From contig NZ_FMHZ01000002.1 of assembly GCF_900090315.1 (NCBI RefSeq), forward strand, positions 5,302,501 to 5,366,500: a DNA stretch of 64,000 bases, given 5' to 3'. Below are positions 1-64,000 of this stretch, in pieces (within the stretch, counting starts at the first letter, position 1; each line of letters opens with the position of its first letter). The notes beneath the pieces were generated by a model that saw nothing but the letters and a program-made list of their open reading frames with translations, did not search any database and was not told the DNA's origin. Made by a program: the position numbers and the translations under genes. The DNA is from Micromonospora citrea (lineage in GTDB: Bacteria; Actinomycetota; Actinomycetes; Mycobacteriales; Micromonosporaceae).

Positions 1-631
1 CCGGGGTCAGCTCGCCACCTTCGTCTGGGTGGGCCAGGGCCTGCTCGCCGTCGTCCTGCTCTGGTGGACGGAGCTGGCCGACCGGATCCGCACCGGCGAC
101 GTCGCCGCCGACCTGCTCCGGCCGGTGCACCCGGTGACCAGCTACCTCGCCGCCGACCTGGGCCGGGCCGGCCACGCCGCGCTGGTCCGGCTGCTCCCGC
201 CGGTGCTGGTCGGACCGGTCTTCTTCGAGGTGTACGTGCCCCACCGCTGGTCCACCCCGCCGCTCTTCGCGCTCTCCGCCGTCGCCGCCGTGGTGCTCTG
301 CTTCGGCTGCCGGTTCCTGGTCAACGCGAGCGCGTACTGGTTGCAGGACGTCCGGGGCCCGATGATCCTCTGGACCCTCGCCTCCGGCGTGCTCGCCGGG
401 CTCTACTTCCCGCTGCGCTTCCTGCCGGAGTGGCTCCAGTACGCGCTCTGGCTGGGCACCCCCTTCCCGGGCCTGCTGCAGACACCGCTCGACGTGCTCG
501 TCGAGCGAGACCCGCCCGCCACCCAGGTCGGGCTGGTCGGCCTCCAGCTCGCCTGGGCGGTGGTGATCCTGGCCGCCTGCCGGCTGGTGCAGCGCCGCGC
601 CGAACGCCGCCTGGTGGTGCAGGGTGGCTGA
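1..631 (+). CDS. ABC-2 type transporter permease, 5' end outside window
   Basis: Membrane subunit of an ABC exporter. The frame is open from base 2 with no in-window start needed, so the N-terminus lies upstream; about 209 residues are visible. They hold roughly five hydrophobic segments and a conserved patch (V-N-A-S-A-Y-W-L-Q-D) before a membrane helix, which is typical of the PF06182 (DUF990) permease family. The stop codon overlaps the start of a second, related permease by 8 nt, and an ATPase follows, so the three genes form one operon. DUF990 systems use two unlike permeases and one ATPase. The substrate cannot be read from the sequence. Confidence 0.8.
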   Translation, partial: RGQLATFVWVGQGLLAVVLLWWTELADRIRTGDVAADLLRPVHPVTSYLAADLGRAGHAALVRLLPPVLVGPVFFEVYVPHRWSTPPLFALSAVAAVVLCFGCRFLVNASAYWLQDVRGPMILWTLASGVLAGLYFPLRFLPEWLQYALWLGTPFPGLLQTPLDVLVERDPPATQVGLVGLQLAWAVVILAACRLVQRRAERRLVVQGG

Positions 632-1457
632 CGGGACGGTCGCGCGGGGCCGCGCGGGCGGGGCGCTGGCCGCGTACCGGGCGCTGCTCGGGGCGCAGGC
701 GCGCTCGCAGACGGCGTACCGGACCTCGTTCGCGATCGACGTGGTGGGCAACGTCGGGTCCACGGTCTTCGACGTGCTCACCGTGCTGGTGATCTTCGGA
801 GTCACCCGGGAGCTGGGCGGCTTCACGCTCCGCGAGACGCTGGTGATCGTCGGCCTGTCGAGCTGCGCGTTCGCCACCGCCGACCTGCTGGTCGGCAACA
901 TCGAGCGGCTTCCCCGCTACGTGCGCACGGGGCTGTTCGACGCCGTGCTGGTTCGCCCGCTCGGCGCGCTGCCGCAACTGCTGCTCATGGACCTGCCGCT
1001 GCGCAAGGCGTCGCGCGCGGTCTTCGGGCTCGCCGTGCTGGTCGTCGCGGTCGGCTCGGCCGGCATCGAGTGGACCCCGGCCCGGATGGTGCTGGTGGTC
1101 GTCGCTCCGCTGGCCGGCGTCGTCTTCTTCGGGGCGATCTTCGTCGCGACCGCCACCGTGTCCTTCTGGTGGGTCGACTCGGGCGAGCTGGCGAACTCGG
1201 TCACCTACGGCGGTCGGGACTTCACCTCGTACCCGGTCACCGTCTTCGGCGGCTGGTTCCGCGCGGTGTTCGCGTACGGCCTGGGCTTCGCCTTCGTCAG
1301 CTACCACCCGGCGCTGGCGCTGCTCGGCCGCGCCGACCCGCTCGGCCTGCCGGCCTGGGTCGGCTGGGCCGCGCCGGCCGTCGCGCTGGTCGCCGCCGCC
1401 GGGGCCGCGGCGGCCTGGCGCACCGGGGTCCGCCACTATCGGAGTACGGGGTCGTGA
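624..1457 (+). CDS. ABC-2 type transporter permease, second subunit
   Basis: Partner permease of the exporter, 277 residues, GTG start inside the end of the previous gene. About six hydrophobic segments are visible after a short basic N-terminus with S-Q-T-A-Y-R-T, a pattern common at the start of DUF990 permeases. The stop codon TGA (1455-1457) overlaps the GTG start of the ATPase gene (1454) by 4 nt, so translation of the two is coupled. Like its neighbour it should sit in the cytoplasmic membrane and form the translocation path with the upstream permease. No substrate-specific feature is seen. Confidence 0.85.
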   Translation: MADGTVARGRAGGALAAYRALLGAQARSQTAYRTSFAIDVVGNVGSTVFDVLTVLVIFGVTRELGGFTLRETLVIVGLSSCAFATADLLVGNIERLPRYVRTGLFDAVLVRPLGALPQLLLMDLPLRKASRAVFGLAVLVVAVGSAGIEWTPARMVLVVVAPLAGVVFFGAIFVATATVSFWWVDSGELANSVTYGGRDFTSYPVTVFGGWFRAVFAYGLGFAFVSYHPALALLGRADPLGLPAWVGWAAPAVALVAAAGAAAAWRTGVRHYRSTGS

Positions 1458-2416
1458 GCGACGACGTCATCGTGGCCGACGGGCTGCGCAAGGAGTTCGT
1501 TGTCCGGGTGCGCGCCGGCCGGCTGCGCCGGGAGAAGCGGCGGGTCACCGCCGTGGACGGGATCGACCTGCGGGTGCCCCGGGGCGAGATGCTCGGTTAC
1601 ATCGGGCCCAACGGCGCGGGCAAGTCGACGACGCTCAAGATGCTCACCGGCGTGCTGACGCCCTCCGCCGGCGAGGTGCGCGTCTGCGGCCTGCGCCCCG
1701 TCGCCCAGCGCACCCGGCTCGCGCTGCGCGTCGGGGTGGTCTTCGGCCAGCGCTCACAGCTCTGGTGGGACCTGCCGCTGCGCGAGTCGTTCGCGCTGCT
1801 GCGGCACGTCTACCGGGTGCCGGCCGCCGCGCACGCCGCCCGGCTGCGCCGCTGCCGGAGTCTGCTCGACCTGGACTCCTTCCTGGACACCCCGGTCCGG
1901 CAGCTCTCCCTCGGGCAGCGGATGCGCGGCGAGCTGACCGCCGCCCTGCTGCACGGCCCGGAGGTGCTCTTCCTCGACGAGCCCACGATCGGTCTGGACG
2001 TGGTGAGCAAGCAGGCCGTCCGCGGCTTCCTCGGCGAGCTGGGCCGGGCGGGGGACACCACGCTGGTGCTCACCACGCACGACCTGGCCGACATCGAGCG
2101 GCTCTGCCGCCGGCTGGTGGTCGTAGACCACGGCCGGGTGGTGCACGACGGGTCGATCGCGGCGCTGCACGAGCGGTACGGCTCGCGCCGCGTGCTCGTC
2201 GCCGACCTGGAGGCCCCGCTGCCGGAGCCGCCGGTGCTGGCCGGCGCGCCGCTGCACCGGGTGGAGGCTGACGGGCGCCGGCTGGCGTTCGCGCTGGAGT
2301 CGGCGAGCGTGGCGGAGGTGGTGTCGGCGCTGGCCGCGCTGGGCACGCTGCGGGACGTCTCCATCGTCGAGCCCGACATCGAGGACGTCGTGGCCCGGCT
2401 CTACCGGGGGAGTTGA
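1454..2416 (+). CDS. ABC exporter ATP-binding protein
   Basis: ATPase of the exporter, 320 residues from the GTG that overlaps the previous stop (GTGA). Walker A is G-P-N-G-A-G-K-S at residues 51-58, the signature L-S-L-G-Q at 151-155, Walker B V-L-F-L-D-E-P at 171-177, followed by the H-loop in T-T-H-D. The stretch F-G-Q-R-S-Q-L-W-W-D after the Q-loop is typical of the ATPases that pair with DUF990 permeases. A C-terminal extension of about 90 residues follows the nucleotide-binding domain, as in other ABC-2 export ATPases. An upstream in-frame extension overlaps the permease gene and is not used. Confidence 0.9.
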   Translation: MSDDVIVADGLRKEFVVRVRAGRLRREKRRVTAVDGIDLRVPRGEMLGYIGPNGAGKSTTLKMLTGVLTPSAGEVRVCGLRPVAQRTRLALRVGVVFGQRSQLWWDLPLRESFALLRHVYRVPAAAHAARLRRCRSLLDLDSFLDTPVRQLSLGQRMRGELTAALLHGPEVLFLDEPTIGLDVVSKQAVRGFLGELGRAGDTTLVLTTHDLADIERLCRRLVVVDHGRVVHDGSIAALHERYGSRRVLVADLEAPLPEPPVLAGAPLHRVEADGRRLAFALESASVAEVVSALAALGTLRDVSIVEPDIEDVVARLYRGS

Positions 2417-2467
2417 GCCCGCCGACGGAGCAGGTCCGGCCGGTCGGGGTCCTACCGGGGAGTTGAG
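2401..2467 (+). repeat. Short direct repeat covering a stop codon
   Basis: The last codons and stop of the ATPase gene (2401-2417, ctaccgggggagttgag) recur almost exactly at 2452-2467 with one G fewer. The second copy lies in the gap before the next gene and keeps the stop-codon context. It looks like a small local duplication of the gene's 3' end. No function is assigned. Confidence 0.6.
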
Positions 2468-2535
2468 TCGGTTGGGGGAGCCGGTGGTTGTTCGGGGTGC
2501 GCCGCCACCGGCCCGGCGACGGAGCCGGGAACCGG

Positions 2536-3096
2536 TCAGGGGTGCTCCATCACCAGCACGGCGAAGGTGCCGGCAACCAGCGCCTCGTAGCGGTGCGGGG
2601 TGTCGCCGGGGAAGGTCGCGTAGTCGCCGGGGCCGAGCTCCACCGGGTCGCCCTCCGGCCCGACGCGCAGCCGCCCGGCGCCGACCACGATGTGCTCGAC
2701 GCTGCGCGGGGTGTGCGACTCGGCGGTGCGTACCGTCCCGGGCTCAAGTTCGAGCAGGTAGACGTCCCGGCGGGCGTGGGCGGTGCCGGCGGCGAGCAGC
2801 GTCGCGGTGAGGTCGGAGTGCTCCGAGCGGATCCGGGGCCCCTCTCCGGCCCGGACGACCCGCACGGCGGCGGCCGGCGGCTCGACCAGCCGGCTGAACG
2901 GCACCCCGAGTGCCACCCCGAGCGCCCAGAGGGTCTCCACGCTCGGGTTGCCGACTCCCGATTCCAGCTGGGAGAGCGTGGACTTGGCGATGCCGGCCCG
3001 CCGGGCCAGTTCGGTGAGCGAGATGCCGACGCGGTCGCGCTCACGACGCAGCGCGACGGCGATGGTGGCCAGCGGAGGAGCCGGTTCGGGGGACAT
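2536..3096 (-). CDS. XRE-family regulator with C-terminal cupin domain
   Basis: DNA-binding regulator of 186 residues. An HTH_3 domain fills residues about 10-62 (S-L-T-E-L-A-R-R-A-G-I-A-K-S-T-L-S recognition region) and a cupin_2 domain residues about 105-180 (H-T-P-R-S-V-E-H ... G-D-Y-A-T-F-P-G-D-T-P-H). This architecture is common in regulators of small-molecule transport. I start at 3096 because GGAG lies six bases upstream; an ATG four codons earlier (3108) has no ribosome site and overlaps repeated TTGTTC boxes. It is divergent from the azlC-like gene, so it likely controls that exporter and itself. Confidence 0.85.
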   Translation of the reverse strand: MSPEPAPPLATIAVALRRERDRVGISLTELARRAGIAKSTLSQLESGVGNPSVETLWALGVALGVPFSRLVEPPAAAVRVVRAGEGPRIRSEHSDLTATLLAAGTAHARRDVYLLELEPGTVRTAESHTPRSVEHIVVGAGRLRVGPEGDPVELGPGDYATFPGDTPHRYEALVAGTFAVLVMEHP

Positions 3097-3134
3097 TGTT
3101 CGCTCCATTGTTCTGTTTGTTCGGTTTGACGAAC
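3095..3134. promoter_or_regulatory. Candidate operator between XRE regulator and azlC
   Basis: Three TTGTTC boxes lie at 3096-3101, 3108-3113 and 3117-3122, and an inverted repeat GTTCG-N6-CGAAC covers 3119-3134. The segment is the least GC-rich part of this divergent gap. The position suggests a site for the adjacent XRE regulator; binding is inferred. Confidence 0.4.
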
Positions 3135-3162
3135 GGCGGCGGCGTGTTCATCATGATGGACC

Positions 3163-4062
3163 ATGCGTACGGTACAGCGAACGGTCGACCGCGCGGCAGC
3201 CCGCGACGTCGCCGCCCTCGGGGCGGCGATGGTGGCGGTCGGCGCCTCGTTCGGCGCGGTGGCGGTGGCCGCCGGCCTGCCGGGCTGGGCGGCCGTCGCG
3301 ATGTCCCTGGTGGTCTTCGCCGGCGGCGCGCAGTTCATGGCGGTCGGGCTGGTGGCGGCCGGCAGTCCCCTCGCGGCGGTGCTCGCCGGGCTGATGCTCA
3401 ACGCCCGGCATCTGCCGTTCGGGCTGGCGCTGGCCGACAGCATCGGCCGGCGGCCGTGGCGCCGGCTGCTCGGCAGTCACCTGATGACCGACGAGGCGAC
3501 CGCCTTCGCGCTGGCCCGTCCCGCCGGGGTGGCCCGCCGACGGGCGTTCTGGCTCGCCGCCACGGTGCTCTTCCTCACCTGGAACCTCGGCACGGTGCTC
3601 GGGGTCTACGCCGGCGGCGTGATCGGCGACCCTGCCGCGTTCGGCCTGGACGCCGCGTTCCCGGCCGGCCTGATCGCCATGCTGCTGCCCTCGCTGCGGG
3701 ACCGGGACACCCGTCGGGTGGCGCTTGCCGGAGCGGTACTGGCGGTGCTGGCCACCCCGTTGCTCCCGGCCGGGCTGCCGGTGCTGCTGGCGCTCGCCGG
3801 GCCGGCGGTGCTGGCCGTGGCCGCCGTCCGCCGCGGCCGGCGCGCGGACCGTGCCGGCGCGGTCGGCGGTACGCCCCTTCCACGGGCGCCACACGGCCGA
3901 GGGGGGACCGGTCCCCGCGAACAGGTCGACGGTTCCGCGCCGGTCGCCGGGCCGGACGGGGCACCGGCGACCGGCGGTGAGCCGGGTGGGCCGGGGCGCC
4001 CGGCGGACGGGACGCCCGCCCGGTCGGTGCCGGTCGGCGGGACGGGGGAGGGCCGGTGCTGA
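3163..4062 (+). CDS. azlC: AzlC-family branched-chain amino acid exporter, large subunit
   Basis: Integral membrane protein of 299 residues in the AzlC family (PF03591), which with AzlD exports branched-chain amino acids or analogues. Residues about 20-215 carry the AzlC core: helices with F-A-G-G-A-Q-F and L-N-A-R-H-L-P-F-G motifs, both family hallmarks. The final 70 residues are an unusually long, Gly/Pro/Arg-rich tail that is probably cytoplasmic and disordered; usual AzlC proteins are nearer 230-250 residues. The stop overlaps the GTG start of the azlD-like gene. The divergent XRE/cupin gene is the likely regulator. Confidence 0.85.
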   Translation: MRTVQRTVDRAAARDVAALGAAMVAVGASFGAVAVAAGLPGWAAVAMSLVVFAGGAQFMAVGLVAAGSPLAAVLAGLMLNARHLPFGLALADSIGRRPWRRLLGSHLMTDEATAFALARPAGVARRRAFWLAATVLFLTWNLGTVLGVYAGGVIGDPAAFGLDAAFPAGLIAMLLPSLRDRDTRRVALAGAVLAVLATPLLPAGLPVLLALAGPAVLAVAAVRRGRRADRAGAVGGTPLPRAPHGRGGTGPREQVDGSAPVAGPDGAPATGGEPGGPGRPADGTPARSVPVGGTGEGRC

Positions 4063-4364
4063 TCGCCGTGATCGTGGCGCTGGCGGCCGGGACGTACGGG
4101 TTCCGGGTCGCCGGGGTGCTGCTGCGCGACCGGGTCGACCTGCCGGAGTGGGCCGCGCGGCTGCTGCCGGTCGGGGCGGCCGCCCTGCTGGCCGCGCTCG
4201 GGGCCACCGCCGCGCTGACCGAGGCCGGCCGGTTCGCCGGCTGGGCCCGGCCGGCGGGCGTGCTGGTCGGCGTGCTGCTGGCCTGGCGCCGGGCGCCGTT
4301 CGTGCTGGTGGTGCTCGCCGCCGCCGGCACCACCGCCCTGCTCCGCCTGCTCGGGATGCCCTAG
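4056..4364 (+). CDS. azlD: AzlD-family exporter, small subunit
   Basis: Small membrane protein of 102 residues with four hydrophobic helices, matching AzlD (PF05437). The motif G-T-Y-G-F-R-V-A-G near residue 12 resembles the conserved T-x-x-x-R start of AzlD. It begins with GTG seven bases before the end of azlC, so the two subunits are translationally coupled and would act as one exporter in the cytoplasmic membrane. A hairpin terminator follows at 4441-4480. Confidence 0.8.
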   Translation: MLIAVIVALAAGTYGFRVAGVLLRDRVDLPEWAARLLPVGAAALLAALGATAALTEAGRFAGWARPAGVLVGVLLAWRRAPFVLVVLAAAGTTALLRLLGMP

Positions 4365-4440
4365 CACGCCGTCTGCCGCCTGCTCGCGCCGCCGGGCATC
4401 CGCCCGGGGAGGTCGGGGCGCACCCGGGTGCCGCCGAACG

Positions 4441-4480
4441 ACGAACGGCCCCTCGCCGCGGGGCGGGAGGGGCCGTTCGT
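4441..4480. terminator. Bidirectional hairpin terminator
   Basis: Perfect 13-bp inverted repeat: acgaacggcccct at 4441-4453 and its complement at 4468-4480, loop of 14. It sits between the convergent azlD-like (+) and DUF3043 (-) genes and would end both transcripts. There is no T-tract, as is usual in high-GC actinobacteria. Confidence 0.75.
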
Positions 4481-4488
4481 GTGGCGGA

Positions 4489-5097
4489 TCAGACCGGGTC
4501 GCCGATGTTGACCCGGGGCTCGGGGGCGCGCATGCGGCGGAAGGTGATCGACCTCATGATCGCGTAGAGGTAGAGCGAACCCATCCGCTGCCCGGTGTTC
4601 GGGAAGCGTTCCCGGACCAGCTTCCGGATCTTGCGCGAGATCAGGAACGAGTCGACGACCACGCCCAGGGCGAGCGCGCCCCAGAGGATGTTGGAGACCA
4701 GGCGGACGACCGCGGGCATCGCCGCGTTCGAGCCGATCAGCACGATCAGCGCGCCGCCGAAGAACCAGGTGCCGACCGTACGCCGGGAGTCGACCACGTT
4801 GCGGGCCAGCAGCCGCTCCGGGCCGCGGTCGCGGGGCCCGCCCTCGCGGCGGAACTCCGCCGCCGCCTCGGCCCGCAGCCGGCGCCGGTGCTCCCGCTGC
4901 TCCTCCTTGGTCATCGGCTTGGTGGCCGCGGCCGGTCGGCGACCGGCGCTGGGCCGCTTCGGCGTGACCTTGCCCAGTTCCTTCTTGCTCGGGGTGTAGC
5001 CCCGGGGCTGGGCGGTCGAGGACTCCTCGTCGGGGGTCACCGGGGTGACGGCCTCGTTGACGAGGTCGGTGGACTTGCGGCGAAACAGCGACGGCAC
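4489..5097 (-). CDS. DUF3043 membrane protein
   Basis: Protein of 202 residues in the actinobacterial DUF3043 family; function unknown. The N-terminal half (to about residue 100) is charged and Arg/Glu-rich (K-E-E-Q-R-E-H-R-R-R), with a P-S-L-F-R-R-K start typical of the family. Two membrane helices follow at about 115-135 and 140-160, then a basic C-terminus. I use the GTG at 5097. A longer ATG start at 5145 would lie inside the murA terminator hairpin and is unlikely. It lies downstream of murA on the same strand but is separated by that hairpin. Confidence 0.8.
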   Translation of the reverse strand: MPSLFRRKSTDLVNEAVTPVTPDEESSTAQPRGYTPSKKELGKVTPKRPSAGRRPAAATKPMTKEEQREHRRRLRAEAAAEFRREGGPRDRGPERLLARNVVDSRRTVGTWFFGGALIVLIGSNAAMPAVVRLVSNILWGALALGVVVDSFLISRKIRKLVRERFPNTGQRMGSLYLYAIMRSITFRRMRAPEPRVNIGDPV

Positions 5098-5120
5098 GCG
5101 GAAAGGGTAGCCAAACGACG

Positions 5121-5152
5121 GCGCCCGGTGCACATCGCGGTGCACCGGGCGC
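5121..5152 (-). terminator. Hairpin terminator downstream of murA
   Basis: Perfect 12-bp inverted repeat, gcgcccggtgca at 5121-5132 and complement at 5141-5152, with an 8-base loop. It begins 18 bases after the murA stop and would end its transcript. No T-tract. Confidence 0.75.
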
Positions 5153-5169
5153 GGTCGGAGTGGTCGACG

Positions 5170-6525
5170 TTACGGGCGCTCGACGTGCGCGCCGAGGTCG
5201 GCGAGCTTCGCCTCGAAGTCCTCGTAGCCCCGGTTGATCAGGTCGACGCCGTAGACCCGGGAGGTGCCCTCGGCGGCCAGCGCCGCGATCAGGTGGCTGA
5301 AACCGGCCCGCAGGTCGGGGATGACGAGGTCGGCGGCGTGCAGCTTGCTCGGCCCGGCGATCACCGCGGAGTGCTTGAAGTTGCGCCGGCCGAAGCGGCA
5401 CGGGGTGCCGCCCAGGCAGTCCCGGTAGACCTGGATGTTCGCGCCCATCGAGTTCAGCGCCTCGGTGTAGCCCAGCCGCTGCTCGTAGACCGTCTCGTGG
5501 ACGATCGACAGGCCCCGGGCCTGGGTGAGCGCCACCACCAGCGGCTGCTGCCAGTCGGTCATGAAGCCGGGGTGCACGTCGGTCTCCAGGGCCACCGACT
5601 TCAGCTCGCCGCCCGGGTGCCAGAACCGGATGCCGCCCTCCTGGCCGGGGTCGCCCAGCTTCGGTGGCCGGGCGTCGGTGACCTCGTACTCGCCGCCGAC
5701 GGAGCGGAAGACGTTCAGGAAGGTCATCATGTCGGCCTGCTGCGCGCCGAGGACCTCGACGTGACCACGGGTGGCCAGCGCCGCCGCGGCCCAGCTCGCG
5801 GCCTCGATCCGGTCGGGGATCGGCCGGTGGGTGTAGCCGTGCAGCCTCGGCACGCCCTGGATCTCGATCACCCGGTCGGTGTGCACCTTGATGATCGCGC
5901 CCATCTTCTGCAGGACGCAGATCAGGTCGATGATCTCCGGCTCCACGGCCGCGTTGCGCAGCTCGGTGACGCCCTCGGCCATCACCGCCGTGAGCAGCAC
6001 CTGCTCGGTGGCCCCGACGCTCGGGTACGGCAGCGCGAACTTCGTGCCGTGCAGCCCGTTCGGCGCCGACAGGTGCAGCCCCTCCGGGGTCTTCTCGACC
6101 GTCGCCCCGAACTCGCGCAGCGCCTGGAGGTGGAAGTCGATCGGGCGCGGCCCGATGTGGCAGCCGCCCAGGTCGGGGATGAAGGCGTGGCCGAGGCGGT
6201 GCAACAGCGGCCCGCAGAACAGGATCGGGATCCGGCTGGAGCCCGCGTGCACGTTGATCTGGTCGGTGCTCGCGCTCTCCACGTTCGCCGGGTCGAAGAC
6301 GAGCTCGCCGTCCTCCCCGCCGTCGGTCACCTTCACGCCGTGCAGGCCGAGCAGGCCGCGGACCACCTCGACGTCGCGGATCTTCGGCACGTCGAACAGT
6401 CGGCTCGGGCTGTCGCCCAGCAGAGCGGCGACCATCGCCTTCGAGACCAGGTTCTTCGCGCCGCGCACGCGGATCCGCCCTTCAAGCGGAGTACCTCCGT
6501 GTACGACCAGGACGTCGTCGGTCAA
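5170..6525 (-). CDS. murA: UDP-N-acetylglucosamine 1-carboxyvinyltransferase
   Basis: Catalyses the first committed step of peptidoglycan synthesis, moving enolpyruvate from PEP to UDP-GlcNAc in the cytoplasm. The 451-residue protein has the A-K-N substrate motif at 23-25 and the catalytic-loop motif G-G-C-H-I-G-P-R-P at 120-128, with Cys122 in the position of the fosfomycin-target cysteine. It is longer than the 418-430 residues of enterobacterial MurA, as is common in actinobacteria. The start is TTG at 6525: GGAGG lies five bases upstream, whereas the longer ATG frame to 6600 has no such site. A hairpin follows the stop. Confidence 0.93.
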   Translation of the reverse strand: MTDDVLVVHGGTPLEGRIRVRGAKNLVSKAMVAALLGDSPSRLFDVPKIRDVEVVRGLLGLHGVKVTDGGEDGELVFDPANVESASTDQINVHAGSSRIPILFCGPLLHRLGHAFIPDLGGCHIGPRPIDFHLQALREFGATVEKTPEGLHLSAPNGLHGTKFALPYPSVGATEQVLLTAVMAEGVTELRNAAVEPEIIDLICVLQKMGAIIKVHTDRVIEIQGVPRLHGYTHRPIPDRIEAASWAAAALATRGHVEVLGAQQADMMTFLNVFRSVGGEYEVTDARPPKLGDPGQEGGIRFWHPGGELKSVALETDVHPGFMTDWQQPLVVALTQARGLSIVHETVYEQRLGYTEALNSMGANIQVYRDCLGGTPCRFGRRNFKHSAVIAGPSKLHAADLVIPDLRAGFSHLIAALAAEGTSRVYGVDLINRGYEDFEAKLADLGAHVERP

Positions 6526-6735
6526 CGCAACCTCCAGCGCGTCGGTGCTGCCGTGTTGATGGTGGGCCCGCGATCTCATCGCTACCCGGAACGCGGCCAT
6601 GTCGAAACGGCCCGCGTGAGTCTTCGCTCCGGCAGCATAGCCCTCCGTGACGAAAATGGAACCGGTCAGATCGTCCGGGAGGGCACTAATCGGTGATCGA
6701 GCCCATTTCCGTACCAGTGGTGCTACCGAGGGTGA

Positions 6736-7941
6736 TCAGTTCGTCGTCGGCGGGGTGTCGGCCCCGGGCAGGGCGAGCATCTGGTCCAGCGCCACCCGGG
6801 CGTGGTGCGCCGTGTCCGGGTCGACCGTGATCTGGTTGACCACCCGGCCGGCGACCAGCTCCTCCAGGGCCCAGACCAGGTGGGGCAGGTCGATCCGGTT
6901 CATGGTCGAGCAGTAGCAGACGGCCTTGTCCAGGAACATGACCTGCTTGTCCGGGTGGGCCAGCGCCAGACGCCGGACCAGGTTCAGCTCGGTGCCGACC
7001 GCCCACGCCGAGCCGGCCGGGGCCGCCTCGATGGTCCTGATGATGTATTCCGTCGAGCCGACGAGGTCGGCGGCGTTGACCACCTCGTGCCGGCACTCCG
7101 GGTGGACCAGCACGTTCACCCCGGGCACCCGCTCCCGCACGTCGTCGACGCTGTCGAGGGTGAACCGGCCGTGCACCGAGCAGTGGCCCCGCCAGAGGAT
7201 CATCCTGGCGTCGCGCAGCTGCTCCGGGGTGAGCCCGCCGTTCGGCTTGTGCGGGTCGTAGAGCACGCAGTCGTCCAGCGAGAAGCCCATCTCCAGCACC
7301 GCCGTGTTGCGGCCCAGGTGCTGGTCGGGCAGGAAGAGCACCTTCGAGCCCTGCTGGTACGCCCAGTCCAGCGCCCGCTTCGCGTTGGACGAGGTGCAGA
7401 CCACGCCCCCGTTGCGGCCGACGAAGCCCTTGATGTCCGCCGAGGAGTTCATGTAGGTGACCGGGACGGTCTGCTCGGCGATGCCCAGCTCGGTGAGCAC
7501 GTCCCAGGCCGTCTCGACCTGCGACAGCACCGCCATGTCCGCCATCGAGCAGCCGGCGGCCAGGTCCGGCAGGACGACCTTCTGCGCGTTCAAGGTGAGG
7601 ATGTCGGCGCTCTCGGCCATGAAGTGCACGCCGCAGAAGACGATGTACTCCGCGTCGGGCCGGGCCGCCGCCTCGCGGGCCAGCTTGAACGAGTCGCCCG
7701 TCACGTCGGCGAACTGGATCACCTCGTCGCGCTGGTAGTGGTGCCCCAGCACGAAGACCTTGTCGCCCAGCGCCGCCTTCGCCGCCGCCGCCCGGGCCAC
7801 CAGGTCCGGGTCGCTGGGCGCCGGAAGGTCGCCCGGACACTCGACGCCGCGCTCGGTGGCGGGGTCGCTGCCCCGGCCGAGCAGCAGCAGTGCCGTCGCG
7901 GTGTTGGATGGTTCCACCCAGGTCGAAGTCACGTACCCCAT
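6736..7941 (-). CDS. nadA: Quinolinate synthase
   Basis: Condenses iminoaspartate with dihydroxyacetone phosphate to quinolinate, the first ring of de novo NAD. The 401-residue protein shows the G-H-H-Y-Q-R-D substrate motif and the three cysteines expected to bind the [4Fe-4S] cluster, in F-C-G-V-H-F-M-A-E-S, V-V-C-T-S-S-N-A and C-Y-C-S-T-M-N-R. It lacks nadB and nadC beside it, so the pathway is split in this genome. The start may be ATG 7941 or GTG 7932; neither has a clear ribosome site. It is divergent from the glycerate kinase gene with only 59 bases between starts. Confidence 0.93.
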   Translation of the reverse strand: MGYVTSTWVEPSNTATALLLLGRGSDPATERGVECPGDLPAPSDPDLVARAAAAKAALGDKVFVLGHHYQRDEVIQFADVTGDSFKLAREAAARPDAEYIVFCGVHFMAESADILTLNAQKVVLPDLAAGCSMADMAVLSQVETAWDVLTELGIAEQTVPVTYMNSSADIKGFVGRNGGVVCTSSNAKRALDWAYQQGSKVLFLPDQHLGRNTAVLEMGFSLDDCVLYDPHKPNGGLTPEQLRDARMILWRGHCSVHGRFTLDSVDDVRERVPGVNVLVHPECRHEVVNAADLVGSTEYIIRTIEAAPAGSAWAVGTELNLVRRLALAHPDKQVMFLDKAVCYCSTMNRIDLPHLVWALEELVAGRVVNQITVDPDTAHHARVALDQMLALPGADTPPTTN

Positions 7942-8000
7942 GGTCCCACAGGGCGGCCCGCGCGCAGCCGCCACCGGTGTGTCCTGCCACACTGCTGCGC

Positions 8001-9140
8001 ATGCGCGTGCTGCTCTGCCCGGACAAGTTCGCCGGCACCCTCTCGGCCCCGGAGGTCGCCGACGCCGTGGCCGCCGGCTGGCACGAGGTGGCCCCGGGCG
8101 ACGACCTGCTCGCCCGGCCCCTGTCCGACGGCGGCCCGGGCTTCCTCGACGTGCTCGCCGACGCGCTCGGCGGGCGCCGAATCCCGGTGCGGACCGTCGA
8201 CCCGCTGGGCCGTCCGACGGCCGGTGAGATCCTGCTCACCGACGACGGGGCGACCGCCTGGCTGGAGAGCGCCCAGGCGTGCGGCCTGCACCTGCTCGAC
8301 CCCGCCGAGCGCGACCCGAAGGCCACCACGTCGTACGGCCTGGGGGTGCTGGTCGTCGCGGCGGTGGAGGCCGGCGCCCGGACGGTGGTGATCGGGCTGG
8401 GCGGCTCCGCCACCAACGACGGCGGCGCGGGGATGCTCACCGCGCTCGGCGTGACCCCGCTCGACGAGGCGGGGCGGGCCCTGCCGTACGGCGGAGCGGC
8501 GCTGGCCGCGACGGTCGCGCTCGACGGGGCGCCCCGGCTGCGCGAGGCCCGGCTGGTGGCCGCCACCGACGTGGACAACCCGCTGCTCGGCCTGCACGGG
8601 GCGAGCAGCGTGTTCGGCCCGCAGAAGGGCGCCGACCGGGCCGACGTGCTGCTGTTGGACGCCGCGCTGGAGCGCTTCGCGGCCGTGCTGGAGCGCGACC
8701 TGCCCGGCTGCCCCGACCGGCTGGGCGCCCTGCCCGGCGGTGGCGCGGCCGGCGGCCTCGGCGCGGCCGTCCTGGCGCTCGGCGGGCGCTGCGAGTCGGG
8801 CATCGGCCTGGTGACCGGCGCGATCGGGCTGGACGCCGCGCTGGACACGGTCGACCTGGTGATCACCGGGGAGGGCTCGTTCGACCACCAGTCGCTGCGC
8901 GGCAAGGTGGTCGCCGGGGTCGCCGGCGCGGCCCGCGACCGGGGCCTGCCCTGCGTGGTGCTGGCCGGTCGGGTCAGCACCGGACGGCGGGAGGCCGGCG
9001 CGGCGGGGGTGACCGACGCGTACAGCCTGGTCGAGCACTTCGGGGGCGAGGAGCGCGGCGGGCTGGCCGCCGCGCTGGAGCGCCCGGCCGAGGGGCTGCG
9101 GGCGCTCGGCGCCCGCCTGGCCCGGCAGTGGAGCCGCTGA
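8001..9140 (+). CDS. glxK: Glycerate kinase (GarK/GlxK family)
   Basis: Phosphorylates glycerate with ATP, feeding the lower glycolytic pool. The 379-residue length and motifs fit the family: C-P-D-K-F-A-G-T-L at 6-14, P-L-S-D-G-G near 40, G-L-G-G-S-A-T-N-D-G-G-A-G near 132 and T-G-E-G-S-F-D near 290. The start is the ATG beginning M-R-V-L-L-C-P-D-K; a CACACT hexamer ends eight bases before it, consistent with a leaderless mRNA. The orthologue in M. tuberculosis (Rv2205c) also neighbours the erpA-like and adoK genes. The exact product, 2- or 3-phosphoglycerate, is not settled from sequence. Confidence 0.88.
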   Translation: MRVLLCPDKFAGTLSAPEVADAVAAGWHEVAPGDDLLARPLSDGGPGFLDVLADALGGRRIPVRTVDPLGRPTAGEILLTDDGATAWLESAQACGLHLLDPAERDPKATTSYGLGVLVVAAVEAGARTVVIGLGGSATNDGGAGMLTALGVTPLDEAGRALPYGGAALAATVALDGAPRLREARLVAATDVDNPLLGLHGASSVFGPQKGADRADVLLLDAALERFAAVLERDLPGCPDRLGALPGGGAAGGLGAAVLALGGRCESGIGLVTGAIGLDAALDTVDLVITGEGSFDHQSLRGKVVAGVAGAARDRGLPCVVLAGRVSTGRREAGAAGVTDAYSLVEHFGGEERGGLAAALERPAEGLRALGARLARQWSR

Positions 9141-9301
9141 CCGGGGCGACGGCGCCGCCGTGACCCGCCGGCGCACGTCACGGCGGCCGGGTGGCGTCGG
9201 CCGTGGCGGCGTACCATCGGGATCGGACCACACCGGGAATGACTGGGCGACGTGAGATGTTGGCCAGTGCGTCCGGACCCAACCGCGCAGGGAGATTTCA
9301 C

Positions 9302-9670
9302 GTGACCACGCCAGCGCAGACCGAGTCGACCGAGGCCAAGGCCCCCACGTCCGTCGTCCTCACCGACGTCGCGGCGCAGAAGGTCAAGGCCCTGATCGAG
9401 CAGGAGGGCCGCGACGACCTGCGGCTCCGGGTCGCCGTGCAGCCGGGTGGCTGCTCCGGCCTGCGGTACCAGCTCTTCTTCGACGAGCGCTCGCTCGACG
9501 GTGACGTCGTCACCGACTTCGACGGCGTCGAGGTCGTCGTCGACCGGATGAGCGCCCCCTACCTGGCCGGCGCCACGATCGACTTCGCCGACCGCATCGA
9601 CGCCCAGGGCTTCACGATCGACAACCCCAACGCGGGCAACTCCTGCGCCTGCGGCGACTCGTTCAGCTGA
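9302..9670 (+). CDS. erpA: Iron-sulfur cluster insertion protein, ErpA/HesB type
   Basis: A-type Fe-S carrier of 122 residues that delivers clusters to target proteins. The three conserved cysteines are visible: one in P-G-G-C-S-G-L and two in N-S-C-A-C-G-D at the C-terminus. The GTG start has AGGGAG seven bases upstream, so the upstream in-frame extension is discarded. The N-terminal 18 residues are Thr/Glu/Ala-rich and poorly conserved in such proteins. The cysteine desulfurase and TusA-like genes lie nearby (11352-12733), so this segment concentrates sulfur-trafficking genes. A hairpin terminator follows. Confidence 0.9.
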   Translation: MTTPAQTESTEAKAPTSVVLTDVAAQKVKALIEQEGRDDLRLRVAVQPGGCSGLRYQLFFDERSLDGDVVTDFDGVEVVVDRMSAPYLAGATIDFADRIDAQGFTIDNPNAGNSCACGDSFS

Positions 9671-9690
9671 GCCGACCTCCGCTCGCGACC

Positions 9691-9722
9691 AGCGGGGCCG
9701 TTCCTCCCGGGGCGGCCCCGCT
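9691..9722 (+). terminator. Hairpin terminator after erpA
   Basis: Perfect 10-bp inverted repeat, agcggggccg at 9691-9700 and complement at 9713-9722, with a 12-base loop, 20 bases after the erpA stop. Confidence 0.6.
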
Positions 9723-9806
9723 GCCGTGTCCGGGCCGGTTTCCCGCAACCGGCGAGGGTGACCGGCCTCGGACCGACGGGTGATCCCGGGCGGGCCGGGC
9801 CGGTAG

Positions 9807-11323
<1,517 letters not shown>

Positions 11324-11351
11324 CACCCACCCCGGTGCGCGCGGGGCGCCC

Positions 11352-11585
11352 TCAGTGCAGGCGACGGACGTCGTACGCGGGGCCGTCGGGGCCGGTGATC
11401 GTGGTGAGGAACTCGTGGCCGCGCATCCGGCACCAGGCCGGGATGTCGACCGCCGCGGCCGGGTCGTCGGCCAGCACCCGCACCACCGTGCCGACGGGCA
11501 GCTCGGGCAGCCGCCGGGCCACGGCGATCACGGGCAGCGGGCAGCGCTGACCCCGGCAGTCGAGGATCTCCGCCGGCGCGGTCAC
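11352..11585 (-). CDS. TusA-family sulfur carrier protein
   Basis: Small protein of 77 residues with the TusA signature L-D-C-R-G-Q-R-C-P-L-P at residues 7-17; the cysteine of the C-P-x-P motif (Cys14) is the expected persulfide carrier. It starts with GTG inside the stop of the cysteine desulfurase gene (GTGA overlap), which strongly suggests that the desulfurase loads sulfur onto it. In other bacteria TusA relays sulfur to tRNA thiolation or molybdenum cofactor pathways; which acceptor is used here is unknown. Confidence 0.82.
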   Translation of the reverse strand: MTAPAEILDCRGQRCPLPVIAVARRLPELPVGTVVRVLADDPAAAVDIPAWCRMRGHEFLTTITGPDGPAYDVRRLH

Positions 11586-12733
11586 AGCCCCACCACTCCC
11601 GCCTCGGCGCGCAGCTCCGCCACGACGCCCGGCAGTTCCGCGAGGAACCGCTCGACGTCGGCCTCCGTCGTGTCCCGGTGCAGCGAGATCCGCACGTTGC
11701 CGTGGGAGAGCACCCCCATCGCCTCCAGCACGTGCGACGGGCGCAGCGTCGAGGAGGTGCACGACGAGCCGGAGGAGACGGCGAACCCCCGCCGGTCCAG
11801 CGCGTGCAGCAGGGCCTCGCCGTCGACGTAGAGGCAGGAGAACGTCACCAGGTGCGGGAGGCGGTGGTCGGGATCACCCACCACCTCCACGTCCGGCACC
11901 TCCGCCGCCACCCGGGCCCGGATCCGGTCCACCAGCGGCGCCAGCCGGGCCGCCTCCGCCGCCGCGTCGGCCGCCGCCGCGCGCAGGCTCGCCGCCGCCG
12001 CGACCACCGCCGGCAGGTTGAGCGTTCCCGGCGTACGCCCGGCCTCCCGGTCGTCGGCCGGCCAGGGCGACTCCCAGCGGGTGCCCTTGCGCACCACCAG
12101 CAGCCCCACCCCGGGCGGGCCGCCCCACTTGTGCGCGCTGGCGGTCAGCACCGACCAGCCCGCCGGCACCGGGGCCCGGCCCACCACCTGGGCGGCGTCC
12201 ACGTGCAGCGGTACCCCGGCCTCGGCGCACCCCCGCGCGGCCTCGGCGACCGGTTGCAGCGTGCCGACCTCGTGGCTGGCGGCGATCAGCGCGGCCAGCG
12301 CCACGCCCGGCGCCCGGACCGCCGCCGTCCACCGGTCCAGGTCGAGCCGGCCCAGCCGGTCCACCGGTACCGAGGTGGCGGCGCCGCCCGTCGCGACGTG
12401 CCTCTCGGCGGCGTGCAGCACCGCGGAGTGCTCGATCGCGGAGTGCACCAGGGTCCGGCCGACCCGCCGCCGGCCGGCCAGGCCGCCGAGCACCGCGGCG
12501 TGCGCGGCCGTCGTACCGCTGGGGGTGAAGGAGAGTTCGTCGGCGCGGACGCCGATCGTGGCCGCGGTGGCCTCGCGGGCGGCGTCGAGGAGCTGGCGGG
12601 CGCGGCGGGCCTGCGTGTAGAGCCTGCCGGGGTCGGCCCAGCCGTCGTCGAGGGCGGCCAGCAACGCCTGCCGGGCGACCGGGTGCAGCGGCGCGGCGGT
12701 GGCCGCGTCCAGGTAGACCGGGGGAGCGCTCAC
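11582..12733 (-). CDS. Cysteine desulfurase, class V aminotransferase fold
   Basis: PLP enzyme of 383 residues that releases sulfur from cysteine as a protein persulfide. The PLP lysine lies in S-A-H-K-W-G-G (Lys202), the cofactor-stacking histidine in I-E-H-S-A (His102), and the active-site cysteine on the flexible loop S-S-G-S-S-C-T-S-S (Cys325). It is IscS/NifS-like rather than SufS-like by the loop length. The start is GTG at 12733. The downstream overlapping TusA-like gene is its probable acceptor. The gene is divergent from ctaC, and an Fe-S carrier gene is 1.9 kb away. Confidence 0.88.
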   Translation of the reverse strand: MSAPPVYLDAATAAPLHPVARQALLAALDDGWADPGRLYTQARRARQLLDAAREATAATIGVRADELSFTPSGTTAAHAAVLGGLAGRRRVGRTLVHSAIEHSAVLHAAERHVATGGAATSVPVDRLGRLDLDRWTAAVRAPGVALAALIAASHEVGTLQPVAEAARGCAEAGVPLHVDAAQVVGRAPVPAGWSVLTASAHKWGGPPGVGLLVVRKGTRWESPWPADDREAGRTPGTLNLPAVVAAAASLRAAAADAAAEAARLAPLVDRIRARVAAEVPDVEVVGDPDHRLPHLVTFSCLYVDGEALLHALDRRGFAVSSGSSCTSSTLRPSHVLEAMGVLSHGNVRISLHRDTTEADVERFLAELPGVVAELRAEAGVVGL

Positions 12734-12929
12734 GGAAGCCAACGCTATCGCGCCGGTACGCCCAAGATCCCCCCGATGGGGGCGGAGAGTGACCCCAACA
12801 CGGTCGAGCCCGTCATGGTCGAGTAATCTGCGACCGTCGGTGACGCCTTTGCCGCCGGTGCTGTCGCTCCGCCCGGCGGAGGGTGGCAGACAGAACAGAC
12901 ACCGCGGCGCGCTAGGGAGGCAGGACCAG

Positions 12930-13901
12930 GTGGTCGCAAGGAGTTCGGAGGTACGGCCGTCGGCCGTACGGCACAGCGCTTCCCCAGGAGCCGGTGGGCG
13001 CCGGGGACGTGGTGCTGGTCGGCTCGCCGGGCTCGGTCTCGGCGGAGCGGCGCTGCTGGTCCTGCTCACGGGCTGCGACGTCGGCTCGACGTTCGGCGGC
13101 TTCGGTTGGCCGCAGGGCGGCATCACGCCCGAGGCGCACCGGATGTACGACCTGTGGATCGCCTCGTGCATCGCGGCGCTCGCGGTCGGCGTCTTCGTGT
13201 GGGGCCTGATCTTCTGGTGCATCGTTCGCTACCGCAAGCGGGGCAACGAGCTGCCGGTGCAGACCCGTTACAACATGCCGATGGAGTTCCTCTACACCAT
13301 CGCGCCGATCCTGATCGTCTCCGTGCTCTTCTACTACACGGCGGTCGTGCAGACCGACGTGGTGCGGACGACCAAGAACCCCGACGTCACGGTCGAGGTG
13401 GTCGCGTTCAAGTGGAACTGGCAGTTCAACTACCGCGACGGCCAGGGGCAGGACGCCAACACGGTCGCCTCGGTGCTCGGCACCAGCGAGGTCATCCCGG
13501 TCCTGGTGCTCCCGACCGACCGGTCCATCCGGTTCGAGGAGACCAGCCGCGACGTCATCCACTCCTTCTGGGTGCCGGAGCTGCTGTTCAAGCGGGACGT
13601 CATGCCGGGCAAGGTCCGTAACGTGTTCGAGGTCTCCAAGATCGACACCGAGGGCGCCTTCGTCGGTCGCTGCGCCGAGCTGTGCGGCAGCTACCACGCG
13701 TTCATGAACTTCGAGCTGCGGGTCGTCTCGCCGGAGAAGTACGACCAGTTCCTGGCGGCCAAGCGGGACGGCAAGTCCACGCAGGAGGCGCTGACGGCCA
13801 TCGGCGAGGAGCCGTACGCGACGACCACGCGGCCGTTCGAGACCCGCCGCACCGAGGCCAACTTCAACCCGGACGCCGCGTCGGCCGGCGCGGGAAAGTG
13901 A
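12930..13901 (+). CDS. ctaC: Cytochrome c oxidase subunit II
   Basis: CuA-bearing subunit of the aa3 oxidase, 323 residues. A lipoprotein signal ends at L-L-T-G-C (Cys49), two membrane helices follow at about 74-100 and 120-141, and the periplasmic-side cupredoxin domain holds all CuA ligands: His211, Cys248, Glu250, Cys252, His256 and Met259. The GTG start has GGGAGG nine bases upstream. Its N-terminus before the hydrophobic core is unusually long and Arg/Ser-rich. ctaF follows 10 bases later. In bcc-aa3 actinobacteria this subunit takes electrons directly from the diheme QcrC encoded at 19019. Confidence 0.95.
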   Translation: MVARSSEVRPSAVRHSASPGAGGRRGRGAGRLAGLGLGGAALLVLLTGCDVGSTFGGFGWPQGGITPEAHRMYDLWIASCIAALAVGVFVWGLIFWCIVRYRKRGNELPVQTRYNMPMEFLYTIAPILIVSVLFYYTAVVQTDVVRTTKNPDVTVEVVAFKWNWQFNYRDGQGQDANTVASVLGTSEVIPVLVLPTDRSIRFEETSRDVIHSFWVPELLFKRDVMPGKVRNVFEVSKIDTEGAFVGRCAELCGSYHAFMNFELRVVSPEKYDQFLAAKRDGKSTQEALTAIGEEPYATTTRPFETRRTEANFNPDAASAGAGK

Positions 13902-13911
13902 GGGGGCGGGC

Positions 13912-14340
13912 ATGAAGACCGAGTGGCGCATCTTCCTGATCATCTCCGGGTTCCTGCTCTTCGCCACCGCCCTCTACGGCGGCTGGACGGCCGCCGACTC
14001 CGGCGGCCAGGTCGAGTGGGTCGGCACGGTCGCACTGCTGCTGAGCTTCCTGCTCTGCGCGATGTGCGGCGGCTTCTTCTGGTTCGTCTCCCGGCGGATC
14101 GACCTGCGGCCGGAGGACCGGCCGGACGGTGAGATCGCCGACGGCGCGGGCGAGATCGGCTTCTTCAGCCCCGGCAGCTACTGGCCGTTCGGGCTGGCGC
14201 TGTCCGCCGCGATCACCGGATTCGGCCTGGTGTTCTGGCAGTACTGGCTGCTGGGCCTCGGCGGCGTGGCGGTCATCTTCGCCGCCTGCGGCCTGCTGTT
14301 CGAGTACTACACCGGCACCCGGCGCACCGCCGAGCACTGA
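13912..14340 (+). CDS. ctaF: Cytochrome c oxidase subunit IV, actinobacterial type
   Basis: Membrane protein of 142 residues with four predicted helices (about 5-25, 37-60, 88-108, 110-132). It matches CtaF, an actinobacterial accessory subunit of the aa3 oxidase, and the ctaC-ctaF pairing is conserved in actinobacteria. It carries no metal ligands and is thought to stabilise the complex. ATG lies 10 bases after ctaC with GGGGCGGG just upstream. A strong hairpin follows, so ctaC-ctaF form one transcript separate from ctaE-qcrCAB. Confidence 0.9.
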   Translation: MKTEWRIFLIISGFLLFATALYGGWTAADSGGQVEWVGTVALLLSFLLCAMCGGFFWFVSRRIDLRPEDRPDGEIADGAGEIGFFSPGSYWPFGLALSAAITGFGLVFWQYWLLGLGGVAVIFAACGLLFEYYTGTRRTAEH

Positions 14341-14357
14341 GCCGGCGACGGCCCGGC

Positions 14358-14394
14358 ACGAAGGCCCGTCTCCCTCGGGGAGGCGGGCCTTCGT
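14358..14394 (+). terminator. Hairpin terminator after ctaF
   Basis: A 17-bp stem (14358-14374 with 14378-14394) containing one G-T pair and a 3-base loop, 18 bases after the ctaF stop. Confidence 0.75.
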
Positions 14395-14588
14395 CGTCAC
14401 CGGCGCCAACCCCGGCCGGCCCTTCACGCGCAGCCGACGACATGCACGTCAGTCCGTGACGGCGGCACAGGGCCGACGCCCGGGGTCGCGTCACCGCTGT
14501 TACGCCCTTGCCGCGCAGCGCCTCGGAGGCGCCCGCTTGTGCAGAACCCGGTAGCTGAGTTCGCCTCCCGCCCGCCAGGGTCCTCCGC

Positions 14589-15041
14589 GTGCGGCTCGAG
14601 AAGATCACCCCGGAGAACTACGAGGCGGCCCTCGCGCTGTCCGTGCGGCCCGATCAGGAGGACCTGGTCGCGCCCGTGGTCAAGTCGCTCGCCGAGGCAT
14701 TCGTCTTCCCGGAGCACGCCTGGCCGAGGTTGGTCTACGACGGCGACGTGCTGGTCGGATTCCTCATGGCCTTCCTGGACATCCGGTGGGACCGGAACGC
14801 TGACGACCTGCGCTCCGGCCTCTGGCGGCTGAACGTCGCGGCCGACGTCCAGGGGCGCGGCCATGGCCGGTTCGCCGTCGACGCCGCGTGTCGAAAGATC
14901 CGCTCCAGGGGCGGCAGACGGGCGTACGTCACGTGGGAGCCACGGGCCGGCGGACCGGAGGACTTCTATCTCAAGTTGGGTTTCCGGCCGACCGGTGAGA
15001 AGAGCGGTGGCCAGATCGTCGGCGTTCTTGACCTCTGCTGA
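14589..15041 (+). CDS. GNAT-family N-acetyltransferase
   Basis: Protein of 150 residues with the Acetyltransf_1 fold. The acetyl-CoA pyrophosphate loop is V-Q-G-R-G-H-G-R-F (about 91-99), a Q-x-x-G-x-G-type motif, followed by a helix and the V-T-W-E-P strand. The C-terminal F-Y-L-K-L-G-F-R-P is the usual end of the fold. It resembles spermine/spermidine-type acetyltransferases (E. coli SpeG-like, Bacillus BltD) in its N-terminus, but the substrate is not certain. The GTG start has no strong ribosome site. It is convergent with a zinc-ribbon gene. Confidence 0.8.
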   Translation: MRLEKITPENYEAALALSVRPDQEDLVAPVVKSLAEAFVFPEHAWPRLVYDGDVLVGFLMAFLDIRWDRNADDLRSGLWRLNVAADVQGRGHGRFAVDAACRKIRSRGGRRAYVTWEPRAGGPEDFYLKLGFRPTGEKSGGQIVGVLDLC

Positions 15042-15144
15042 CGTGTCACGTCGAAGCCGCTGGCGGGACGTCGGAACGTGGAGCGGGAGGGGCGTCGAGC
15101 TGACCGGCATGCTGTGGGCGCCCTGGGCCCGTGCAGCCCCTACC

Positions 15145-15164
15145 GGGTCGGGCGTGCCCGACCC
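15145..15164. terminator. Short hairpin between convergent genes
   Basis: A 20-base near-perfect palindrome (nine bases each side of a GT centre) lies in the 139-base gap between the convergent acetyltransferase and zinc-ribbon genes. It could act as a shared terminator; the loop must open to about four bases. Confidence 0.4.
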
Positions 15165-15180
15165 CCGGCGGGGCGGCCGG

Positions 15181-15390
15181 TCAGGCGGCGCGGCGGTGGG
15201 GCGACGGGAGGCGGCGCGACGGCCGCTCCAGGCGCGGGGCGCGGAAGGTGAAGGTGGCGACGAGCACAGCCTCGCCGCAGCCCGTGCAGGCCAGCTCGGG
15301 GCAGTCGGCGCCGTGGTCGTCGACACACGGCGGCGCCTCGAACGGCCGAACGCCCTCGCAGGTGTCGCAGTAGAGCTCGCGCTCCGACAC
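15181..15390 (-). CDS. Small zinc-ribbon-like protein
   Basis: Protein of 69 residues of unknown function. It has two CxxC pairs (Y-C-D-T-C near 7-10 and A-C-T-G-C near 34-37) with a single cysteine between, so a zinc ribbon is likely, followed by an Arg/Pro-rich basic tail. The GTG start has GAGGAGA five bases upstream, which excludes the longer frame to 15489. The size and basic tail would fit nucleic-acid binding, but nothing more specific can be said. Confidence 0.65.
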   Translation of the reverse strand: MSERELYCDTCEGVRPFEAPPCVDDHGADCPELACTGCGEAVLVATFTFRAPRLERPSRRLPSPHRRAA

Positions 15391-15497
15391 GGGCGTCTCC
15401 TCTCGCTCCGGTCCCGTCGGGGGATTGCCGCGCGACGGGACTGCCGCGCCGCACGGCGCACGACGGACGTGCTGCGGTGAACAGCGCATGATGGAAG

Positions 15498-15522
15498 TGG
15501 AAAACTACTCGGCTGTAGTTTC
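15498..15522. promoter_or_regulatory. Inverted repeat in a low-GC patch
   Basis: GGAAAACTAC at 15498 and GTAGTTTCC ending at 15522 form a near-perfect inverted repeat around TCGGCT. It is one of the few AT-rich spots here. It lies about 110 bases before the zinc-ribbon start and just after the trpD stop, so it may be an operator for the former or a terminator for the latter. Confidence 0.35.
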
Positions 15523-15578
15523 CCACGGGGGTCCGACAAACTTCCGCGGGCCGCCGTGGCCCGGTGCCGACGCCGAGG

Positions 15579-16625
15579 TCAGTCGGCGCGGGCGACCTCG
15601 ATCCAGCGGTCCAGGACGCGGGCGGCGGCCCCGGAGTCGACGGAGTGGGCGGCCCGGTCCATCCCGGCACGCAGCGCCTCGGTCAGGTCGCCGTCGAGCG
15701 GGCCCTGGGTGGCCAGCGCCGCCGCCGCGTTGACCAGGACGGCGTCGCGCACCGGGCCGGTCTCGCCGGCGAGCAGCCGGCGCACCACGTCGGCGTTGTG
15801 GGCGGCGTCGCCGCCCCGCAGGTCGGCCAGGGTGGCCCGCGACACCCCGAGGTCTGTCGCGTCGAGCAGCGCCTCCCGCACGGTGCCGCCCTGGACCGCC
15901 CAGACGCGGGTGGGCCCGGCGGTGGTGAACTCGTCCAGCCCGTCCTCGCCGCGCATCACCAGCGCCGAGTCGCCCCGGGCGGCGAAGACGCCGGCCATCA
16001 CCGGGGCCATCCGCAGGTCGAAGCAGCCGACGGCGGCGGACCGGGGGCGGGCCGGGTTGGTCAGCGGGCCGAGGAAGTTGAAGAACGTCGGCACGCCCAT
16101 CTCCCGGCGTACCGGGCCGGCGTGGCGCATGCCGGGGTGGTAGCGGGCCGCGAAGCAGAAGCCGATGCCGGCCTCGGCGACGCACCGGGCCACCCCCTCC
16201 GGCCCCAGGTCCAGCGGCACCCCGAGGAACTCCAGCACGTCCGCCGTGCCGCAGGAGGAGGAGGCCGCCCGGTTGCCGTGCTTGACCACCCGGACGCCGG
16301 CGCCGGCCACCACCAGGGAGGCCATGGTGGAGATGTTCACCGTGTGCGCGAGATCACCGCCCGTGCCGACGATGTCGAGGGCGGTGTCGCGCAGCGTGTC
16401 GGGCAGCTCGACCGGGACCGCCCGGCCGAGCATCGCCTCGACCAGGCCGGCCAGCTCCGCCGAGGTCTCGCCCTTGGCCCGCAGCGCGACGGCGAAGCCG
16501 GCGATCTGCGCCGGGGCGGCGGCGCCGGACATGATCTCGCCCATCGCCCAGGCGGTGTCGGCGGTGGGAAGCTCCTCGCCACGCAGCAGCGCGGCGAGGA
16601 GGTGCGGCCAGGTCCGATCGCCCAT
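15579..16625 (-). CDS. trpD: Anthranilate phosphoribosyltransferase
   Basis: Joins PRPP to anthranilate in tryptophan synthesis. The 348-residue protein has the PRPP loop G-T-G-G-D (about 84-88), followed by N-I-S-T near 95-98 and the K-H-G-N-R-A-A-S-S motif near 112-120, all typical of TrpD. The ATG has GGGAGG seven bases upstream. It stands alone, away from other trp genes, as does trpD (Rv2192c) beside ctaE in M. tuberculosis. A lone receiver-domain gene precedes it by 83 bases on the same strand. Confidence 0.93.
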
Positions 16626-16708
16626 GGGGGGCCTCCCGAGCGTGCGAAGCGGGTGGGACGGAACCGGCGCCGGTGGTCCGGCGCCGAGAGCGGGCCGGAG
16701 CGGGGACG

Positions 16709-17104
16709 TCAGGCGGGGGCGTGCGTCCGCAGCAGTTCGGCCACCGTGGTGCCGGTGGTCACCGGGTCGAGCGGGTGCACCAGGGTGGCGTCGACCTCGG
16801 CGTAGGCCGCGAGCCATCGGTCGGCGGCGCGGGCGATCACCACGCAGGTCGGGGGAGCGTCGTCCCGGTCGTCCTTGATCTGCCGGGCGATGCCGATGCC
16901 GCCGCCGGGGGTCGCCTCGCCGTCGAGCAGCAGCAGGTCGATCTCGTAGTCGTCGACCAGCCGGACGCACTCCGCGTAGGTGGAGGCGTCGACGAACTCG
17001 ACCTTCAGGCCGGGCGCGGGACGCGTGCCGACGGCGAGCCGCATCCGGTCACGGACCTGCGGGTCGTCGCTGTAGAGCAGGATGGTGCAAAGACGATCGC
17101 TCAT
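16709..17104 (-). CDS. Stand-alone receiver (CheY-like) domain protein
   Basis: Protein of 131 residues that is little more than a response-regulator receiver fold. The phospho-acceptor candidate is the aspartate in L-L-L-L-D-G-E (about 61), and the acidic pocket is Y-S-D-D-P near 11-15. The late conserved lysine after strand 5 is not evident: the region reads T-L-V-H-P-L-D-P, so His-Pro replaces the usual Lys-Pro. No output domain follows. It may relay or sequester phosphate, or act without phosphorylation. It is upstream of trpD on the same strand. Confidence 0.7.
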
Positions 17105-17293
17105 GCCGGCACTCCGCTTCGCCGAAGGGTCCGGGCCCCGGCCGTGCCGGCGTGTCCCACGGTGGTTCGTTCGTTGCGCTCACTCATTGGCTGGACTGGC
17201 TCCCACCTCGTAGCTGCCCGCTGATCGTACCGTTCGGTGTGAGGTAGGCGACGTCCGCCCGCCGGTGCCGCCGGGGCGTACCGTCGGCGCAGC

Positions 17294-18238
17294 TCAGGCG
17301 GCCGACTCCGCCGCGCGCTGGCGGGCCTCCTGCCGATCCAGCTCGCGGTCGAGCCGGCGGGCCTCCCGCTCGGCGTGGCGCATCCACTGCACGACCAGCA
17401 CGGCCAGCATGGTCACGCTGACGAACTCGCCGCCGGCCCAGAGGATGCCCCCGGCGACCACCTGGTCCTGCCACGGGTCCGACCAGGTCAGCCCCAGCGA
17501 CGGGTACCAGTCGCCGCCGAAGAGCGTGCTGCTCTGCATGATGGTGAGCCCCAGCACGGTGTGGAACGGCACGGAGAGCAGCATCAGCAGCGCCCGCGCC
17601 GGGTACGGCCAGCGCCCGGGCAGCGGGTCGAGGCCGAGCAGCGGCCAGAAGAACACGCAGCCGGTCATGATGAAGTGCGCGTGCACGACCTCGTGCGCCC
17701 ACGCGTGTTCGAGCGTGTAGCGGTACAGGTCGGTGAAGTAGAGCGCGAACGGGTTGACCACGAAGATGGTGAACGCCACCAGCGGGAAGCTGTAGATCCG
17801 CGCGATCCGGCTGTGCACGATCGCCAGCAGCCGCTTGCGCGGACGCTGCGGCAGGGTGCGCAGGGCCAGCGTCACCGGCGCGCCCAGCGCCAGGAAGATC
17901 GGCGAGATCATGGAGAGCACCATGTGCTGGACCATGTGCACCGACAGCAGCGCCGTGTCGTAGGCGTGCAGGCCGCTGACCGTGACCGACGCGATCCCGC
18001 CGAGGCCGGGGCCCAGGAAGAAGACCGTACGCGCCACCGGCCACCTGTCGCCGCGGATCCGCAGCCGGTGCACCCCGTAGAGGTAGATGCCGGCGGCCAG
18101 CACGAGGCCGACGGCCAGCCAGCTGTCCAGCCGGGTCTCGGTGAACACGGAGGTGACGGTGAACGGCGGCGGGGTGGCCGCGAGCACCGTCGGCGCGGCG
18201 GCCGAGGCTACGGTGGAGATCGGATCGACGTGCAGCAC
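17294..18238 (-). CDS. CtaG-type cytochrome c oxidase assembly factor
   Basis: Polytopic membrane protein of 314 residues with about seven helices, in the caa3_CtaG family (PF09678). Family features are the membrane histidines in H-M-V-Q-H-M-V-L and H-A-H-F-I-M-T-G, consistent with copper handling, and W-P-L-L-G-L-D-P. CtaG-like proteins help deliver copper to the oxidase. The C-terminus is a basic, Arg/Glu-rich cytoplasmic tail. It is divergent from ctaE with 108 bases between starts, so its location next to the oxidase genes supports the role. Confidence 0.85.
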   Translation of the reverse strand: MLHVDPISTVASAAAPTVLAATPPPFTVTSVFTETRLDSWLAVGLVLAAGIYLYGVHRLRIRGDRWPVARTVFFLGPGLGGIASVTVSGLHAYDTALLSVHMVQHMVLSMISPIFLALGAPVTLALRTLPQRPRKRLLAIVHSRIARIYSFPLVAFTIFVVNPFALYFTDLYRYTLEHAWAHEVVHAHFIMTGCVFFWPLLGLDPLPGRWPYPARALLMLLSVPFHTVLGLTIMQSSTLFGGDWYPSLGLTWSDPWQDQVVAGGILWAGGEFVSVTMLAVLVVQWMRHAEREARRLDRELDRQEARQRAAESAA

Positions 18239-18334
18239 GCTTTTCAGCCTAGGTCAGGCGAACCGGACGACCCCGATCGGGCTGCCGATGCCACGGGTTT
18301 GGCACCCCGCTGATCGCCGGCCCCGGTCAGGGGC

Positions 18335-18346
18335 AATAATGACCGC
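18335..18346 (+). promoter_or_regulatory. -10-like element giving a leaderless ctaE mRNA
   Basis: AATAAT at 18335-18340 is followed by six bases and then the ctaE GTG at 18347. A sigma-A type -10 at this distance would start transcription at the start codon itself. No ribosome site is present. The -35 box is not clear. Confidence 0.45.
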
Positions 18347-18946
18347 GTGACTGCGGCCCCAGCCATTGACAAGAGCCGGATCCACTCCCTGACCCGACCC
18401 AACATGGTCAGCGTCGGGACGATCGTGTGGCTCTCCAGCGAACTCATGTTCTTCGCGGCGCTGTTCGCGATGTACTTCTCCATCCGCGCGGCGGCACCGG
18501 AGCAGTGGGCGGAGCACACCGAGCACCTGAACATCCCCTACGCGACCACCTTCACGGTGATCCTGGTGTTGTCCTCGGTGACCTGCCAGCTCGGTGTGTT
18601 CGCCGCCGAGAAGGGTGACGTCCACGCCCTGCGGCGCTGGTTCACGATCACCTTCGTGATGGGCCTGATCTTCGTGCTCGGTCAGGTCAACGAGTACCGC
18701 GAGCTGGTGCACGAGGGCATCAAGATCAACTCGGACGGTTACGGGTCGATGTTCTACCTGACCACCGGGTTCCACGGTCTGCACGTGACCGGCGGTCTGA
18801 TCGCCTTCATCATCTTCATGATCCGCACGACCATGGGCCGGTTCACGCCGGCGCAGGCCACGTCGGCGATCGTCGTGTCCTACTACTGGCACTTCGTCGA
18901 CGTCGTGTGGATCGGGCTCTACGCCATGATCTACTGGCTTCAGTGA
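18347..18946 (+). CDS. ctaE: Cytochrome c oxidase subunit III
   Basis: Membrane subunit of the aa3 oxidase, 199 residues, five predicted helices. Family marks are W-L-S-S-E-L-M-F-F near 26-34, F-H-G-L-H-V near 142-147 and [10 protein letters not shown] near 178-187. Subunit III stabilises the catalytic subunit and its proton uptake. It begins the ctaE-qcrC-qcrA-qcrB cluster found throughout actinobacteria. The GTG start appears to be leaderless. The catalytic subunit gene ctaD is not in the window. Confidence 0.95.
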
Positions 18947-19018
18947 TCTTGGCGCGTCACGAACCGCGCCGCTGCTCCGTCCCCTGAGACAAGGTCCAAC
19001 CGGTTAAGGACACAGGTC

Positions 19019-19852
19019 ATGACTTCTGACAACGACCGCCGACGCGGTCTGCTCGCGCGGCTGCGCGAGCGGCCCGCGGCGCGCAGCAGGGGCCGCCGCC
19101 GGCTGGGTGCCGCGGTCCGGCTGTTCGCCGCGCTGATGCTGGCCGGCGGCGCCTACACCGTCTTCGCCCCCGGCGTGCAGGCGCAGGACACCCCGCTCAC
19201 CGGCGCCGCCGCGGAGGGCAAGGCGCTGTTCGACGTGAGCTGTGTGACCTGTCACGGTCGCAACGCCCAGGGCGTCGAGGGACGCGGGCCGAGCCTGGTC
19301 GGCGTCGGCGCGGCCTCGGTGGAGTTCCAGGTCGGCACCGGCCGCATGCCCATGGCCCGGCAGGAGGCCCAGGCGCAGCGCAAGCCGGAGCTCTTCACCG
19401 ACGAGGAGATCCGCCAGCTCGCGCAGTACGTCCAGGAACTCGGCGGCGGCCCGGTCGTGCCGAACGGCGACGACCTCCACTCCGAGGGCAACATCGCCGC
19501 CGGCGGCGAGTTGTTCCGGATCAACTGCTCGCAGTGCCACGCCTTCGGCGGTGGCGGCGGCGCGCTGTCCTCCGGCAAGTACGCGCCGAGCCTGCGCCCG
19601 GCCAGCGACCGGCAGATCTACGCCGCGATGCTGAGCGGCCCGCAGAACATGCCGGTCTTCGGCGACAACCAGATCTCGCCGCAGCAGAAGGCCGACATCA
19701 TCGCCTACATCCAGGAGACCCTGAAGCACGACCAGGACCCGGGTGGCTTCAACCTCGGTCGGTACGGGCCGTCCACCGAGGGGCTGGCGATCTTCCTGGT
19801 CGGCATCGTCGCGCTCGTCTTCGCGAGCCTGTGGATCGCGGGCAAGTCGTGA
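19019..19852 (+). CDS. qcrC: Diheme cytochrome c subunit of the bcc complex
   Basis: Membrane-anchored cytochrome cc of 277 residues that passes electrons from the Rieske protein to CuA of CtaC. Two heme c sites are present: C-V-T-C-H at 75-79 and C-S-Q-C-H at 169-173. A basic N-terminus and signal/anchor (about 30-50) and a C-terminal helix (about 255-274) place the heme domains outside the membrane. ATG is preceded by AAGGA. Actinobacteria lack soluble cytochrome c, and this subunit replaces it in the bcc-aa3 supercomplex. Confidence 0.95.
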   Translation: MTSDNDRRRGLLARLRERPAARSRGRRRLGAAVRLFAALMLAGGAYTVFAPGVQAQDTPLTGAAAEGKALFDVSCVTCHGRNAQGVEGRGPSLVGVGAASVEFQVGTGRMPMARQEAQAQRKPELFTDEEIRQLAQYVQELGGGPVVPNGDDLHSEGNIAAGGELFRINCSQCHAFGGGGGALSSGKYAPSLRPASDRQIYAAMLSGPQNMPVFGDNQISPQQKADIIAYIQETLKHDQDPGGFNLGRYGPSTEGLAIFLVGIVALVFASLWIAGKS

Positions 19853-19919
19853 CCGGACGGATCATCCGATTCAGTGCTGTGGTGCCGGGGGCCGGCACCG
19901 CCCGTAGCGAGGTGACGGC

Positions 19920-21008
19920 ATGACCACGCACACCGAGCACCAGGCCCAGCAGGGCCGGGAGCCGCTCGACGTGAGGACCCCCGGGCTCAGCCAGTTCGAC
20001 ATCGTCCGCGAGGGCGCGCGCCGGGACGACATCGAGATCGTCCACTACGAGCCGCAGGTCGCCCCGGGCAGCAAGGCCGAGCGCCGGCTGACCCGCACCG
20101 TCGCGTCGTTCTTCCTGCTGACCGGCCTGGCTGCGACCGCCTTCCTGGTGATCTACATCTGGTGGCCGTGGGAGTACGCTCCCGGCCGCGGCGGCGACAA
20201 GTGGTACACCCCGCTGCTCGGCCTCACCCTCGGCGTGGCCCTGCTCGGCATCGGCTTCGGCATCCTGACCTGGGGCAAGAAGCTGCTGCCCAAGGAGGTG
20301 TCGATCCAGGACCGGCACGAGGGCACCGTCAGCGAGGACGACCGGATCATCACCGGTCAGACCATGCTCTACATGGCCGACGAGCTGGGCGTGAAGCGCC
20401 GGCCGCTGCTCGGCATCTCGCTGCTGGCCGGTCTCGCGCCGGTCGGCGCGGTCGCCGCCGCCCCCCTGGTGGGCGGCCTGATCTCCCAGCCGCACAAGAA
20501 CAACCAGATGTTCACCACCGGGTTCGCCCCGACCGAGGGCGGCGAGAAGGTGCGGCTGGTCCGCGAGGACGGCCGGCCGGTCCGCCCGGCGGACATCAGC
20601 GCCGGCGGCCAGATCACCGTCTTCCCCGGCATCCCGCACGGCGTGAGCAACCTGCACGCCGACTCGCCGACCCTGCTGATCCACCTGCGGGACTCCGACG
20701 CGCAGGAGTCGCGCCGGGCCAACGAGCGGGTCGGGCACGGCGACTACATGTGGGGCAACTACGCCGCCTACTCGAAGATCTGCACGCACGCCGGCTGCCC
20801 GGCGAGCCTGTACGAGCAGCAGACCAACCGTCTGCTCTGCCCGTGCCACCAGTCGCAGTTCCTGATCACCGACAACGCCCGGCCCATCTTCGGTCCGGCC
20901 AGCCGGCGGCTGCCGCAGCTGCCGATCGAGGTGGACTCCGAGGGCTACTTCGTGGCCAAGTCCGACTACACCGAGACCGTCGGGCCCGACTTCTGGGAGC
21001 GGCCGTGA
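19920..21008 (+). CDS. qcrA: Rieske iron-sulfur subunit of the bcc complex
   Basis: Protein of 362 residues with three membrane helices (about 60-80, 98-118, 160-182) and a C-terminal Rieske domain. The [2Fe-2S] ligands lie in C-T-H-A-G-C (288-293) and C-P-C-H (307-310). The three-helix N-terminus is an actinobacterial feature; most Rieske proteins have one helix. The stop overlaps the GTG start of qcrB by 4 nt. It takes electrons from menaquinol at the outer face and passes them to QcrC. Confidence 0.95.
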   Translation: MTTHTEHQAQQGREPLDVRTPGLSQFDIVREGARRDDIEIVHYEPQVAPGSKAERRLTRTVASFFLLTGLAATAFLVIYIWWPWEYAPGRGGDKWYTPLLGLTLGVALLGIGFGILTWGKKLLPKEVSIQDRHEGTVSEDDRIITGQTMLYMADELGVKRRPLLGISLLAGLAPVGAVAAAPLVGGLISQPHKNNQMFTTGFAPTEGGEKVRLVREDGRPVRPADISAGGQITVFPGIPHGVSNLHADSPTLLIHLRDSDAQESRRANERVGHGDYMWGNYAAYSKICTHAGCPASLYEQQTNRLLCPCHQSQFLITDNARPIFGPASRRLPQLPIEVDSEGYFVAKSDYTETVGPDFWERP

Positions 21009-22627
21009 AGCGGCGCAAGTTTGACAAGGCAGCAGTCCCGGGGAACGTCGCCCGGGGAGTGGACGACCGCTTCCAGGTGGCCACCCCGCTGCGCCGGCTG
21101 CTGAACAAGGTCTTCCCGGACCACTGGTCGTTCCTGCTGGGCGAGATCGCGCTCTTCTCGTTCGTCGTCCTGCTGCTGACCGGTGTCTTCCTGACCTTCT
21201 TCTTCGAGCCGGCCATGACCGAGGTGGTCTACAACGGCAGCTACGCCCCGCTGCGGGGCACGCCGATGTCGGCCGCGTACGCCTCCAGCCTGGACATCTC
21301 GTTCGACGTCCGCGGCGGCCTGATCATGCGGCAGATGCACCACTGGTCGGCGCTGCTGTTCATGGCCGCGATCGTGGTGCACATGCTCCGGGTCTTCTTC
21401 ACCGGCGCGTTCCGCAAGCCGCGTGAGACCAACTGGATCATCGGCTCGCTGCTGTTCTGGGTCGGCTTCCTGGCCGGCTTCACCGGCTACTCGCTGCCGG
21501 ACGACGGTCTGTCCGGCACCGGTCTGCGGATCGCCTCGGCGATCATGCTCTCCATCCCGGTGATCGGCTCCTGGGTCACCTCGTCGATCTTCGGCGGCGA
21601 GTTCCCGGGCACCATCATCATCAGCCGGTTCTACATCGCCCACGTGCTGCTGATCCCGGGTCTGCTGGTCGCGCTGATCAGCGTCCACCTGGGCCTGGTC
21701 TTCAAGCAGAAGCACACCCAGTGGCCCGGCCCCGGCCGGACCAACGGAAACGTGGTCGGCGAGCGGATGTTCCCCCGCTACGCGATCAAGCAGGGCGGCT
21801 TCTTCATGGTCGTCTTCGGCGTGATCGCGCTGATGGGCGGCCTGTTCCAGATCAACCCGATCTGGCTGTTCGGCCCGTACGAGGCGTGGGTGGTCTCGGC
21901 CGCCAGCCAGCCCGACTGGTACGTCATGTTCCTCGACGGCTCGACCCGTCTGATGCCGGCCTGGGAGATCAACATCCCGATCGGCGACGGGTACGTGATC
22001 CCGCCGCTGTTCTGGCCGACGGTCGTGCTGCCGGGCATCCTGGTGGGGCTCTCCACGCTCTACCCGTTCCTGGAGGCCCGCCGCCTCAAGGACACCCGCA
22101 GCCACAACCTGCTGCAGCGGCCCCGGGACGTGCCGGCGCGCACCGCGGTCGGCGCCATGGCCGTCGCGTTCTTCATCGTGCTGACCCTCTCCGGCGCCAA
22201 CGACGTCATCGCCGACAAGTTCCAGATCAGCCTGAACGCGATGACCTGGGCGGGCCGGATCGGTCTGCTGATCCTGCCGCCGCTGGCGTACTACGTCACC
22301 TACCGGATCTGCCTGGGCCTGCAGCAGCACGACCGGGAGGTGCTCGCCCACGGCGTGGAGACGGGCATCATCCGGCGGCTGCCCGACGGCCGGTTCGAGG
22401 AGGTCCACCAGCCGCTCGCCCCGGGCGACGGCCACGGCCACGGCCTGGAGTACGCCGGCTGGGTCGTGCCGAAGAAGATGAACCGGCTCGGTGCCCTCGG
22501 CCCGGCCATCCGGGGCTTCTTCTACCCGATCGAGAAGCCGGCCGAGGCGCCGGTCTCACCGGGCCACCCGCCGGTCGAGCCGCGGCCCGACCGGGAGCAG
22601 ATCGGCAGCGGCGAGAGCCGTCGCTGA
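21005..22627 (+). CDS. qcrB: Cytochrome b subunit of the bcc complex
   Basis: Menaquinol-oxidising cytochrome b of 540 residues. The N-terminal cytochrome b domain has the heme ligands in H-H-W-S-A-L (helix B) and the helix D region I-A-H-V-L-L-I-P-G ... H-L-G-L-V, then a long actinobacterial C-terminal extension of about 100 residues with H-G-H-G in the tail. G-Y-S-L-P-D-D marks the quinol site region. This is the target class of anti-mycobacterial imidazopyridines. GTG overlaps the qcrA stop. A hairpin terminator follows. Confidence 0.95.
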   Translation: MKRRKFDKAAVPGNVARGVDDRFQVATPLRRLLNKVFPDHWSFLLGEIALFSFVVLLLTGVFLTFFFEPAMTEVVYNGSYAPLRGTPMSAAYASSLDISFDVRGGLIMRQMHHWSALLFMAAIVVHMLRVFFTGAFRKPRETNWIIGSLLFWVGFLAGFTGYSLPDDGLSGTGLRIASAIMLSIPVIGSWVTSSIFGGEFPGTIIISRFYIAHVLLIPGLLVALISVHLGLVFKQKHTQWPGPGRTNGNVVGERMFPRYAIKQGGFFMVVFGVIALMGGLFQINPIWLFGPYEAWVVSAASQPDWYVMFLDGSTRLMPAWEINIPIGDGYVIPPLFWPTVVLPGILVGLSTLYPFLEARRLKDTRSHNLLQRPRDVPARTAVGAMAVAFFIVLTLSGANDVIADKFQISLNAMTWAGRIGLLILPPLAYYVTYRICLGLQQHDREVLAHGVETGIIRRLPDGRFEEVHQPLAPGDGHGHGLEYAGWVVPKKMNRLGALGPAIRGFFYPIEKPAEAPVSPGHPPVEPRPDREQIGSGESRR

Positions 22628-22643
22628 CCTCGCGACACCCTGA

Positions 22644-22679
22644 CGTGGCGCTCACCGGAGTCCTCCGGTGGGCGCCACG
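22644..22679 (+). terminator. Hairpin terminator after qcrB
   Basis: A 16-bp stem (22644-22659 with 22664-22679) with one G-T pair and a four-base loop begins 17 bases after the qcrB stop and would end the ctaE-qcrCAB transcript. Confidence 0.75.
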
Positions 22680-22836
22680 CCCGTTTCCGCACCCCGCGAC
22701 GGGTCGAAAGAAGCCGGAGCCCGGCAGGCCGGCCGCGACGTGTGCCGTGTCGTCCGCCGCCCCGGGGGCGGGGATCGCAGGAATAACCCCGGTCAGCCGG
22801 GTATCCGTGCGGTCCAACGTCTCAAGGGGGGGAAGC

Positions 22837-23514
22837 ATGTTGGGAATCAAACGCCTCGGCCTGCTGGCCGCGCTGGTGCTGGTGGGAATCGCGCCGGCCG
22901 CGGCGGCACAGGCCGCGGTGCAGCCGTCACAGCAGGACACCCAGTACCTGGAGGCCGTGCACCAGATCAACCTGTTCGAGATCACCTCGGGTGACCTGGC
23001 CCAGCAGAAGGGCCAGAACCAGGGGGTCAAGGACCTGGGTGCCCGGTTCAAGACGGACCACACGCAGCTGGACCAGACGGTGCAGCAGACCGCGTCCCAG
23101 CTCGGGGTGGAGCTGCCGAGCGAGCCCACCGCCGACCAGCAGGCCGTCATCGACCAGCTGAACAACGCCAGCGGCGAGGAGTTCGACCGGCTCTGGGTGA
23201 CCAGTGAGCTGGCCGGCCACGTCCAGGCCATCCAGGCCACCCAGACGGAGATCTCGCAGGGCTCCGACCAGTCGGTGGTCCAGCTGGCCCAGACCGCCCT
23301 GCCGACCCTGCAGGCGCACTACGACGCGCTGGTGCAGCTCGCCGAGCAGCTGGGCATCCCGGTTCCGCAGGTCAGCGGCACCGGCACGCCGAGCCCGGGC
23401 GGCACGACCCCGGCTCCGGGCGGCACCACCGGGACCCCGGCTCCGGGCGGCACGACCGAGTCGCCGGCTCCGGGCGGCACCGTCACCGAGACGCCGGCTC
23501 CGACGCAGAGCTGA
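22837..23514 (+). CDS. Secreted DUF4142 protein with Pro/Gly/Thr-rich tail
   Basis: Protein of 225 residues with a Sec signal (about 1-27, A-A-A-A-Q-A cleavage region). Residues about 35-180 form the four-helix, ferritin-like DUF4142 domain, with Gln/Asp-rich helices and H-x-x-L-D-Q-T near 72-78. DUF4142 function is unknown; it is often found in secreted stress-related proteins. The C-terminal 45 residues are four imperfect repeats of P-A-P-G-G-T type, a likely wall-spanning or disordered linker with no LPxTG sorting motif. The ATG has a purine-rich AAGGGGGGGAA site upstream. Confidence 0.8.
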   Translation: MLGIKRLGLLAALVLVGIAPAAAAQAAVQPSQQDTQYLEAVHQINLFEITSGDLAQQKGQNQGVKDLGARFKTDHTQLDQTVQQTASQLGVELPSEPTADQQAVIDQLNNASGEEFDRLWVTSELAGHVQAIQATQTEISQGSDQSVVQLAQTALPTLQAHYDALVQLAEQLGIPVPQVSGTGTPSPGGTTPAPGGTTGTPAPGGTTESPAPGGTVTETPAPTQS

Positions 23515-23527
23515 CGTCGCCGTACCA

Positions 23528-23563
23528 CGACGGCCGGTCCACCTCCGGGTGGGCCGGCCGTCG
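23528..23563. terminator. Hairpin between convergent genes
   Basis: A 15-bp stem (23528-23542 with 23549-23563) with one G-T pair and a six-base loop lies between the convergent DUF4142 and Lrp-type genes and can serve both. Confidence 0.65.
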
Positions 23564-23594
23564 CGCGTGCCGCGCCGGGACGCGGCGCACGCGC

Positions 23595-23882
23595 TCAGTC
23601 GGCGTTCGCGAGCCCGATCGCGAACGCCTCCTCCAGGTCGTGCTGGGAGTACGCCCGGAAGGCGATGTGCGACTCGGTGTTCAGCACGCCCGGCACCTTC
23701 GAGATGCTGCCGGCGATCACCTGGGCGATCTGGTCGAACTCCCGGACCCGGACCATGGCGATCAGGTCGACGTGGCCGGCCACCGAGTAGACCTCGCTGA
23801 CGCCGGGCAGGGCGGCCAGGGCCTCGGCCACCTCGGGGATGGAGTCGGTGGCGCAGTCGATCAGCACGATCGCGGTGATCAC
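23595..23882 (-). CDS. Stand-alone Lrp/AsnC ligand-binding domain protein
   Basis: Protein of 95 residues equal to the C-terminal RAM (AsnC_trans_reg) domain of Lrp regulators, with no DNA-binding domain. Typical features are V-A-G-H-V-D-L-I-A-M-V and V-L-N-T-E-S-H-I-A-F near the end. Such lone domains form oligomers that bind amino acids and may join full-length Lrp proteins. The GTG start has GGAGA eight bases upstream. It faces the DUF4142 gene convergently, and a nucleotidyltransferase gene lies upstream on the same strand. Confidence 0.85.
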   Translation of the reverse strand: MITAIVLIDCATDSIPEVAEALAALPGVSEVYSVAGHVDLIAMVRVREFDQIAQVIAGSISKVPGVLNTESHIAFRAYSQHDLEEAFAIGLANAD

Positions 23883-23918
23883 GGGACATTTCTCCGTTCG
23901 TCGGCGTCGTCGCCCATG

Positions 23919-24950
23919 CTAGATGTTTCCCGGCCCGACGGACGGGGGTGTGGCGGGGACGGTGACGCCGTCGTCCGCGCGGATCGCGTCACGCAGGCGC
24001 TCGCCGGATCCGACGGTGGCGCCCGGCCAGACGACGACGCGTGCCACGTCGCCGTGCACGACGGCACCCGCGCCGATCACCGCCTCCCGGCAGCGGCCGG
24101 TCACCGTGGCCGTGGGCGCCACGAGACTGCCGCCGCCGGCCGCGTGCAGGTTGGCCGCCAGGTAGTCGACCGGGGTGCCGGTGTCGAAGAACGTGCCGGG
24201 GTAGGGCACCACGCTCAGCGCCCCGGCCGCCTCCGCCGGCCGCCAGACCGCGCGGACCAGGTCCCCGAACTCGACCGGCAGCTCCCGCACCAGTCGCCAG
24301 GGCAGCAGCGAGAACCCGGTGAACACGTGGCCGTCGAAGGTGCCCGGCGCCGCCGGCTCGGCGGCGGGCTGGCCGAGCAGGCGTACGGTCTCGCCGTCCC
24401 AGCCGTCGAGCAGCGCGGCCACGTCCGGCCCCGGTGGGCGCGCGGGGTCGGCGAGGTAGGCGTCGGCGTTGCCGACCAGCACCCCCCGCCCGGCGATCCA
24501 GTCCCGCAGCTTCGCGACCCCGCCGGCGGTGCCCAGCGGCGAGCCCGGCTCGACCGACAGGTGGGCGCGGTCGCCGACGTGGGCGACGACCTGTTCGCCG
24601 AGGTAGCAGGCGTTGACCGCGACCCGGGCCGGCCCGGCCAGGCCGAGCCCGGCCAGCCGGTGCAGCGCCCGGTCCAACAGTGGCACGTTGCCCACCGGGC
24701 AGAGCGCCTTCGGCACCCGCTCGGTCAGCGGGCGCAGCCGGGTGCCCTCGCCGGCGGCGAGCACGACCGCGCAGACGTCGGCCCGCGCGGCGGCGGCCGG
24801 GCCGGGGCCGGGCTTGGAGGTGGTGGCCGGGCCGGGGGCGTTCCGGGCGGTGCGGGCCGCGCCGGGGCGGCCCCGGCCGGTGGCGGCCGGGCCCTGGTCG
24901 ACCCGGCCGGCGGCGGTGGCCCCGCCGTCGGCGGTGCGGTCGGCGGTCAC
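23919..24950 (-). CDS. NDP-sugar pyrophosphorylase-like nucleotidyltransferase
   Basis: Protein of 343 residues. After a 50-residue low-complexity Ala/Gly/Arg/Pro N-terminus, a nucleotidyl transferase domain starts with V-L-A-A-G-E-G-T-R-L-R-P-L (G-x-G-T-R-x-x-P-L signature), has P-K-A-L-C-P-V-G-N and ends near G-T-F-F-D-T-G-T-P. A left-handed beta-helix-like tail (A-T-V-T-G-R-C-R-E-A-V-I-G-A-G) follows, as in mannose-1-phosphate guanylyltransferase-like proteins. Substrate is not fixed by sequence. The GTG start overlaps the Nudix gene stop (GTGA). Confidence 0.78.
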   Translation of the reverse strand: MTADRTADGGATAAGRVDQGPAATGRGRPGAARTARNAPGPATTSKPGPGPAAAARADVCAVVLAAGEGTRLRPLTERVPKALCPVGNVPLLDRALHRLAGLGLAGPARVAVNACYLGEQVVAHVGDRAHLSVEPGSPLGTAGGVAKLRDWIAGRGVLVGNADAYLADPARPPGPDVAALLDGWDGETVRLLGQPAAEPAAPGTFDGHVFTGFSLLPWRLVRELPVEFGDLVRAVWRPAEAAGALSVVPYPGTFFDTGTPVDYLAANLHAAGGGSLVAPTATVTGRCREAVIGAGAVVHGDVARVVVWPGATVGSGERLRDAIRADDGVTVPATPPSVGPGNI

Positions 24951-25489
24951 GGCTTCGCGTCGGGCACCGGGGGCGGGAACTGGCCGGCCAGCGGCCCGAT
25001 GTCGTAGTACGCGAGCAGCCGGGCCGTCGGCCAGGTCAGCTTCGGCAGGTCGTCCAGCGGGTGCCAGGCGGCCTCGAAGACCTCCGCGCCGTCGACCTTC
25101 AGCTCGGTGCGCGAAGCCGGCACCTCGGCGGTGAACACCACGTCCACCCAGCCCTTGGCGTGCACCACGGCGTTCGGAACGGCGGGGCTCAGGTCGCGGG
25201 GGGAGAGCCGGATGCCGGACTCCTCGTACAGCTCGCGGGCCGCCCCCACTACCGGCGCCTCGCCCTTCTGCAACAGGCCGGCGGGCAGCCCCCACCCCTT
25301 TCCGGGCGGCTGACGCAGCAGCAGCAGCCGGCCAGCGCCGTCCGCCTCGCTGTCCCGGACCAGGGTGACCGCGCCGACGATGTACTTCGGCACGGCCAAC
25401 CGGACCAGGCGGCGGCGTACCGGCAGCGGCAGCCGGTAGAAGACCTGGTAGGCGACGGCCCGGCCGGTGGCGCGCGAGCGGGGGATCAT
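24947..25489 (-). CDS. Nudix hydrolase
   Basis: Hydrolase of 180 residues for nucleoside diphosphate-linked substrates. The Nudix box is complete: G at about 70 in G-L-L-Q-K-G-E, then R-E-L-Y-E-E-S-G-I near 84-92, matching G-x5-E-x7-R-E-x-x-E-E-x-G. A short basic N-terminal segment precedes the domain. The next gene, an NDP-sugar pyrophosphorylase-like enzyme, starts inside its stop codon, so a coupled role in sugar-nucleotide turnover is possible. TAGCCT followed by six bases precedes the ATG, indicating a leaderless mRNA. Confidence 0.85.
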   Translation of the reverse strand: MIPRSRATGRAVAYQVFYRLPLPVRRRLVRLAVPKYIVGAVTLVRDSEADGAGRLLLLRQPPGKGWGLPAGLLQKGEAPVVGAARELYEESGIRLSPRDLSPAVPNAVVHAKGWVDVVFTAEVPASRTELKVDGAEVFEAAWHPLDDLPKLTWPTARLLAYYDIGPLAGQFPPPVPDAKP

Positions 25490-25501
25490 GACCCCAGGCT
25501 A
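25490..25501 (-). promoter_or_regulatory. -10-like element giving a leaderless Nudix mRNA
   Basis: On the minus strand TAGCCT (25501-25496) is followed by GGGGTC and the ATG at 25489. Transcription should start at the start codon; there is no ribosome site. Confidence 0.45.
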
Positions 25502-25544
25502 GTGGCCGCGAGGAACGTTCGGACGACCCGGGCCCGAGGAGGAG

Positions 25545-27332
25545 TCACTGCCGGTGGTCGACCAGGTCGATGAGCTGGCGTACGACAGCGTCCGGCTCGA
25601 TCACCCGGTCGAAGACCGCCACCAGCAGCGTCTCCAGGTCGGGGTAGCCCAGCTCCTCCGACAGCCGCAGCAGGGGCAGGTCGCTGGCCAGCCCGCGGTC
25701 GTGCTTGCGCAGGGCCAGCCCGATGGTGGCCCGGCCGAGGCGCACCTTGTCGGTGATGGAGATGCCGGGCTCGGTGTGCTCGGCGAACCACCGGCTGATC
25801 TGCATCTGCGCGTGCGGCGACTTGACGAAGTCGAGCCACTCCCGGCGCGGGCCGCGGGGGGCCACGTCGGCGTCGAAGCCGTTCGCCGCGTCGGTCTCGG
25901 TGAAGATCTCCACCACGTCGCCCTCCTCCAGCGCGGAGGAGAGCGGCGCCAGCCGGCCGTTGATCCGCGCGGCCAGGCAGTGGTCGCCGCGCTCGGTGCC
26001 CAGCTCGTACGCGAGGTCGACCGGGGTCGCCCCGGCCGGCAGCACCACCTGCCGCCCGTCGGCGAAGACCTGGACCTGCGCCTCGGCGAGGTCGCAGCGC
26101 AGCGACTCGAGGAACTGGGCCGGGTCGGCCGCGTCCTGCTCCCAGTCGAGCACCCGGCGCAGCCAGTCGAGCTGCTCCGCGCACGCCGCCGTGCCGCCGG
26201 GGCGCGGGAAGCGGAAGTCGGCGGCGACGCCGTACTCGGCCGAGCGGTGCATCTCCTCGGTGCGGATCAGCACCTCCACGGTGCGGTCCCTGGGGCCGCA
26301 GACGCTGGTGTGCAGGGAGCGGTAGAGGTTGTTCTTCGGGGAGGCGATGAAGTCCTTGAACCGGCCGGGGACCGGCCGCCACAGGCCGTGGACCGCGCCC
26401 AGCGCCGCGTAGCAGTCGGTGGCCGGGCCGTCCACCACGATGGCGATGCGGGGCAGGTCGTAGGGGGCGGTGTGGCCGCCCGACACGGTGTCCTTCCAGA
26501 TCGAGTAGAGGTGCCGGGGGCGGGGGGTCACCTCGGCGTCGACCCGGTTGCGGCGCAGCGCCGACCGCACCCGGGCGACCACCTCGTCGAGGTACGCGTC
26601 CCAGCCGGGCCGGTCGTGCACGTGCCGGGCGATGCGGGCGTGCTCCTCCGGCTCCAGGTGCAGCAGCACCACGTCGTCGAGCTCCCGCTTGAGCATCTGG
26701 ATGCCCAGCCGGTCGCAGAGCGGGATGAGCACCTCCTGCGTCTTGCGGGCGATCCGCTCCCGGGACGCGGCGGACCGGACGCCGAGCGTGCGCATGTTGT
26801 GCAGCCGGTCGGCCAGCTTGATGATCAGGACCCGGACGTCCTTGCCGGCCGCGATGATCATCTTGCGGATGGTCTCGGCCTCGGCGGCCTTGCCGTAGAA
26901 CGCCTTGTCGAACTTGGTCACCCCGTCGACCAGGTGGGCCACCTCCCGCCCGAAGTCCTCGGCGAGCGCCTGGAGCGTGTAGCGGGTGTCCTCCACCGTG
27001 TCGTGCAGCAGCGCGGCGACCAGGGTGGTGGCGTCCATGCCGATCTCGGCGCAGATCTGGGCCACCGCCAGCGGATGGGTGATGTAGGGCTCGCCGCTCT
27101 TGCGGAACTGCCCGCGGTGCATGTTCTCCGCGATCGTGTAGGCCCGGCGCAGCACGGAGGGCTCGGTGCCCGGATGGATCGTCCGATGGGTACGGACGAG
27201 GTGGCTCACCGGGTCGGTGTCGGCGGTGGGCCAGCTCAGCAGCGACCGGAGCCGGCGGGCCAGCGGCAGCTCGCCCGGTTGGGTCGGAAGCGCGCCCCCC
27301 AGGGCGGCGCCGCGTCCGGCGTCGACGTCCAC
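25545..27332 (-). CDS. RelA/SpoT-homologue (RSH) protein, HD plus synthetase-like
   Basis: (p)ppGpp-metabolism protein of 595 residues. The N-terminal hydrolase domain keeps its metal ligands: Y-I-T-H-P, L-L-H-D-T-V-E-D-T and K-L-A-D-R-L-H-N-M-R. The synthetase domain keeps G-R-F-K-D-F-I-A-S-P-K and V-E-V-L-I-R-T but its start reads Y-D-L-P-R-I-A-I, about two residues shorter than Y-D-L-x-x-x-R-I in active enzymes. A TGS-like segment follows; there is no ACT domain. It is shorter than the main Rel (about 750-850 residues), so it is a second RSH like Streptomyces RshA. GTG 27332 is chosen because GAGGAGG lies eight bases upstream. Confidence 0.85.
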   Translation of the reverse strand: MDVDAGRGAALGGALPTQPGELPLARRLRSLLSWPTADTDPVSHLVRTHRTIHPGTEPSVLRRAYTIAENMHRGQFRKSGEPYITHPLAVAQICAEIGMDATTLVAALLHDTVEDTRYTLQALAEDFGREVAHLVDGVTKFDKAFYGKAAEAETIRKMIIAAGKDVRVLIIKLADRLHNMRTLGVRSAASRERIARKTQEVLIPLCDRLGIQMLKRELDDVVLLHLEPEEHARIARHVHDRPGWDAYLDEVVARVRSALRRNRVDAEVTPRPRHLYSIWKDTVSGGHTAPYDLPRIAIVVDGPATDCYAALGAVHGLWRPVPGRFKDFIASPKNNLYRSLHTSVCGPRDRTVEVLIRTEEMHRSAEYGVAADFRFPRPGGTAACAEQLDWLRRVLDWEQDAADPAQFLESLRCDLAEAQVQVFADGRQVVLPAGATPVDLAYELGTERGDHCLAARINGRLAPLSSALEEGDVVEIFTETDAANGFDADVAPRGPRREWLDFVKSPHAQMQISRWFAEHTEPGISITDKVRLGRATIGLALRKHDRGLASDLPLLRLSEELGYPDLETLLVAVFDRVIEPDAVVRQLIDLVDHRQ

Positions 27333-27462
27333 GCGGGACACCTCCTCACCCCGGCCCCACGGCTGCCGAGACCCCGGCAACCGGGAGCAGGCCCACGAAA
27401 CGGGCAGGACTGCACTTCTCTAACAGACTAAGCGAGTCGACGTAGTCCGATCGGTCACTTGG

Positions 27463-29217
27463 TCATGAGCGTTCGGTCGAGAGTTGGTGGGACGCGGCGT
27501 TCTCGGCTTTGCTCAGCAGGTCGCGGAAACGTGCCGCGCCGGTCACCGGGGACGCCCATCCGGAGGACATCTCGACCAGCCGGGTCTCCGGGCGTTCCAA
27601 CCAGGACAGGATCCGTTCGGTCTCCTCGGCCGAGGCGCGCGGGATCGGGCCGTGGCCGGGCGGGACGGTCTCGGCGGTCGCCCGGATCGCGGCGATCGTC
27701 GGTCGCGGGTGGACCCCGGGCGGCGACACCCCCGCCCCGGCCAGCCGGCCGTGCCGCACCAGCGCCAGCTCCCAGCCGCCCCGGGCGGCCGGGCGGGCGG
27801 CGGCCAACTCGGCGATCCCGGTCAGCGCGGCCAGCCGCTGCATGCGCACCGTCGCCCGCAGCACCGCGGTCAGCCGGGACCGCACCACCGCCGCCTCCTC
27901 GTAGCGCTGGTCGCGGGAGAGCACCTCGATCCGGGCCAGCAGCGCGTCGACCACCGGCTGCGGGTCGCTGGCGGTCGCGGTACGGAACGGCTCGACCGCG
28001 CGGGCGTCGTACTCCTCCGGGGTGATCCGGTGCTCGCAGGGCGCCGGACAGCGACCCAACTCGGCCAGCGCGCAGGCCGGCGTGACCGTGCGCAGCGAGA
28101 GCCGGTGGGTGCACTGCCGCAGCGGCACGGCGTCGTGGAAGCCGGCGGCGGCCAGCTCCGCCGTGCGGCGGGAGCTGAACGGGCCGAGGTAGCCGGTGTC
28201 GCCGGGGGAGATCCCCCGGACCACCGACAGCCGGGGATAGGGCCCGTCGGTCAGCTTGAGCCAGACCGCCCGCTCCGGGAACTTCGACCGCCGGTTGTAC
28301 GGCGGGGCGTGCGCCCCGATCAGCCGCAGCTCGCGGACCTCCGCCTCCAGCGAGTGGGCGCACTCGACCGCCTCGACGCGCTCCGCCGCGGCGAGCATCT
28401 CCGAGATCCGGGCCCGCTTCTCGGCGGCGGTGAAGTAGCTGCGCACCCGGGTGGCGATGTCGCCGGAGGTGCCGACGTAGAGCGGCCGGTCGTCGGCGGC
28501 CCGGAAGATGTAGACCCCCGGCGCCTTGGGCAGCCCTTCGGCCAGGTGCCGCTTGCGCCGCTGGGTGGGGGTGACCGCACGGGCGAACTCGATGGCGTCG
28601 CCGATCGTGTCGACCCGGTGCCCGCCGAGCCGGGCGATCAGCCCGTGCAGCACGTCGACGGTGGCCTTGGCGTCGTCGAGCGCCCGGTGGGTCGGCTGGG
28701 TGGCGGTGCGGAAGTAGGCGGCGAGGGTGCCGAGCTTGCGGTTGGGCACCTCGTCGCGGGTCAGCACCCGACGGGCCAGGGCGGCGGTGTCGAGGACCCG
28801 GGGGTTGGGCCAGCGGTAGCCGTGCGCGGCGCAGGCGGCCTTGAGGAAGCCGACGTCGTAGGGGGCGTTGTGGGCGACCAGCACGGCGTCGGAGATGAAC
28901 TCCAGGAAGCTCGGCAGCACCTGCTCGATCGGCGGTGCCGGCACGAGCATGGCCTGGGTGATGCCGGTGAGCACCGTGATGAACGGGGGGATGGGCACGC
29001 CCGGGTTGACCAGGGTGGCCAGCACGCCCAGCTCCTCGCCGCCGCGCACCTTCACCGCGCCGATCTCGGTGATCCCGCCGCCGTCCGGCGCGCCGCCGGT
29101 GGTCTCCAGGTCGACCACCACGAACGTCGTCGCGTGCAGCGGCAGCGCCGGATCGATCCCGCCCGCGCCGGGGTCGAAACCGGCCAGCGGCTCTTGGACG
29201 TACTCCGTCTGTGCCAT
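27463..29217 (-). CDS. DEDD exonuclease / GIY-YIG (UvrC-like) fusion nuclease
   Basis: Protein of 584 residues with two nuclease domains. Residues about 30-195 form a DnaQ-type 3'-5' exonuclease (V-V-D-L-E-T-T-G, then H-N-A-P-Y-D, then H-R-A-L-D-D-A). Residues about 230-310 form a GIY-YIG endonuclease (G-V-Y-I-F-R ... Y-V-G-T-S) as in UvrC and Cho, followed by a cysteine-bearing UvrC-like region (C-T-H-R-L ... C-A-L-A-E-L-G-R-C-P-A-P-C). It is the Rv2191 type of actinobacteria, expected to act in DNA repair. A DNA-damage-type promoter sits directly upstream and implies a leaderless mRNA from this ATG. Confidence 0.87.
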   Translation of the reverse strand: MAQTEYVQEPLAGFDPGAGGIDPALPLHATTFVVVDLETTGGAPDGGGITEIGAVKVRGGEELGVLATLVNPGVPIPPFITVLTGITQAMLVPAPPIEQVLPSFLEFISDAVLVAHNAPYDVGFLKAACAAHGYRWPNPRVLDTAALARRVLTRDEVPNRKLGTLAAYFRTATQPTHRALDDAKATVDVLHGLIARLGGHRVDTIGDAIEFARAVTPTQRRKRHLAEGLPKAPGVYIFRAADDRPLYVGTSGDIATRVRSYFTAAEKRARISEMLAAAERVEAVECAHSLEAEVRELRLIGAHAPPYNRRSKFPERAVWLKLTDGPYPRLSVVRGISPGDTGYLGPFSSRRTAELAAAGFHDAVPLRQCTHRLSLRTVTPACALAELGRCPAPCEHRITPEEYDARAVEPFRTATASDPQPVVDALLARIEVLSRDQRYEEAAVVRSRLTAVLRATVRMQRLAALTGIAELAAARPAARGGWELALVRHGRLAGAGVSPPGVHPRPTIAAIRATAETVPPGHGPIPRASAEETERILSWLERPETRLVEMSSGWASPVTGAARFRDLLSKAENAASHQLSTERS

Positions 29218-29224
29218 CGGCGGC

Positions 29225-29246
29225 ACGCTAGCGTCCCGGTCCGACA
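29225..29246 (-). promoter_or_regulatory. DNA-damage (PafBC/RecA-NDp type) promoter
   Basis: On the minus strand TGTC (29246-29243), 12 bases, then TAGCGT (29230-29225). This fits the actinobacterial LexA-independent damage promoter, TTGTCRGTG-N8-TANNNT, in spacing and in both boxes except the partial RGTG extension. The -10 ends seven bases before the nuclease ATG. Confidence 0.6.
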
Positions 29247-29344
29247 CTCCCGTCCCAACGGCACCAGGCGTCGCCATCGGTCTAGGATGAGAGATCGGCT
29301 CACTCACCGGGCGGTGGGCCCGGTCGCGGTGGGAGACTTGCCAC

Positions 29345-30766
29345 ATGCCCCTCACCGAGCCGCACGACGACCGTCTCCCGCAGGAGGAGTCGGTCGACGC
29401 CGCGCGCGGCGCAGGCGGCGACCTCACCGAGGGCGCCGCGGGCGAGGGGGCCGCTCCCGAGCCGGAGCCCGTCCTGCCCGAGCCGGTCCGCCAGCGGATC
29501 GTGGCGCTCACCGCCGCCGTGCTGCCCGGGCTGCCCGCCGACGAGGTTCCGGTGCCGCTGCGCCGGGTCGCGAAGTTCGCCCCCAACCGCCGGGCCCGGC
29601 TCGGTGCCCCGGCGATCGCCGCCCAGCTCACCGGTGATCCGCTGTTCCGGCAGCGGATCACCGCCCGGGTGCTCGCCGACACCGGTGACCTCGGGGCGGC
29701 GGTGCTCGAGGGCACCGCGCCCGCCGCCGCCGACCCGGTCGAGGTGGCCGCACTGGCCTACCTGGCCCGCCCCCGGGGGTGGCGGGAGCTCATCGAGGCC
29801 AGCGGCGCGGCGGTCCGCGCGGAGGCCGACAGCGCGGTCGTCGCGGAGCTGGTCCGCGAGGCCGAGCAGCGGGCCACCCGCGCCGAGCACGACCGGGCGG
29901 TGGCCCGGGTGGAGGCGGAGAAGCTCCGCGACGAGCTGGCCCGGGTCCGCGAGGAGCTCGGTCAGCTGCGCGAGGAGGCCCGGCAGCTGGGCCGGTCGCT
30001 GCGCGAGACGCAGGCCCGCGAGCGCAAGGCCACCGAGCTGCTGGCCACCGAGCGGGGCCGCGCCGCCCGCGCGGCGGCCGACGCCGACGCGGAGCTGCGC
30101 CGGGTCCGCGCCCGGCTGGCCGAGGCCGAGGCGGCGGCGGGGGTCGCCCGCGCCACCGCCAAGGAGGCCCGCTCCGTCGACGACGCCCGGCTGTGGCTGC
30201 TGCTGGAGACCATCGGGCAGGCGGCCGTCGGGCTGCGCCGCGAGCTGGCGCTCGACCCGGTCGACAAGCTGCCCGCCGACTTCGTCGCCGACGCCTTCGC
30301 CGAGCAGCCCACCGCGCCGGCGGCCGGCGCCGCCACCCGCGCCCGCGACACCGACGACCCCGCCCGGCTCGACCAGTTGCTGGCGCTGCCCAGGGCGCAC
30401 CTCGTCGTCGACGGCTACAACGTCACCAAGCGCGGCTTCGGCGAGATGTCGCTGGAGCAGCAGCGCAAGCGGCTGATCACCGGCCTGGGCGGGATCGCCG
30501 CGCAGACCGGCGACGAGGTCACCGTGGTCTTCGACGGTGCGGAACGGGTGCACGGGCTGCCGCCGTCGCCGCGCGGGGTCCGGGTGCTGTTCTCCCGCAA
30601 GGGCGAGACCGCCGACGAGCTGATCCGGCGCCTGGTCCGCGCCGAGCCGCCGGGACGGCCGGTGGTGGTGGTCTCCTCCGACCGGGAGGTCGCCGACGGG
30701 GTACGCCGGCACGGGGCGTACCCGCTCGGCGCCGACTCGCTGCTGCGCCGCCTGGCCCGCTCCTGA
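29345..30766 (+). CDS. NYN-domain (YacP-like) ribonuclease-type protein with coiled coil
   Basis: Protein of 473 residues. An acidic N-terminal tail (1-45) and helical region lead to a long coiled coil, about 165-285, rich in Glu/Arg/Ala/Leu heptads. The C-terminal NYN_YacP domain (about 345-470) has the acidic nuclease residues in L-V-V-D-G-Y-N-V-T, V-V-F-D-G-A-E and E-T-A-D-E-L-I-R and S-S-D-R-E-V. NYN proteins are PIN-like RNases. ATG has GGGAG nine bases upstream and a TAGGAT hexamer lies at 29283-29288. It is divergent from the repair nuclease gene. Confidence 0.85.
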   Translation: MPLTEPHDDRLPQEESVDAARGAGGDLTEGAAGEGAAPEPEPVLPEPVRQRIVALTAAVLPGLPADEVPVPLRRVAKFAPNRRARLGAPAIAAQLTGDPLFRQRITARVLADTGDLGAAVLEGTAPAAADPVEVAALAYLARPRGWRELIEASGAAVRAEADSAVVAELVREAEQRATRAEHDRAVARVEAEKLRDELARVREELGQLREEARQLGRSLRETQARERKATELLATERGRAARAAADADAELRRVRARLAEAEAAAGVARATAKEARSVDDARLWLLLETIGQAAVGLRRELALDPVDKLPADFVADAFAEQPTAPAAGAATRARDTDDPARLDQLLALPRAHLVVDGYNVTKRGFGEMSLEQQRKRLITGLGGIAAQTGDEVTVVFDGAERVHGLPPSPRGVRVLFSRKGETADELIRRLVRAEPPGRPVVVVSSDREVADGVRRHGAYPLGADSLLRRLARS

Positions 30767-30962
30767 CGTTCCCCGCCGTCCCCGCTGACGGGCCGGGGAT
30801 CGTCGCGCCCACCGACCGGAAGGCGGCTTGCCGTTCCGCGCGCGCCCGACGTCGCTGTCGCGGGCTTGCCCCTGTCCGACCCGGACTGACCCGGCACGCC
30901 GCCGGACGCCCGTCCGGGCTGCTTGATCGCATTCGAGGGCTCCGGGGCCGGTTGTCCGTTTC

Positions 30963-30984
30963 TGTCGTACCCCTCCCGTAGCGT
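30963..30984 (+). promoter_or_regulatory. Second DNA-damage-type promoter
   Basis: TGTC (30963-30966), 12 bases, TAGCGT (30979-30984): the same two boxes and spacing as the element at 29225-29246. It lies about 70 bases before the small CxxC protein gene in a 289-base gap that otherwise shows no gene. Confidence 0.5.
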
Positions 30985-31055
30985 CGGGATGACCGACGGT
31001 GGTCGGGCGGTGACGCCGGTGTCCCGCCCGCCGCCGCTGCGCATCAGGAGGCGAG

Positions 31056-31271
31056 ATGCTCATCGACTGCGACGGGTGCGGGGTGCGGGGCGACGGCTGC
31101 GCCGACTGCCTGGTGACCGCCCTGTTCGACGCGTCCCCGGCCGACGGGCTGGGCGGCGCCGAGGTCCAGGCGATCGAGGTGTTCGCGCGGGCCGGGTTCG
31201 AGGTGGAGGTGCTTCCCGGGCCCCGGCGTCCGGGCGACCGCGCCCGTTCCGCCGGTCGCCGCGCGGCCTGA
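31056..31271 (+). CDS. Small CxxC-motif protein
   Basis: Protein of 71 residues, conserved in type among actinobacteria and without known function. Two close CxxC pairs occur at residues 5-8 (C-D-G-C) and 15-18 (C-A-D-C), suggesting a metal site or redox centre. Residues 20-53 look helical and the last 18 are a basic Arg/Gly/Pro tail. ATG has AGGAGG seven bases upstream. A damage-type promoter element precedes it. Confidence 0.7.
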   Translation: MLIDCDGCGVRGDGCADCLVTALFDASPADGLGGAEVQAIEVFARAGFEVEVLPGPRRPGDRARSAGRRAA

Positions 31272-31366
31272 CGCCGCCCGCCGCCGCGGCCGGTGCGGGT
31301 CCGGCCCGGGCGGGCGCCGCCGACGCGGGCAATAGGATGGGCGCTCACGGCGGGAGGGAGCGGCGC

Positions 31367-31567
31367 ATGACGCGGTTACGGCGCGGTGGCGGCAGCCCCG
31401 GCGCGATCGTCGGCGTCCCCGCCCTCCGACGGGCGCGGGCGGTGCCGCCGGCGGCCCTCCGAAGGGCACGGGCGGTGCCGCCGGTGGGCCCACGGCGTTC
31501 GTGGCCTGCCTGCCTCGGACGGTCCCGGCCGGCGAGCCGGCGCCCGGTGCCGGGAGGGTCGCGGTGA
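31367..31567 (+). CDS. Small Arg/Ala/Pro-rich ORF coupled to M48 protease gene
   Basis: Reading frame of 66 residues in the gap before the protease gene. It has a TAGGAT hexamer at 31333-31338, a GGAGGGAG ribosome site six bases before the ATG, and its stop overlaps the next GTG start as GTGA. Residues about 20-40 are a duplicated A-L-R-R-A-R-A-V-P-P unit, coming from a 33-bp tandem DNA repeat. The product is strongly basic and unlike any family I know. It may be a real small protein, or serve mainly as a translated leader for the protease. Confidence 0.5.
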   Translation: MTRLRRGGGSPGAIVGVPALRRARAVPPAALRRARAVPPVGPRRSWPACLGRSRPASRRPVPGGSR

Positions 31568-32823
31568 GCCCGCGCGGCTGGGCGGTGCTGACCCTGGCCG
31601 GCCTGACCGTGGCCCTGGTGGTGGCCGCCGTGGTGCTGATCCCGTGGCAGCGCCCGCCCGCGCCCCGGGCCGACCAGTTGGCCGCGCTGGGCGACCTCCC
31701 CGCCGAGCAGGTGGCCCGCAGCCGGGAGTTCCGCTCGGCGCTGCGCCCCGCCGGCTGGGCCGCGATCGCGATCGGCCTGCTGGTCGCGCTGGCGCTCGGC
31801 CTGACCCCGCTGGGCGGCCGGCTCGTGGAGCTGGCCGGTCGCCCGTTCGGGGGCCACTGGGCCGCCCAGGCCGTCGTCGGCGGGCTCGCCGTGGTGCTCG
31901 TCGCCGACCTGGTCACCCTTCCGTTCGCCGCCTGGCGCCAGAGCGTGCTCACCCGCTACGGGCTGAGCACCAACGGCTGGAGCGGCTGGACGGTCGACCT
32001 GCTCAAGTCGTACGCGGTCAGCGCCGTCATCGGAGCGGTGGCGCTGCTGGGCTTCTACACCGTCATCCGGCTGTCGCCGCGCTGGTGGTGGGCGTTCGGC
32101 GCGGCCGGCGCGGCGACCCTGGTGGTGCTGCTCTCGTTCGTGCTGCCCGTGCTGGTGGAGCCGGTCTTCAACAGGTTCACCCCGATGGAGCAGGGCCCGC
32201 TGCGCACCCAGCTCGTCGAGATGGCGGCTCGCGACGGCGTGCCGGTGCGCGACGTGCTGGTCGCCGACGCGTCGCGGCGCACCCGGGCGGTGAACGCGTA
32301 CGTCTCGGGGCTCGGGCCGACCCGCCGGGTGGTCGTCTACGACACGCTGCTGCGCGAGGCCACGCCGGCCGAGGTGACCGCCGTCGTGGCGCACGAGCTG
32401 GGGCACGCCAAGGACCGCGACGTGGCCGTCGGCACCCTGACGGGGGCGTTGGGCGCCGCCGCCGCGGTGGTCGCGCTCTACCTGCTCGGGTCCTCCGGCC
32501 CGTTGCTGCGGCTGGCCGGCGTCGACTCGGTCGCCCAGCCGCGCGCGTTCCCCCTGCTCGTCGCCCTGGTGACGGTCGCGGGGCTGGTGTCCGCGCCGGC
32601 GCAGGCCCTGATGTCCCGGCGGGTCGAGGCACGCGCCGACGCGCACGCGCTGGCCCTCACCGGCGACCCGGCCGCCTTCGAGGCGATGCAGCGCCGGCTC
32701 GCCGGGATCAACCTCGCCGACCCCGATCCGCCGCGCTGGGAATACCTCTACTCCGCCACGCACCCGTCCACGGTCGAGCGGATGGCCGCCGCCCGCGCCC
32801 ACGCCAGGGAGGCCGGCCGATGA
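31564..32823 (+). CDS. M48-family membrane metalloprotease
   Basis: Protein of 419 residues with about six membrane helices and a zinc protease site H-E-L-G-H near residue 277-281 (V-V-A-H-E-L-G-H-A), the H-E-x-x-H signature of the M48/Ste24 family. The downstream glutamate ligand probably lies in R-R-V-E-A-R-A-D-A-H-A-L. A CAAX_prenyl_protease_N-like helical half precedes it. Bacterial members act in membrane protein quality control. The GTG start has GGGAGG seven bases upstream and overlaps the stop of a small ORF. Its own stop overlaps the mannosyltransferase start (ATGA). Confidence 0.87.
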   Translation: MSPRGWAVLTLAGLTVALVVAAVVLIPWQRPPAPRADQLAALGDLPAEQVARSREFRSALRPAGWAAIAIGLLVALALGLTPLGGRLVELAGRPFGGHWAAQAVVGGLAVVLVADLVTLPFAAWRQSVLTRYGLSTNGWSGWTVDLLKSYAVSAVIGAVALLGFYTVIRLSPRWWWAFGAAGAATLVVLLSFVLPVLVEPVFNRFTPMEQGPLRTQLVEMAARDGVPVRDVLVADASRRTRAVNAYVSGLGPTRRVVVYDTLLREATPAEVTAVVAHELGHAKDRDVAVGTLTGALGAAAAVVALYLLGSSGPLLRLAGVDSVAQPRAFPLLVALVTVAGLVSAPAQALMSRRVEARADAHALALTGDPAAFEAMQRRLAGINLADPDPPRWEYLYSATHPSTVERMAAARAHAREAGR

Positions 32824-33944
32824 GCCGTACGCTGCTGATCACCAACGACTTCCCGCCCCGTCCGGGCGGCATCCAGTCCTTCGTGCACAACCTCGCGGTG
32901 CGTCAGCCCGCCGGCTCGGTCGTCGTCTACGCCTCGACCTGGCGCGGCGCGGCGAAGTTCGACGCCGACCAGCCGTTCGAGGTGGTCCGGGAGCGCACCA
33001 AGGTGCTGCTGCCCACCCCGCTGGTGGCGCGGCGGGCGGCGCGGCTGGCCCGGGCGTACGACTGCGACACGGTGTGGTTCGGCGCGGCGGCTCCCCTGGG
33101 GCTGCTCGCCAGCGGCCTGCGCCGCCGGGCCGGCATCCGCCGGGCGGTGGCGCAGACCCACGGGCACGAGGTCGGCTGGGCCGCGCTGCCGGGTGCGCGG
33201 GCCGCGCTGCGTCGGATCGGGCGCGGCGTGGACGTGACCACCTACCTGGGCGAGTACACCCGGGTGCGGCTGGAGCGGGCGCTGCACGGGGTGACCGAGC
33301 TGCACCGGCTCGCGCCCGGGGTCGACGTGGACGCCTACCATCCGTCGGTCGACGGCCAGGCGGTCCGGCTCCGGCTCGGGCTGGCCGACCGCCCGGTGGT
33401 GGTGTGCGTGTCCCGGCTGGTGCCGCGCAAGGGGCAGGACATGCTGATCCGGGCGATGCCCGCGATCCGGCGGCGGGTGCCCGACGCCGCGCTGCTGGTG
33501 GTCGGGGGCGGGCCCTACCGGGCCACGCTGGAGAAGCTGGCCCGGCAGGTGGGCGTCGAGCGGGACGTGGTCTTCACCGGCTCGGTGCCGTCGGCCGAGC
33601 TGCCGGCCCACTACGCCGCCGGCGACGTCTACGCGATGCCCTGCCGCACCCGCAACCGAGGCCTGGACGTCGAGGGGCTCGGGATCGTCTACCTGGAGGC
33701 CTCCGCGACCGGCCTGCCGGTGGTGGCCGGCGACTCCGGCGGGGCGCCGGACGCGGTGCGCGAGGGCGAGACCGGGTTCGTGGTCCAGGGTCGCGACGTC
33801 GCCCAGCTCGCCGACCGGGTGGCCACGCTGCTCGCCGACCGGGACCTGGCCCGCCAGTTCGGCGCGGCCGGTCGCGCCTGGGTGGAGCGGGAGTGGCGCT
33901 GGGAGGCGCAGGCGCAGCGGATGGCCGCCCTGCTCGCAGGCTGA
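32820..33944 (+). CDS. pimB: GT4 glycosyltransferase, PimB'-like mannosyltransferase
   Basis: Retaining GT-B glycosyltransferase of 374 residues. The start R-T-L-L-I-T-N-D-F-P-P-R-P-G-G-I-Q matches actinobacterial PimB', which adds the second mannose from GDP-mannose to phosphatidylinositol mannoside. The donor site shows S-R-L-V-P-R-K-G-Q-D (about 199-208) and the E-G-L-G-I-V-Y-L-E motif (about 282-290). It should act at the cytoplasmic face of the membrane. Synteny with fadD15- and SRPBCC-type genes repeats the order near Rv2188c, supporting the name. Confidence 0.82.
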   Translation: MSRTLLITNDFPPRPGGIQSFVHNLAVRQPAGSVVVYASTWRGAAKFDADQPFEVVRERTKVLLPTPLVARRAARLARAYDCDTVWFGAAAPLGLLASGLRRRAGIRRAVAQTHGHEVGWAALPGARAALRRIGRGVDVTTYLGEYTRVRLERALHGVTELHRLAPGVDVDAYHPSVDGQAVRLRLGLADRPVVVCVSRLVPRKGQDMLIRAMPAIRRRVPDAALLVVGGGPYRATLEKLARQVGVERDVVFTGSVPSAELPAHYAAGDVYAMPCRTRNRGLDVEGLGIVYLEASATGLPVVAGDSGGAPDAVREGETGFVVQGRDVAQLADRVATLLADRDLARQFGAAGRAWVEREWRWEAQAQRMAALLAG

Positions 33945-33989
33945 CCGCCCGCTGCCGCCCACGGGACGCGACAGCGGGTGTGGCCGGCG

Positions 33990-35768
33990 TCAGTGCAGGC
34001 GGGCCAGGAGGCGCTCGGCGGAGTCCGGGCGGCCGAAGTGCCAGCCCTGGGCGGCGTCGCAGCCGATCGCCCGCAGCCGGTCGGCCTGCCCGGCGGTCTC
34101 CACGCCCTCGGCGGTGACGGTCAGGTCCAGCGCGTGCGCCAGCGACACGAGCGAGGCGAGGATCCGCTCGTCGGCCCGGCTCTCCGGCGCCCGCAGCCCG
34201 GCCACGAACTGTCCCGCCACCTTCAGCTCCGTCACCGGCAGGTCCCGCAGGTAGGCCAGGTTGCAGTAGCCGGTGCCGAAGTCGTCGATGGCGATCCGCA
34301 CGCCGAGGTCGGCCAGCGTCCGCAGCGCCCGGACGGGCTCCTCGGCGGTGCTCATCATGGTGCTCTCGGTGATCTCCAGCTGGAGTCGCTCCGGCGGCAG
34401 GCCGGTGCTCCGCAGCAGTCCGCGGACCTCCTGGACCAGGCCGGGACGGCGGACCTGCCGCACGGCCAGGTTGACGCTCACGAACGGGGCCGCTCCGACC
34501 GCGGGGGACCAGCTTCCCGCCTGCCGGCACGCCTCGGCCAGCACCCACCCGCCGAGCGGGACGATCAGCCCGGTCTCCTCGGCCAGGCCGATGAAACTGT
34601 CCGGCCGCAGCACGCCCAGCTCCGGGTGGCGCCAGCGCACCAGCGCCTCCACGCCGACCACCCGGCCGTCGCGCAGCGACGTCAGCGGCTGATAGTCGAG
34701 GTAGAACTCGCCCCGCTCCAGGGCGGCGGGGATGGCCGCCGAGAGCGCGTACCGGGCCAGCTCCCGGCGGTCGCGGTCGGCGTCGTAGAGCGCCCAGCGG
34801 GCGCCGCCAGCGGCCTTCGCCCAGTGCAGCGTGCTGTCGGCCGCCCGCATCAGGTCACCGGGGGAGGTGCCGGCCACCGGCCGCTCCACGATGCCGATGC
34901 TCGCCGACACGCACAGCTCGTGCCCGTCCACCAGCGCCGGCTCGCGCATCGCGGCCAGCGCCGCCTCCGCCACGGCGACGACGTCGTCGGTGCCGGTGGT
35001 GCCCTCGACCAGCACGACGAACTCGTCCCCGCCGAGCCGGGCGACCAGATGCCCGTCGAGGGCGGCGCGGAGCCGGTCGGCCACGGTGACCAGCAGGCCG
35101 TCGCCGACCTGGTGCCCGTGCGAGTCGTTGACCACCTTGAACCGGTCCAGGTCCAGGAAGCAGACGCCGACCCGCTCCGCGCCCCGGCCCGGCGAGTCGA
35201 CCGCGGCGCTGAGCCGCTGGGTGAACAGGGCGCGGTTGGGCAGGTCGGTGAGCGGGTCGTGGGTCGCCTGGTGGCGGAAGCGGGCCTCGCTGGCGCGCAG
35301 CGCCCGCTCCGCCTGCGCCCGAGCGGTCATCGCGGCCCGCCGGATCGACTCCTGCTCGTCCAGCGTCCGGTCCCGCAGCGCGCGGGAGTACCCGGTGGCC
35401 ACGGCGGCCAGCAGCCGCGCCAGCCGGTCCCCGACCTCCTCGCCGACCAGCCCGAGGTCGCGGGCCAGCCGGAGCTGGACGACCTCGACCGTACGCCCCA
35501 GCGCCTCGGGCGACGCGATGTGCGCGGCCACCAGCTCGGTGGCGACCCGGTGCCCGACCCGCAGGTCGAACGGCTCGGACAGCAGCGCCGCCGCGAGCTG
35601 GTCGGTGAGGTGTTGCAGCAGCGCCTCCAAATGCGCCTGGGTCATCGGCAGGTAGCTGGTGCCGGAGAGGGCCTTCGCCCAGGCCCGGGCGAAGACGCCG
35701 GGGCGGGACGGGCCCGTGGCGGTCGCGCCGGGCGGGGCGGTGACCGTCGCCCCGGGCGGCTCACCCAC
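33990..35768 (-). CDS. GGDEF-EAL cyclic-di-GMP enzyme
   Basis: Protein of 592 residues. An N-terminal helical region (1-155, no membrane helix) leads to a GGDEF domain (about 165-325) with an intact G-G-D-E-F, then an EAL domain (about 335-590) with E-A-L-V-R-W, N in S-V-N-L-A, E-I-T-E-S, D-D-F-G-T-G-Y and E-G-V-E, so the phosphodiesterase site looks complete. The RxxD inhibitory site before GGDEF is absent. Both synthesis and breakdown of c-di-GMP are therefore possible. The GTG start overlaps the end of the upstream methyltransferase gene by 8 nt. Confidence 0.88.
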   Translation of the reverse strand: MGEPPGATVTAPPGATATGPSRPGVFARAWAKALSGTSYLPMTQAHLEALLQHLTDQLAAALLSEPFDLRVGHRVATELVAAHIASPEALGRTVEVVQLRLARDLGLVGEEVGDRLARLLAAVATGYSRALRDRTLDEQESIRRAAMTARAQAERALRASEARFRHQATHDPLTDLPNRALFTQRLSAAVDSPGRGAERVGVCFLDLDRFKVVNDSHGHQVGDGLLVTVADRLRAALDGHLVARLGGDEFVVLVEGTTGTDDVVAVAEAALAAMREPALVDGHELCVSASIGIVERPVAGTSPGDLMRAADSTLHWAKAAGGARWALYDADRDRRELARYALSAAIPAALERGEFYLDYQPLTSLRDGRVVGVEALVRWRHPELGVLRPDSFIGLAEETGLIVPLGGWVLAEACRQAGSWSPAVGAAPFVSVNLAVRQVRRPGLVQEVRGLLRSTGLPPERLQLEITESTMMSTAEEPVRALRTLADLGVRIAIDDFGTGYCNLAYLRDLPVTELKVAGQFVAGLRAPESRADERILASLVSLAHALDLTVTAEGVETAGQADRLRAIGCDAAQGWHFGRPDSAERLLARLH

Positions 35769-36570
35769 CGAGTCGCCCGACGCCGCCGATGAAGGCCGCG
35801 CGCTCCGCGTCCTCGGCGCTGTCGGCGGTCTCCGGTCGCCACTGCGGCACCCAGACCACGCCGGGATCGACCAGCTCGAAGCCGTCGAAGAGGGCGGTCA
35901 GCTCGCTGCGGCTGCGCATCCACAGCGGACTGTCCGTGCGCCGGTAGACCCGCTCGGCCTCGGCCCGCTCGTCGTCGCCCCGCCCGTCGGCGCTGGTCTG
36001 CGAGAGCACCAGGTAGCTGCCCGGCACCAGCGCCCCGCGCAGCGTCCGCAGCAGTTCGGCGGGCCGGTCGTCGTCGGAGACGAAGTGCAGCACCGCCACG
36101 ATCAGCACGGCGATCGGCTGGTCGAAGTCGAGCAGCCGGCGGACGTCGGGATGGGCGACGATGCGCTCGGGACGGCGCAGGTCCTCCTGCACCACGACGG
36201 CGCGGTCGTTGCCGTGCAGGATCTCCCGGCTGTGCGCCACCGCCACCGGATCCACGTCGACGTAGACCACGCGGGCGTCGGGCGCGTCGCGCTGGGCGAT
36301 CTCGTGCACGTTGCCGACGGTCGGGATGCCGGAGCCGATGTCCAGGAACTGCCGGACGCCGGCGTCGAGCAGGAACTGTACCGCCCGGCGGAGGAAGGCC
36401 CGGTTGGCCTGTGCCATCAGCGGCGCCTCCGGCACGGCGGCCACCATCGCCTGGGCCGCCGCCCGGTCCACCGCGAAGTTGTGCGAGCCGCCGAGGTAGT
36501 AGTCGTACATGCGGGCCACGCTGGGGCGTTCGATGTCGATCTCGTCGGGTGCCCAGTCCGGCCGCTGCAT
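35761..36570 (-). CDS. SAM-dependent methyltransferase-like protein (DUF574)
   Basis: Protein of 269 residues in the DUF574 (Methyltransf_19, PF04672) family that is expanded in actinomycetes. Family marks are R-M-Y-D-Y-Y-L-G-G-S-H-N-F near 20-32 and the SAM-binding loop F-L-D-I-G-S-G-I-P-T near 73-82, then Y-V-D-V-D-P. Substrates are unknown. ATG 36570 has GAGGGGTGAG upstream; an ATG five codons earlier is possible. It is translated together with the GGDEF-EAL gene, an unusual pairing. Confidence 0.82.
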   Translation of the reverse strand: MQRPDWAPDEIDIERPSVARMYDYYLGGSHNFAVDRAAAQAMVAAVPEAPLMAQANRAFLRRAVQFLLDAGVRQFLDIGSGIPTVGNVHEIAQRDAPDARVVYVDVDPVAVAHSREILHGNDRAVVVQEDLRRPERIVAHPDVRRLLDFDQPIAVLIVAVLHFVSDDDRPAELLRTLRGALVPGSYLVLSQTSADGRGDDERAEAERVYRRTDSPLWMRSRSELTALFDGFELVDPGVVWVPQWRPETADSAEDAERAAFIGGVGRLGG

Positions 36571-36687
36571 GCGCTCACCCCTCATGTCGACGGTGCGGAC
36601 GCCATTGCCCGCGCCGGTATTCTGTCGGTTCGCCGCCGGGGAGACCATAGCGCGTCACCCACAACCCGCGACGCCGGTCGATACGAT

Positions 36688-36726
36688 GACAGGTCCGCGC
36701 CGGCGTCGGCCGGGCGCGGACCTGTC
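36688..36726 (-). terminator. Hairpin terminator after the response regulator
   Basis: Perfect 14-bp inverted repeat (36688-36701 with 36713-36726), 11-base loop, 27 bases past the response regulator stop on the minus strand. Confidence 0.75.
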
Positions 36727-36753
36727 GGTGGTGCGTCGATGGGGCCCGGGCGG

Positions 36754-37422
36754 TCAGAACTTCGGGGCGTCCGGCGCCTCGAGCAGGCCGAGCCGCAGCG
36801 CGGTCATCAACGCCTGCGCCCGGTTGGCCGCGCCCAGCTTCTCGTAGAGCTTCGAGATGTGGGTCTTGGCGGTGGACTCGCTGACGAAGAGCTGCTTGGC
36901 GATGCCCGCCACGCTCATGCCGTCGGCGAGCAGCCGCAGCACCTGACCCTCGCGGGGAGAGAGCTGCGGCCCGGACGGGGCCAGCCGGCGCTTCATGGCC
37001 TCGGCCAGGTCGGCGGCGGTGAAGGCGCTGGGGGAGGAGGCGGCGTGCCGGGCGGCGGCGACGACCTCGTCGGCCGGCGCGGTCTTGGGCACGAAGGCGC
37101 TCGCCCCGGCCTCCAGGGCACCGAAGAGCTGGTCGTCGCCGGCGTACATGGTGAGCACGACGATGCCCATCGAGGCGCTCGACTTGCGCAGCGCCCGGGT
37201 GGCCTCCAGGCCGCTGCCGTCGGGCAGCCGCAGATCCATGATCACCACATCCGGCTGCAGCGCACCGGCCTGGCGCACACCCTCCGCCGCCGTGGCGGCC
37301 TCGCCGACGACCTCGAACTGCCGGTCACGCTCGAACGCGTGCCGCAGGCCCTTGCGGATCAGGTCGTGATCGTCGACAAGGAGGACCTTGGTACGGGTGG
37401 CCGGTGTCGGACTTGTGGTCAT
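36754..37422 (-). CDS. LuxR/NarL-type response regulator
   Basis: Two-component regulator of 222 residues. The receiver domain has the acidic pair D-D at 17-18, phospho-acceptor Asp63 in V-V-I-M-D-L-R-L-P, and Lys113 in V-P-K-T. The LuxR HTH lies at about 155-215 with L-S-P-R-E-G-Q-V-L and S-E-S-T-A-K-T-H-I-S-K-L. The ATG lies seven bases after the kinase gene, so the two are one system. Its targets are unknown; the acyl-CoA synthetase gene at the head of the operon may be linked to its function. Confidence 0.92.
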   Translation of the reverse strand: MTTSPTPATRTKVLLVDDHDLIRKGLRHAFERDRQFEVVGEAATAAEGVRQAGALQPDVVIMDLRLPDGSGLEATRALRKSSASMGIVVLTMYAGDDQLFGALEAGASAFVPKTAPADEVVAAARHAASSPSAFTAADLAEAMKRRLAPSGPQLSPREGQVLRLLADGMSVAGIAKQLFVSESTAKTHISKLYEKLGAANRAQALMTALRLGLLEAPDAPKF

Positions 37423-37429
37423 CCTCGGG

Positions 37430-39124
37430 TTACTCCCCTTCTGCTGCCGCTGCGCTACCGCGCACGTTATCGCGCCGGGGCGAGGAGCCGAGCACCACCG
37501 CGACGGTCGTGCCGCTCGGTTGGCGCGGCCTGATCTCCAACCGGCCCCGGATACGTTCCGCCCTCTCGGCCATGATCGCAAGACCGTAGTGCCCGTCCGA
37601 GCGCTGGTCAGCGATCCCCTGACCGTCATCCGACACTTCGATCTGCGCGTACGGCGGGTCGACCTCGCAGGTTACCCAGAGATTCGACGCCCCGGCGTGC
37701 TTGCGCGCGTTGGTGACCGCCTCCTGGGCGATGCGCAGCAGCTCCGCCTCGGTGGCGGCGGGCAGCCGGGCGGTGGACTCGTCGAGGGACAGATGCACCC
37801 GCAGCCCGCCCGAGGCGCCGACCGTGCGGGCGTACTCGGCGATGGCGGCGGCCAGCCCGCCGTGCCGGTCGACCTCGCTGCGCAGCTCGAAGAGGCTCAG
37901 CCGCAGCTCGGTGATCACCCGGGTCACCTCGCCGCGCAGCGTGCGCAGCGCCTCGGCGGTCTCCTTCGGGTCCTCGTCGACGTACGCCAGGGCGTTGTCG
38001 ATGCCGTAGCCGACCATCACCAGTTCCTGCGCCACCCCGTCGTGGATCTCCCGGGCCAGCCGCTGCCGCTCCTCGTTGGTGGCCAGCGAGCGGACCTCGT
38101 CGAAGAGCAGCGCCGCCTCCAGCCGGAGCGCGGCCGGGCGGGTCAGCCCGGTCACCCGGGCCACCACCCCGGCCGGGTACGCCTGCGCGGCGTCCGCCTC
38201 CAGCACCACGAGACCCACCGTACGCACCCCGGCCACCAGCGGCACGATGAGCGCGGAGACCTCCCCGCCGCGGTGCGACCGGGCCTGCGAGCGGGCGGCG
38301 GTCTGCGGCTGCTGGCTGGCCCAGGCGTCGGCGATCGCCGAGTCCGCGTCCAGCGTCGTCTCCCAGTCCACCCGGTCCACGCCCACCTGGGCGAGCACCA
38401 CGAGCCGCCCGCCGCCGCTGGCCGACAGCACGGCAGCCCGGTCGGCCCGGGCCACGGTGCGCAGCTCCTCCAGCAGGTGCTCCGAGATGCCGCCCGGGTC
38501 GAGGGTCGCCCCGGGCAGCTGCCGGGCCACCGTGCGCAGCTGGGTGAGCAGCCGGGTCGCCTCGGCGTACGGCTGGGGCTTGCCCTCGTCGCGGACCCGC
38601 ATCACCCGGTGCAGGGTGCTGGCCGTGTAGAGGCCGAGCCCGGCCAGGAGCAGCCACTGGGCGCAGACCGCCAGGTAGCCGAGCTGGGCGATCTGCCGGA
38701 CGCCGTCGGCCTCGGTGAGCGCGCCGGCCACCAGCAGGGTGGCCGCGGTGACCGCCAGCAGTGCGGCCCCCTCGGCGAACCGGCGGCGCAGCGCGGTGAC
38801 CGTCACCGGGACCGCCAGGTAGGGCAGCACCGCGGAGGCGCCCAGCCCGCCGGTCTCCCCGCCGATGGTCGCCACGGCGGCGACCTGGCTCGCGGCCAGC
38901 CCCAGCACCACCACCTCGGCCACCCGACTCAGCGGGCCGACCAGCCGGTGCTCGGGCGCCAGCAGCGCCGGCAGCCCGGCGGCGGCGAGCAGCGCGACCC
39001 ACCAGAGCTGGGCGGGGTCGCGCGTGGCGAACAGGGTCAGGACCGCGACCAGCGCCAGCAGGACCACGCGCGCCGCGGCGGCGAGGGGATGCGGGTGGGG
39101 CCGGGTGGGCGTCGAGTCGGGCAC
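37430..39124 (-). CDS. NarL-system sensor histidine kinase with GAF domain
   Basis: Kinase of 564 residues. Five to six hydrophobic helices (about 12-165) form the membrane sensor, then a GAF-like domain (about 195-345), a HisKA_3 dimerisation domain with phospho-histidine in R-E-I-H-D-G-V-A-Q-E (about 360) and a HATPase_c domain with N-A-R-K-H-A-G, D-D-G-Q-G-I and G-H-Y-G-L. It should phosphorylate the response regulator encoded next. GTG is 15 bases after the acyl-CoA synthetase stop and has no ribosome site, which suggests translational coupling. Confidence 0.87.
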   Translation of the reverse strand: MPDSTPTRPHPHPLAAAARVVLLALVAVLTLFATRDPAQLWWVALLAAAGLPALLAPEHRLVGPLSRVAEVVVLGLAASQVAAVATIGGETGGLGASAVLPYLAVPVTVTALRRRFAEGAALLAVTAATLLVAGALTEADGVRQIAQLGYLAVCAQWLLLAGLGLYTASTLHRVMRVRDEGKPQPYAEATRLLTQLRTVARQLPGATLDPGGISEHLLEELRTVARADRAAVLSASGGGRLVVLAQVGVDRVDWETTLDADSAIADAWASQQPQTAARSQARSHRGGEVSALIVPLVAGVRTVGLVVLEADAAQAYPAGVVARVTGLTRPAALRLEAALLFDEVRSLATNEERQRLAREIHDGVAQELVMVGYGIDNALAYVDEDPKETAEALRTLRGEVTRVITELRLSLFELRSEVDRHGGLAAAIAEYARTVGASGGLRVHLSLDESTARLPAATEAELLRIAQEAVTNARKHAGASNLWVTCEVDPPYAQIEVSDDGQGIADQRSDGHYGLAIMAERAERIRGRLEIRPRQPSGTTVAVVLGSSPRRDNVRGSAAAAEGE

Positions 39125-39138
39125 GTGACGGATGGTAG

Positions 39139-40953
39139 TCAGCCCCGGTAGATGTCGGCGATCTCCGCCGCGTACGACTTGTGCACGACCTGGCGCTTGA
39201 CCTTGAGCGACGGGGTCAGCTCCCCGGTCGCCTCGGTGAAGTCGCGGGGCAGGATCCGGAAGACCTTGATCGCCTCGGCCTTGGAGACCGCCTGGTTGGC
39301 GACGTCGATCGCGCCCTGGATCTCGGCCCGCAGGCCCTCGTGCTCGTGCAGCTTCTCGACCGGGGTGTCCTCCGGCAGGCCGACGGAGGCCAGCCACCGC
39401 GGCAGCGCCTCCTCGTCGAGGGTGACGAGCGCGGCGATGAACGGCTGCCGGTCGCCGACCACGAGGCACTGGCTGACCAGCGGGTGGGCCCGGACCTGGT
39501 CCTCCAGCACGGCCGGGGCGACGTTCTTGCCGCCGGCCGTCACGATGATCTCCTTCTTCCGGCCGGTGATGGTCAGGAAGCCGTCGTCGTCGAGCGTGCC
39601 GAGGTCGCCACTGCGGAACCAGCCGTCCGGGGTGAGCACCTCGGCGGTGGCCTCCTCGTTGCGCCAGTAGCCCCGGAAGACGAGGTCACCGGCGATCAGG
39701 ATCTCGCCGTCGTCGTCGATCCGGATCGTCACGCCCGGCAGCGGTCGACCGACCGAGCCGATCCGGGTGGCGTCGGGCAGGTTCGCGGCGGCGGCGGGGG
39801 AGGTCTCGGTCAGGCCGTACCCCTCGCAGATGCTGACGCCGATGCCGCGGAAGAAGTGGCCCAGGCGCGCGCCGAGCGGGGCGCCGCCGGAGATGGCGTC
39901 CCGGCACCGACCGCCCATGGCCGCCCGCAGCTTGCGGTAGACCAGCTTGTCGAAGAGCGCGTGCTGCGCGCGCAGCGCCAGGCCGGGCCCGCCGGAGGTC
40001 TCCAGCGCCTCGCTGTACGCGATGGCGACCCGCTCCGCCCGGGCGAAGATCCTGCCCTTGCCCTCGGCCTCGGCCTTCTGCTTGGCCCCGTTGTAGACCT
40101 TCTCGAACACCCGGGGCACCGAGAGCACGAAGGTGGGGCGGAAGTCCTGCAGCTCGGCGACCAGGTCCCTGGTGTCCGAGCAGTGCCGCATGGTGGCCCG
40201 CGCGTGGACGACGCCGATCTGGATCAGCCGGGCGAAGGCGTGCGCCAGCGGGAGGAACAGCAGGGTCGACGCGCCGGGGCGGAAGAGGTTCGGCAGCACC
40301 GGCACCGCGTTGGCGATGTCGGCGTACATGTTCCGATGGGTGAGCTCGCAGCCCTTCGGGCGGCCGGTGGTGCCGCTGGTGTAGATGATGGTGGCGAGGT
40401 CGTCGGCCCCCACGGCGGCGCGCCGCCGCTCGACCTCCGCCGCGTCGACCGTCGCGCCGGCCCGGACGAGGTCGTCCACCCCGCCGAGGTCGATCTGCCA
40501 GACCTGCCGCAGCTCCGGCAGCCGGTCCCGTACGCCGGCGACCAGCGTGGCGTGGGCGTTGCTCTCCACCACGCAGGCCACCGCGCCGGAGTCGGCCAGG
40601 ATCCACGCGGCCTGCTCGGCGCTGGAGGTCTCGTAGATCGGCACGGTGACCGCGCCGGCCGTCCAGATCGCGTAGTCCAGCAGGGTCCACTCGTAGCGGG
40701 TGCGGCTCATCAGGCCGACCCGGTCGCCGGGCTGCACGCCGGCGGCGACGAGCCCCCGGGCCGCCGCGACCACCTCGTCGCGGAACTGCCGGCAGGTGAC
40801 GTCGGCCCACGTCTGCCCGCCGCCGGTCGCCGTGCCGCCGGGCCGGACGAACTGGACGTCGTCCGGGGCGACCTCGGCGTTGTCCCAGACCGGGTCGGTG
40901 AGGTTGGCCGAGTCGCCGACGGTGACGATCGGCGGAACGGAGAACTCGCGCAC
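39139..40953 (-). CDS. fadD15: Long-chain fatty acid-CoA ligase
   Basis: AMP-forming acyl-CoA synthetase of 604 residues. ATP-binding motif Y-T-S-G-T-T-G-R-P-K-G (about 187-197), G-Y-G-L-T-E-T-S (about 345-352), and the hinge/A8 region G-R-K-K-E-I-I-V-T-A-G-G-K-N-V-A-P (about 462-478) are present. It activates long-chain fatty acids for beta-oxidation or lipid synthesis. GTG 40953 is chosen because GAGGGAG lies upstream; another GTG two codons earlier abuts that site. It matches the fadD15 position beside pimB' in M. tuberculosis, and it heads an operon with a two-component system. Confidence 0.88.
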   Translation of the reverse strand: MREFSVPPIVTVGDSANLTDPVWDNAEVAPDDVQFVRPGGTATGGGQTWADVTCRQFRDEVVAAARGLVAAGVQPGDRVGLMSRTRYEWTLLDYAIWTAGAVTVPIYETSSAEQAAWILADSGAVACVVESNAHATLVAGVRDRLPELRQVWQIDLGGVDDLVRAGATVDAAEVERRRAAVGADDLATIIYTSGTTGRPKGCELTHRNMYADIANAVPVLPNLFRPGASTLLFLPLAHAFARLIQIGVVHARATMRHCSDTRDLVAELQDFRPTFVLSVPRVFEKVYNGAKQKAEAEGKGRIFARAERVAIAYSEALETSGGPGLALRAQHALFDKLVYRKLRAAMGGRCRDAISGGAPLGARLGHFFRGIGVSICEGYGLTETSPAAAANLPDATRIGSVGRPLPGVTIRIDDDGEILIAGDLVFRGYWRNEEATAEVLTPDGWFRSGDLGTLDDDGFLTITGRKKEIIVTAGGKNVAPAVLEDQVRAHPLVSQCLVVGDRQPFIAALVTLDEEALPRWLASVGLPEDTPVEKLHEHEGLRAEIQGAIDVANQAVSKAEAIKVFRILPRDFTEATGELTPSLKVKRQVVHKSYAAEIADIYRG

Positions 40954-41131
40954 CTGCACTCCCTCGTGCTCACTGGCCGTGCCGGCCGCCACCACGGGTC
41001 GGCTCTGTCGAAACCTACCCGCCCCGGCGGCCGGGCTGAAAAGGCAGGTCGCCCCCCGGGCGGCCGGCGCGGCCGGACGCGCCCGCGGACGCGTGCGGGG
41101 GCGGCGCGGCGTGCCGGCGGCCGGCGCCGGG

Positions 41132-41143
41132 TAGCCTCCCCCC
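41132..41143 (+). promoter_or_regulatory. -10-like element giving a leaderless SRPBCC mRNA
   Basis: TAGCCT at 41132-41137 is followed by six C and the ATG at 41144. Transcription is expected to start at the start codon. No ribosome site is present. Confidence 0.45.
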
Positions 41144-41599
41144 ATGGCGGACACCTCCACCCAGTCGATCGTCGTCGGCGCGCCACCGGAACGGGTGGCG
41201 GCGGTCATCTGCGACTTCCCGCGCTACCCCGAGTGGACCGAAGCGGTGCGGCGGGTGGAGGTGATCGAGGAGTACGAGGACGGCTACGCCAGCCAGGTCC
41301 GGTTCGTCATCGACGCCGGCGTGATGGCCGACGAGTACGTGCTGGCCTACGAGTACGCCGAGGACATCTCCCGGATCGAGTGGCACCTGGTGGCCCCGTC
41401 GAAGATGCAGAGGTCCCAGCGCGGCTCGTACGACCTGACGGGCAACCCGGACGGCACGACCACGGTGACCTACACGCTGGAGGTCGAGCTGTCGGTGGGG
41501 ATGCTCGGCATGTTCCGCCGCAAGGCCGAAAAAATGATCATGGACACCGCGTTGAAGCAGCTCAAGCGCCGGGTAGAAGAACCCGGCGCGGCGCAGTGA
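41144..41599 (+). CDS. SRPBCC (START-like) family protein
   Basis: Protein of 151 residues with the helix-grip polyketide cyclase/START-like fold. It begins with the usual I-V-V-G-A-P-P-E-R-V-A-A-V and D-F-P-R-Y-P-E-W pattern and ends in a long amphipathic helix. It resembles M. tuberculosis Rv2185c (TB16.3), also found near fadD15. These proteins bind lipids or small hydrophobic ligands in a cavity; the ligand is unknown. The mRNA looks leaderless. Confidence 0.85.
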   Translation: MADTSTQSIVVGAPPERVAAVICDFPRYPEWTEAVRRVEVIEEYEDGYASQVRFVIDAGVMADEYVLAYEYAEDISRIEWHLVAPSKMQRSQRGSYDLTGNPDGTTTVTYTLEVELSVGMLGMFRRKAEKMIMDTALKQLKRRVEEPGAAQ

Positions 41600-41630
41600 C
41601 GCGGCCGGCGGCAGGGTAGAGGAGCCGACC

Positions 41631-42287
41631 ATGGGTGCGACGGATCCGGGTTCGGCCCGGGAAGAGGCGGAACGGCTGGTCGCCACGCTGCTGGCCGGCG
41701 CCCGGCTCGCCACGGCCGGCGGCGCGAACGGCCCCTGGGGTCCGCTCGGTGGGATCGTCTCGGGTGTCCTCGGTCACAGCGGCGGGGCGGGCGGCTCGGC
41801 CGGGGCGTCCGGTGGCGGTTTCGCCACCGGCGCGCCCGAATGCTGCGTCTGCCCGGTCTGTCGCGGCATCGCGGCGCTGCGCGACCCGAGTCCCGAATTC
41901 GCCGAGCGTCTCGCCACCGGCGCGGGCGACCTCGCCGCCGGGGTGGCCAGCCTGCTGCGCGCCTTCGCCCCGCCGGAGCCCGCCGCCGAACCGGCCGGGT
42001 CGCCCGCCGAGCCCGCCGCGTCGCCCGCCGGGACGGGTGGCGCGGACGACCACGTGTGGCGCGAGGCCACCCGTAGCGGGCATGATTCTCAGCCGGCAGC
42101 GGAGCGGGACGTCTGGTCCGCCGCCACCCGGGCGGAGGACGTGGCCGCTCCGGCCGCCGCACCGCCCGCCGACGCAGCCGGGCCGGCCGCCGCGGCGACC
42201 GTGCGGACCGCCGCCGACCGTCCCGTGGTGCCCGCGACGCGGGCGCCCGGCGACGTGGCCGAGCATCCACCAGGCGACGCGGCCTGA
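41631..42287 (+). CDS. Conserved actinobacterial protein, DUF5304-like, function unknown
   Basis: Protein of 218 residues. Residues about 8-115 hold the recognisable part: a Gly-rich loop and C-C-V-C-P-V-C-R-G near 64-72, a compact cysteine cluster that could bind metal, followed by an amphipathic helix (S-P-E-F-A-E-R-L). The rest is a long Ala/Pro/Thr-rich disordered tail. The ATG has AGAGGAG six bases upstream. It sits 31 bases after the SRPBCC gene and before glucokinase on the same strand, an order seen in other actinomycetes as far as I recall. Confidence 0.65.
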   Translation: MGATDPGSAREEAERLVATLLAGARLATAGGANGPWGPLGGIVSGVLGHSGGAGGSAGASGGGFATGAPECCVCPVCRGIAALRDPSPEFAERLATGAGDLAAGVASLLRAFAPPEPAAEPAGSPAEPAASPAGTGGADDHVWREATRSGHDSQPAAERDVWSAATRAEDVAAPAAAPPADAAGPAAAATVRTAADRPVVPATRAPGDVAEHPPGDAA

Positions 42288-42364
42288 CCATCGCACATCC
42301 CGACCACGCGCCGGCCGTCCGGCGGCGCGGGCGCGGGGCAGCACAGCAGAGGGGAGTGGCAGCG

Positions 42365-43312
42365 GTGACGCTGACCATCGGAGTCGACGTCGGTGGCACG
42401 AAGGTGGCCGGTGGTGTCGTGGACGCCAGCGGCGCGGTCCTCGTGCAGGCCCGTCGGGACACCCCCGCCGACGACGTGGCCAAGACGCGCGACGTCATCA
42501 TCGAACTGGTCAGCGAACTGGCCGTCGGGCGGTCGGTCGAGGCGGTCGGCATCGGCGCGGCCGGCTGGATCGACGCGACCCGCTCGACCGTGCTCTTCGC
42601 CCCGAACCTCGCCTGGCGCGACGAGCCGCTGCGGGAGTACGTCGGCGCCGCGACCGGCCTGCCGGTGATCGTGGAGAACGACGCCAACGTGGCCGCCTGG
42701 GCGGAGTTCCGCTACGGCGCGGCCCGCGACGCCGACGACTCGATGGTCATGTTCACCATCGGCACCGGCGTCGGCGGCGGCATCGTGCTCGGCGGGGAAC
42801 TGCTGCGCGGTGCCAACGGCATCGCCGCCGAACTGGGCCACATGCTCACCGTGCCCGACGGCCACCAGTGCGGCTGCGGCCGGCTCGGCTGCATCGAGCA
42901 GTACGCCAGCGGCAGCGCCCTGGTGCGGTTCGCGCGCGCCGCCGCCCGGCAGGAGCCGCACCGCGCCGCCGCCCTGCTGGAGCTGGCCGGCGGCGACGCC
43001 GAGGCGGTCACCGGCCCCATGGTCACCGCCGCGGCGCAGGCCGGCGACCCGGTGTCCACGGAGGCGTTCGCGCAGGTCGGGCGCTGGCTCGGCACCAGCC
43101 TCGCCGACATGGCGCAGATCCTCGACCCGCAGGTCCTCGTGGTCGGCGGGGGTGTGATCGACGCCGGCGACCTGCTGCTCGGCCCGACGCGCCGGTCGTT
43201 CACCGACGCCCTCGCCCAGCGCAGCCGGCTGCCGGTTGCCGAGATCCGCCCGGCCGAGCTGGGCAACACCGCCGGCGTGATCGGCGCCGCCGACCTGGCC
43301 CGCCGGATCTGA
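42365..43312 (+). CDS. glkA: ROK-family glucokinase
   Basis: Phosphorylates glucose with ATP. The 315-residue protein has the ATP phosphate loop I-G-V-D-V-G-G-T-K near residues 6-14, the sugar site E-N-D-A-N near 103-107 and the ROK zinc motif C-G-C-G-R-L-G-C-I-E near 174-183, plus I-G-T-G-V-G-G-G-I. This set is typical of actinobacterial GlkA, the kinase linked to carbon repression in Streptomyces. GTG 42365 is favoured because GGGGAG is eight bases upstream; the earlier GTG at 42356 lies on that site. Confidence 0.88.
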   Translation: MTLTIGVDVGGTKVAGGVVDASGAVLVQARRDTPADDVAKTRDVIIELVSELAVGRSVEAVGIGAAGWIDATRSTVLFAPNLAWRDEPLREYVGAATGLPVIVENDANVAAWAEFRYGAARDADDSMVMFTIGTGVGGGIVLGGELLRGANGIAAELGHMLTVPDGHQCGCGRLGCIEQYASGSALVRFARAAARQEPHRAAALLELAGGDAEAVTGPMVTAAAQAGDPVSTEAFAQVGRWLGTSLADMAQILDPQVLVVGGGVIDAGDLLLGPTRRSFTDALAQRSRLPVAEIRPAELGNTAGVIGAADLARRI

Positions 43313-43321
43313 GGCGCCGCC

Positions 43322-44029
43322 GTGACGCAGAGCCCGGGCGTGCCGCTGCGCGTCGTGTCGTACAACATCCACAGCCAGCGCGACGACACCGCCGCGCTGG
43401 CGGCGGTGGTCCGCGCCGCCCGGCCGGACGTGGTGGTCGTGCAGGAGGCGCCGCGCCGGTTCCGGTGGCGGCAGAAGTCCGCCTCGCTGGCCGAGTCGTT
43501 CGGCCTGGTGGTGGCCGCCGGCGGGCTGCCCGCGCTGGGCAACCTGCTGCTGACCAGCCTGCGGGTGCGGGTGTCGGCCACCCGGTGCCGCCGCTTCCCG
43601 CTCACCCCGGGCCGGCACCTGCGCGGGGCCGCGTACGCCGAGTGCGTGGTCGCCGGCGGCGCCCGGTTCACGGTGGCCGGCTCGCACCTGTCCACCGACC
43701 CGGCCGAGCGCCCCGGGCAGGCCGCGCTCTTCAAGCGCGACCTGGACGACGCCGCCACGCCGGTGATCGCCGCCGCCGACCTGAACGAGGGGCCGGACGG
43801 GCCGGCCTGGGCGACCGTCGCGCGGGGGCTGACCGACGCCGCCGTGGCGATGGACCGGGCCGACCGGCTCACCTACTCCTGCGCGGACCCCCGGCGGCGG
43901 ATCGACGCCCTCTTCGTCGACCCGCGGATCACGGTGGTCGACTACGACGTGGTCGACACCCCGCAGACCCGCCGGGCCAGCGACCACTTTCCGGTCCTGG
44001 TCGACCTGCTGCTGCCCGGGGCCGACTGA
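43322..44029 (+). CDS. Endonuclease/exonuclease/phosphatase (EEP) family protein
   Basis: Protein of 235 residues with the EEP fold. Catalytic-type motifs are V-V-S-Y-N-I-H (about 11-17), V-V-V-Q-E-A (Glu about 42), S-H-L-S-T-D, A-A-A-D-L-N-E-G and the final A-S-D-H-F-P-V. The family cleaves phosphodiester bonds in DNA, RNA or phospholipids; no domain fixes the substrate. There is no signal peptide, so it is likely cytoplasmic. GTG follows the glucokinase stop by nine bases, so the two share a transcript. Confidence 0.82.
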   Translation: MTQSPGVPLRVVSYNIHSQRDDTAALAAVVRAARPDVVVVQEAPRRFRWRQKSASLAESFGLVVAAGGLPALGNLLLTSLRVRVSATRCRRFPLTPGRHLRGAAYAECVVAGGARFTVAGSHLSTDPAERPGQAALFKRDLDDAATPVIAAADLNEGPDGPAWATVARGLTDAAVAMDRADRLTYSCADPRRRIDALFVDPRITVVDYDVVDTPQTRRASDHFPVLVDLLLPGAD

Positions 44030-44121
44030 CCGTTCCGCGCGCCAGGGCTGGACATCCCGCTCGGATGTGGGAAGGATTCTGCGCGACCCGGCACTCGTGC
44101 CGCACAAAAGGAGATCTCCCG

Positions 44122-45531
44122 GTGTCCACCTCCACCGACCACGGCCGGCCCGACCCGGAGGCGAGCACGCTCGCCCTGACCAGCGACGGCCGGCCGGTCT
44201 CCGACCGGGGCGACACGGTCTGCGTGATCGGCGCCGGGGCCAGCGGCCTCGCCGCCGTCAAGAACCTCAAGGAGCACGGGTTCGGCGTCGACTGCTACGA
44301 GCGGGAGACCGGCGTCGGCGGGGCCTGGAACTGGCGGCACGACCGCAGCCCGGTGTACGCCAGCACGCACCTGATCTCGTCGCGGCCCTTCACCCAGTTT
44401 CCCGACTTCCCGATGCCGGACGACTGGCCGGACTACCCGCACCACAGCCGGTTCCTGTCCTACCTGGAGCGCTACGCCGACCACTTCGACCTGCGCGGGC
44501 ACGTCTGGTTCGGCACCGAGGTGATCCGGGTGGAGCCGGTCGACGGCGACCGCTGGGACGTGACCACCCGCAGCACCGGCGGCTACGGCCCGGAACGCAC
44601 CTCCCGTTACGCGGCGGTGGTGGTCGCCAACGGGCACAACTGGTCGCCGAAGCTGCCCCGCTACGAGGGGCTGGAGGAGTTCCGGGGCGAGGTGATGCAC
44701 GCCTCGTCCTACAAGGACCCGGCGCAGCTGCGCGGCAAGCGGGTGCTCGTCGTCGGCGCCGGCAACACCGGCTGCGACATCGCCGTCGAGGCCGCCCAGC
44801 AGGCGTCGCGCTGCTGGCACTCCACTCGCCGGGGCTACTGGTACGCCCCGAAGTACGTCCTGGGCCGCCCCGCCGACCAGGTCAACGACGCGCTGCTGGC
44901 GTTGCGGGTGCCGTTGCGGGTGCGGCAGTGGCTCTACCACTGGACGCTGCGGCTGACCGTCGGCGACCTGACCCGGTTCGGCCTGCCGAAGCCCGACCAC
45001 CGGGTCTACGAGACGCACCCGATCGCCAACAGCCAGCTCGTCTACTACGTGGGCCACGGCGGGATCGCCCCCGTGCCGGACGTCGCCCGCTTCCACCCGT
45101 ACGCCGTCGAGCTATCCGACGGCCGGGAGATCGACCCGGAGCTGGTCGTCTTCGCCACCGGCTACCTGCCGCGCTTCGAGTTCCTCGATCCCAAGGTGCT
45201 CGGCGACGACGCGGGGACGGGCCGGCCCACGCTCTGGCTCAACGCCTTCGCCCCGGGCCACCCCACGCTCGCCGTCGCCGGCCTGGTGCAGCCGGACTCG
45301 GGCATCTTCCCCCTGTCGCACTGGCAGACGGTGCTCTTCGCCCGGCTGCTGCGGCTGCGCCTGACCCGTCCCGACCGGGCGGCGGCCTTCGCCGCCCGGG
45401 TCGCGGCGAAGGCGGGGGAGCGCTACTCCGGGCCGGTCAAGGACAGCAGCCGGCACTGGTTCGAGGTGGGTCACGCCGACTACCTGCGCGCGGTCCAACG
45501 CGCGCTGCACGACTTGGAAGGTTCCCGATGA
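44122..45531 (+). CDS. Flavin-containing monooxygenase
   Basis: FAD- and NADPH-dependent oxygenase of 469 residues. FAD loop G-A-G-A-S-G near 38-43, NADPH loop V-G-A-G-N-T-G-C near 211-218, and between them the FMO fingerprint F-R-G-E-V-M-H-A-S-S-Y (F-x-G-x-x-x-H-x-x-x-Y). It oxidises soft nucleophiles (N or S) or ketones; substrate unknown. GTG has a very strong AAAGGAGA site seven bases upstream. The stop overlaps an ATG that opens a repeated micro-ORF leading to a hydrolase gene. Confidence 0.87.
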   Translation: MSTSTDHGRPDPEASTLALTSDGRPVSDRGDTVCVIGAGASGLAAVKNLKEHGFGVDCYERETGVGGAWNWRHDRSPVYASTHLISSRPFTQFPDFPMPDDWPDYPHHSRFLSYLERYADHFDLRGHVWFGTEVIRVEPVDGDRWDVTTRSTGGYGPERTSRYAAVVVANGHNWSPKLPRYEGLEEFRGEVMHASSYKDPAQLRGKRVLVVGAGNTGCDIAVEAAQQASRCWHSTRRGYWYAPKYVLGRPADQVNDALLALRVPLRVRQWLYHWTLRLTVGDLTRFGLPKPDHRVYETHPIANSQLVYYVGHGGIAPVPDVARFHPYAVELSDGREIDPELVVFATGYLPRFEFLDPKVLGDDAGTGRPTLWLNAFAPGHPTLAVAGLVQPDSGIFPLSHWQTVLFARLLRLRLTRPDRAAAFAARVAAKAGERYSGPVKDSSRHWFEVGHADYLRAVQRALHDLEGSR

Positions 45532-45590
45532 GCGCGAGGAGTGCAGCGCAGCGGAGCCCCGCAGTCGCGAGTGGAAGGTGGGCTCGGTGA
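45528..45590 (+). CDS. Micro-ORF 1 of tandem repeat (20 residues)
   Basis: ATG at 45528 overlaps the monooxygenase stop (ATGA). The frame runs 20 codons (M-S-A-R-S-A-A-Q-R-S-P-A-V-A ...) and its TGA overlaps the GTG of the next micro-ORF. Its first 14 codons are identical at DNA level to those of micro-ORF 2 apart from the first base. It may be translated only to carry ribosomes onward. Confidence 0.5.
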   Translation: MSARSAAQRSPAVASGRWAR

Positions 45591-45629
45591 GCGCGAGGAG
45601 TGCAGCGCAGCGGAGCCCCGCAGTCGCGA
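45529..45629 (+). repeat. Tandem 42-bp direct repeat, 59-bp period
   Basis: Two perfect 42-bp copies at 45529-45570 and 45588-45629, each beginning TGAGCGCGAGGAGTGCAGCG. The period of 59 equals a 63-nt micro-ORF minus the 4-nt stop-start overlap, so each added unit keeps the chain of overlapping start and stop codons. It resembles, from memory, short intergenic repeats common in Micromonospora genomes. Confidence 0.85.
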
Positions 45630-45649
45630 ACGAAAGGCCGGAACAGTGA
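45587..45649 (+). CDS. Micro-ORF 2 of tandem repeat (20 residues)
   Basis: GTG at 45587 overlaps the stop of micro-ORF 1 and its own TGA (45647-45649) overlaps the GTG of the hydrolase gene at 45646. It has 20 codons, the first 14 shared with micro-ORF 1. The last six codons differ (N-E-R-P-E-Q). Confidence 0.5.
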   Translation: MSARSAAQRSPAVANERPEQ

Positions 45650-46467
45650 GTCAGGTGCGGGTCATGCGAGGGCGGGAGTGGGCCCGCCCGGTCCGTCCGG
45701 TCCGGCGTGAGGTGCTCGGCGTGGCCCCCGAGCTGGAGGAGGGGCGCCCGCCGCTGCTGTTCGTGCCGGGCTTCGGCCACGGCGCCTGGGCGTTCGCCGA
45801 GCACTGGCTGGGCCACGCCGCGTCGCGGGGCTTCCCGGCGTACGCGCTGAGCCTGCGCGGGCACGGCGGCAGCGGCCCGGCGCCGGAGGCGACGCTGCGG
45901 GCGTACGCCCACGACGTGACCCAGGTGGCGGCGGGGCTGCCGCGCCAGGCGGTGCTGGTGGGGCACGGCGCCGGGGCCCTGGTGGTCGCGCACGCGTTGG
46001 CCCGCTACCCGGCCCGGGCCGGGGTGCTCGTGGCGCCGGTGCTCGGTGGCTGGGCGACGTTCGGGGCCGCGTTGCGCCGCAACCCGCTCGGCACGCTGTC
46101 GGCGGTGTTCGGTGGGCCGCTGCGGTTGCACCGCCGCCAGCTGTTCAGCCGTGAGCTGCCGGAGGCGGAGGCCCGGGGGTACGTCTCCCGGCTGGGCCGG
46201 GCGGGCCGGCGGGCGCAGTGGCAGCTGCTGGCCGGGCGGGACGCGGAGCCGGCCGTGGGCGATCCGCCGGTGCTGGTGCTGGGCAGCCCGGACGACCGGG
46301 TGGTCCCGGCGGCGGCGCTGACCCGGGCGGCCCGCCGGTACGGCTCGGCCCCGCTGCTCTTCCCCGGGATGGGCCACGACATGATGCTCGACGCGCGGTG
46401 GCGGGAGCCGATCGACGCGATCCTGGACTGGCTGGAGAAGGATCCGGCGCCGGACGGCCGGCCCTGA
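45646..46467 (+). CDS. Alpha/beta hydrolase
   Basis: Protein of 273 residues with the alpha/beta hydrolase fold. The oxyanion region is F-V-P-G-F-G-H-G near 39-46, and the nucleophile elbow reads G-H-G-A-G near 107-111, so alanine-flanked glycine replaces the usual G-x-S-x-G serine; the acid is in S-P-D-D-R and the histidine in G-M-G-H-D-M near 240. Loss of the serine means ordinary esterase chemistry is doubtful. The GTG start is fixed by its 4-nt overlap with micro-ORF 2. It is downstream of the monooxygenase and probably co-expressed. Confidence 0.75.
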   Translation: MSQVRVMRGREWARPVRPVRREVLGVAPELEEGRPPLLFVPGFGHGAWAFAEHWLGHAASRGFPAYALSLRGHGGSGPAPEATLRAYAHDVTQVAAGLPRQAVLVGHGAGALVVAHALARYPARAGVLVAPVLGGWATFGAALRRNPLGTLSAVFGGPLRLHRRQLFSRELPEAEARGYVSRLGRAGRRAQWQLLAGRDAEPAVGDPPVLVLGSPDDRVVPAAALTRAARRYGSAPLLFPGMGHDMMLDARWREPIDAILDWLEKDPAPDGRP

Positions 46468-46558
46468 GCGCAGGCCGATCCCCGCGCCGGTGAGCACGCC
46501 GACGAGGGCCGGCCAGGCGCGGCCCTGACGCCCGCCCCGGCGGCCCCGGCGCCCGGCG

Positions 46559-47986
46559 TCAGCCGGCGGCGCCCAGCCGGGTCAGCAGCGAGCCGCTGTC
46601 GTCCAGCGCGGAGAGGTAGGAGCGGGCCCAGGCGCGGATGTCGTAGCGGTGCAGGTGCGAGCGCATGGCGCGGATCCGCGCGCCGACGTCCTCGGGGCCC
46701 GCCCGGAGCGCCGAGAGCAGCCCCTGCTTGAGCCCTTCCAGGTCGTGCGGGTTGACCAGGTAGGCCTGCGGCAGCTCGGCGGCGGCGCCGGCGAACTCGC
46801 TGAGCAGCAGGGCGCCCGTGTCGTCCACCCGGGCGGCCACGTACTCCTTGGCGACCAGGTTCATCCCGTCGCGCAGCGGGGTCACCGCCATCACGTCGGC
46901 GACGCGGTAGAGGGCGGCCAGCTCGGCGCGGTCGAAGGGCTGGGTCAGGTAGTGGATCGCCGGCTCGCCGACCCGGCCGAACTCGCCGTTGATCCGCCCG
47001 ACCTCGCGCTCCACCCGCTCGCGGAGGATCTGATATTGCCCGACCCGTTCCCGGCTCGGCACCGCCACCTGCACCAGCACGGTGTCGCGTACCTTGACGT
47101 GCCCGGCGGCGAGCAGCTCGCTGTACGCCTTGAGCCGCTGCTCGATGCCCTTCGTGTAGTCCATCCGGTCGACGCTGAGGATCACCTGCTCGGGGCTGCC
47201 GAGGTCGTGGCGCAGCCGGCGGGCCCGGTCGGCCACGTCGGGCCGGGCGGCGAGCGCCGCCATCTCGGCGGTGTCGATGGAGACGGGGAAGGCGCCGATG
47301 CGGACCACCCGGTCGTCGACGGCGATCCGGCGGTCCGTGGCGGGCAGCTCGAGCACCTTGGCCACCAGTTGGGCGAAGTTGTGCGCGGCCTGGGCCCGCT
47401 GAAAGCCGACGAGGTCGGCGCCGAGCATGCCGCGCAGCAGCTCGGCCCGGCGGGGGAGCTGCATGAACAGTTCGGGCGGCGGGAACGGCACGTGCAGGAA
47501 GAAGCCGATCCGCAGGTCGGGCCGGAGCGTCCGGAGCAGGCCGGGCACCAGTTGGAGGTGGTAGTCCTGCACCCAGACCACCGCGCCGGGCTCGGCCACC
47601 TGGGCGGTCGCCTCGGCGAACCGCTGGTTGACCCGCTGGTAGGCCTCCCACCAGCGTCGGTGGTGCTCCGGCTGCTCGACGGAGTCGTGGTAGAGCGGCC
47701 AGAGGGTGGCGTTGGCGAAGCCCTCGTAGTGGTCGCGCAGGTCGTCGCCGCTGAGCGGCACGGTGTGCATGCGTACGCCGTCCACGTCCGGCACGGCGGG
47801 CGCCGGCCCGGTGCCGCCGGCCCAGCCCACCCAGGTCGCCGGGGTGTGCCGCAGGAGAGGATGCAGGGCGCTGACCAGGCCGCCGGGGCTGCGGCGCCAT
47901 TCGCAGGCGCCGTCGGGGGCGGCGCCGTCGTCGATGGGCAGGCGGTTGGCCACCACCACGAGGGAGCTCTGTCGCATCTCGGGCAT
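46559..47986 (-). CDS. otsA: Trehalose-6-phosphate synthase
   Basis: GT20 enzyme of 475 residues that makes trehalose 6-phosphate from a nucleotide-glucose and glucose 6-phosphate. Motifs: V-V-V-A-N-R-L-P near 10-17, W-V-Q-D-Y-H-L near 138-144, H-V-P-F-P near 165, D-R-M-D-Y-T-K-G near 269-276, and the donor site [10 protein letters not shown]. The N-terminal G-G-L loop is present in S-P-G-G-L-V. The product protects against osmotic and heat stress and is a cell-wall glycolipid precursor in related taxa. A phosphatase gene (otsB) is not adjacent. An ATG three codons in is an alternative start. Confidence 0.93.
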
Positions 47987-48066
47987 TCCGATCCGCAGGG
48001 GGTGTGACCGCCGCGAGCGAGGAAAAACCGGGCAGCCAGCGAGGGAGTGACGGACAGCGGTATTCC

Positions 48067-48077
48067 TACTGACAGTA
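48067..48077. promoter_or_regulatory. Palindrome upstream of otsA
   Basis: TACTG-A-CAGTA, a perfect odd palindrome, lies 81 bases upstream of otsA within a relatively AT-rich stretch that also holds GTAAGTTACACCACTGTTAC. It is a candidate operator or promoter element for otsA. Confidence 0.3.
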
Positions 48078-48151
48078 AGTTACACCACTGTTACGCGCGT
48101 GGCGTGGGGCCGCCAGCGTCCCGGGATGCGGGCGCGCTCCCGTGCCGCCGG

Positions 48152-49000
48152 TCAGACGACCGCGCCGTCGTCGGGGTCGCGGTCGTCGTCCTCGCCGCCC
48201 GGGCGCAGCCGCCAGATCAGCGCGACGAAGCCGGCGAGAATGCCGGTGAAGCCGAACAGGTTGACCACCGAGGGGTCGGCCACCGGGAAGACGGACGGGA
48301 ACAGGAACAGCACGAAGCCGACCACGATCGCCAGCACGCCGACCACGGCGTACTTCGAGAAGCGCGGCAGGGGCGGGGGCGGCGGCGGGGTGTAGCGCTC
48401 GTCGTCGGCCTCGTCGTCGGGCAGGTCCGCCCCGAAGGTGTCCAGCCCGTCGAGCAGCGACGGCTCGTCCTGCCGGGCACGGCCGACGGAGATCCCCGAG
48501 ATGTCCGCCGCGTACGGCAGCCGGCGCACGTCGGTGGCAGTCGGCCCGGCGGGCTCGTCGGGCGCGGCGAGGGGCGCCGGGCCTGTGGCCGGCCCCGGCG
48601 GGTCGTCCACGTCCTCCGCCGCGGGCCACGGGTTGTCGCCCGGTGCGGGAGCGGTGTGGAAGCCGGCGACGATCCGCGCCCACTCGGCGTCGATGTCCGG
48701 CTCCGCCTCGCGGGGCCGCTCGGCGGGCGTCTCGTCGGCGAGCTGGGTCAGGTAGTCGCGGGCGGTGGTCAGGTGCGACCGGTCGACGTAGAGCCGGTCG
48801 ACGGGGCGGGCGGGCACGGTGGTGGTGCGGGTGACCGGGTTCAGGTCGGCCGAGGGCTGGAGGTAGGCGGCGATCCCACCGGCGGCGAGGACGTCGAGCA
48901 GGTGCTCCCCGACGCGCGGATCCACGTCGCCGGCGACGGCGTACTCGCTCGCGTCGAGCCCGTTGTCCCGCCGTCCCCGGCGGGCGCCACCCGCTGACAC
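48152..49000 (-). CDS. Actinobacterial membrane protein of unknown function
   Basis: Protein of 282 residues. Residues about 1-90 form a small soluble domain (D-V-D-P-R-V-G-E-H-L-L-D-V-L-A-A-G-G-I-A-A-Y then V-D-R-L-Y-V-D), which looks like a ferredoxin-type or DUF2007-like fold used for signal or partner binding. A Pro/Asp-rich linker with a run of seven prolines follows, then two membrane helices (about 218-238, 244-264) with the short F-L-F-P-S loop seen in DUF308-like proteins, and an acidic tail. The GTG start has GAGGAGGG six bases upstream. Confidence 0.7.
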   Translation of the reverse strand: MSAGGARRGRRDNGLDASEYAVAGDVDPRVGEHLLDVLAAGGIAAYLQPSADLNPVTRTTTVPARPVDRLYVDRSHLTTARDYLTQLADETPAERPREAEPDIDAEWARIVAGFHTAPAPGDNPWPAAEDVDDPPGPATGPAPLAAPDEPAGPTATDVRRLPYAADISGISVGRARQDEPSLLDGLDTFGADLPDDEADDERYTPPPPPPLPRFSKYAVVGVLAIVVGFVLFLFPSVFPVADPSVVNLFGFTGILAGFVALIWRLRPGGEDDDRDPDDGAVV

Positions 49001-49368
<368 letters not shown>

Positions 49369-50073
49369 GTGCTGTACTGGCTGATGAAGTACGTCCTCCT
49401 CGGCCCGCTGCTGAGGCTGGTCTTCCGCCCGCAGGTCGAGGGGCTGCACCACGTGCCCGACACCGGTCCGGTGATCCTGGCCAGCAACCACCTGTCGTTC
49501 TCCGACTCGATCTTCACGCCGCTGATCGTGAGGCGGCGGGTGACATTCATCGCCAAGGCCGAATACTTCACCGGCAAGGGCGTCAAGGGCTGGCTGACGA
49601 AGATGTTCTTCGTCGGCTCCGGCACCATCCCCGTCGACCGCTCGGGCGGCCGGGCGGCCAGGGCCGCGCTGGACACCCAGCTGCGGGTGCTCCGCGCCGG
49701 CGGCATCGCCGGCATCTATCCCGAGGGCACCCGGTCCCCGGACGGCCGGCTCTACCGGGGCAAGACCGGCGTCGCCCGGCTGGCCCTGGAGAGCGGCGCC
49801 CCCGTGGTGCCGATGGCGATGCTCAACGCCGACGAGATCCAGCCGCCCGGCAAGCTCATCCCGAAGATCGCCCGGGTGCGGATCCGGTTCGGCCCGCCGC
49901 TGGACTTCTCCCGCTACGCCGGGATGGCCGGCGACCGGTTCGTCGAGCGCGCGGTGACCGACGAGATCATGTACGAGGTGATGGAGCTCTCCGGCCGCGA
50001 GTACGTCGACATGTACGCGCAGAAGGCCAAGGGCCCCGCCGTCACCGCGCCCCGCGAGCCGGTCGCCGCCTGA
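49369..50073 (+). CDS. plsC: 1-acyl-sn-glycerol-3-phosphate acyltransferase
   Basis: Membrane-associated acyltransferase of 234 residues that makes phosphatidic acid or a related lipid. The H-x4-D motif is N-H-L-S-F-S-D (about 44-50), motif III Y-P-E-G-T-R-S (about 120-126) and motif IV V-P-M-A-M. The GTG has AAAGGA five bases upstream. M. tuberculosis has a homologue, Rv2182c, in the same neighbourhood. The C-terminal 40 residues are hydrophilic. Confidence 0.87.
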   Translation: MLYWLMKYVLLGPLLRLVFRPQVEGLHHVPDTGPVILASNHLSFSDSIFTPLIVRRRVTFIAKAEYFTGKGVKGWLTKMFFVGSGTIPVDRSGGRAARAALDTQLRVLRAGGIAGIYPEGTRSPDGRLYRGKTGVARLALESGAPVVPMAMLNADEIQPPGKLIPKIARVRIRFGPPLDFSRYAGMAGDRFVERAVTDEIMYEVMELSGREYVDMYAQKAKGPAVTAPREPVAA

Positions 50074-50127
50074 CGGCACGGTCCACCAGCTCGTGGCCCC
50101 CTGGCGGCCGACCGGCCGGGGGACGGC

Positions 50128-53100
50128 TCAGCAGGCCAGGGCGGGGTCGGCGGGGGCCGCCGGGGGCCGGGCCACGTCCAGCAGGGCGGGGGCGTCGTTG
50201 CGCAGCGCGAAGGCGCGCAGCTCGGCCAGCTCCGGCCGCCCGGCCGTCGGCTCGCCGGCCCGCTCCAGCTCCACCGCCGCGAACGTGAGCGCCAGCATCC
50301 GGTCGGTGACGTCCGGGATGCCGGCGTAGATGTCGGCCCCCGCCAGGTGCAGCTCCGCGGCCCGCCGGTGGTCGCCGCCCGCCGCGGCCAGCGCCCCCGT
50401 CACCGTCCGCAGCGCGGCTTCCGACCAGGGCGTGCGGTGGCCCACCCGGTCCAGCATCGTGCGCACCCGGGCGGCCGCGTCGCGCCCGGCGAGGCTGGCG
50501 GCGTACGCGGCCGCCGCGATCCACTCGCCGCTGGCCAGGGCGGGCACCGCCGACCAGGAGGTGGCCAGCTCGTCGATGAGCGTCGCCGCCTCGTCGCGGC
50601 GCCCCTGCAACGCCCGGCAGAGCGCACCCATCGCCAGCATCGTCCAGTGCAGCCGGTGGAAGCCGCTGCGCCGCGCGGCGTCCAGCGCCGCCGCGACGTC
50701 GTCGGCGGGCGCGTCGTCGCCCGGGTCGGTGGGGGCGGCCGCCGGCGGCACCGGCTCGCCCCGCAGCACCAGCAGGCAGGAGCGCAGGCCCCGGACCTGC
50801 ATGTCCCAGCTGCCGGTGGGAGTGTCCACGAACGCCTCGGCGGCGCTGAGTAGCCGGCCGAAGTCGCCCTCGAACCACGCGCGCATGGCCTCCGCGGAGG
50901 AGATCGTGGTCAGCGTCTGCCCGCTGGCCGTACGCGCCGGCGACGACGAGAGCAGGGCGTCCGATCGCAGCCAGTCGCCCTCCTCGCAGACGGCGTACGC
51001 CAGGTTCTGGATCGCCCTGGGCAGCGCGATCAACTGGTTGGCCCGGCTGACCTCGACGATCGTGTGCAGCTCGTCCAGGCCCGAGCGGTCGCCCGCCTGG
51101 TAGCGCGCGATGGCCGAGGTGATCCGCGCGTTGGTGCGGGTCTCGGTGAGCCCCAGCCGCTCGCCGATCTCCGCCGCCCGGTCGGCCGCGGCGACCGCCG
51201 GGTCCCGCTCGTAGTTGAGCATGTGCAGCCGGCCCAGCTCGGCGTAGGCGTCCGCCTTCTGCGAACTGTCGGGCAGCGGGGCGAACAGCTGCACGGCCCG
51301 GCCCAGGCAGGCCAGCGCGGCGGCCCGGTCGGCGCGCAGCCACGCGGCCTGGCCGAGCAGCGTCCACGCGCGAGCCGCGCAGGCGTCGTCGCCGTGCGAC
51401 AGCAGCCGCTCGGCGAGCGCCTGCACCTGCTCGGGCCCGCCGCCCGAGAGGAAGGCGTTGCCGTCCCGGTAGAAGGAGATCTCCGTGCTGAGCAGTTCCA
51501 GCTGGAGCCGGCCGACCGGGTCGGACTCGTCGGCCAGCCCGAGCGCCCGGCCCGCGTGGCTGGCCGCGGCGTCGAGGCTGTGCAGCGCGTACGCCCGCCG
51601 GGCGGCCCGGTGCAGGGCGGCGCGGGCGGGGCCGGCGTAGCGGGCGGTGTCCATGCCCAGCGTCCGGGCGATCTCGTGCGCCGCCCAGCGGTGGTGCGCC
51701 AGCACCTCCGCCAGGTCGGTGTCCCGGCTCTGCGACAGCGTGTCCAGCCACTGCGCCGTGCGTTCGTGCCGCGCCACCCGCTCGGTGCGGGGCAGCCGCT
51801 GATAGCACACGTCGCGCACCAGCACGTGCCGGAACCGGTACTCCGGCTGCCCCGCCATGGTGGAGGCGGCCTGCTCGTGCACGAAGTCGCGCTGCTCCAG
51901 CCGGCGCAGGGCGCGTTCCACCGACTCCACCGGCTGTCCGAGCGCGGCGGCCACCGCCCCCGGCCAGAACTGCACACCGACCACAGCGGCGGCCAGCAGC
52001 ACCGTGCGCTCGGTGGCGTCGAGCAGGTCGATCCGGTTGGCGATGACGGCGTGCACGCTCTCCGGCATCGGCAGGTCGAGGTGCTTCTCCAGCGACCAGC
52101 CCCGCCCGGACTGGCGCAGCGCGCCCTGCTCGATGAGCATCCGGACGTACTCGTGGGCGTAGAGCGGGTTGCCGCCGGCCACCTCGACCAGCGGCGTCAG
52201 CATGTCGGCGGAGAACGCCGCCTGGCCGAACATGTGGGCGTACAGCGACGCGATGCCGGTGTCCCGCAGCGGCGGCAGCGTGATGGTCACCGAGCCGGTG
52301 ATCGTCCCCGCCCAGCTCGGGTCCCGGTCGACCAGCTCCGGCCGCGCGGTGCAGAGCAGCAGCAGCGGCACGTCGCGGGCGGCCGCGCCGAGCAGCTCCA
52401 CGAAGCGCAGCATCGCGTCGTCGGCCCAGTGCAGGTCCTCGAAGACCAGCACCGTCGGTCGGCGCACCGCCAGCGCGAGCAGGAAGCGCCGCCACGCCGA
52501 CTCGGTCTCCTCGGCCGGCAGCGGGGTCCCCGGGAGGCCCACCAGGGGCCGCAGCGCGTCCACGAGGCGGGCCCGCTCGCCCGGGCCGACCAGCTCGTCG
52601 ACGGCCGAGGCGAGCCGCTGGGCGGCGGTGGACGCCGGGTCGGTGTCCAGGATGCCGGCCTCGGCCTTGACGATGTCGGCCAGCGCCGCGAAGGCCACGT
52701 TCTCGCCGAACGGCGGGCACCGCCCGGTACGCCAGGTCAGCGGCTCGTCGACCAGCCGGTCCACGTGCCGGTACAGCTCGCGCACCAGCCGGCTCTTGCC
52801 GAGCCCGGCCCGGCCGAAGACGGTCACCACCTGGGGGCGCCGGTCGCGCAGCGACCGGTGCAGCGCGTTGACCAGCATCCCCAGCTCGTGTTCCCGGTCG
52901 ATCAGCGGTGTGGTGTCCGGCTGCCGGTCGGTGGGCTGCCGCCGCACCGGGGAGAGGGCCAGCCACACCTCCGTCGTCGTCGACCGCCCGCGCAGCACGA
53001 CCGGTGGCTGCTCCGCGTAGCGGATGCTGTCCTGGGTCAGCGCGTAGGTGGTGCCGCAGACCAGCACCCCGCCGGGCGGCGCGACGGACTGCATCCGGGA

Positions 53101-53691
53101 GGCGGTGTTGACCACGTCGCCGGCCACGATCGCCTGGCCGCCGTCGCGGGCGGCGGCCACGTCGACCAGCGCCTCGCCGGTGGCCACGCCGACCCGGAAG
53201 CGCAGCGCGTCCGCCCCCGTCGGGGTGAACCGGGTCAGCACCCGTTGCAGCTCCAGGCCGGCCCGGACGCAGCGCAGCGCGTCGGTCTCGGTCGCCACCG
53301 GCGCCCCGAACAGGGCCATCACCGCGTCGCCGATGTACTTCTCGACCACGCCGCCGTACTGGCCGACGACGCGGCGGGCGGCCGAGAAGAACCCCGTCTG
53401 CATGCCCCGCACCAGCTCCGGGTCGGCCCGCTCGACGTACGGGGTGAAGTCGATCAGGTCGACGAAGAGCACGCTGACCCGGCGGCGGTCCTCCTGCGGG
53501 GCGGCCGCCCGCCGGTCGGTTCCCGGCCGGGGCGCGCCGCAGGACGTGCAGAACGCCACGTCCCGGGCGAGCGGGCGGAGGCAGTGCGGGCACACCGCGC
53601 CCAGCTCGTTGCCGCAGCCGCCGCAGAAGCGGTCGCCGGCGGCGGCTGTGCGTCCACAGCGGTCACACTGCGTGGCGATGACAGCCTCCAC
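50128..53691 (-). CDS. Zinc-ribbon, class III nucleotide cyclase, STAND/AAA ATPase, TPR protein
   Basis: Signal-transduction protein of 1187 residues. Two zinc ribbons (Cys9/12/23/26 and Cys34/37/48/51) precede a class III cyclase domain (about 68-245) with metal aspartates Asp78 and Asp122, Lys118, Asn195 and Arg199. At the position where adenylyl cyclases have Asp or Thr, I read Ile188. A P-loop ATPase follows (G-R-A-G-L-G-K-S at 293-300; L-V-F-E-D-L-H-W), then about 600 residues of TPR-like helices. No DNA-binding domain is seen. The GTG has GGGGGA upstream. It is divergent from a small repeat protein with a palindrome between. Confidence 0.85.
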   Translation of the reverse strand: MEAVIATQCDRCGRTAAAGDRFCGGCGNELGAVCPHCLRPLARDVAFCTSCGAPRPGTDRRAAAPQEDRRRVSVLFVDLIDFTPYVERADPELVRGMQTGFFSAARRVVGQYGGVVEKYIGDAVMALFGAPVATETDALRCVRAGLELQRVLTRFTPTGADALRFRVGVATGEALVDVAAARDGGQAIVAGDVVNTASRMQSVAPPGGVLVCGTTYALTQDSIRYAEQPPVVLRGRSTTTEVWLALSPVRRQPTDRQPDTTPLIDREHELGMLVNALHRSLRDRRPQVVTVFGRAGLGKSRLVRELYRHVDRLVDEPLTWRTGRCPPFGENVAFAALADIVKAEAGILDTDPASTAAQRLASAVDELVGPGERARLVDALRPLVGLPGTPLPAEETESAWRRFLLALAVRRPTVLVFEDLHWADDAMLRFVELLGAAARDVPLLLLCTARPELVDRDPSWAGTITGSVTITLPPLRDTGIASLYAHMFGQAAFSADMLTPLVEVAGGNPLYAHEYVRMLIEQGALRQSGRGWSLEKHLDLPMPESVHAVIANRIDLLDATERTVLLAAAVVGVQFWPGAVAAALGQPVESVERALRRLEQRDFVHEQAASTMAGQPEYRFRHVLVRDVCYQRLPRTERVARHERTAQWLDTLSQSRDTDLAEVLAHHRWAAHEIARTLGMDTARYAGPARAALHRAARRAYALHSLDAAASHAGRALGLADESDPVGRLQLELLSTEISFYRDGNAFLSGGGPEQVQALAERLLSHGDDACAARAWTLLGQAAWLRADRAAALACLGRAVQLFAPLPDSSQKADAYAELGRLHMLNYERDPAVAAADRAAEIGERLGLTETRTNARITSAIARYQAGDRSGLDELHTIVEVSRANQLIALPRAIQNLAYAVCEEGDWLRSDALLSSSPARTASGQTLTTISSAEAMRAWFEGDFGRLLSAAEAFVDTPTGSWDMQVRGLRSCLLVLRGEPVPPAAAPTDPGDDAPADDVAAALDAARRSGFHRLHWTMLAMGALCRALQGRRDEAATLIDELATSWSAVPALASGEWIAAAAYAASLAGRDAAARVRTMLDRVGHRTPWSEAALRTVTGALAAAGGDHRRAAELHLAGADIYAGIPDVTDRMLALTFAAVELERAGEPTAGRPELAELRAFALRNDAPALLDVARPPAAPADPALAC

Positions 53692-53778
53692 TTGTGGTCC
53701 CCCGGGCGCCGGTGTCGGCGCCGTTCCGCCTGCCAGTATCGCCGTCGCTCCAGCTGTCGGGTACCGGGCTGTTGGCTT

Positions 53779-53791
53779 GTGGACAGTCCAC
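53779..53791. promoter_or_regulatory. Palindrome between cyclase/STAND gene and small repeat protein
   Basis: GTGGAC-A-GTCCAC, a perfect 13-base odd palindrome, lies 88 bases from the cyclase start and 66 bases from the small gene. It is a candidate operator for both. TACAGT at 53808-53813 may be the -10 of the small gene. Confidence 0.4.
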
Positions 53792-53856
53792 CGGCCGGTC
53801 CTGCGGCTACAGTCAGGCGGCTGATTCACCGACCAACGACCACAGGGGGACATCCG

Positions 53857-54072
53857 ATGGTGTACGTGATGCTGCAGAGCGACTGGACCGACAGCAACGG
53901 GGTGAGCCACCTCGCGGGCGACTCCGTCGACGTGGACGCCGCCACGCTGGCGACGCTCCAGGCGCAGGGCATCGTCAGCGAGCAGTCCGGCGGCGGCAGC
54001 AAGGACGGCACCGAGTGGGTCGGGCCGGGCAGCACGACCAACTGGGTCGGGCCGGGCAGCGCCACCCCCTGA
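53857..54072 (+). CDS. Small protein with duplicated WVGPGS motif
   Basis: Protein of 71 residues, unknown function. The N-terminal 40 residues (W-T-D-S-N-G-V-S-H-L-A-G-D-S-V-D-V-D) look like the small beta-barrel found in some phage head proteins, where G-x-x-H-x-A-G-D and a final G-I-V are typical. A Gly/Ser linker leads to two copies of W-V-G-P-G-S at 56-61 and 65-70, which end the protein. The ATG has AGGGGGA seven bases upstream and a classical terminator follows, so this is a single-gene transcript. It is divergent from the cyclase/STAND gene and might be its partner. Confidence 0.7.
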   Translation: MVYVMLQSDWTDSNGVSHLAGDSVDVDAATLATLQAQGIVSEQSGGGSKDGTEWVGPGSTTNWVGPGSATP

Positions 54073-54090
54073 CGACCGCGCGGGCAGCGG

Positions 54091-54118
54091 GGGCCGGAGC
54101 AGCCGCTCCGGCCCTTTT
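54091..54118 (+). terminator. Rho-independent terminator with T-tract
   Basis: Perfect 10-bp stem (54091-54100 with 54105-54114), four-base loop, then TTTT. It is the only terminator here with a clear T-tract and ends the small repeat-protein transcript. Confidence 0.85.
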
Positions 54119-54147
54119 CGCGCGTGGCGGGCCCGGTCGCGTACGCC

Positions 54148-54840
54148 TCAGCGGTCGCTCATGCCGGCGCGGCGGCGCAGCGCCGCCACGTCGGTGACCA
54201 CGATCCGGCGGCCCTCGGTGCGCAGCCAGCCGCGGTTGGCGAACGAGCCGATCGCCTGGTTGACGCTCTGCCGCGAGCCGCCGGCCATCTCGGCGAGCTG
54301 GCTCTGGTTGAGCTCGATGGTGATCATCGGGGCCTGGCTCTCGCCGGCCAGCCGCACCAGGGTCTTGGCGACCCGGCCGGGCAGGTCGAGGAAGACGTGG
54401 TCGGCGTTCTGCTCGGTGAGCCGGCGGATCAGCCCGCCCAGCGAGCGCATCACCGCGTCGAGGATGCGCGGGTTGGAGTGGACCAGCTCCATGAACGCGC
54501 CCCGCGACAGCGCGAGCGCGGCGCAGTCCTCGATCGCCTCGGCGGAGGCCGAGCGGGTGGACGCGTCGAGCAGGGAGACCTCGCCCAGCACGTCGGGCGG
54601 TCGGATGACCGACAACACGGCGCGCTCGCCGGTCGGCGCGGTGCGGAAGACCGCCACCGCGCCCCGGCGCAGCACGATCAGCGACTCGCCGGGATCGTTC
54701 TCCACGAACAGCAGCTGGCCCTTGCGGTACGTCCGGGGGACCGCCGCCGCGATGACCCGTTGCCGGACCTCCGGCTCGAGCCCGGCGAACATCTCCACAC
54801 CTGTGAGCGCGTCACCCGGCTCCGGCAGGCGCATCTCCAC
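54148..54840 (-). CDS. Crp/Fnr-family transcriptional regulator
   Basis: Regulator of 230 residues. The cyclic-nucleotide-binding domain (about 15-130) keeps the phosphate-binding cassette pattern G-E-V-S-L-L-D ... R-S-A-S-A-E, including the glutamate and arginine expected for cNMP contact. A long helix leads to the Crp winged-helix domain (about 155-220) with Q-S-Q-L-A-E-M-A-G-G-S-R-Q-S-V-N-Q-A. There are no Fnr cysteines. The nearby cyclase-containing gene could in principle supply a ligand. ATG 54840 or the one two codons later may be used. Confidence 0.88.
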   Translation of the reverse strand: MEMRLPEPGDALTGVEMFAGLEPEVRQRVIAAAVPRTYRKGQLLFVENDPGESLIVLRRGAVAVFRTAPTGERAVLSVIRPPDVLGEVSLLDASTRSASAEAIEDCAALALSRGAFMELVHSNPRILDAVMRSLGGLIRRLTEQNADHVFLDLPGRVAKTLVRLAGESQAPMITIELNQSQLAEMAGGSRQSVNQAIGSFANRGWLRTEGRRIVVTDVAALRRRAGMSDR

Positions 54841-55224
54841 GGCCCAACCCCTCCCCGGTCAAGGACCACAACTCGCTCACCGGGTGAACCTGAAGGCCCT
54901 CGACGAGGTGAACTGACACCGGTTCGGCGTCCGGTAGCGGTACACATCAGATCATGACGGTCCTGTCGCTTGCTGTACACCCCTCAAATCACTTCCGTGA
55001 CACTGCCGAGCTGCGGTGACCGGCATCGTGGGAGGCGGATCCGGTTCCCGGGCGGAGCCGCCGGGGGGCGGAGGCGGATCCGGTCGCACCGGCGACCACG
55101 GCCGACGGGCGCGGGAGGCGGGACCACTGCCGTGCCCGCCGGCGGCCGGTGTCGGTGCCGCCGGCGGCCGGGCGCGGCAACCCCGGTCGCCGGCACACGA
55201 CCGACGTGGGCGAGGATGTCGGCG
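54841..55224. other. Divergent intergenic region with short direct repeats
   Basis: This 384-base gap separates the divergent Crp/Fnr and exoribonuclease genes. It holds a 15-base direct repeat, GGAGGCGGATCCGGT, at 55031-55045 and 55070-55084, and a less GC-rich patch around 54940-55010. I find no gene in it. Confidence 0.55.
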
Positions 55225-55722
55225 ATGGTCTACCGCTACTTCTACGACTGCGAGTTCATCGAGGACGGCCGCATCGTCGACCTGGTGTCGATCGGCGTCG
55301 TCGACGAGTACGGCCGCGAGTTCTACGCCGTCTCGACCGAGTTCGACGACTCGCGGGCCGTGCCCTGGGTGCGCCGCAACGTGCTCGACAAGCTGCCCTC
55401 CCCGGCGGACCGCGCCTGGCGCTCCCGGGAGCGCATCCGCGACGAGCTGTACGACTTCCTCGTCGAGCCGGTCCGCGACCGCCCGGGCGAGCAGCTGGAG
55501 CTCTGGGCCTGGTACGCCGCCTACGACCACGTGGTCCTCGCCCAGCTGTGGGGGGCGATGCCGGCACTGCCCCGGGAGATCCCCCGGTTCACCAAGGAGC
55601 TGCGTCAGCTCTGGGACGACCGGGGCCGGCCGCCGCTGCCGGACGCGGCGTCGGCCCGGCACGACGCGCTCGTCGACGCCCGGCACAACCTGGCGCGCTG
55701 GCGGGCGATGACCGGTTCGTAG
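55225..55722 (+). CDS. DEDD-fold 3'-5' exoribonuclease
   Basis: RNase of 165 residues like M. tuberculosis Rv2179c, a dimeric 3'-5' exoribonuclease of the RNase T-like DEDD superfamily. The first motif is Y-D-C-E-F (Asp8 and Glu10), the second aspartate is in A-A-Y-D-H near 97, and the last in D-A-L-V-D-A-R near 155. ATG 55225 is preferred because GAGGA is eight bases upstream; an ATG at 55216 is in frame. It is flanked by a Crp/Fnr gene and an FMN-binding gene. Confidence 0.83.
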   Translation: MVYRYFYDCEFIEDGRIVDLVSIGVVDEYGREFYAVSTEFDDSRAVPWVRRNVLDKLPSPADRAWRSRERIRDELYDFLVEPVRDRPGEQLELWAWYAAYDHVVLAQLWGAMPALPREIPRFTKELRQLWDDRGRPPLPDAASARHDALVDARHNLARWRAMTGS

Positions 55723-55783
55723 GTTTGGTCTGTTCTGTCCCGGGCACCGGTGCGCAATCGAGCCGATGCGAGGGAGTGGTCCC

Positions 55784-56287
55784 ATGAGCAACGAACCGAG
55801 CAGCGCCGCCGAGGCCCGTCGCCGGGTGACCGAGCTGGCCCGGGAGGCGCGGATCTGCATGCTGACGACCATCGGCGTGGACGGCCGCCTGGTGAGCCGG
55901 CCGATGGGCCTGCAGGAGGCCGAGTTCGACGGCGACCTGTGGTTCTTCGCGTACGCGGACTCCGCCAAGGTCCGCCAGATCCGGGTCAACCCGGAGGTGA
56001 ACGTGGCCTTCTCCGACTCGAAGCGCAACTCCTGGGTCTCGATCGCCGGAACCGCGCAGGAGGGCTACGACCGGGCCAGGGCCGAGCAGTTGTGGAACCC
56101 GCTGCTCAAGGCGTGGTTCCCGGACGGGCTGGAGACCCCGGGGATCACGCTGGTCAAGGTCCACGCCAGCTCGGCCGAGTACTGGGACTCGCCGTCCAGC
56201 ACCGTGGTCAACCTGTTCGGCTACGCCAAGGCGGCGGTGACCGGGAAGCCGCCGAAGGCGGGGGAGAACCACGAGGTCAGCTACTGA
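55784..56287 (+). CDS. General stress FMN-binding split-barrel protein
   Basis: Protein of 167 residues in the pyridoxamine 5'-phosphate oxidase-like (Pyrid_ox_like, PF16242) family. Features are A-R-I-C-M-L-T-T at 22-29, S-R-P-M-G-L-Q near 40, and L-W-F-F-A-Y near 54, then V-N-P-E-V-N-V-A-F near 72. Such proteins bind FMN or F420 and are often called general stress protein 26-like; the reaction is unknown. ATG has GAGGGAG upstream. Confidence 0.82.
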   Translation: MSNEPSSAAEARRRVTELAREARICMLTTIGVDGRLVSRPMGLQEAEFDGDLWFFAYADSAKVRQIRVNPEVNVAFSDSKRNSWVSIAGTAQEGYDRARAEQLWNPLLKAWFPDGLETPGITLVKVHASSAEYWDSPSSTVVNLFGYAKAAVTGKPPKAGENHEVSY

Positions 56288-56464
56288 CCGGTAGGCCGAC
56301 CGCCGGTGGGATCGGCCCGGGGCGCGATGTCGGCGCACACCCGCGGCGACTACAGTGCGCACTGACGGCCCGCCCCGGGCCGGCAACGGCGCCGATGGTC
56401 TGATCCGACACATATCCTGGGGCAAATCGGGCTTCACCTGATGCTCCAGGAGGATGAGCAGATC

Positions 56465-57493
56465 ATGCGTATCGGCGTGCTCACCGGCGGCGGCGACTGC
56501 CCAGGTCTCAACGCGGTCATCCGGGCGGTGGTCCGCAAGGGCGTCGCCAGCTACGGCCACGAGTTCGTGGGTTTCCGGGACGGTTGGAAGGGTCCGCTGG
56601 AGGGCCTGTCCCGCCCGCTGGGCATCGCGGACGTCCGCGGCATCCTGCCGCGCGGCGGCACCATCCTCGGTTCGTCGCGGACCAACCCCTTCAAGATCGA
56701 GAACGGCGTCGAGCGGATCAAGGACAACCTCGCCGCGCAGGGCGTCGACGCGCTCATCGCGATCGGCGGCGAGGACACCCTCGGCGTGGCCACCAAGCTG
56801 CACGAGCTCGGGGTGCACGTGATCGGCGTGCCGAAGACGATCGACAACGACCTCGGCGCCACCGACTACACCTTCGGCTTCGACACCGCCGTCAACATCG
56901 CGATGGAGGCCATCGACCGGCTGCACACCACCGCCGAGAGCCACCACCGCACCCTCGTGGTCGAGGTGATGGGCCGGCACGCCGGCTGGATCGCCCTGCA
57001 CGCCGGCCTGGCCGGCGGCGCCAACGTGATCCTGCTGCCGGAGCGGCAGTTCGACGTCGACCAGGTCGCCGGCTACGTCGAGAAGCGCTTCCAGCACCAG
57101 TACGCCCCGATCGTCGTCGTCGCCGAGGGCGCCCACCCGCTCGAGGGCCAGATGGTGCTGCACAACCAGGAGCTCGACGCGTTCGGCCACGTCCGCCTCG
57201 GCGGCATCGGCCAGTGGCTCGCCGAGCAACTGGAGGCCAAGACCGGCAAGGAGGCCCGCACGGTCGTGCTCGGGCACATCCAGCGCGGCGGCACCCCGAC
57301 CGCCTTCGACCGGGTGCTCGCCACCCGGCTCGGCCTGCACGCGATCGACGCCGCGCACGAGGGCGACTGGGGCAAGATGGTCGCCATGCAGAGCACGGAC
57401 ATCGTCCGCGTGCCGCTCGCCGAGGCCACCCGCGAGCTGAAGACCGTGCCGCTGGAGCGGTACGCCGAGGCCGAGGTCTTCTTCGGCAGCTGA
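56465..57493 (+). CDS. pfkA: 6-phosphofructokinase, pyrophosphate-type active site
   Basis: Phosphorylates fructose 6-phosphate in glycolysis. The 342-residue protein starts with G-G-G-D-C-P-G-L-N near 8-16. Residues that set the phosphoryl donor are Asp104 (I-G-G-E-D-T) and Lys124 (P-K-T-I-D-N-D); ATP enzymes have glycine at both (E. coli numbering coincides). With these, pyrophosphate is the likely donor, as in the Amycolatopsis methanolica PPi-PFK, whose sequence it resembles in R-L-H-T-T-A-E-S-H-H. The ATG has AGGAGG upstream at a long spacing. A perfect 16-bp hairpin follows. Confidence 0.9.
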   Translation: MRIGVLTGGGDCPGLNAVIRAVVRKGVASYGHEFVGFRDGWKGPLEGLSRPLGIADVRGILPRGGTILGSSRTNPFKIENGVERIKDNLAAQGVDALIAIGGEDTLGVATKLHELGVHVIGVPKTIDNDLGATDYTFGFDTAVNIAMEAIDRLHTTAESHHRTLVVEVMGRHAGWIALHAGLAGGANVILLPERQFDVDQVAGYVEKRFQHQYAPIVVVAEGAHPLEGQMVLHNQELDAFGHVRLGGIGQWLAEQLEAKTGKEARTVVLGHIQRGGTPTAFDRVLATRLGLHAIDAAHEGDWGKMVAMQSTDIVRVPLAEATRELKTVPLERYAEAEVFFGS

Positions 57494-57502
57494 TCCATCC
57501 AC

Positions 57503-57540
57503 GGCGTCGCGGCGGGCCGTCCAGGGCCCGCCGCGACGCC
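57503..57540 (+). terminator. Hairpin terminator after pfkA
   Basis: Perfect 16-bp inverted repeat (57503-57518 with 57525-57540), six-base loop, ten bases after the pfkA stop. It separates pfkA from proC. Confidence 0.8.
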
Positions 57541-57567
57541 GGCTCACGGCGAGGGGGTACGACGGCG

Positions 57568-58386
57568 ATGGCGGGTTCGGTGCACACGGTCGCGGTGATC
57601 GGGGCGGGCAAGATCGGCGAGCTGATGCTCTCCGGGCTGCTGCGCTCGGGCTGGCCCGTCGACCGGCTGCTGGCCACCGCCCGTCGGCCCGCCCGCGCCG
57701 AGGAGCTGACCGCCCGCTACGGGGTGCGGGTGGTCGACAACCTCGCCGCGGTGGACGAGGCCGAGGTGCTCGCCGTCTCCGTCAAGCCGCAGGACGCGGC
57801 GACGCTGCTGGAGGAGATCGGGCCGAAGGTGCCCGCCGACAAGCTGGTCATCTCGCTCTGCGCCGGCCTGCCGACCAGCTTCTTCAACCGCCGGCTGCCC
57901 GAGGGCACCCCCGTCGTGCGGGTCATGACCAACACCCCCGCCCTGGTCGACGAGGCGATGACCGCGATCTCCGCCGGCGCGCACGCCACCGGGGCGCACC
58001 TCGCGCTGGCCGAGGAGATGTTCAAGCCGCTGGGCTCGACCATCCGGGTGCCCGAGTCGCAGCAGGACGCGGTGACCGCCCTGTCCGGCTCCGGGCCGGC
58101 GTACTTCTACCTGCTGGTCGAGGCGATGATCGACGCGGGCATCCTGCTCGGCCTGCCCCGGCAGGTCGCGCACGAGCTGATCGTGCAGACCGCGATCGGC
58201 TCCGCCGTGATGCTGCGCGACTCCGGCGAGCACCCGGTGAAGCTGCGCGAGGCGGTCACCTCGCCGGCCGGCACCACCATCTCCGCCGTGCGCGAGCTGG
58301 AGAAGCACGGCGTACGGGCGGCGCTGCTCGCCGCCCTGGAGGCGGCCCGCGACCGCGCCCGCGAACTGGCCGCTCAGGCCGACTGA
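57568..58386 (+). CDS. proC: Pyrroline-5-carboxylate reductase
   Basis: Last step of proline synthesis, reducing pyrroline-5-carboxylate with NAD(P)H. The 272-residue protein has the dinucleotide loop I-G-A-G-K-I-G near 11-17, S-V-K-P-Q near 71-75, R-V-M-T-N-T-P near 113-119 and the family signature region S-G-S-G-P-A-Y-F-Y near 172-180 with S-P-A-G-T-T near 232. It stands alone, as is common for proC. The ATG follows the pfkA hairpin by 27 bases. Confidence 0.93.
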   Translation: MAGSVHTVAVIGAGKIGELMLSGLLRSGWPVDRLLATARRPARAEELTARYGVRVVDNLAAVDEAEVLAVSVKPQDAATLLEEIGPKVPADKLVISLCAGLPTSFFNRRLPEGTPVVRVMTNTPALVDEAMTAISAGAHATGAHLALAEEMFKPLGSTIRVPESQQDAVTALSGSGPAYFYLLVEAMIDAGILLGLPRQVAHELIVQTAIGSAVMLRDSGEHPVKLREAVTSPAGTTISAVRELEKHGVRAALLAALEAARDRARELAAQAD

Positions 58387-58507
58387 CTTCCCCGGCCGAC
58401 CCTCGCGCTGGCCTGAACGTGGCACCGGGAGAGATCGCTACCTTCGGGGTCTCCGACGACCTGGGAAGGCTGATCATCGACGTTGCCCAGGCGTCCCTGC
58501 GCGCCGA

Positions 58508-59056
58508 TCAGCTCCGTTGGCTTGCCCCTCGCCAGGCCGGGCGCTGCTGATTCAGCGCGTCCGCCACGTTCCGCCAACTGTACGTGTCTCCTCGCCTCTG
58601 CAAACTCCATGGTGCCCCTGCGGCGATGTTCACGCCGGCCACCCTGAGTCGCTGAAGGTGCGTGCCGTAGGCCGGATGGGAAGCGAGGGCGTCCTTGGCG
58701 TACGGGAAGGCGACGATCGGCAGGCCCGCGCCGATTGTCTCGTTGAGGATGCCGAGGGCGAGGTTGTCGCTGATGCCCAGCGCCCACTTGTTGATGGTGT
58801 TGAAGGTGGCTGGCGCGACCATCACCGCGTCAGCCCTTGGGTGCACGTCCGGTTCACCCGGCAGTCGCCACTCGGACCGCACCGGGTAGCCGGTCTGCTC
58901 GGTCAGAGCCGCCTGGTCTAACCATCGTGCTGCCGTGGGCGTGGCGATCACGCAGACTGTCCAACCGTCCTGCTTCAGCAGTTCGACAAGCTCCCCGATC
59001 TGGAGCGCCGGGGGAGCGGCGCAAACGACGAGATGCAGGACTCGCGGATCCGTCAC
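58508..59056 (-). CDS. Flavoprotein of the PPC decarboxylase-like family
   Basis: Protein of 182 residues with the Flavoprotein fold (PF02441) of PPC decarboxylase, EpiD and Dfp. The FMN region shows V-M-V-A-P-A-T-F-N-T-I-N-K-W-A (P-A-S/T-x-N-T type) near 77-91 and a final P-A-Y-G-T-H. The usual N-terminal G-S/G-I-A loop is replaced by C-A-A-P-P-A. It is translated from a GTG overlapping the stop of the XRE gene, so the pair acts together. In peptide tailoring and CoA synthesis the fold decarboxylates cysteine; here no substrate is evident. GC content is a little lower than in neighbours. Confidence 0.75.
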   Translation of the reverse strand: MTDPRVLHLVVCAAPPALQIGELVELLKQDGWTVCVIATPTAARWLDQAALTEQTGYPVRSEWRLPGEPDVHPRADAVMVAPATFNTINKWALGISDNLALGILNETIGAGLPIVAFPYAKDALASHPAYGTHLQRLRVAGVNIAAGAPWSLQRRGDTYSWRNVADALNQQRPAWRGASQRS

Positions 59057-60300
59057 GCCAGCAGCCCCGCTCGCTCAGCCAACGGTCGAAGCCCCGGCGT
59101 CGCGGCTCGACGCTCCCTCGACAGCAGATCCGTCAGCAGGTTTCGTGCCTGGGCGTTCGCGCGTACGACCTCGGGCGCGACCCGCTCCGCCTCCAGGATG
59201 TGTAGTACAGCCAGCGGACTTTCCTTCGCGCCCATCGCGGTGGCGGCGGCCAGATCGACATGCACTTGGGCCCGTCGACCGACGAGCGCGGCCGGCAGCC
59301 GAGAGGTGTCGAGGCGGCTTGCGATGTCGAAGGCCCGTTCCGCGTCTCTGCTCTCCACGGCGGCGGAGACGGTGTGGATGACGACGTTGGTGGGCCCGAA
59401 GCCGGTCCACAGCCGATTCTGGTCCGAGCCCAGCTCAGCTGCCAGCCCTTCGGCTTGAACCAGCAGATCGTCGGCATCCTTGCGCCGATCCCGTCGGGCG
59501 GCGATCACCGCGGCCAGGAGCAGCAGCGCGCCATGAGCGGAGAGTAGGTCCGGATCCTTGGCCCGCCCGTCGCGAACCAGGTGCTCGATGCTGGTCTGCG
59601 TCATCGCTGCGGCCTCGTCAGCCCGACCGGGCAGCCTCAGCAGTCCGCAGGCAGCCTGATATGCGGCCAGCGCCGCGAGGGCTCGATGGTTGGCGAGCCG
59701 GGCTGCGGTCCACGCACGGTCGGCGGCCAACAGGGCGGTGTCGCCGTCGCCCACCTTGCTGGCGAGCTTCGACGCCGCGAGGTAGGCGGCGGCGAGGAGC
59801 CGGAAGGCGTCGATGCGGCGCGCTCCGGGTGCCCTGTCCGTCAGCTCGGTGGCCTGGCGTAGTACTTCCGGCAGCAGCCGGGCTGCTGAGCTGTAGCTCG
59901 CCCTCTGATAGAGGGTGTGCACTCGGACCACGCCCCGGCGGACGTCAGCCAGGGATGGCGTTGGCTGAGCGGGTGGATCGTGCAGGTAGCTGGTGAGGAA
60001 CGCGCGCAGGCCGATCAGCAGCTGGGACCGAATCGCAGATGCGGGGTTGCAGGTGTCGTCTCCCATGGCCTGCCCTCGACCTGTCGCTACTGAGACGTCG
60101 ACGAGCATGTCGTCGAGCTGTTCGAGCGTAACGTGCAATGCGGCAGCGATCCGGGTCCGATGCCACGGTTGAGGATCGGTCTCCGCGCTCTCCCAGCGAG
60201 CGACGGTCGATCGTTCGACCCCGAGTGCTTCGGCCAGGCGTTCCTGACTGAACCCGAGCGCCTTTCGTCGCTGACAGAGCCGATGTCGCTTCAGAGCCAC
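59053..60300 (-). CDS. XRE-family regulator with TPR-like C-terminus
   Basis: Protein of 415 residues. The HTH lies at about 8-60 (F-S-Q-E-R-L-A-E-A-L-G-V-E-R-S-T-V-A-R-W-E). About 300 residues of helical TPR-like repeats follow (A-A-R-L-L-P-E-V-L, L-A-A-A-Y-L-A-A-S-K), as in actinomycete regulators that bind peptides or partner proteins. The ATG is followed closely by the HTH. An overlapping flavoprotein gene lies downstream, a pairing recurrent in actinomycetes. A palindrome 40-55 bases upstream may be its own operator. Confidence 0.8.
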   Translation of the reverse strand: MALKRHRLCQRRKALGFSQERLAEALGVERSTVARWESAETDPQPWHRTRIAAALHVTLEQLDDMLVDVSVATGRGQAMGDDTCNPASAIRSQLLIGLRAFLTSYLHDPPAQPTPSLADVRRGVVRVHTLYQRASYSSAARLLPEVLRQATELTDRAPGARRIDAFRLLAAAYLAASKLASKVGDGDTALLAADRAWTAARLANHRALAALAAYQAACGLLRLPGRADEAAAMTQTSIEHLVRDGRAKDPDLLSAHGALLLLAAVIAARRDRRKDADDLLVQAEGLAAELGSDQNRLWTGFGPTNVVIHTVSAAVESRDAERAFDIASRLDTSRLPAALVGRRAQVHVDLAAATAMGAKESPLAVLHILEAERVAPEVVRANAQARNLLTDLLSRERRAATPGLRPLAERAGLLA

Positions 60301-60326
60301 GGCAGCCCTCCCTCCCTACGCCGGCG

Positions 60327-60355
60327 ACTGTAGTAACCCTCCGTCTATCAGACGG
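60327..60355 (-). promoter_or_regulatory. Promoter/operator of the XRE-flavoprotein pair
   Basis: On the minus strand TACAGT (60332-60327) is a -10 candidate, and a palindrome CCGTCT-ATC-AGACGG (60341-60355) lies where a -35 box would be. An AGGGAGGGAGGG run between 60318 and 60306 can serve as ribosome site. Self-repression is inferred. Confidence 0.45.
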
Positions 60356-60495
60356 GTACGCGGACGCCGCATTTGTGCGTCAGTTCAGCCGCTCGGACGC
60401 TGTAGTGCCTGCTTCGCCCCAGGACCAGGGTGGACGCATGGCCCGGGGCGGGTGCTGGGCTCCGGTGGGGGGCGTATTTCGGCGGAAGGGCTTCG

Positions 60496-60750
60496 ATGGC
60501 GGCGGTGCTGGACGACTTCCCGGTGTTCACGCCGGTCAGCGACGACGAGGTGGCGCTGGCCCTGCGGGCGGTGCTGGTGCACGCGCCGGAGCAGTGGCCG
60601 GCGGGTCCGCTGTGCCGCAGCGAGCGGGTGCCGCACCCGTGCCGGCTGGCCCGCTGGGGCCGGAGCACGCTGCGGGCGGCCGGGGTCACCGACGCTCGGG
60701 TCGACGAGCTGGTCGCTGCCGGCGACCTGGGTGCCTGGCCGTGGGCGTGA
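60496..60750 (+). CDS. Small protein of unknown function heading the globin operon
   Basis: Protein of 84 residues that I do not recognise. It is soluble and mostly helical, with an acidic start (L-D-D-F-P-V-F-T-P-V-S-D-D-E) and one pair of cysteines near 44 and 52 (P-L-C-R-S ... H-P-C-R-L) that could bind metal. The ATG has GGAAGGG five bases upstream. Its stop overlaps the GTG start of the globin-like gene (GTGA), so it belongs to the four-gene operon 60496-62436. Confidence 0.6.
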   Translation: MAAVLDDFPVFTPVSDDEVALALRAVLVHAPEQWPAGPLCRSERVPHPCRLARWGRSTLRAAGVTDARVDELVAAGDLGAWPWA

Positions 60751-61103
60751 GCGGGCTCGGGGCGTACCCCCGGCAGGGCTGGTTCGATCCGGCGGGCGTG
60801 CGGGACGCGGTCGCCCGGTGGCTGCGGGCGGTGGCGGCGGACGCCGAGCTGGCCCCGTACTTCATCGGGGTCGATCGGGCCCGGCTCGGCGGGCACCTGG
60901 CGCTGACCCTCACCGTGGCGCTCGGCGGGCCGGCCGGCGACCTCGTCCGCCCGGCGGCCGGGGCGTGGCGCGGCCTCGGCCTGACGGAGGCGCAGCACCG
61001 CCGGGTGGTCGACTACCTCGCCGGGGTGCTCCAGGCGCTCGACGTGCCGCCTGACGCGGTGGTCGCGGCCCGGCGGGCCTTCGCCGACGAGGCCGGCTCG
61101 TGA
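60747..61103 (+). CDS. Truncated-hemoglobin-like protein lacking the proximal histidine
   Basis: Protein of 118 residues that follows the group I truncated hemoglobin pattern: A-D-A-E-L-A-P-Y-F near 34-42, R-L-G-G-H near 50, the A-L-G-G-P stretch near 62-66 and G-L-G-L-T-E-A-Q-H near 78-87. The residue before R-G-L-G-L-T that should be the heme-binding histidine reads tryptophan (A-G-A-W-R), so heme binding in the usual way is doubtful. GTG overlaps the previous stop, and its own stop overlaps the next GTG. A GTG two codons earlier is possible. Confidence 0.65.
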   Translation: MSGLGAYPRQGWFDPAGVRDAVARWLRAVAADAELAPYFIGVDRARLGGHLALTLTVALGGPAGDLVRPAAGAWRGLGLTEAQHRRVVDYLAGVLQALDVPPDAVVAARRAFADEAGS

Positions 61104-62182
61104 CCGCCGTCCTGGCCGCCTCCTGGTCGACCACCATGCGGTACGTCCGCCAGGCCGCCGACGACTTCTGGTGCGCGGTCGAGGAGCGCTGCCCGGGGCT
61201 GCTGCCGGAACGGGAGGCAGGCGTGTTCCTCGCCGCGTTGGGGCGGGTGGCCAGCGGCGGCGACGACCCGGCGGGGCGGGCGGCGCTGCTGGCCGTGCTC
61301 GGCCGGGCCCACCGCCGCTACGGACTGTCGCCCCACCAGCGGACCGTGGCGCTCATGTTGGCGGCCACCGTCGCCCGCCATGCCGCGCCGCTGCCATCCG
61401 GACTGTCGGCGGCATGGCAACGGGCCGGCGAGCGTGCGTTGGCGGCGACTGCCGGCTGCGCCGAGCGCGTCGGCGACGGCCCGGCCTGGTGGCCGGCCCA
61501 GGTCATCGCGCACGACCGGGCCGCCGACGGCCTCGCCATCCTGACCGTACGCCCCGTGCGGCGGGTGCTCTTCCGGCCCGGCCAGGCGGTGCCCCTGTGC
61601 ACCGAGCGCCGGCTGGGCCGGTGGCGCTGGTATGCACCGGCCAACGCCCCGCGCCCGGACGGCACGCTGGAGTTCCACGTCCGCGCCGTCGCCGCCGGCT
61701 CCGTCTCCCGCACCCTCGTCCACGCGGTACTCCCCGGCGACCAGCTCTGGCTCGGCCCGCCCGACGGCACCGGGCTGACCCTCGACGAGTCGTCGCGGTC
61801 GGATCTGCTGCTGGTGGCCGGAGGCACCGGGCTGGCGCTGCTGCGCGCCATCGTCGAGCAGGTGGCCGCCGCGCCGGCCGGGCGGCGGGTCACCCTGGTC
61901 GTCGGGGCCCGCTCCTTCGCCGACCTCTACGACTCGATCAGCCTGGACAAGTTGCAGTGCGCCCACGACTGGCTGACCGTCGTGCCGGCGTTCTCGCACG
62001 ACGTCGCCGCCGCCCCGGCCGAGCAGGCCGACGCGCTCACCATGGCGCTTGACCACCACCGACCCAACCAGGAGGTCTACGTCTGCGGGCCGCCCGCGAT
62101 GATCGCCGGGGCGCGACTGCGGCTGCTCGCCGCCGGCGTGCCGGCCGAGCGGATCCACCTGCCCGACGGGTACGCCGGCTGA
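61100..62182 (+). CDS. Flavohemoprotein-like globin/FAD/NAD reductase
   Basis: Protein of 360 residues. The N-terminal 120 form a globin-like domain; His in G-R-A-H-R-R-Y-G-L-S-P aligns by spacing with the proximal His of flavohemoglobins (seven residues before the K/S-P-E/H-Q proline). The FAD domain (about 135-230) has R-W-Y-A where R-x-Y-S is usual and G-S-V-S for the phosphate; the NAD domain has V-A-G-G-T-G near 235 and Y-V-C-G-P-P-A-M near 329. It could act as NO dioxygenase or reduce the partner globin. It starts with GTG overlapping the previous stop. Confidence 0.75.
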   Translation: MTAVLAASWSTTMRYVRQAADDFWCAVEERCPGLLPEREAGVFLAALGRVASGGDDPAGRAALLAVLGRAHRRYGLSPHQRTVALMLAATVARHAAPLPSGLSAAWQRAGERALAATAGCAERVGDGPAWWPAQVIAHDRAADGLAILTVRPVRRVLFRPGQAVPLCTERRLGRWRWYAPANAPRPDGTLEFHVRAVAAGSVSRTLVHAVLPGDQLWLGPPDGTGLTLDESSRSDLLLVAGGTGLALLRAIVEQVAAAPAGRRVTLVVGARSFADLYDSISLDKLQCAHDWLTVVPAFSHDVAAAPAEQADALTMALDHHRPNQEVYVCGPPAMIAGARLRLLAAGVPAERIHLPDGYAG

Positions 62183-62436
62183 TGGCGGTCTACCGCAGCC
62201 GCAACGCGCTCGCCGGGCCGCTCACCTCGAGCGGCGTCCGCGAGCTGGCGCTGCCGCGTACCCGGCTCGGTCGGCGTGGCTACCGGCCTGAGGACGTCGA
62301 CGCCCTGCTGCACCGGCTCGCCCACGAGGTGGGTGAGCGGAGTCGCCGACTCGACCTTCTCGAACAGGAGAACCAGCGCCTCAAGCAGGCCCTGCGCACC
62401 TGGCAGAGCCGTCTGGGGAGGCGCGCGACCCGATAG
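62182..62436 (+). CDS. Small DivIVA-like coiled-coil protein
   Basis: Protein of 84 residues. Residues about 25-50 match the DivIVA N-terminal motif, R-x-G-Y-R-P-E-D-V-D-A-L-L-H-R-L, and about 50-75 are a short coiled coil (R-R-L-D-L-L-E-Q-E-N-Q-R-L-K-Q). Full DivIVA/Wag31 proteins are much longer and direct polar growth; this is a minimal version. Its ATG overlaps the reductase stop by one base (TGATG). Why a polarity-type protein is made with globins is not known. Confidence 0.7.
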   Translation: MAVYRSRNALAGPLTSSGVRELALPRTRLGRRGYRPEDVDALLHRLAHEVGERSRRLDLLEQENQRLKQALRTWQSRLGRRATR

Positions 62437-62517
62437 ATAACGCCTTACCTGTCGGCATTTGTCGTCTCTACGCGACCGTTCTCCTGGCGGCATGACTGAC
62501 GCGATAATGCGCAGCAC

Positions 62518-63282
62518 ATGCCTTCGGGAAGGTGGCGGTCACCGGTGGCGATTCACGAGCGTCGCGATCGCCTGCGCCAGGTGATCAGGCGGGCGCTGAC
62601 ACCAGGCCGCACCGGTGACCTCACCGCTGCTGTGGATCAGGAACAGTCGGGCATCGATGTGGAGACTGCTCGCAAGATGCTCCTGATCGACTTCGAGCAG
62701 GCGTTCATCCTGCACAACGACTACAAGGACGCGGAGCGTGATCTTTACAAGCTGAGCCTCCGCATCCTGGCGTTCCCCGTCCTGGTCGCGGGAGCCCTGG
62801 TGTCGGCGAAGCTGATCTCGTCGGTCGGTCAGGTGGGCACCGTGTTGCGACTACCCATCATCTATGCCGCAGCGCTGGTCGCCGGCGTGCTGAACACGAT
62901 CGTCCTGCGTGCGTACGTGGTCACCGACCGAGTGCAGACCGAGGCGAAACACCAGGTGAACCGGCTACGCAGCCTGTACCTGCACGCGCTCGCCGCCGAG
63001 TTTCCCGAGGGCTGGAAGCCGGTGTGGGGTTCGACCAACCCCTATCTGGAGAGCCGTCGCAAGCTCAAGGCGGCGGCGCTGACCTCGGTGGTGATCGGCC
63101 TGCTGAATGCCGGTTACGTCGCTGTCGGCGTCGACCGCCTGACCACGTACGGGTCCGACATCTCGTGGCCGGTGGCACTGTCGGTGGCCCTGTGGCTCAT
63201 CTACTTCCTGTTTCAGATGGAATTCACCTGGGACTTCCTACGGAGGGCTCAGCGGGCCCGGTCGAAACGAGCCGCCAGGTGA
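62518..63282 (+). CDS. Four-helix membrane protein, unknown family
   Basis: Protein of 254 residues I cannot place. Residues 1-75 are soluble and charged, with D-F-E-Q-A-F-I-L-H-N-D-Y-K-D-A-E near 57-72; membrane helices lie at about 78-100, 107-130, 183-204 and 212-232, with a basic cytosolic loop between the second and third. Codons carry more A/T at third positions than in the core genes upstream, a hint of later acquisition. GATAAT at 62503-62508 may be its -10. A GTG at 62545 is an alternative start. The stop overlaps the next GTG (GTGA). Confidence 0.65.
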   Translation: MPSGRWRSPVAIHERRDRLRQVIRRALTPGRTGDLTAAVDQEQSGIDVETARKMLLIDFEQAFILHNDYKDAERDLYKLSLRILAFPVLVAGALVSAKLISSVGQVGTVLRLPIIYAAALVAGVLNTIVLRAYVVTDRVQTEAKHQVNRLRSLYLHALAAEFPEGWKPVWGSTNPYLESRRKLKAAALTSVVIGLLNAGYVAVGVDRLTTYGSDISWPVALSVALWLIYFLFQMEFTWDFLRRAQRARSKRAAR

Positions 63283-64000
63283 GGCGCTTCCTGCCGGGCA
63301 GTGACCCGGTCGACTACGACTTCCAGACCACCGTCGGCCTTCTCGCCCGGTACGGCGAGCCGATCTTTGTCGCGCTTGATCGGCTTCGCGAGGTGGACTT
63401 TCTCTTTTCCCGCATGGCGTTGCTGCATCAGGACGCCATCGACCCGGAGTTGTTGTTTCGGCAGACGCTCCCGCCGGTGGCGGTGGGGACCCGGCTCGGT
63501 CTCGAACCCACTGCACTGGCTGAGTACGTGAGGATCTATGCCCTGGGTCAGACGCTCGTCCTGAACAACATGGACCGCCACCTCGACCTGTCGGCGTCCT
63601 ACTCCCTGAGGGACCCGGCGCTGCTGCTCGCCGACGTCAACTCGACGATGTGTTTCGCGGTGACGAGCGTCCTGACGATGATCCGGGAAGCGTCGCTCAG
63701 CCCGGCCGGCAGACGAGCGCTTCCGGTGATGGCGAGGGTCACCGCCGGGATCGTCCAGTCGATGCACGACAACTACGCGGGCAGATTCGACGTGGCGGCG
63801 CTCGACCATCCCGAGAGGCTGGTTGCCTGGTACCGCACGGACGACCGCTCCCGTCATCTGGGCTCCGGCTTCTATTCGTCGGGGCTGCTCGGTCTGCTGG
63901 CCTACGCTGCGCAGCCTGTGCCGGACGGGCTGGGCGAGGTGCTGCGGAAGATGCGCCGGCTACGGCAGCGGGTGGACGAGTTGGCCGATCTGTTCGAGGA
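63279..64000 (+). CDS. Possible class I isoprenoid synthase-like protein, 3' truncated
   Basis: At least 240 residues from a GTG overlapping the previous stop; the frame is still open at the window end. All-helical. The stretch near the end, S-G-F-Y-S-S-G-L-L-G-L-L ... R-Q-R-V-D-E-L-A-D-L-F-E, resembles the second aspartate-rich helix of polyprenyl synthases, and L-N-N-M-D-R-H-L-D near 96-104 lies where the first D-D-x-x-D should be, but is degenerate. This is a fold-level guess. Lower GC third positions, as in the membrane protein before it, suggest a transferred operon continuing beyond the edge. Confidence 0.45.
   Translation, partial: MRRFLPGSDPVDYDFQTTVGLLARYGEPIFVALDRLREVDFLFSRMALLHQDAIDPELLFRQTLPPVAVGTRLGLEPTALAEYVRIYALGQTLVLNNMDRHLDLSASYSLRDPALLLADVNSTMCFAVTSVLTMIREASLSPAGRRALPVMARVTAGIVQSMHDNYAGRFDVAALDHPERLVAWYRTDDRSRHLGSGFYSSGLLGLLAYAAQPVPDGLGEVLRKMRRLRQRVDELADLFE

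Follow-up and report, generated by a model that had tools for sequence, protein, structure and literature searches.

The junction between a flavin monooxygenase gene and an alpha/beta hydrolase gene of Micromonospora citrea contains two copies of a short repeat, and raises the question of what such a repeat is and how it can be accommodated between two genes on the same strand. The window, meaning the whole 64,000-nucleotide stretch of DNA that was analysed, showed the following features at this junction, with positions counted from its first letter.

44122..45531, + strand: upstream gene, FMO-like flavin monooxygenase of 469 codons, putative start GTG44122 (PF00743, E 4.9e-63)
45516..45521, + strand: GGAAGG, Shine–Dalgarno-like, 6 nt upstream of the first micro-ORF start (anti-Shine–Dalgarno duplex −6.9 kcal/mol)
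45528..45590, + strand: element copy 1, a 20-codon micro-ORF that starts at ATGA and stops in the next GTGA (sequence, TRF)
45573..45578, + strand: GGAAGG in copy 1, Shine–Dalgarno-like, 8 nt upstream of GTG45587 (duplex −11.9 kcal/mol)
45587..45649, + strand: element copy 2, a 20-codon micro-ORF with GTGA at both ends (sequence, TRF)
45632..45637, + strand: GAAAGG in copy 2, Shine–Dalgarno-like, 8 nt upstream of GTG45646 (duplex −9.1 kcal/mol)
45646..46467, + strand: downstream gene, alpha/beta hydrolase of 273 codons, putative start GTG45646 (PF12697, E 2.4e-21)

Positions 45529–45570 and 45588–45629 were identical at 42/42 bases, with an offset of 59 nt and no identity further on either side, and TRF described the array as having a period of 59, 2.1 copies and a score of 188. 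The monooxygenase stop (TGA, 45529–45531) was contained in the ATGA at 45528–45531. ORF 1 ran from ATG45528 to TGA45590 with 20 sense codons (MSARSAAQRSPAVASGRWAR), its stop lying within the GTGA at 45587–45590, and ORF 2 ran from GTG45587 to TGA45649, again with 20 sense codons (VSARSAAQRSPAVANERPEQ). In the GTGA at 45646–45649 the stop of the second micro-ORF overlapped the hydrolase start GTG45646, which is the predicted start, GTG45655 and ATG45664 being further in-frame possibilities. A previous reading of this DNA from the sequence alone (the sequence-only reading) had given the perfect 42-bp repeat, the period of 59, the two 20-codon ORFs and the ATGA/GTGA/GTGA joins exactly. Within the window the element profile matched only the two copies at 45528–45649. 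Another tandem repeat (33 bp × 1.9, 93 % matches) was present at 31421–31484, where the element profile gave no match.

When the genome was searched with 33 bases of the 42-mer, allowing up to three mismatches, nine sites in four tandem arrays were found, the window's two included, whilst the reversed-pattern control gave none. The 42-bp repeat is therefore one array of a dispersed family, chance being ruled out by this control. A 64-base unit matched 25/25 genomes of the genus, taken as Micromonospora in the broad sense of GTDB, at E ≤ 0.001, with between at least 6 and at least 50 matches in each and at least 40 in M. citrea itself, in agreement with the statement in the sequence-only reading that such repeats are common in Micromonospora. 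Across the Micromonosporaceae the repeat was present in at least 69/150 genomes and at least 25/44 genera; these counts, like that given below for a second repeat, are lower bounds, part of the first-look candidates having been scored. No match was obtained at E ≤ 0.001 in 16 genomes representing other families within the order, a sample too small for exclusion. In the M. citrea genome the family occupied 28 array loci, the weakest match having an E value of 0.03, and a variant 3 nt shorter, with 19 codons and a period of 56, was common. Phage and plasmid collections searched with the repeat yielded no match in either, and spread on phages or plasmids was rejected on this basis.

The genomic context of the element was compared in two sets of arrays, in which same-strand genes were called by a codon-usage score trained on 141 long ORFs and are not curated genes. 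The first set comprised 66 arrays, of which 28 came from M. citrea, the window's included, and 38 from other genomes, the latter picked from the best matches and so leaning to full-length copies. Fifty-seven of the 66 lay in sense between two same-strand genes; in the rest, only the downstream gene was clear in three cases and only the upstream gene in two, two arrays followed an opposite-strand gene, one was antisense and one was unclear. The second set, taken by name (Micromonospora, Verrucosispora, Micromonosporaceae), consisted of 80 of 111 stretches with 99 arrays, chosen by an exact 33-base match and consequently long-type, and 13/99 arrays were dropped at locus edges; 75/86 lay in sense between same-strand genes and none was antisense. 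Four of the 66 arrays also occur in this named set.

Some loci had features of their own. The antisense array (L204, positions 2407895–2408118 of the M. citrea genome) had four copies at a spacing of 55 nt (1 mod 3), lacked RTGA and was bordered by reverse-strand coding on both sides. The argJ junction was a recurrent site, with arrays of one to four copies upstream of the gene in five genomes (L018, L212, L213, L214 and L231); in the one of these in which the upstream partner was examined (L018), it had semialdehyde dehydrogenase domains and was ArgC-like. In L040:1501–2424 and L200:1562–2956 the element was in frame with the downstream gene, giving a possible N-terminal extension of ~18 residues that may be annotation noise or a real fusion.

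The position of the element relative to the neighbouring genes was highly regular. The upstream stop fell exactly on the RTGA of the element in 49/57 same-strand sense arrays of the first set and in 61/75 of the named set, and copies elsewhere are thus not random relative to stops and starts, in line with the sequence-only reading. A full relay, in which stop and start codons overlap from the upstream gene through to the downstream gene, was found in 50/57 arrays (the window's included; 20/23 in M. citrea alone) and in 68/75 of the named set, and failed in seven arrays of each set. Among 133 ordinary same-strand pairs in 400 kb of the M. citrea genome, 32 were direct overlaps and eight had a relay via intermediate ORFs, one of the eight (L252) being itself an element.

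Because GC-rich DNA is poor in stops, a relay arises easily in any sequence with RTGA at its two ends and a length other than 1 mod 3. In simulated deletions the relay survived a 1-nt loss in 610/3300 trials and a 2-nt loss in 2921/3300. Given this high rate of chance relays, the telling facts are the RTGA at both borders, the sense orientation and the avoidance of lengths that are 1 mod 3. Periods with RTGA at both ends were 54, 56, 57, 59 and 60 nt, with 59 and 56 accounting for 65/92 and none of the 92 being 1 mod 3, in a count that excludes the antisense period-55 array by requiring RTGA at both ends and that includes the window's array twice. In the named set, the 38 arrays with more than one copy likewise had only periods of 0 or 2 mod 3. 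Periods that were multiples of 3 made up 16/52 in the named set and 22/45 in other arrays, and with such a period the copies fuse into one longer ORF (of 60 or 80 codons, for example) that ends on the next start. The formula '63 minus 4', proposed for the period from the M. citrea copies, did not hold as a general rule, given that 60 is a common period and that 57 and 54 are found as well.

The monooxygenase/hydrolase junction itself was followed through the genus. The hydrolase was matched at E ≤ 1e-60 in 147/151 genus genomes, and the monooxygenase junction was read in all 147, the window's own among them. The relay was scored by a script that proceeded from stop to overlapping start to stop until the hydrolase frame was reached, which occurred in 144/147 junctions and nearly always via a −4 RTGA. 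The number of intervening micro-ORFs in the 144 complete relays was 0 (69 junctions), 1 (58), 2 (7), 3 (7) and 4, 5 and 6 (one each), so that the coupling does survive differences in copy number, as had been suggested from the sequence. In the three broken relays, the last stop had no overlapping start (L116 and L133) or the monooxygenase stop was TAA (L184). Sorted by script, the 147 junctions comprised 68 empty sites (spacer ≤22 nt), 35 with short-type and 27 with long-type inserts, six with another repeat and 11 with unassigned spacers, and up to six element copies were found at a single junction. For inserts of ~40 nt or more, 66/68 junctions had the relay, compared with 31.4/68 expected from dinucleotide shuffles at constant length (a null of 46 %), the shuffle spanning the monooxygenase stop to the aligned hydrolase start, which in some genomes is a few codons off the real RTGA.

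Presence and absence of the insert changed repeatedly at this one junction. Most empty sites consisted of a simple overlap, AAGTGA or AAATGA, and empty RTGA sites were also found in relatives of element-bearing genomes (13 hand-chosen pairs). The gene tree implied at least 29 changes of the empty state, 21 of them forced by well-supported branches, although this tree was built from 485 columns of one flanking gene pair and recombination could inflate the count. From the tree, 73 genome pairs on separate paths were formed, of which 53 differed in junction length. Both members kept the relay in 50 of these 53 pairs, and in 36/38 where the difference was 20 nt or more, whilst the relative reading frame changed in 32/53 (a difference not a multiple of 3), indicating that the two genes are free to shift in relative frame while the chain stays. 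The last monooxygenase codon encoded R in 22/27 long-type junctions, compared with K in 32/35 short-type junctions and 62/68 empty sites; its frequent alteration with long-type inserts indicates that insertion was not always clean at the RTGA, and the moving piece may begin upstream of it.

The strength of the Shine–Dalgarno sites was estimated as duplex energy with the anti-Shine–Dalgarno sequence, the 16S tail sequence having been located in the genome (SSU rRNA in L257 by Rfam). Hydrolase starts preceded by an element had a median energy of −9.8 (n=59), the same as empty sites (−9.8, n=67); for the starts of internal micro-ORFs the median was −11.75 (n=30), and for RTG triplets within gene bodies, as control, it was −2.7 (n=1777). 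An AAAGG-like core lay 8 nt upstream of the start in 49/59 post-element hydrolase starts. As post-element starts have a Shine–Dalgarno sequence as strong as that of empty sites, the element replaces the one that it displaces from the downstream gene.

The explanation that we favour, and consider likely to be correct, is that the two copies at the M. citrea junction are tandem units of a MIRU-like repeat interspersed in Micromonosporaceae genomes, tolerated as a self-contained termination–reinitiation cassette. The unit would start with an RTGA that provides both the stop of the previous gene and the start of its own ORF, continue stop-free for ~15–20 codons, and end with a Shine–Dalgarno sequence followed, after ~8 nt, by an RTGA that is its own stop and the next start. 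Lodged where the stop and start of two operon genes overlap by 4 nt, such a unit would leave the upstream stop, the downstream start and the hand-over of ribosomes intact at any copy number. With the hand-over intact, the unit would be tolerated at overlaps and rarely kept elsewhere, and tandem copies would be harmless while their period is not 1 mod 3. Ribosomes would presumably travel along the chain of micro-ORFs to reach the hydrolase.

Untranslated spacers can allow Rho-dependent termination to cut an operon, an effect known as polarity, and the chain could instead serve to keep the spacer translated, with the hydrolase initiating independently from the Shine–Dalgarno sequence of the element. 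The strong Shine–Dalgarno sequence at normal spacing after elements makes such independent initiation possible, and the fused long ORFs, for example those of 60 or 80 codons, cover the spacer equally well. However, 144/147 junctions have kept the stop/start overlap at the final boundary, an overlap that would be superfluous if the spacer had only to be covered, and we regard this explanation as somewhat unlikely.

It could also be that the repeat is a neutral parasite in which the RTGA-to-RTGA design alone guarantees the relay, with no later selection for coupling. Periods 59 and 56, i.e. 65/92 of those recorded, relay automatically, and clearly decayed inserts were few, both of which fit neutrality. 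Against it stand the spacers at the junction that match neither repeat, of which 10/11 still relayed through ORFs of odd lengths, and the relays intact in both members of 50/53 length-differing pairs. A neutral origin of the relay is judged unlikely, and under the cassette explanation selection, beyond the design of the unit itself, would keep the relay in place.

The potential of the repeat to fold was also considered. A single copy folded no better than shuffled sequences (z −0.23), the consensus fold was weak (−3.94 kcal/mol, with 3/100 column shuffles equally good) and Rfam at gathering threshold identified no family in the loci L018, L047 and L131; an RNA hairpin or attenuator was rejected on these grounds. 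The names BIME and RAYT are used for REP-type elements and their transposases. A REP/BIME-like palindromic element, acting as a DNA or RNA hairpin and moved by a Y1 (RAYT) transposase, would share with the Micromonospora repeat its short length and many copies per genome (PMC2817692, in its account of REP/BIME elements and RAYTs), and the weak consensus fold could be taken in its favour. The Micromonospora element, in contrast, has no strong palindrome, as the single-copy fold shows, and a domain search for Y1_Tnp (PF01797) gave nothing in the M. citrea genome and matches in 8/25 genus genomes, whereas the element was present in all the same 25, making this a very improbable explanation. The unit presumably spread by insertion; the term 'self-propagating' in the sequence-only reading goes beyond the search for a mobilizing enzyme, which covered PF01797 as the only family and identified none in the M. 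citrea genome.

The synonymous fraction of changes in the encoded peptide was 0.294, 0.169 and 0.203 in three length classes, compared with 0.244 for random change, and variability of the repeat showed no clear concentration at third codon positions, so that the micro-ORF peptide looks unselected. That the 20-residue SARSAAQRSPAVANER-like peptide is a functional small protein is thus exceedingly unlikely, for although the sequence is conserved across copies, with an in-frame stop in 1/89 distinct bodies, there is no synonymous excess and ORFs one codon shorter or fused are common.

A second repeat family with the same layout was found at the hydrolase junction. A GAGCGAGCG-type repeat, which the profile of the first element does not match, was present in 6/147 junctions (L106, L086 and L067 among them). 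This repeat (GTGAGCGAGCG...) is 84 nt long and mostly has 27 codons (once 26, once 29), with a tandem spacing of 80 (84 − 4), again from RTGA to RTGA. It was found in at least 34/37 genus genomes and in none of 24 genomes of other families. The repeat also occurred at L370–L383. Of 25 further loci, five were without the search motif, and 13 of the other 20 had both flanking genes clear and on the same strand; the relay was present in 12 of these 13 usable cases. The tail-like sites of the second repeat paired with the anti-Shine–Dalgarno sequence at a median of −9.0 (n=31). Both repeats start with GTGAGCG, and a remote common origin may be conceivable from this shared start. At least two Micromonospora repeat families would thus share a start-to-start cassette with a Shine–Dalgarno-like site. 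We tentatively suggest, at slightly less than even confidence in the two parts together, that insertions generally find a safe harbour in stop/start overlaps and that selection at operon junctions holds the ribosome hand-over constant, not the distance or the frame.

Location in sense between same-strand genes is a defining trait of the mycobacterial interspersed repetitive units (MIRUs), and it is shared by the Micromonospora arrays (57/66 and 75/86). MIRUs (Supply et al., 1997, via PMC12548453 and PMC3635867) are described, in the part of a 2025 review that cites Supply 1997, as apparently mobile and as inserting at start codons, with an internal ORF that is coupled to the gene with −4 spacing, minimizing the impact of insertion (PMC12548453). 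The element resembles them in being a short repeat at many loci with varying copy number (here 28 loci in M. citrea and 0 to 6 micro-ORFs at the hydrolase junction) and in having an ORF with a 4-nt overlap with the adjacent start. It differs in belonging to Micromonosporaceae instead of mycobacteria. The Micromonospora unit carries a Shine–Dalgarno sequence ~8 nt before the next start. As the likeness was drawn from descriptions of MIRUs and not from sequence, the element is classed as MIRU-like and not as a MIRU.

The suggestion in the sequence-only reading that the stop–start logic might be undescribed does not stand, since −4 coupling is already given for MIRUs in the review passage cited above (PMC12548453). 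The repeat itself is a separate matter: no description of it was found in searches of open-licence PMC papers or in the text of two Micromonospora genome papers, which is weak evidence of novelty. Two other reports bear on the same arrangement. Shell et al. (2015; PMC4633059) reported mycobacterial small ORFs that the RTGA tetramer links to the gene downstream. Those counted there stand at the beginning of leaderless transcripts, unlike the interspersed repeats considered here, which lie between genes of an operon, and the term MIRU is absent from the main text of that paper. Stop/start overlaps, often with a Shine–Dalgarno sequence in the 3′-terminal part of the preceding gene, also feature in the sections of Huber et al. 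(2019; PMC6728339) on termination–reinitiation, which there concerns native gene pairs with no interspersed repeat.

With the Micromonospora element, the MIRU principle is carried outside the mycobacteria. The monooxygenase/hydrolase locus, a single junction compared across 147 species with anything from 0 to 6 ORFs between the genes and a free relative frame, represents a natural experiment on whether selection maintains translational coupling. The repeat may account for the SARSAAQRSPAVANER-like micro-ORFs and the N-terminal extensions that recur in Micromonospora annotations, and the element suggests natural bicistronic linkers.
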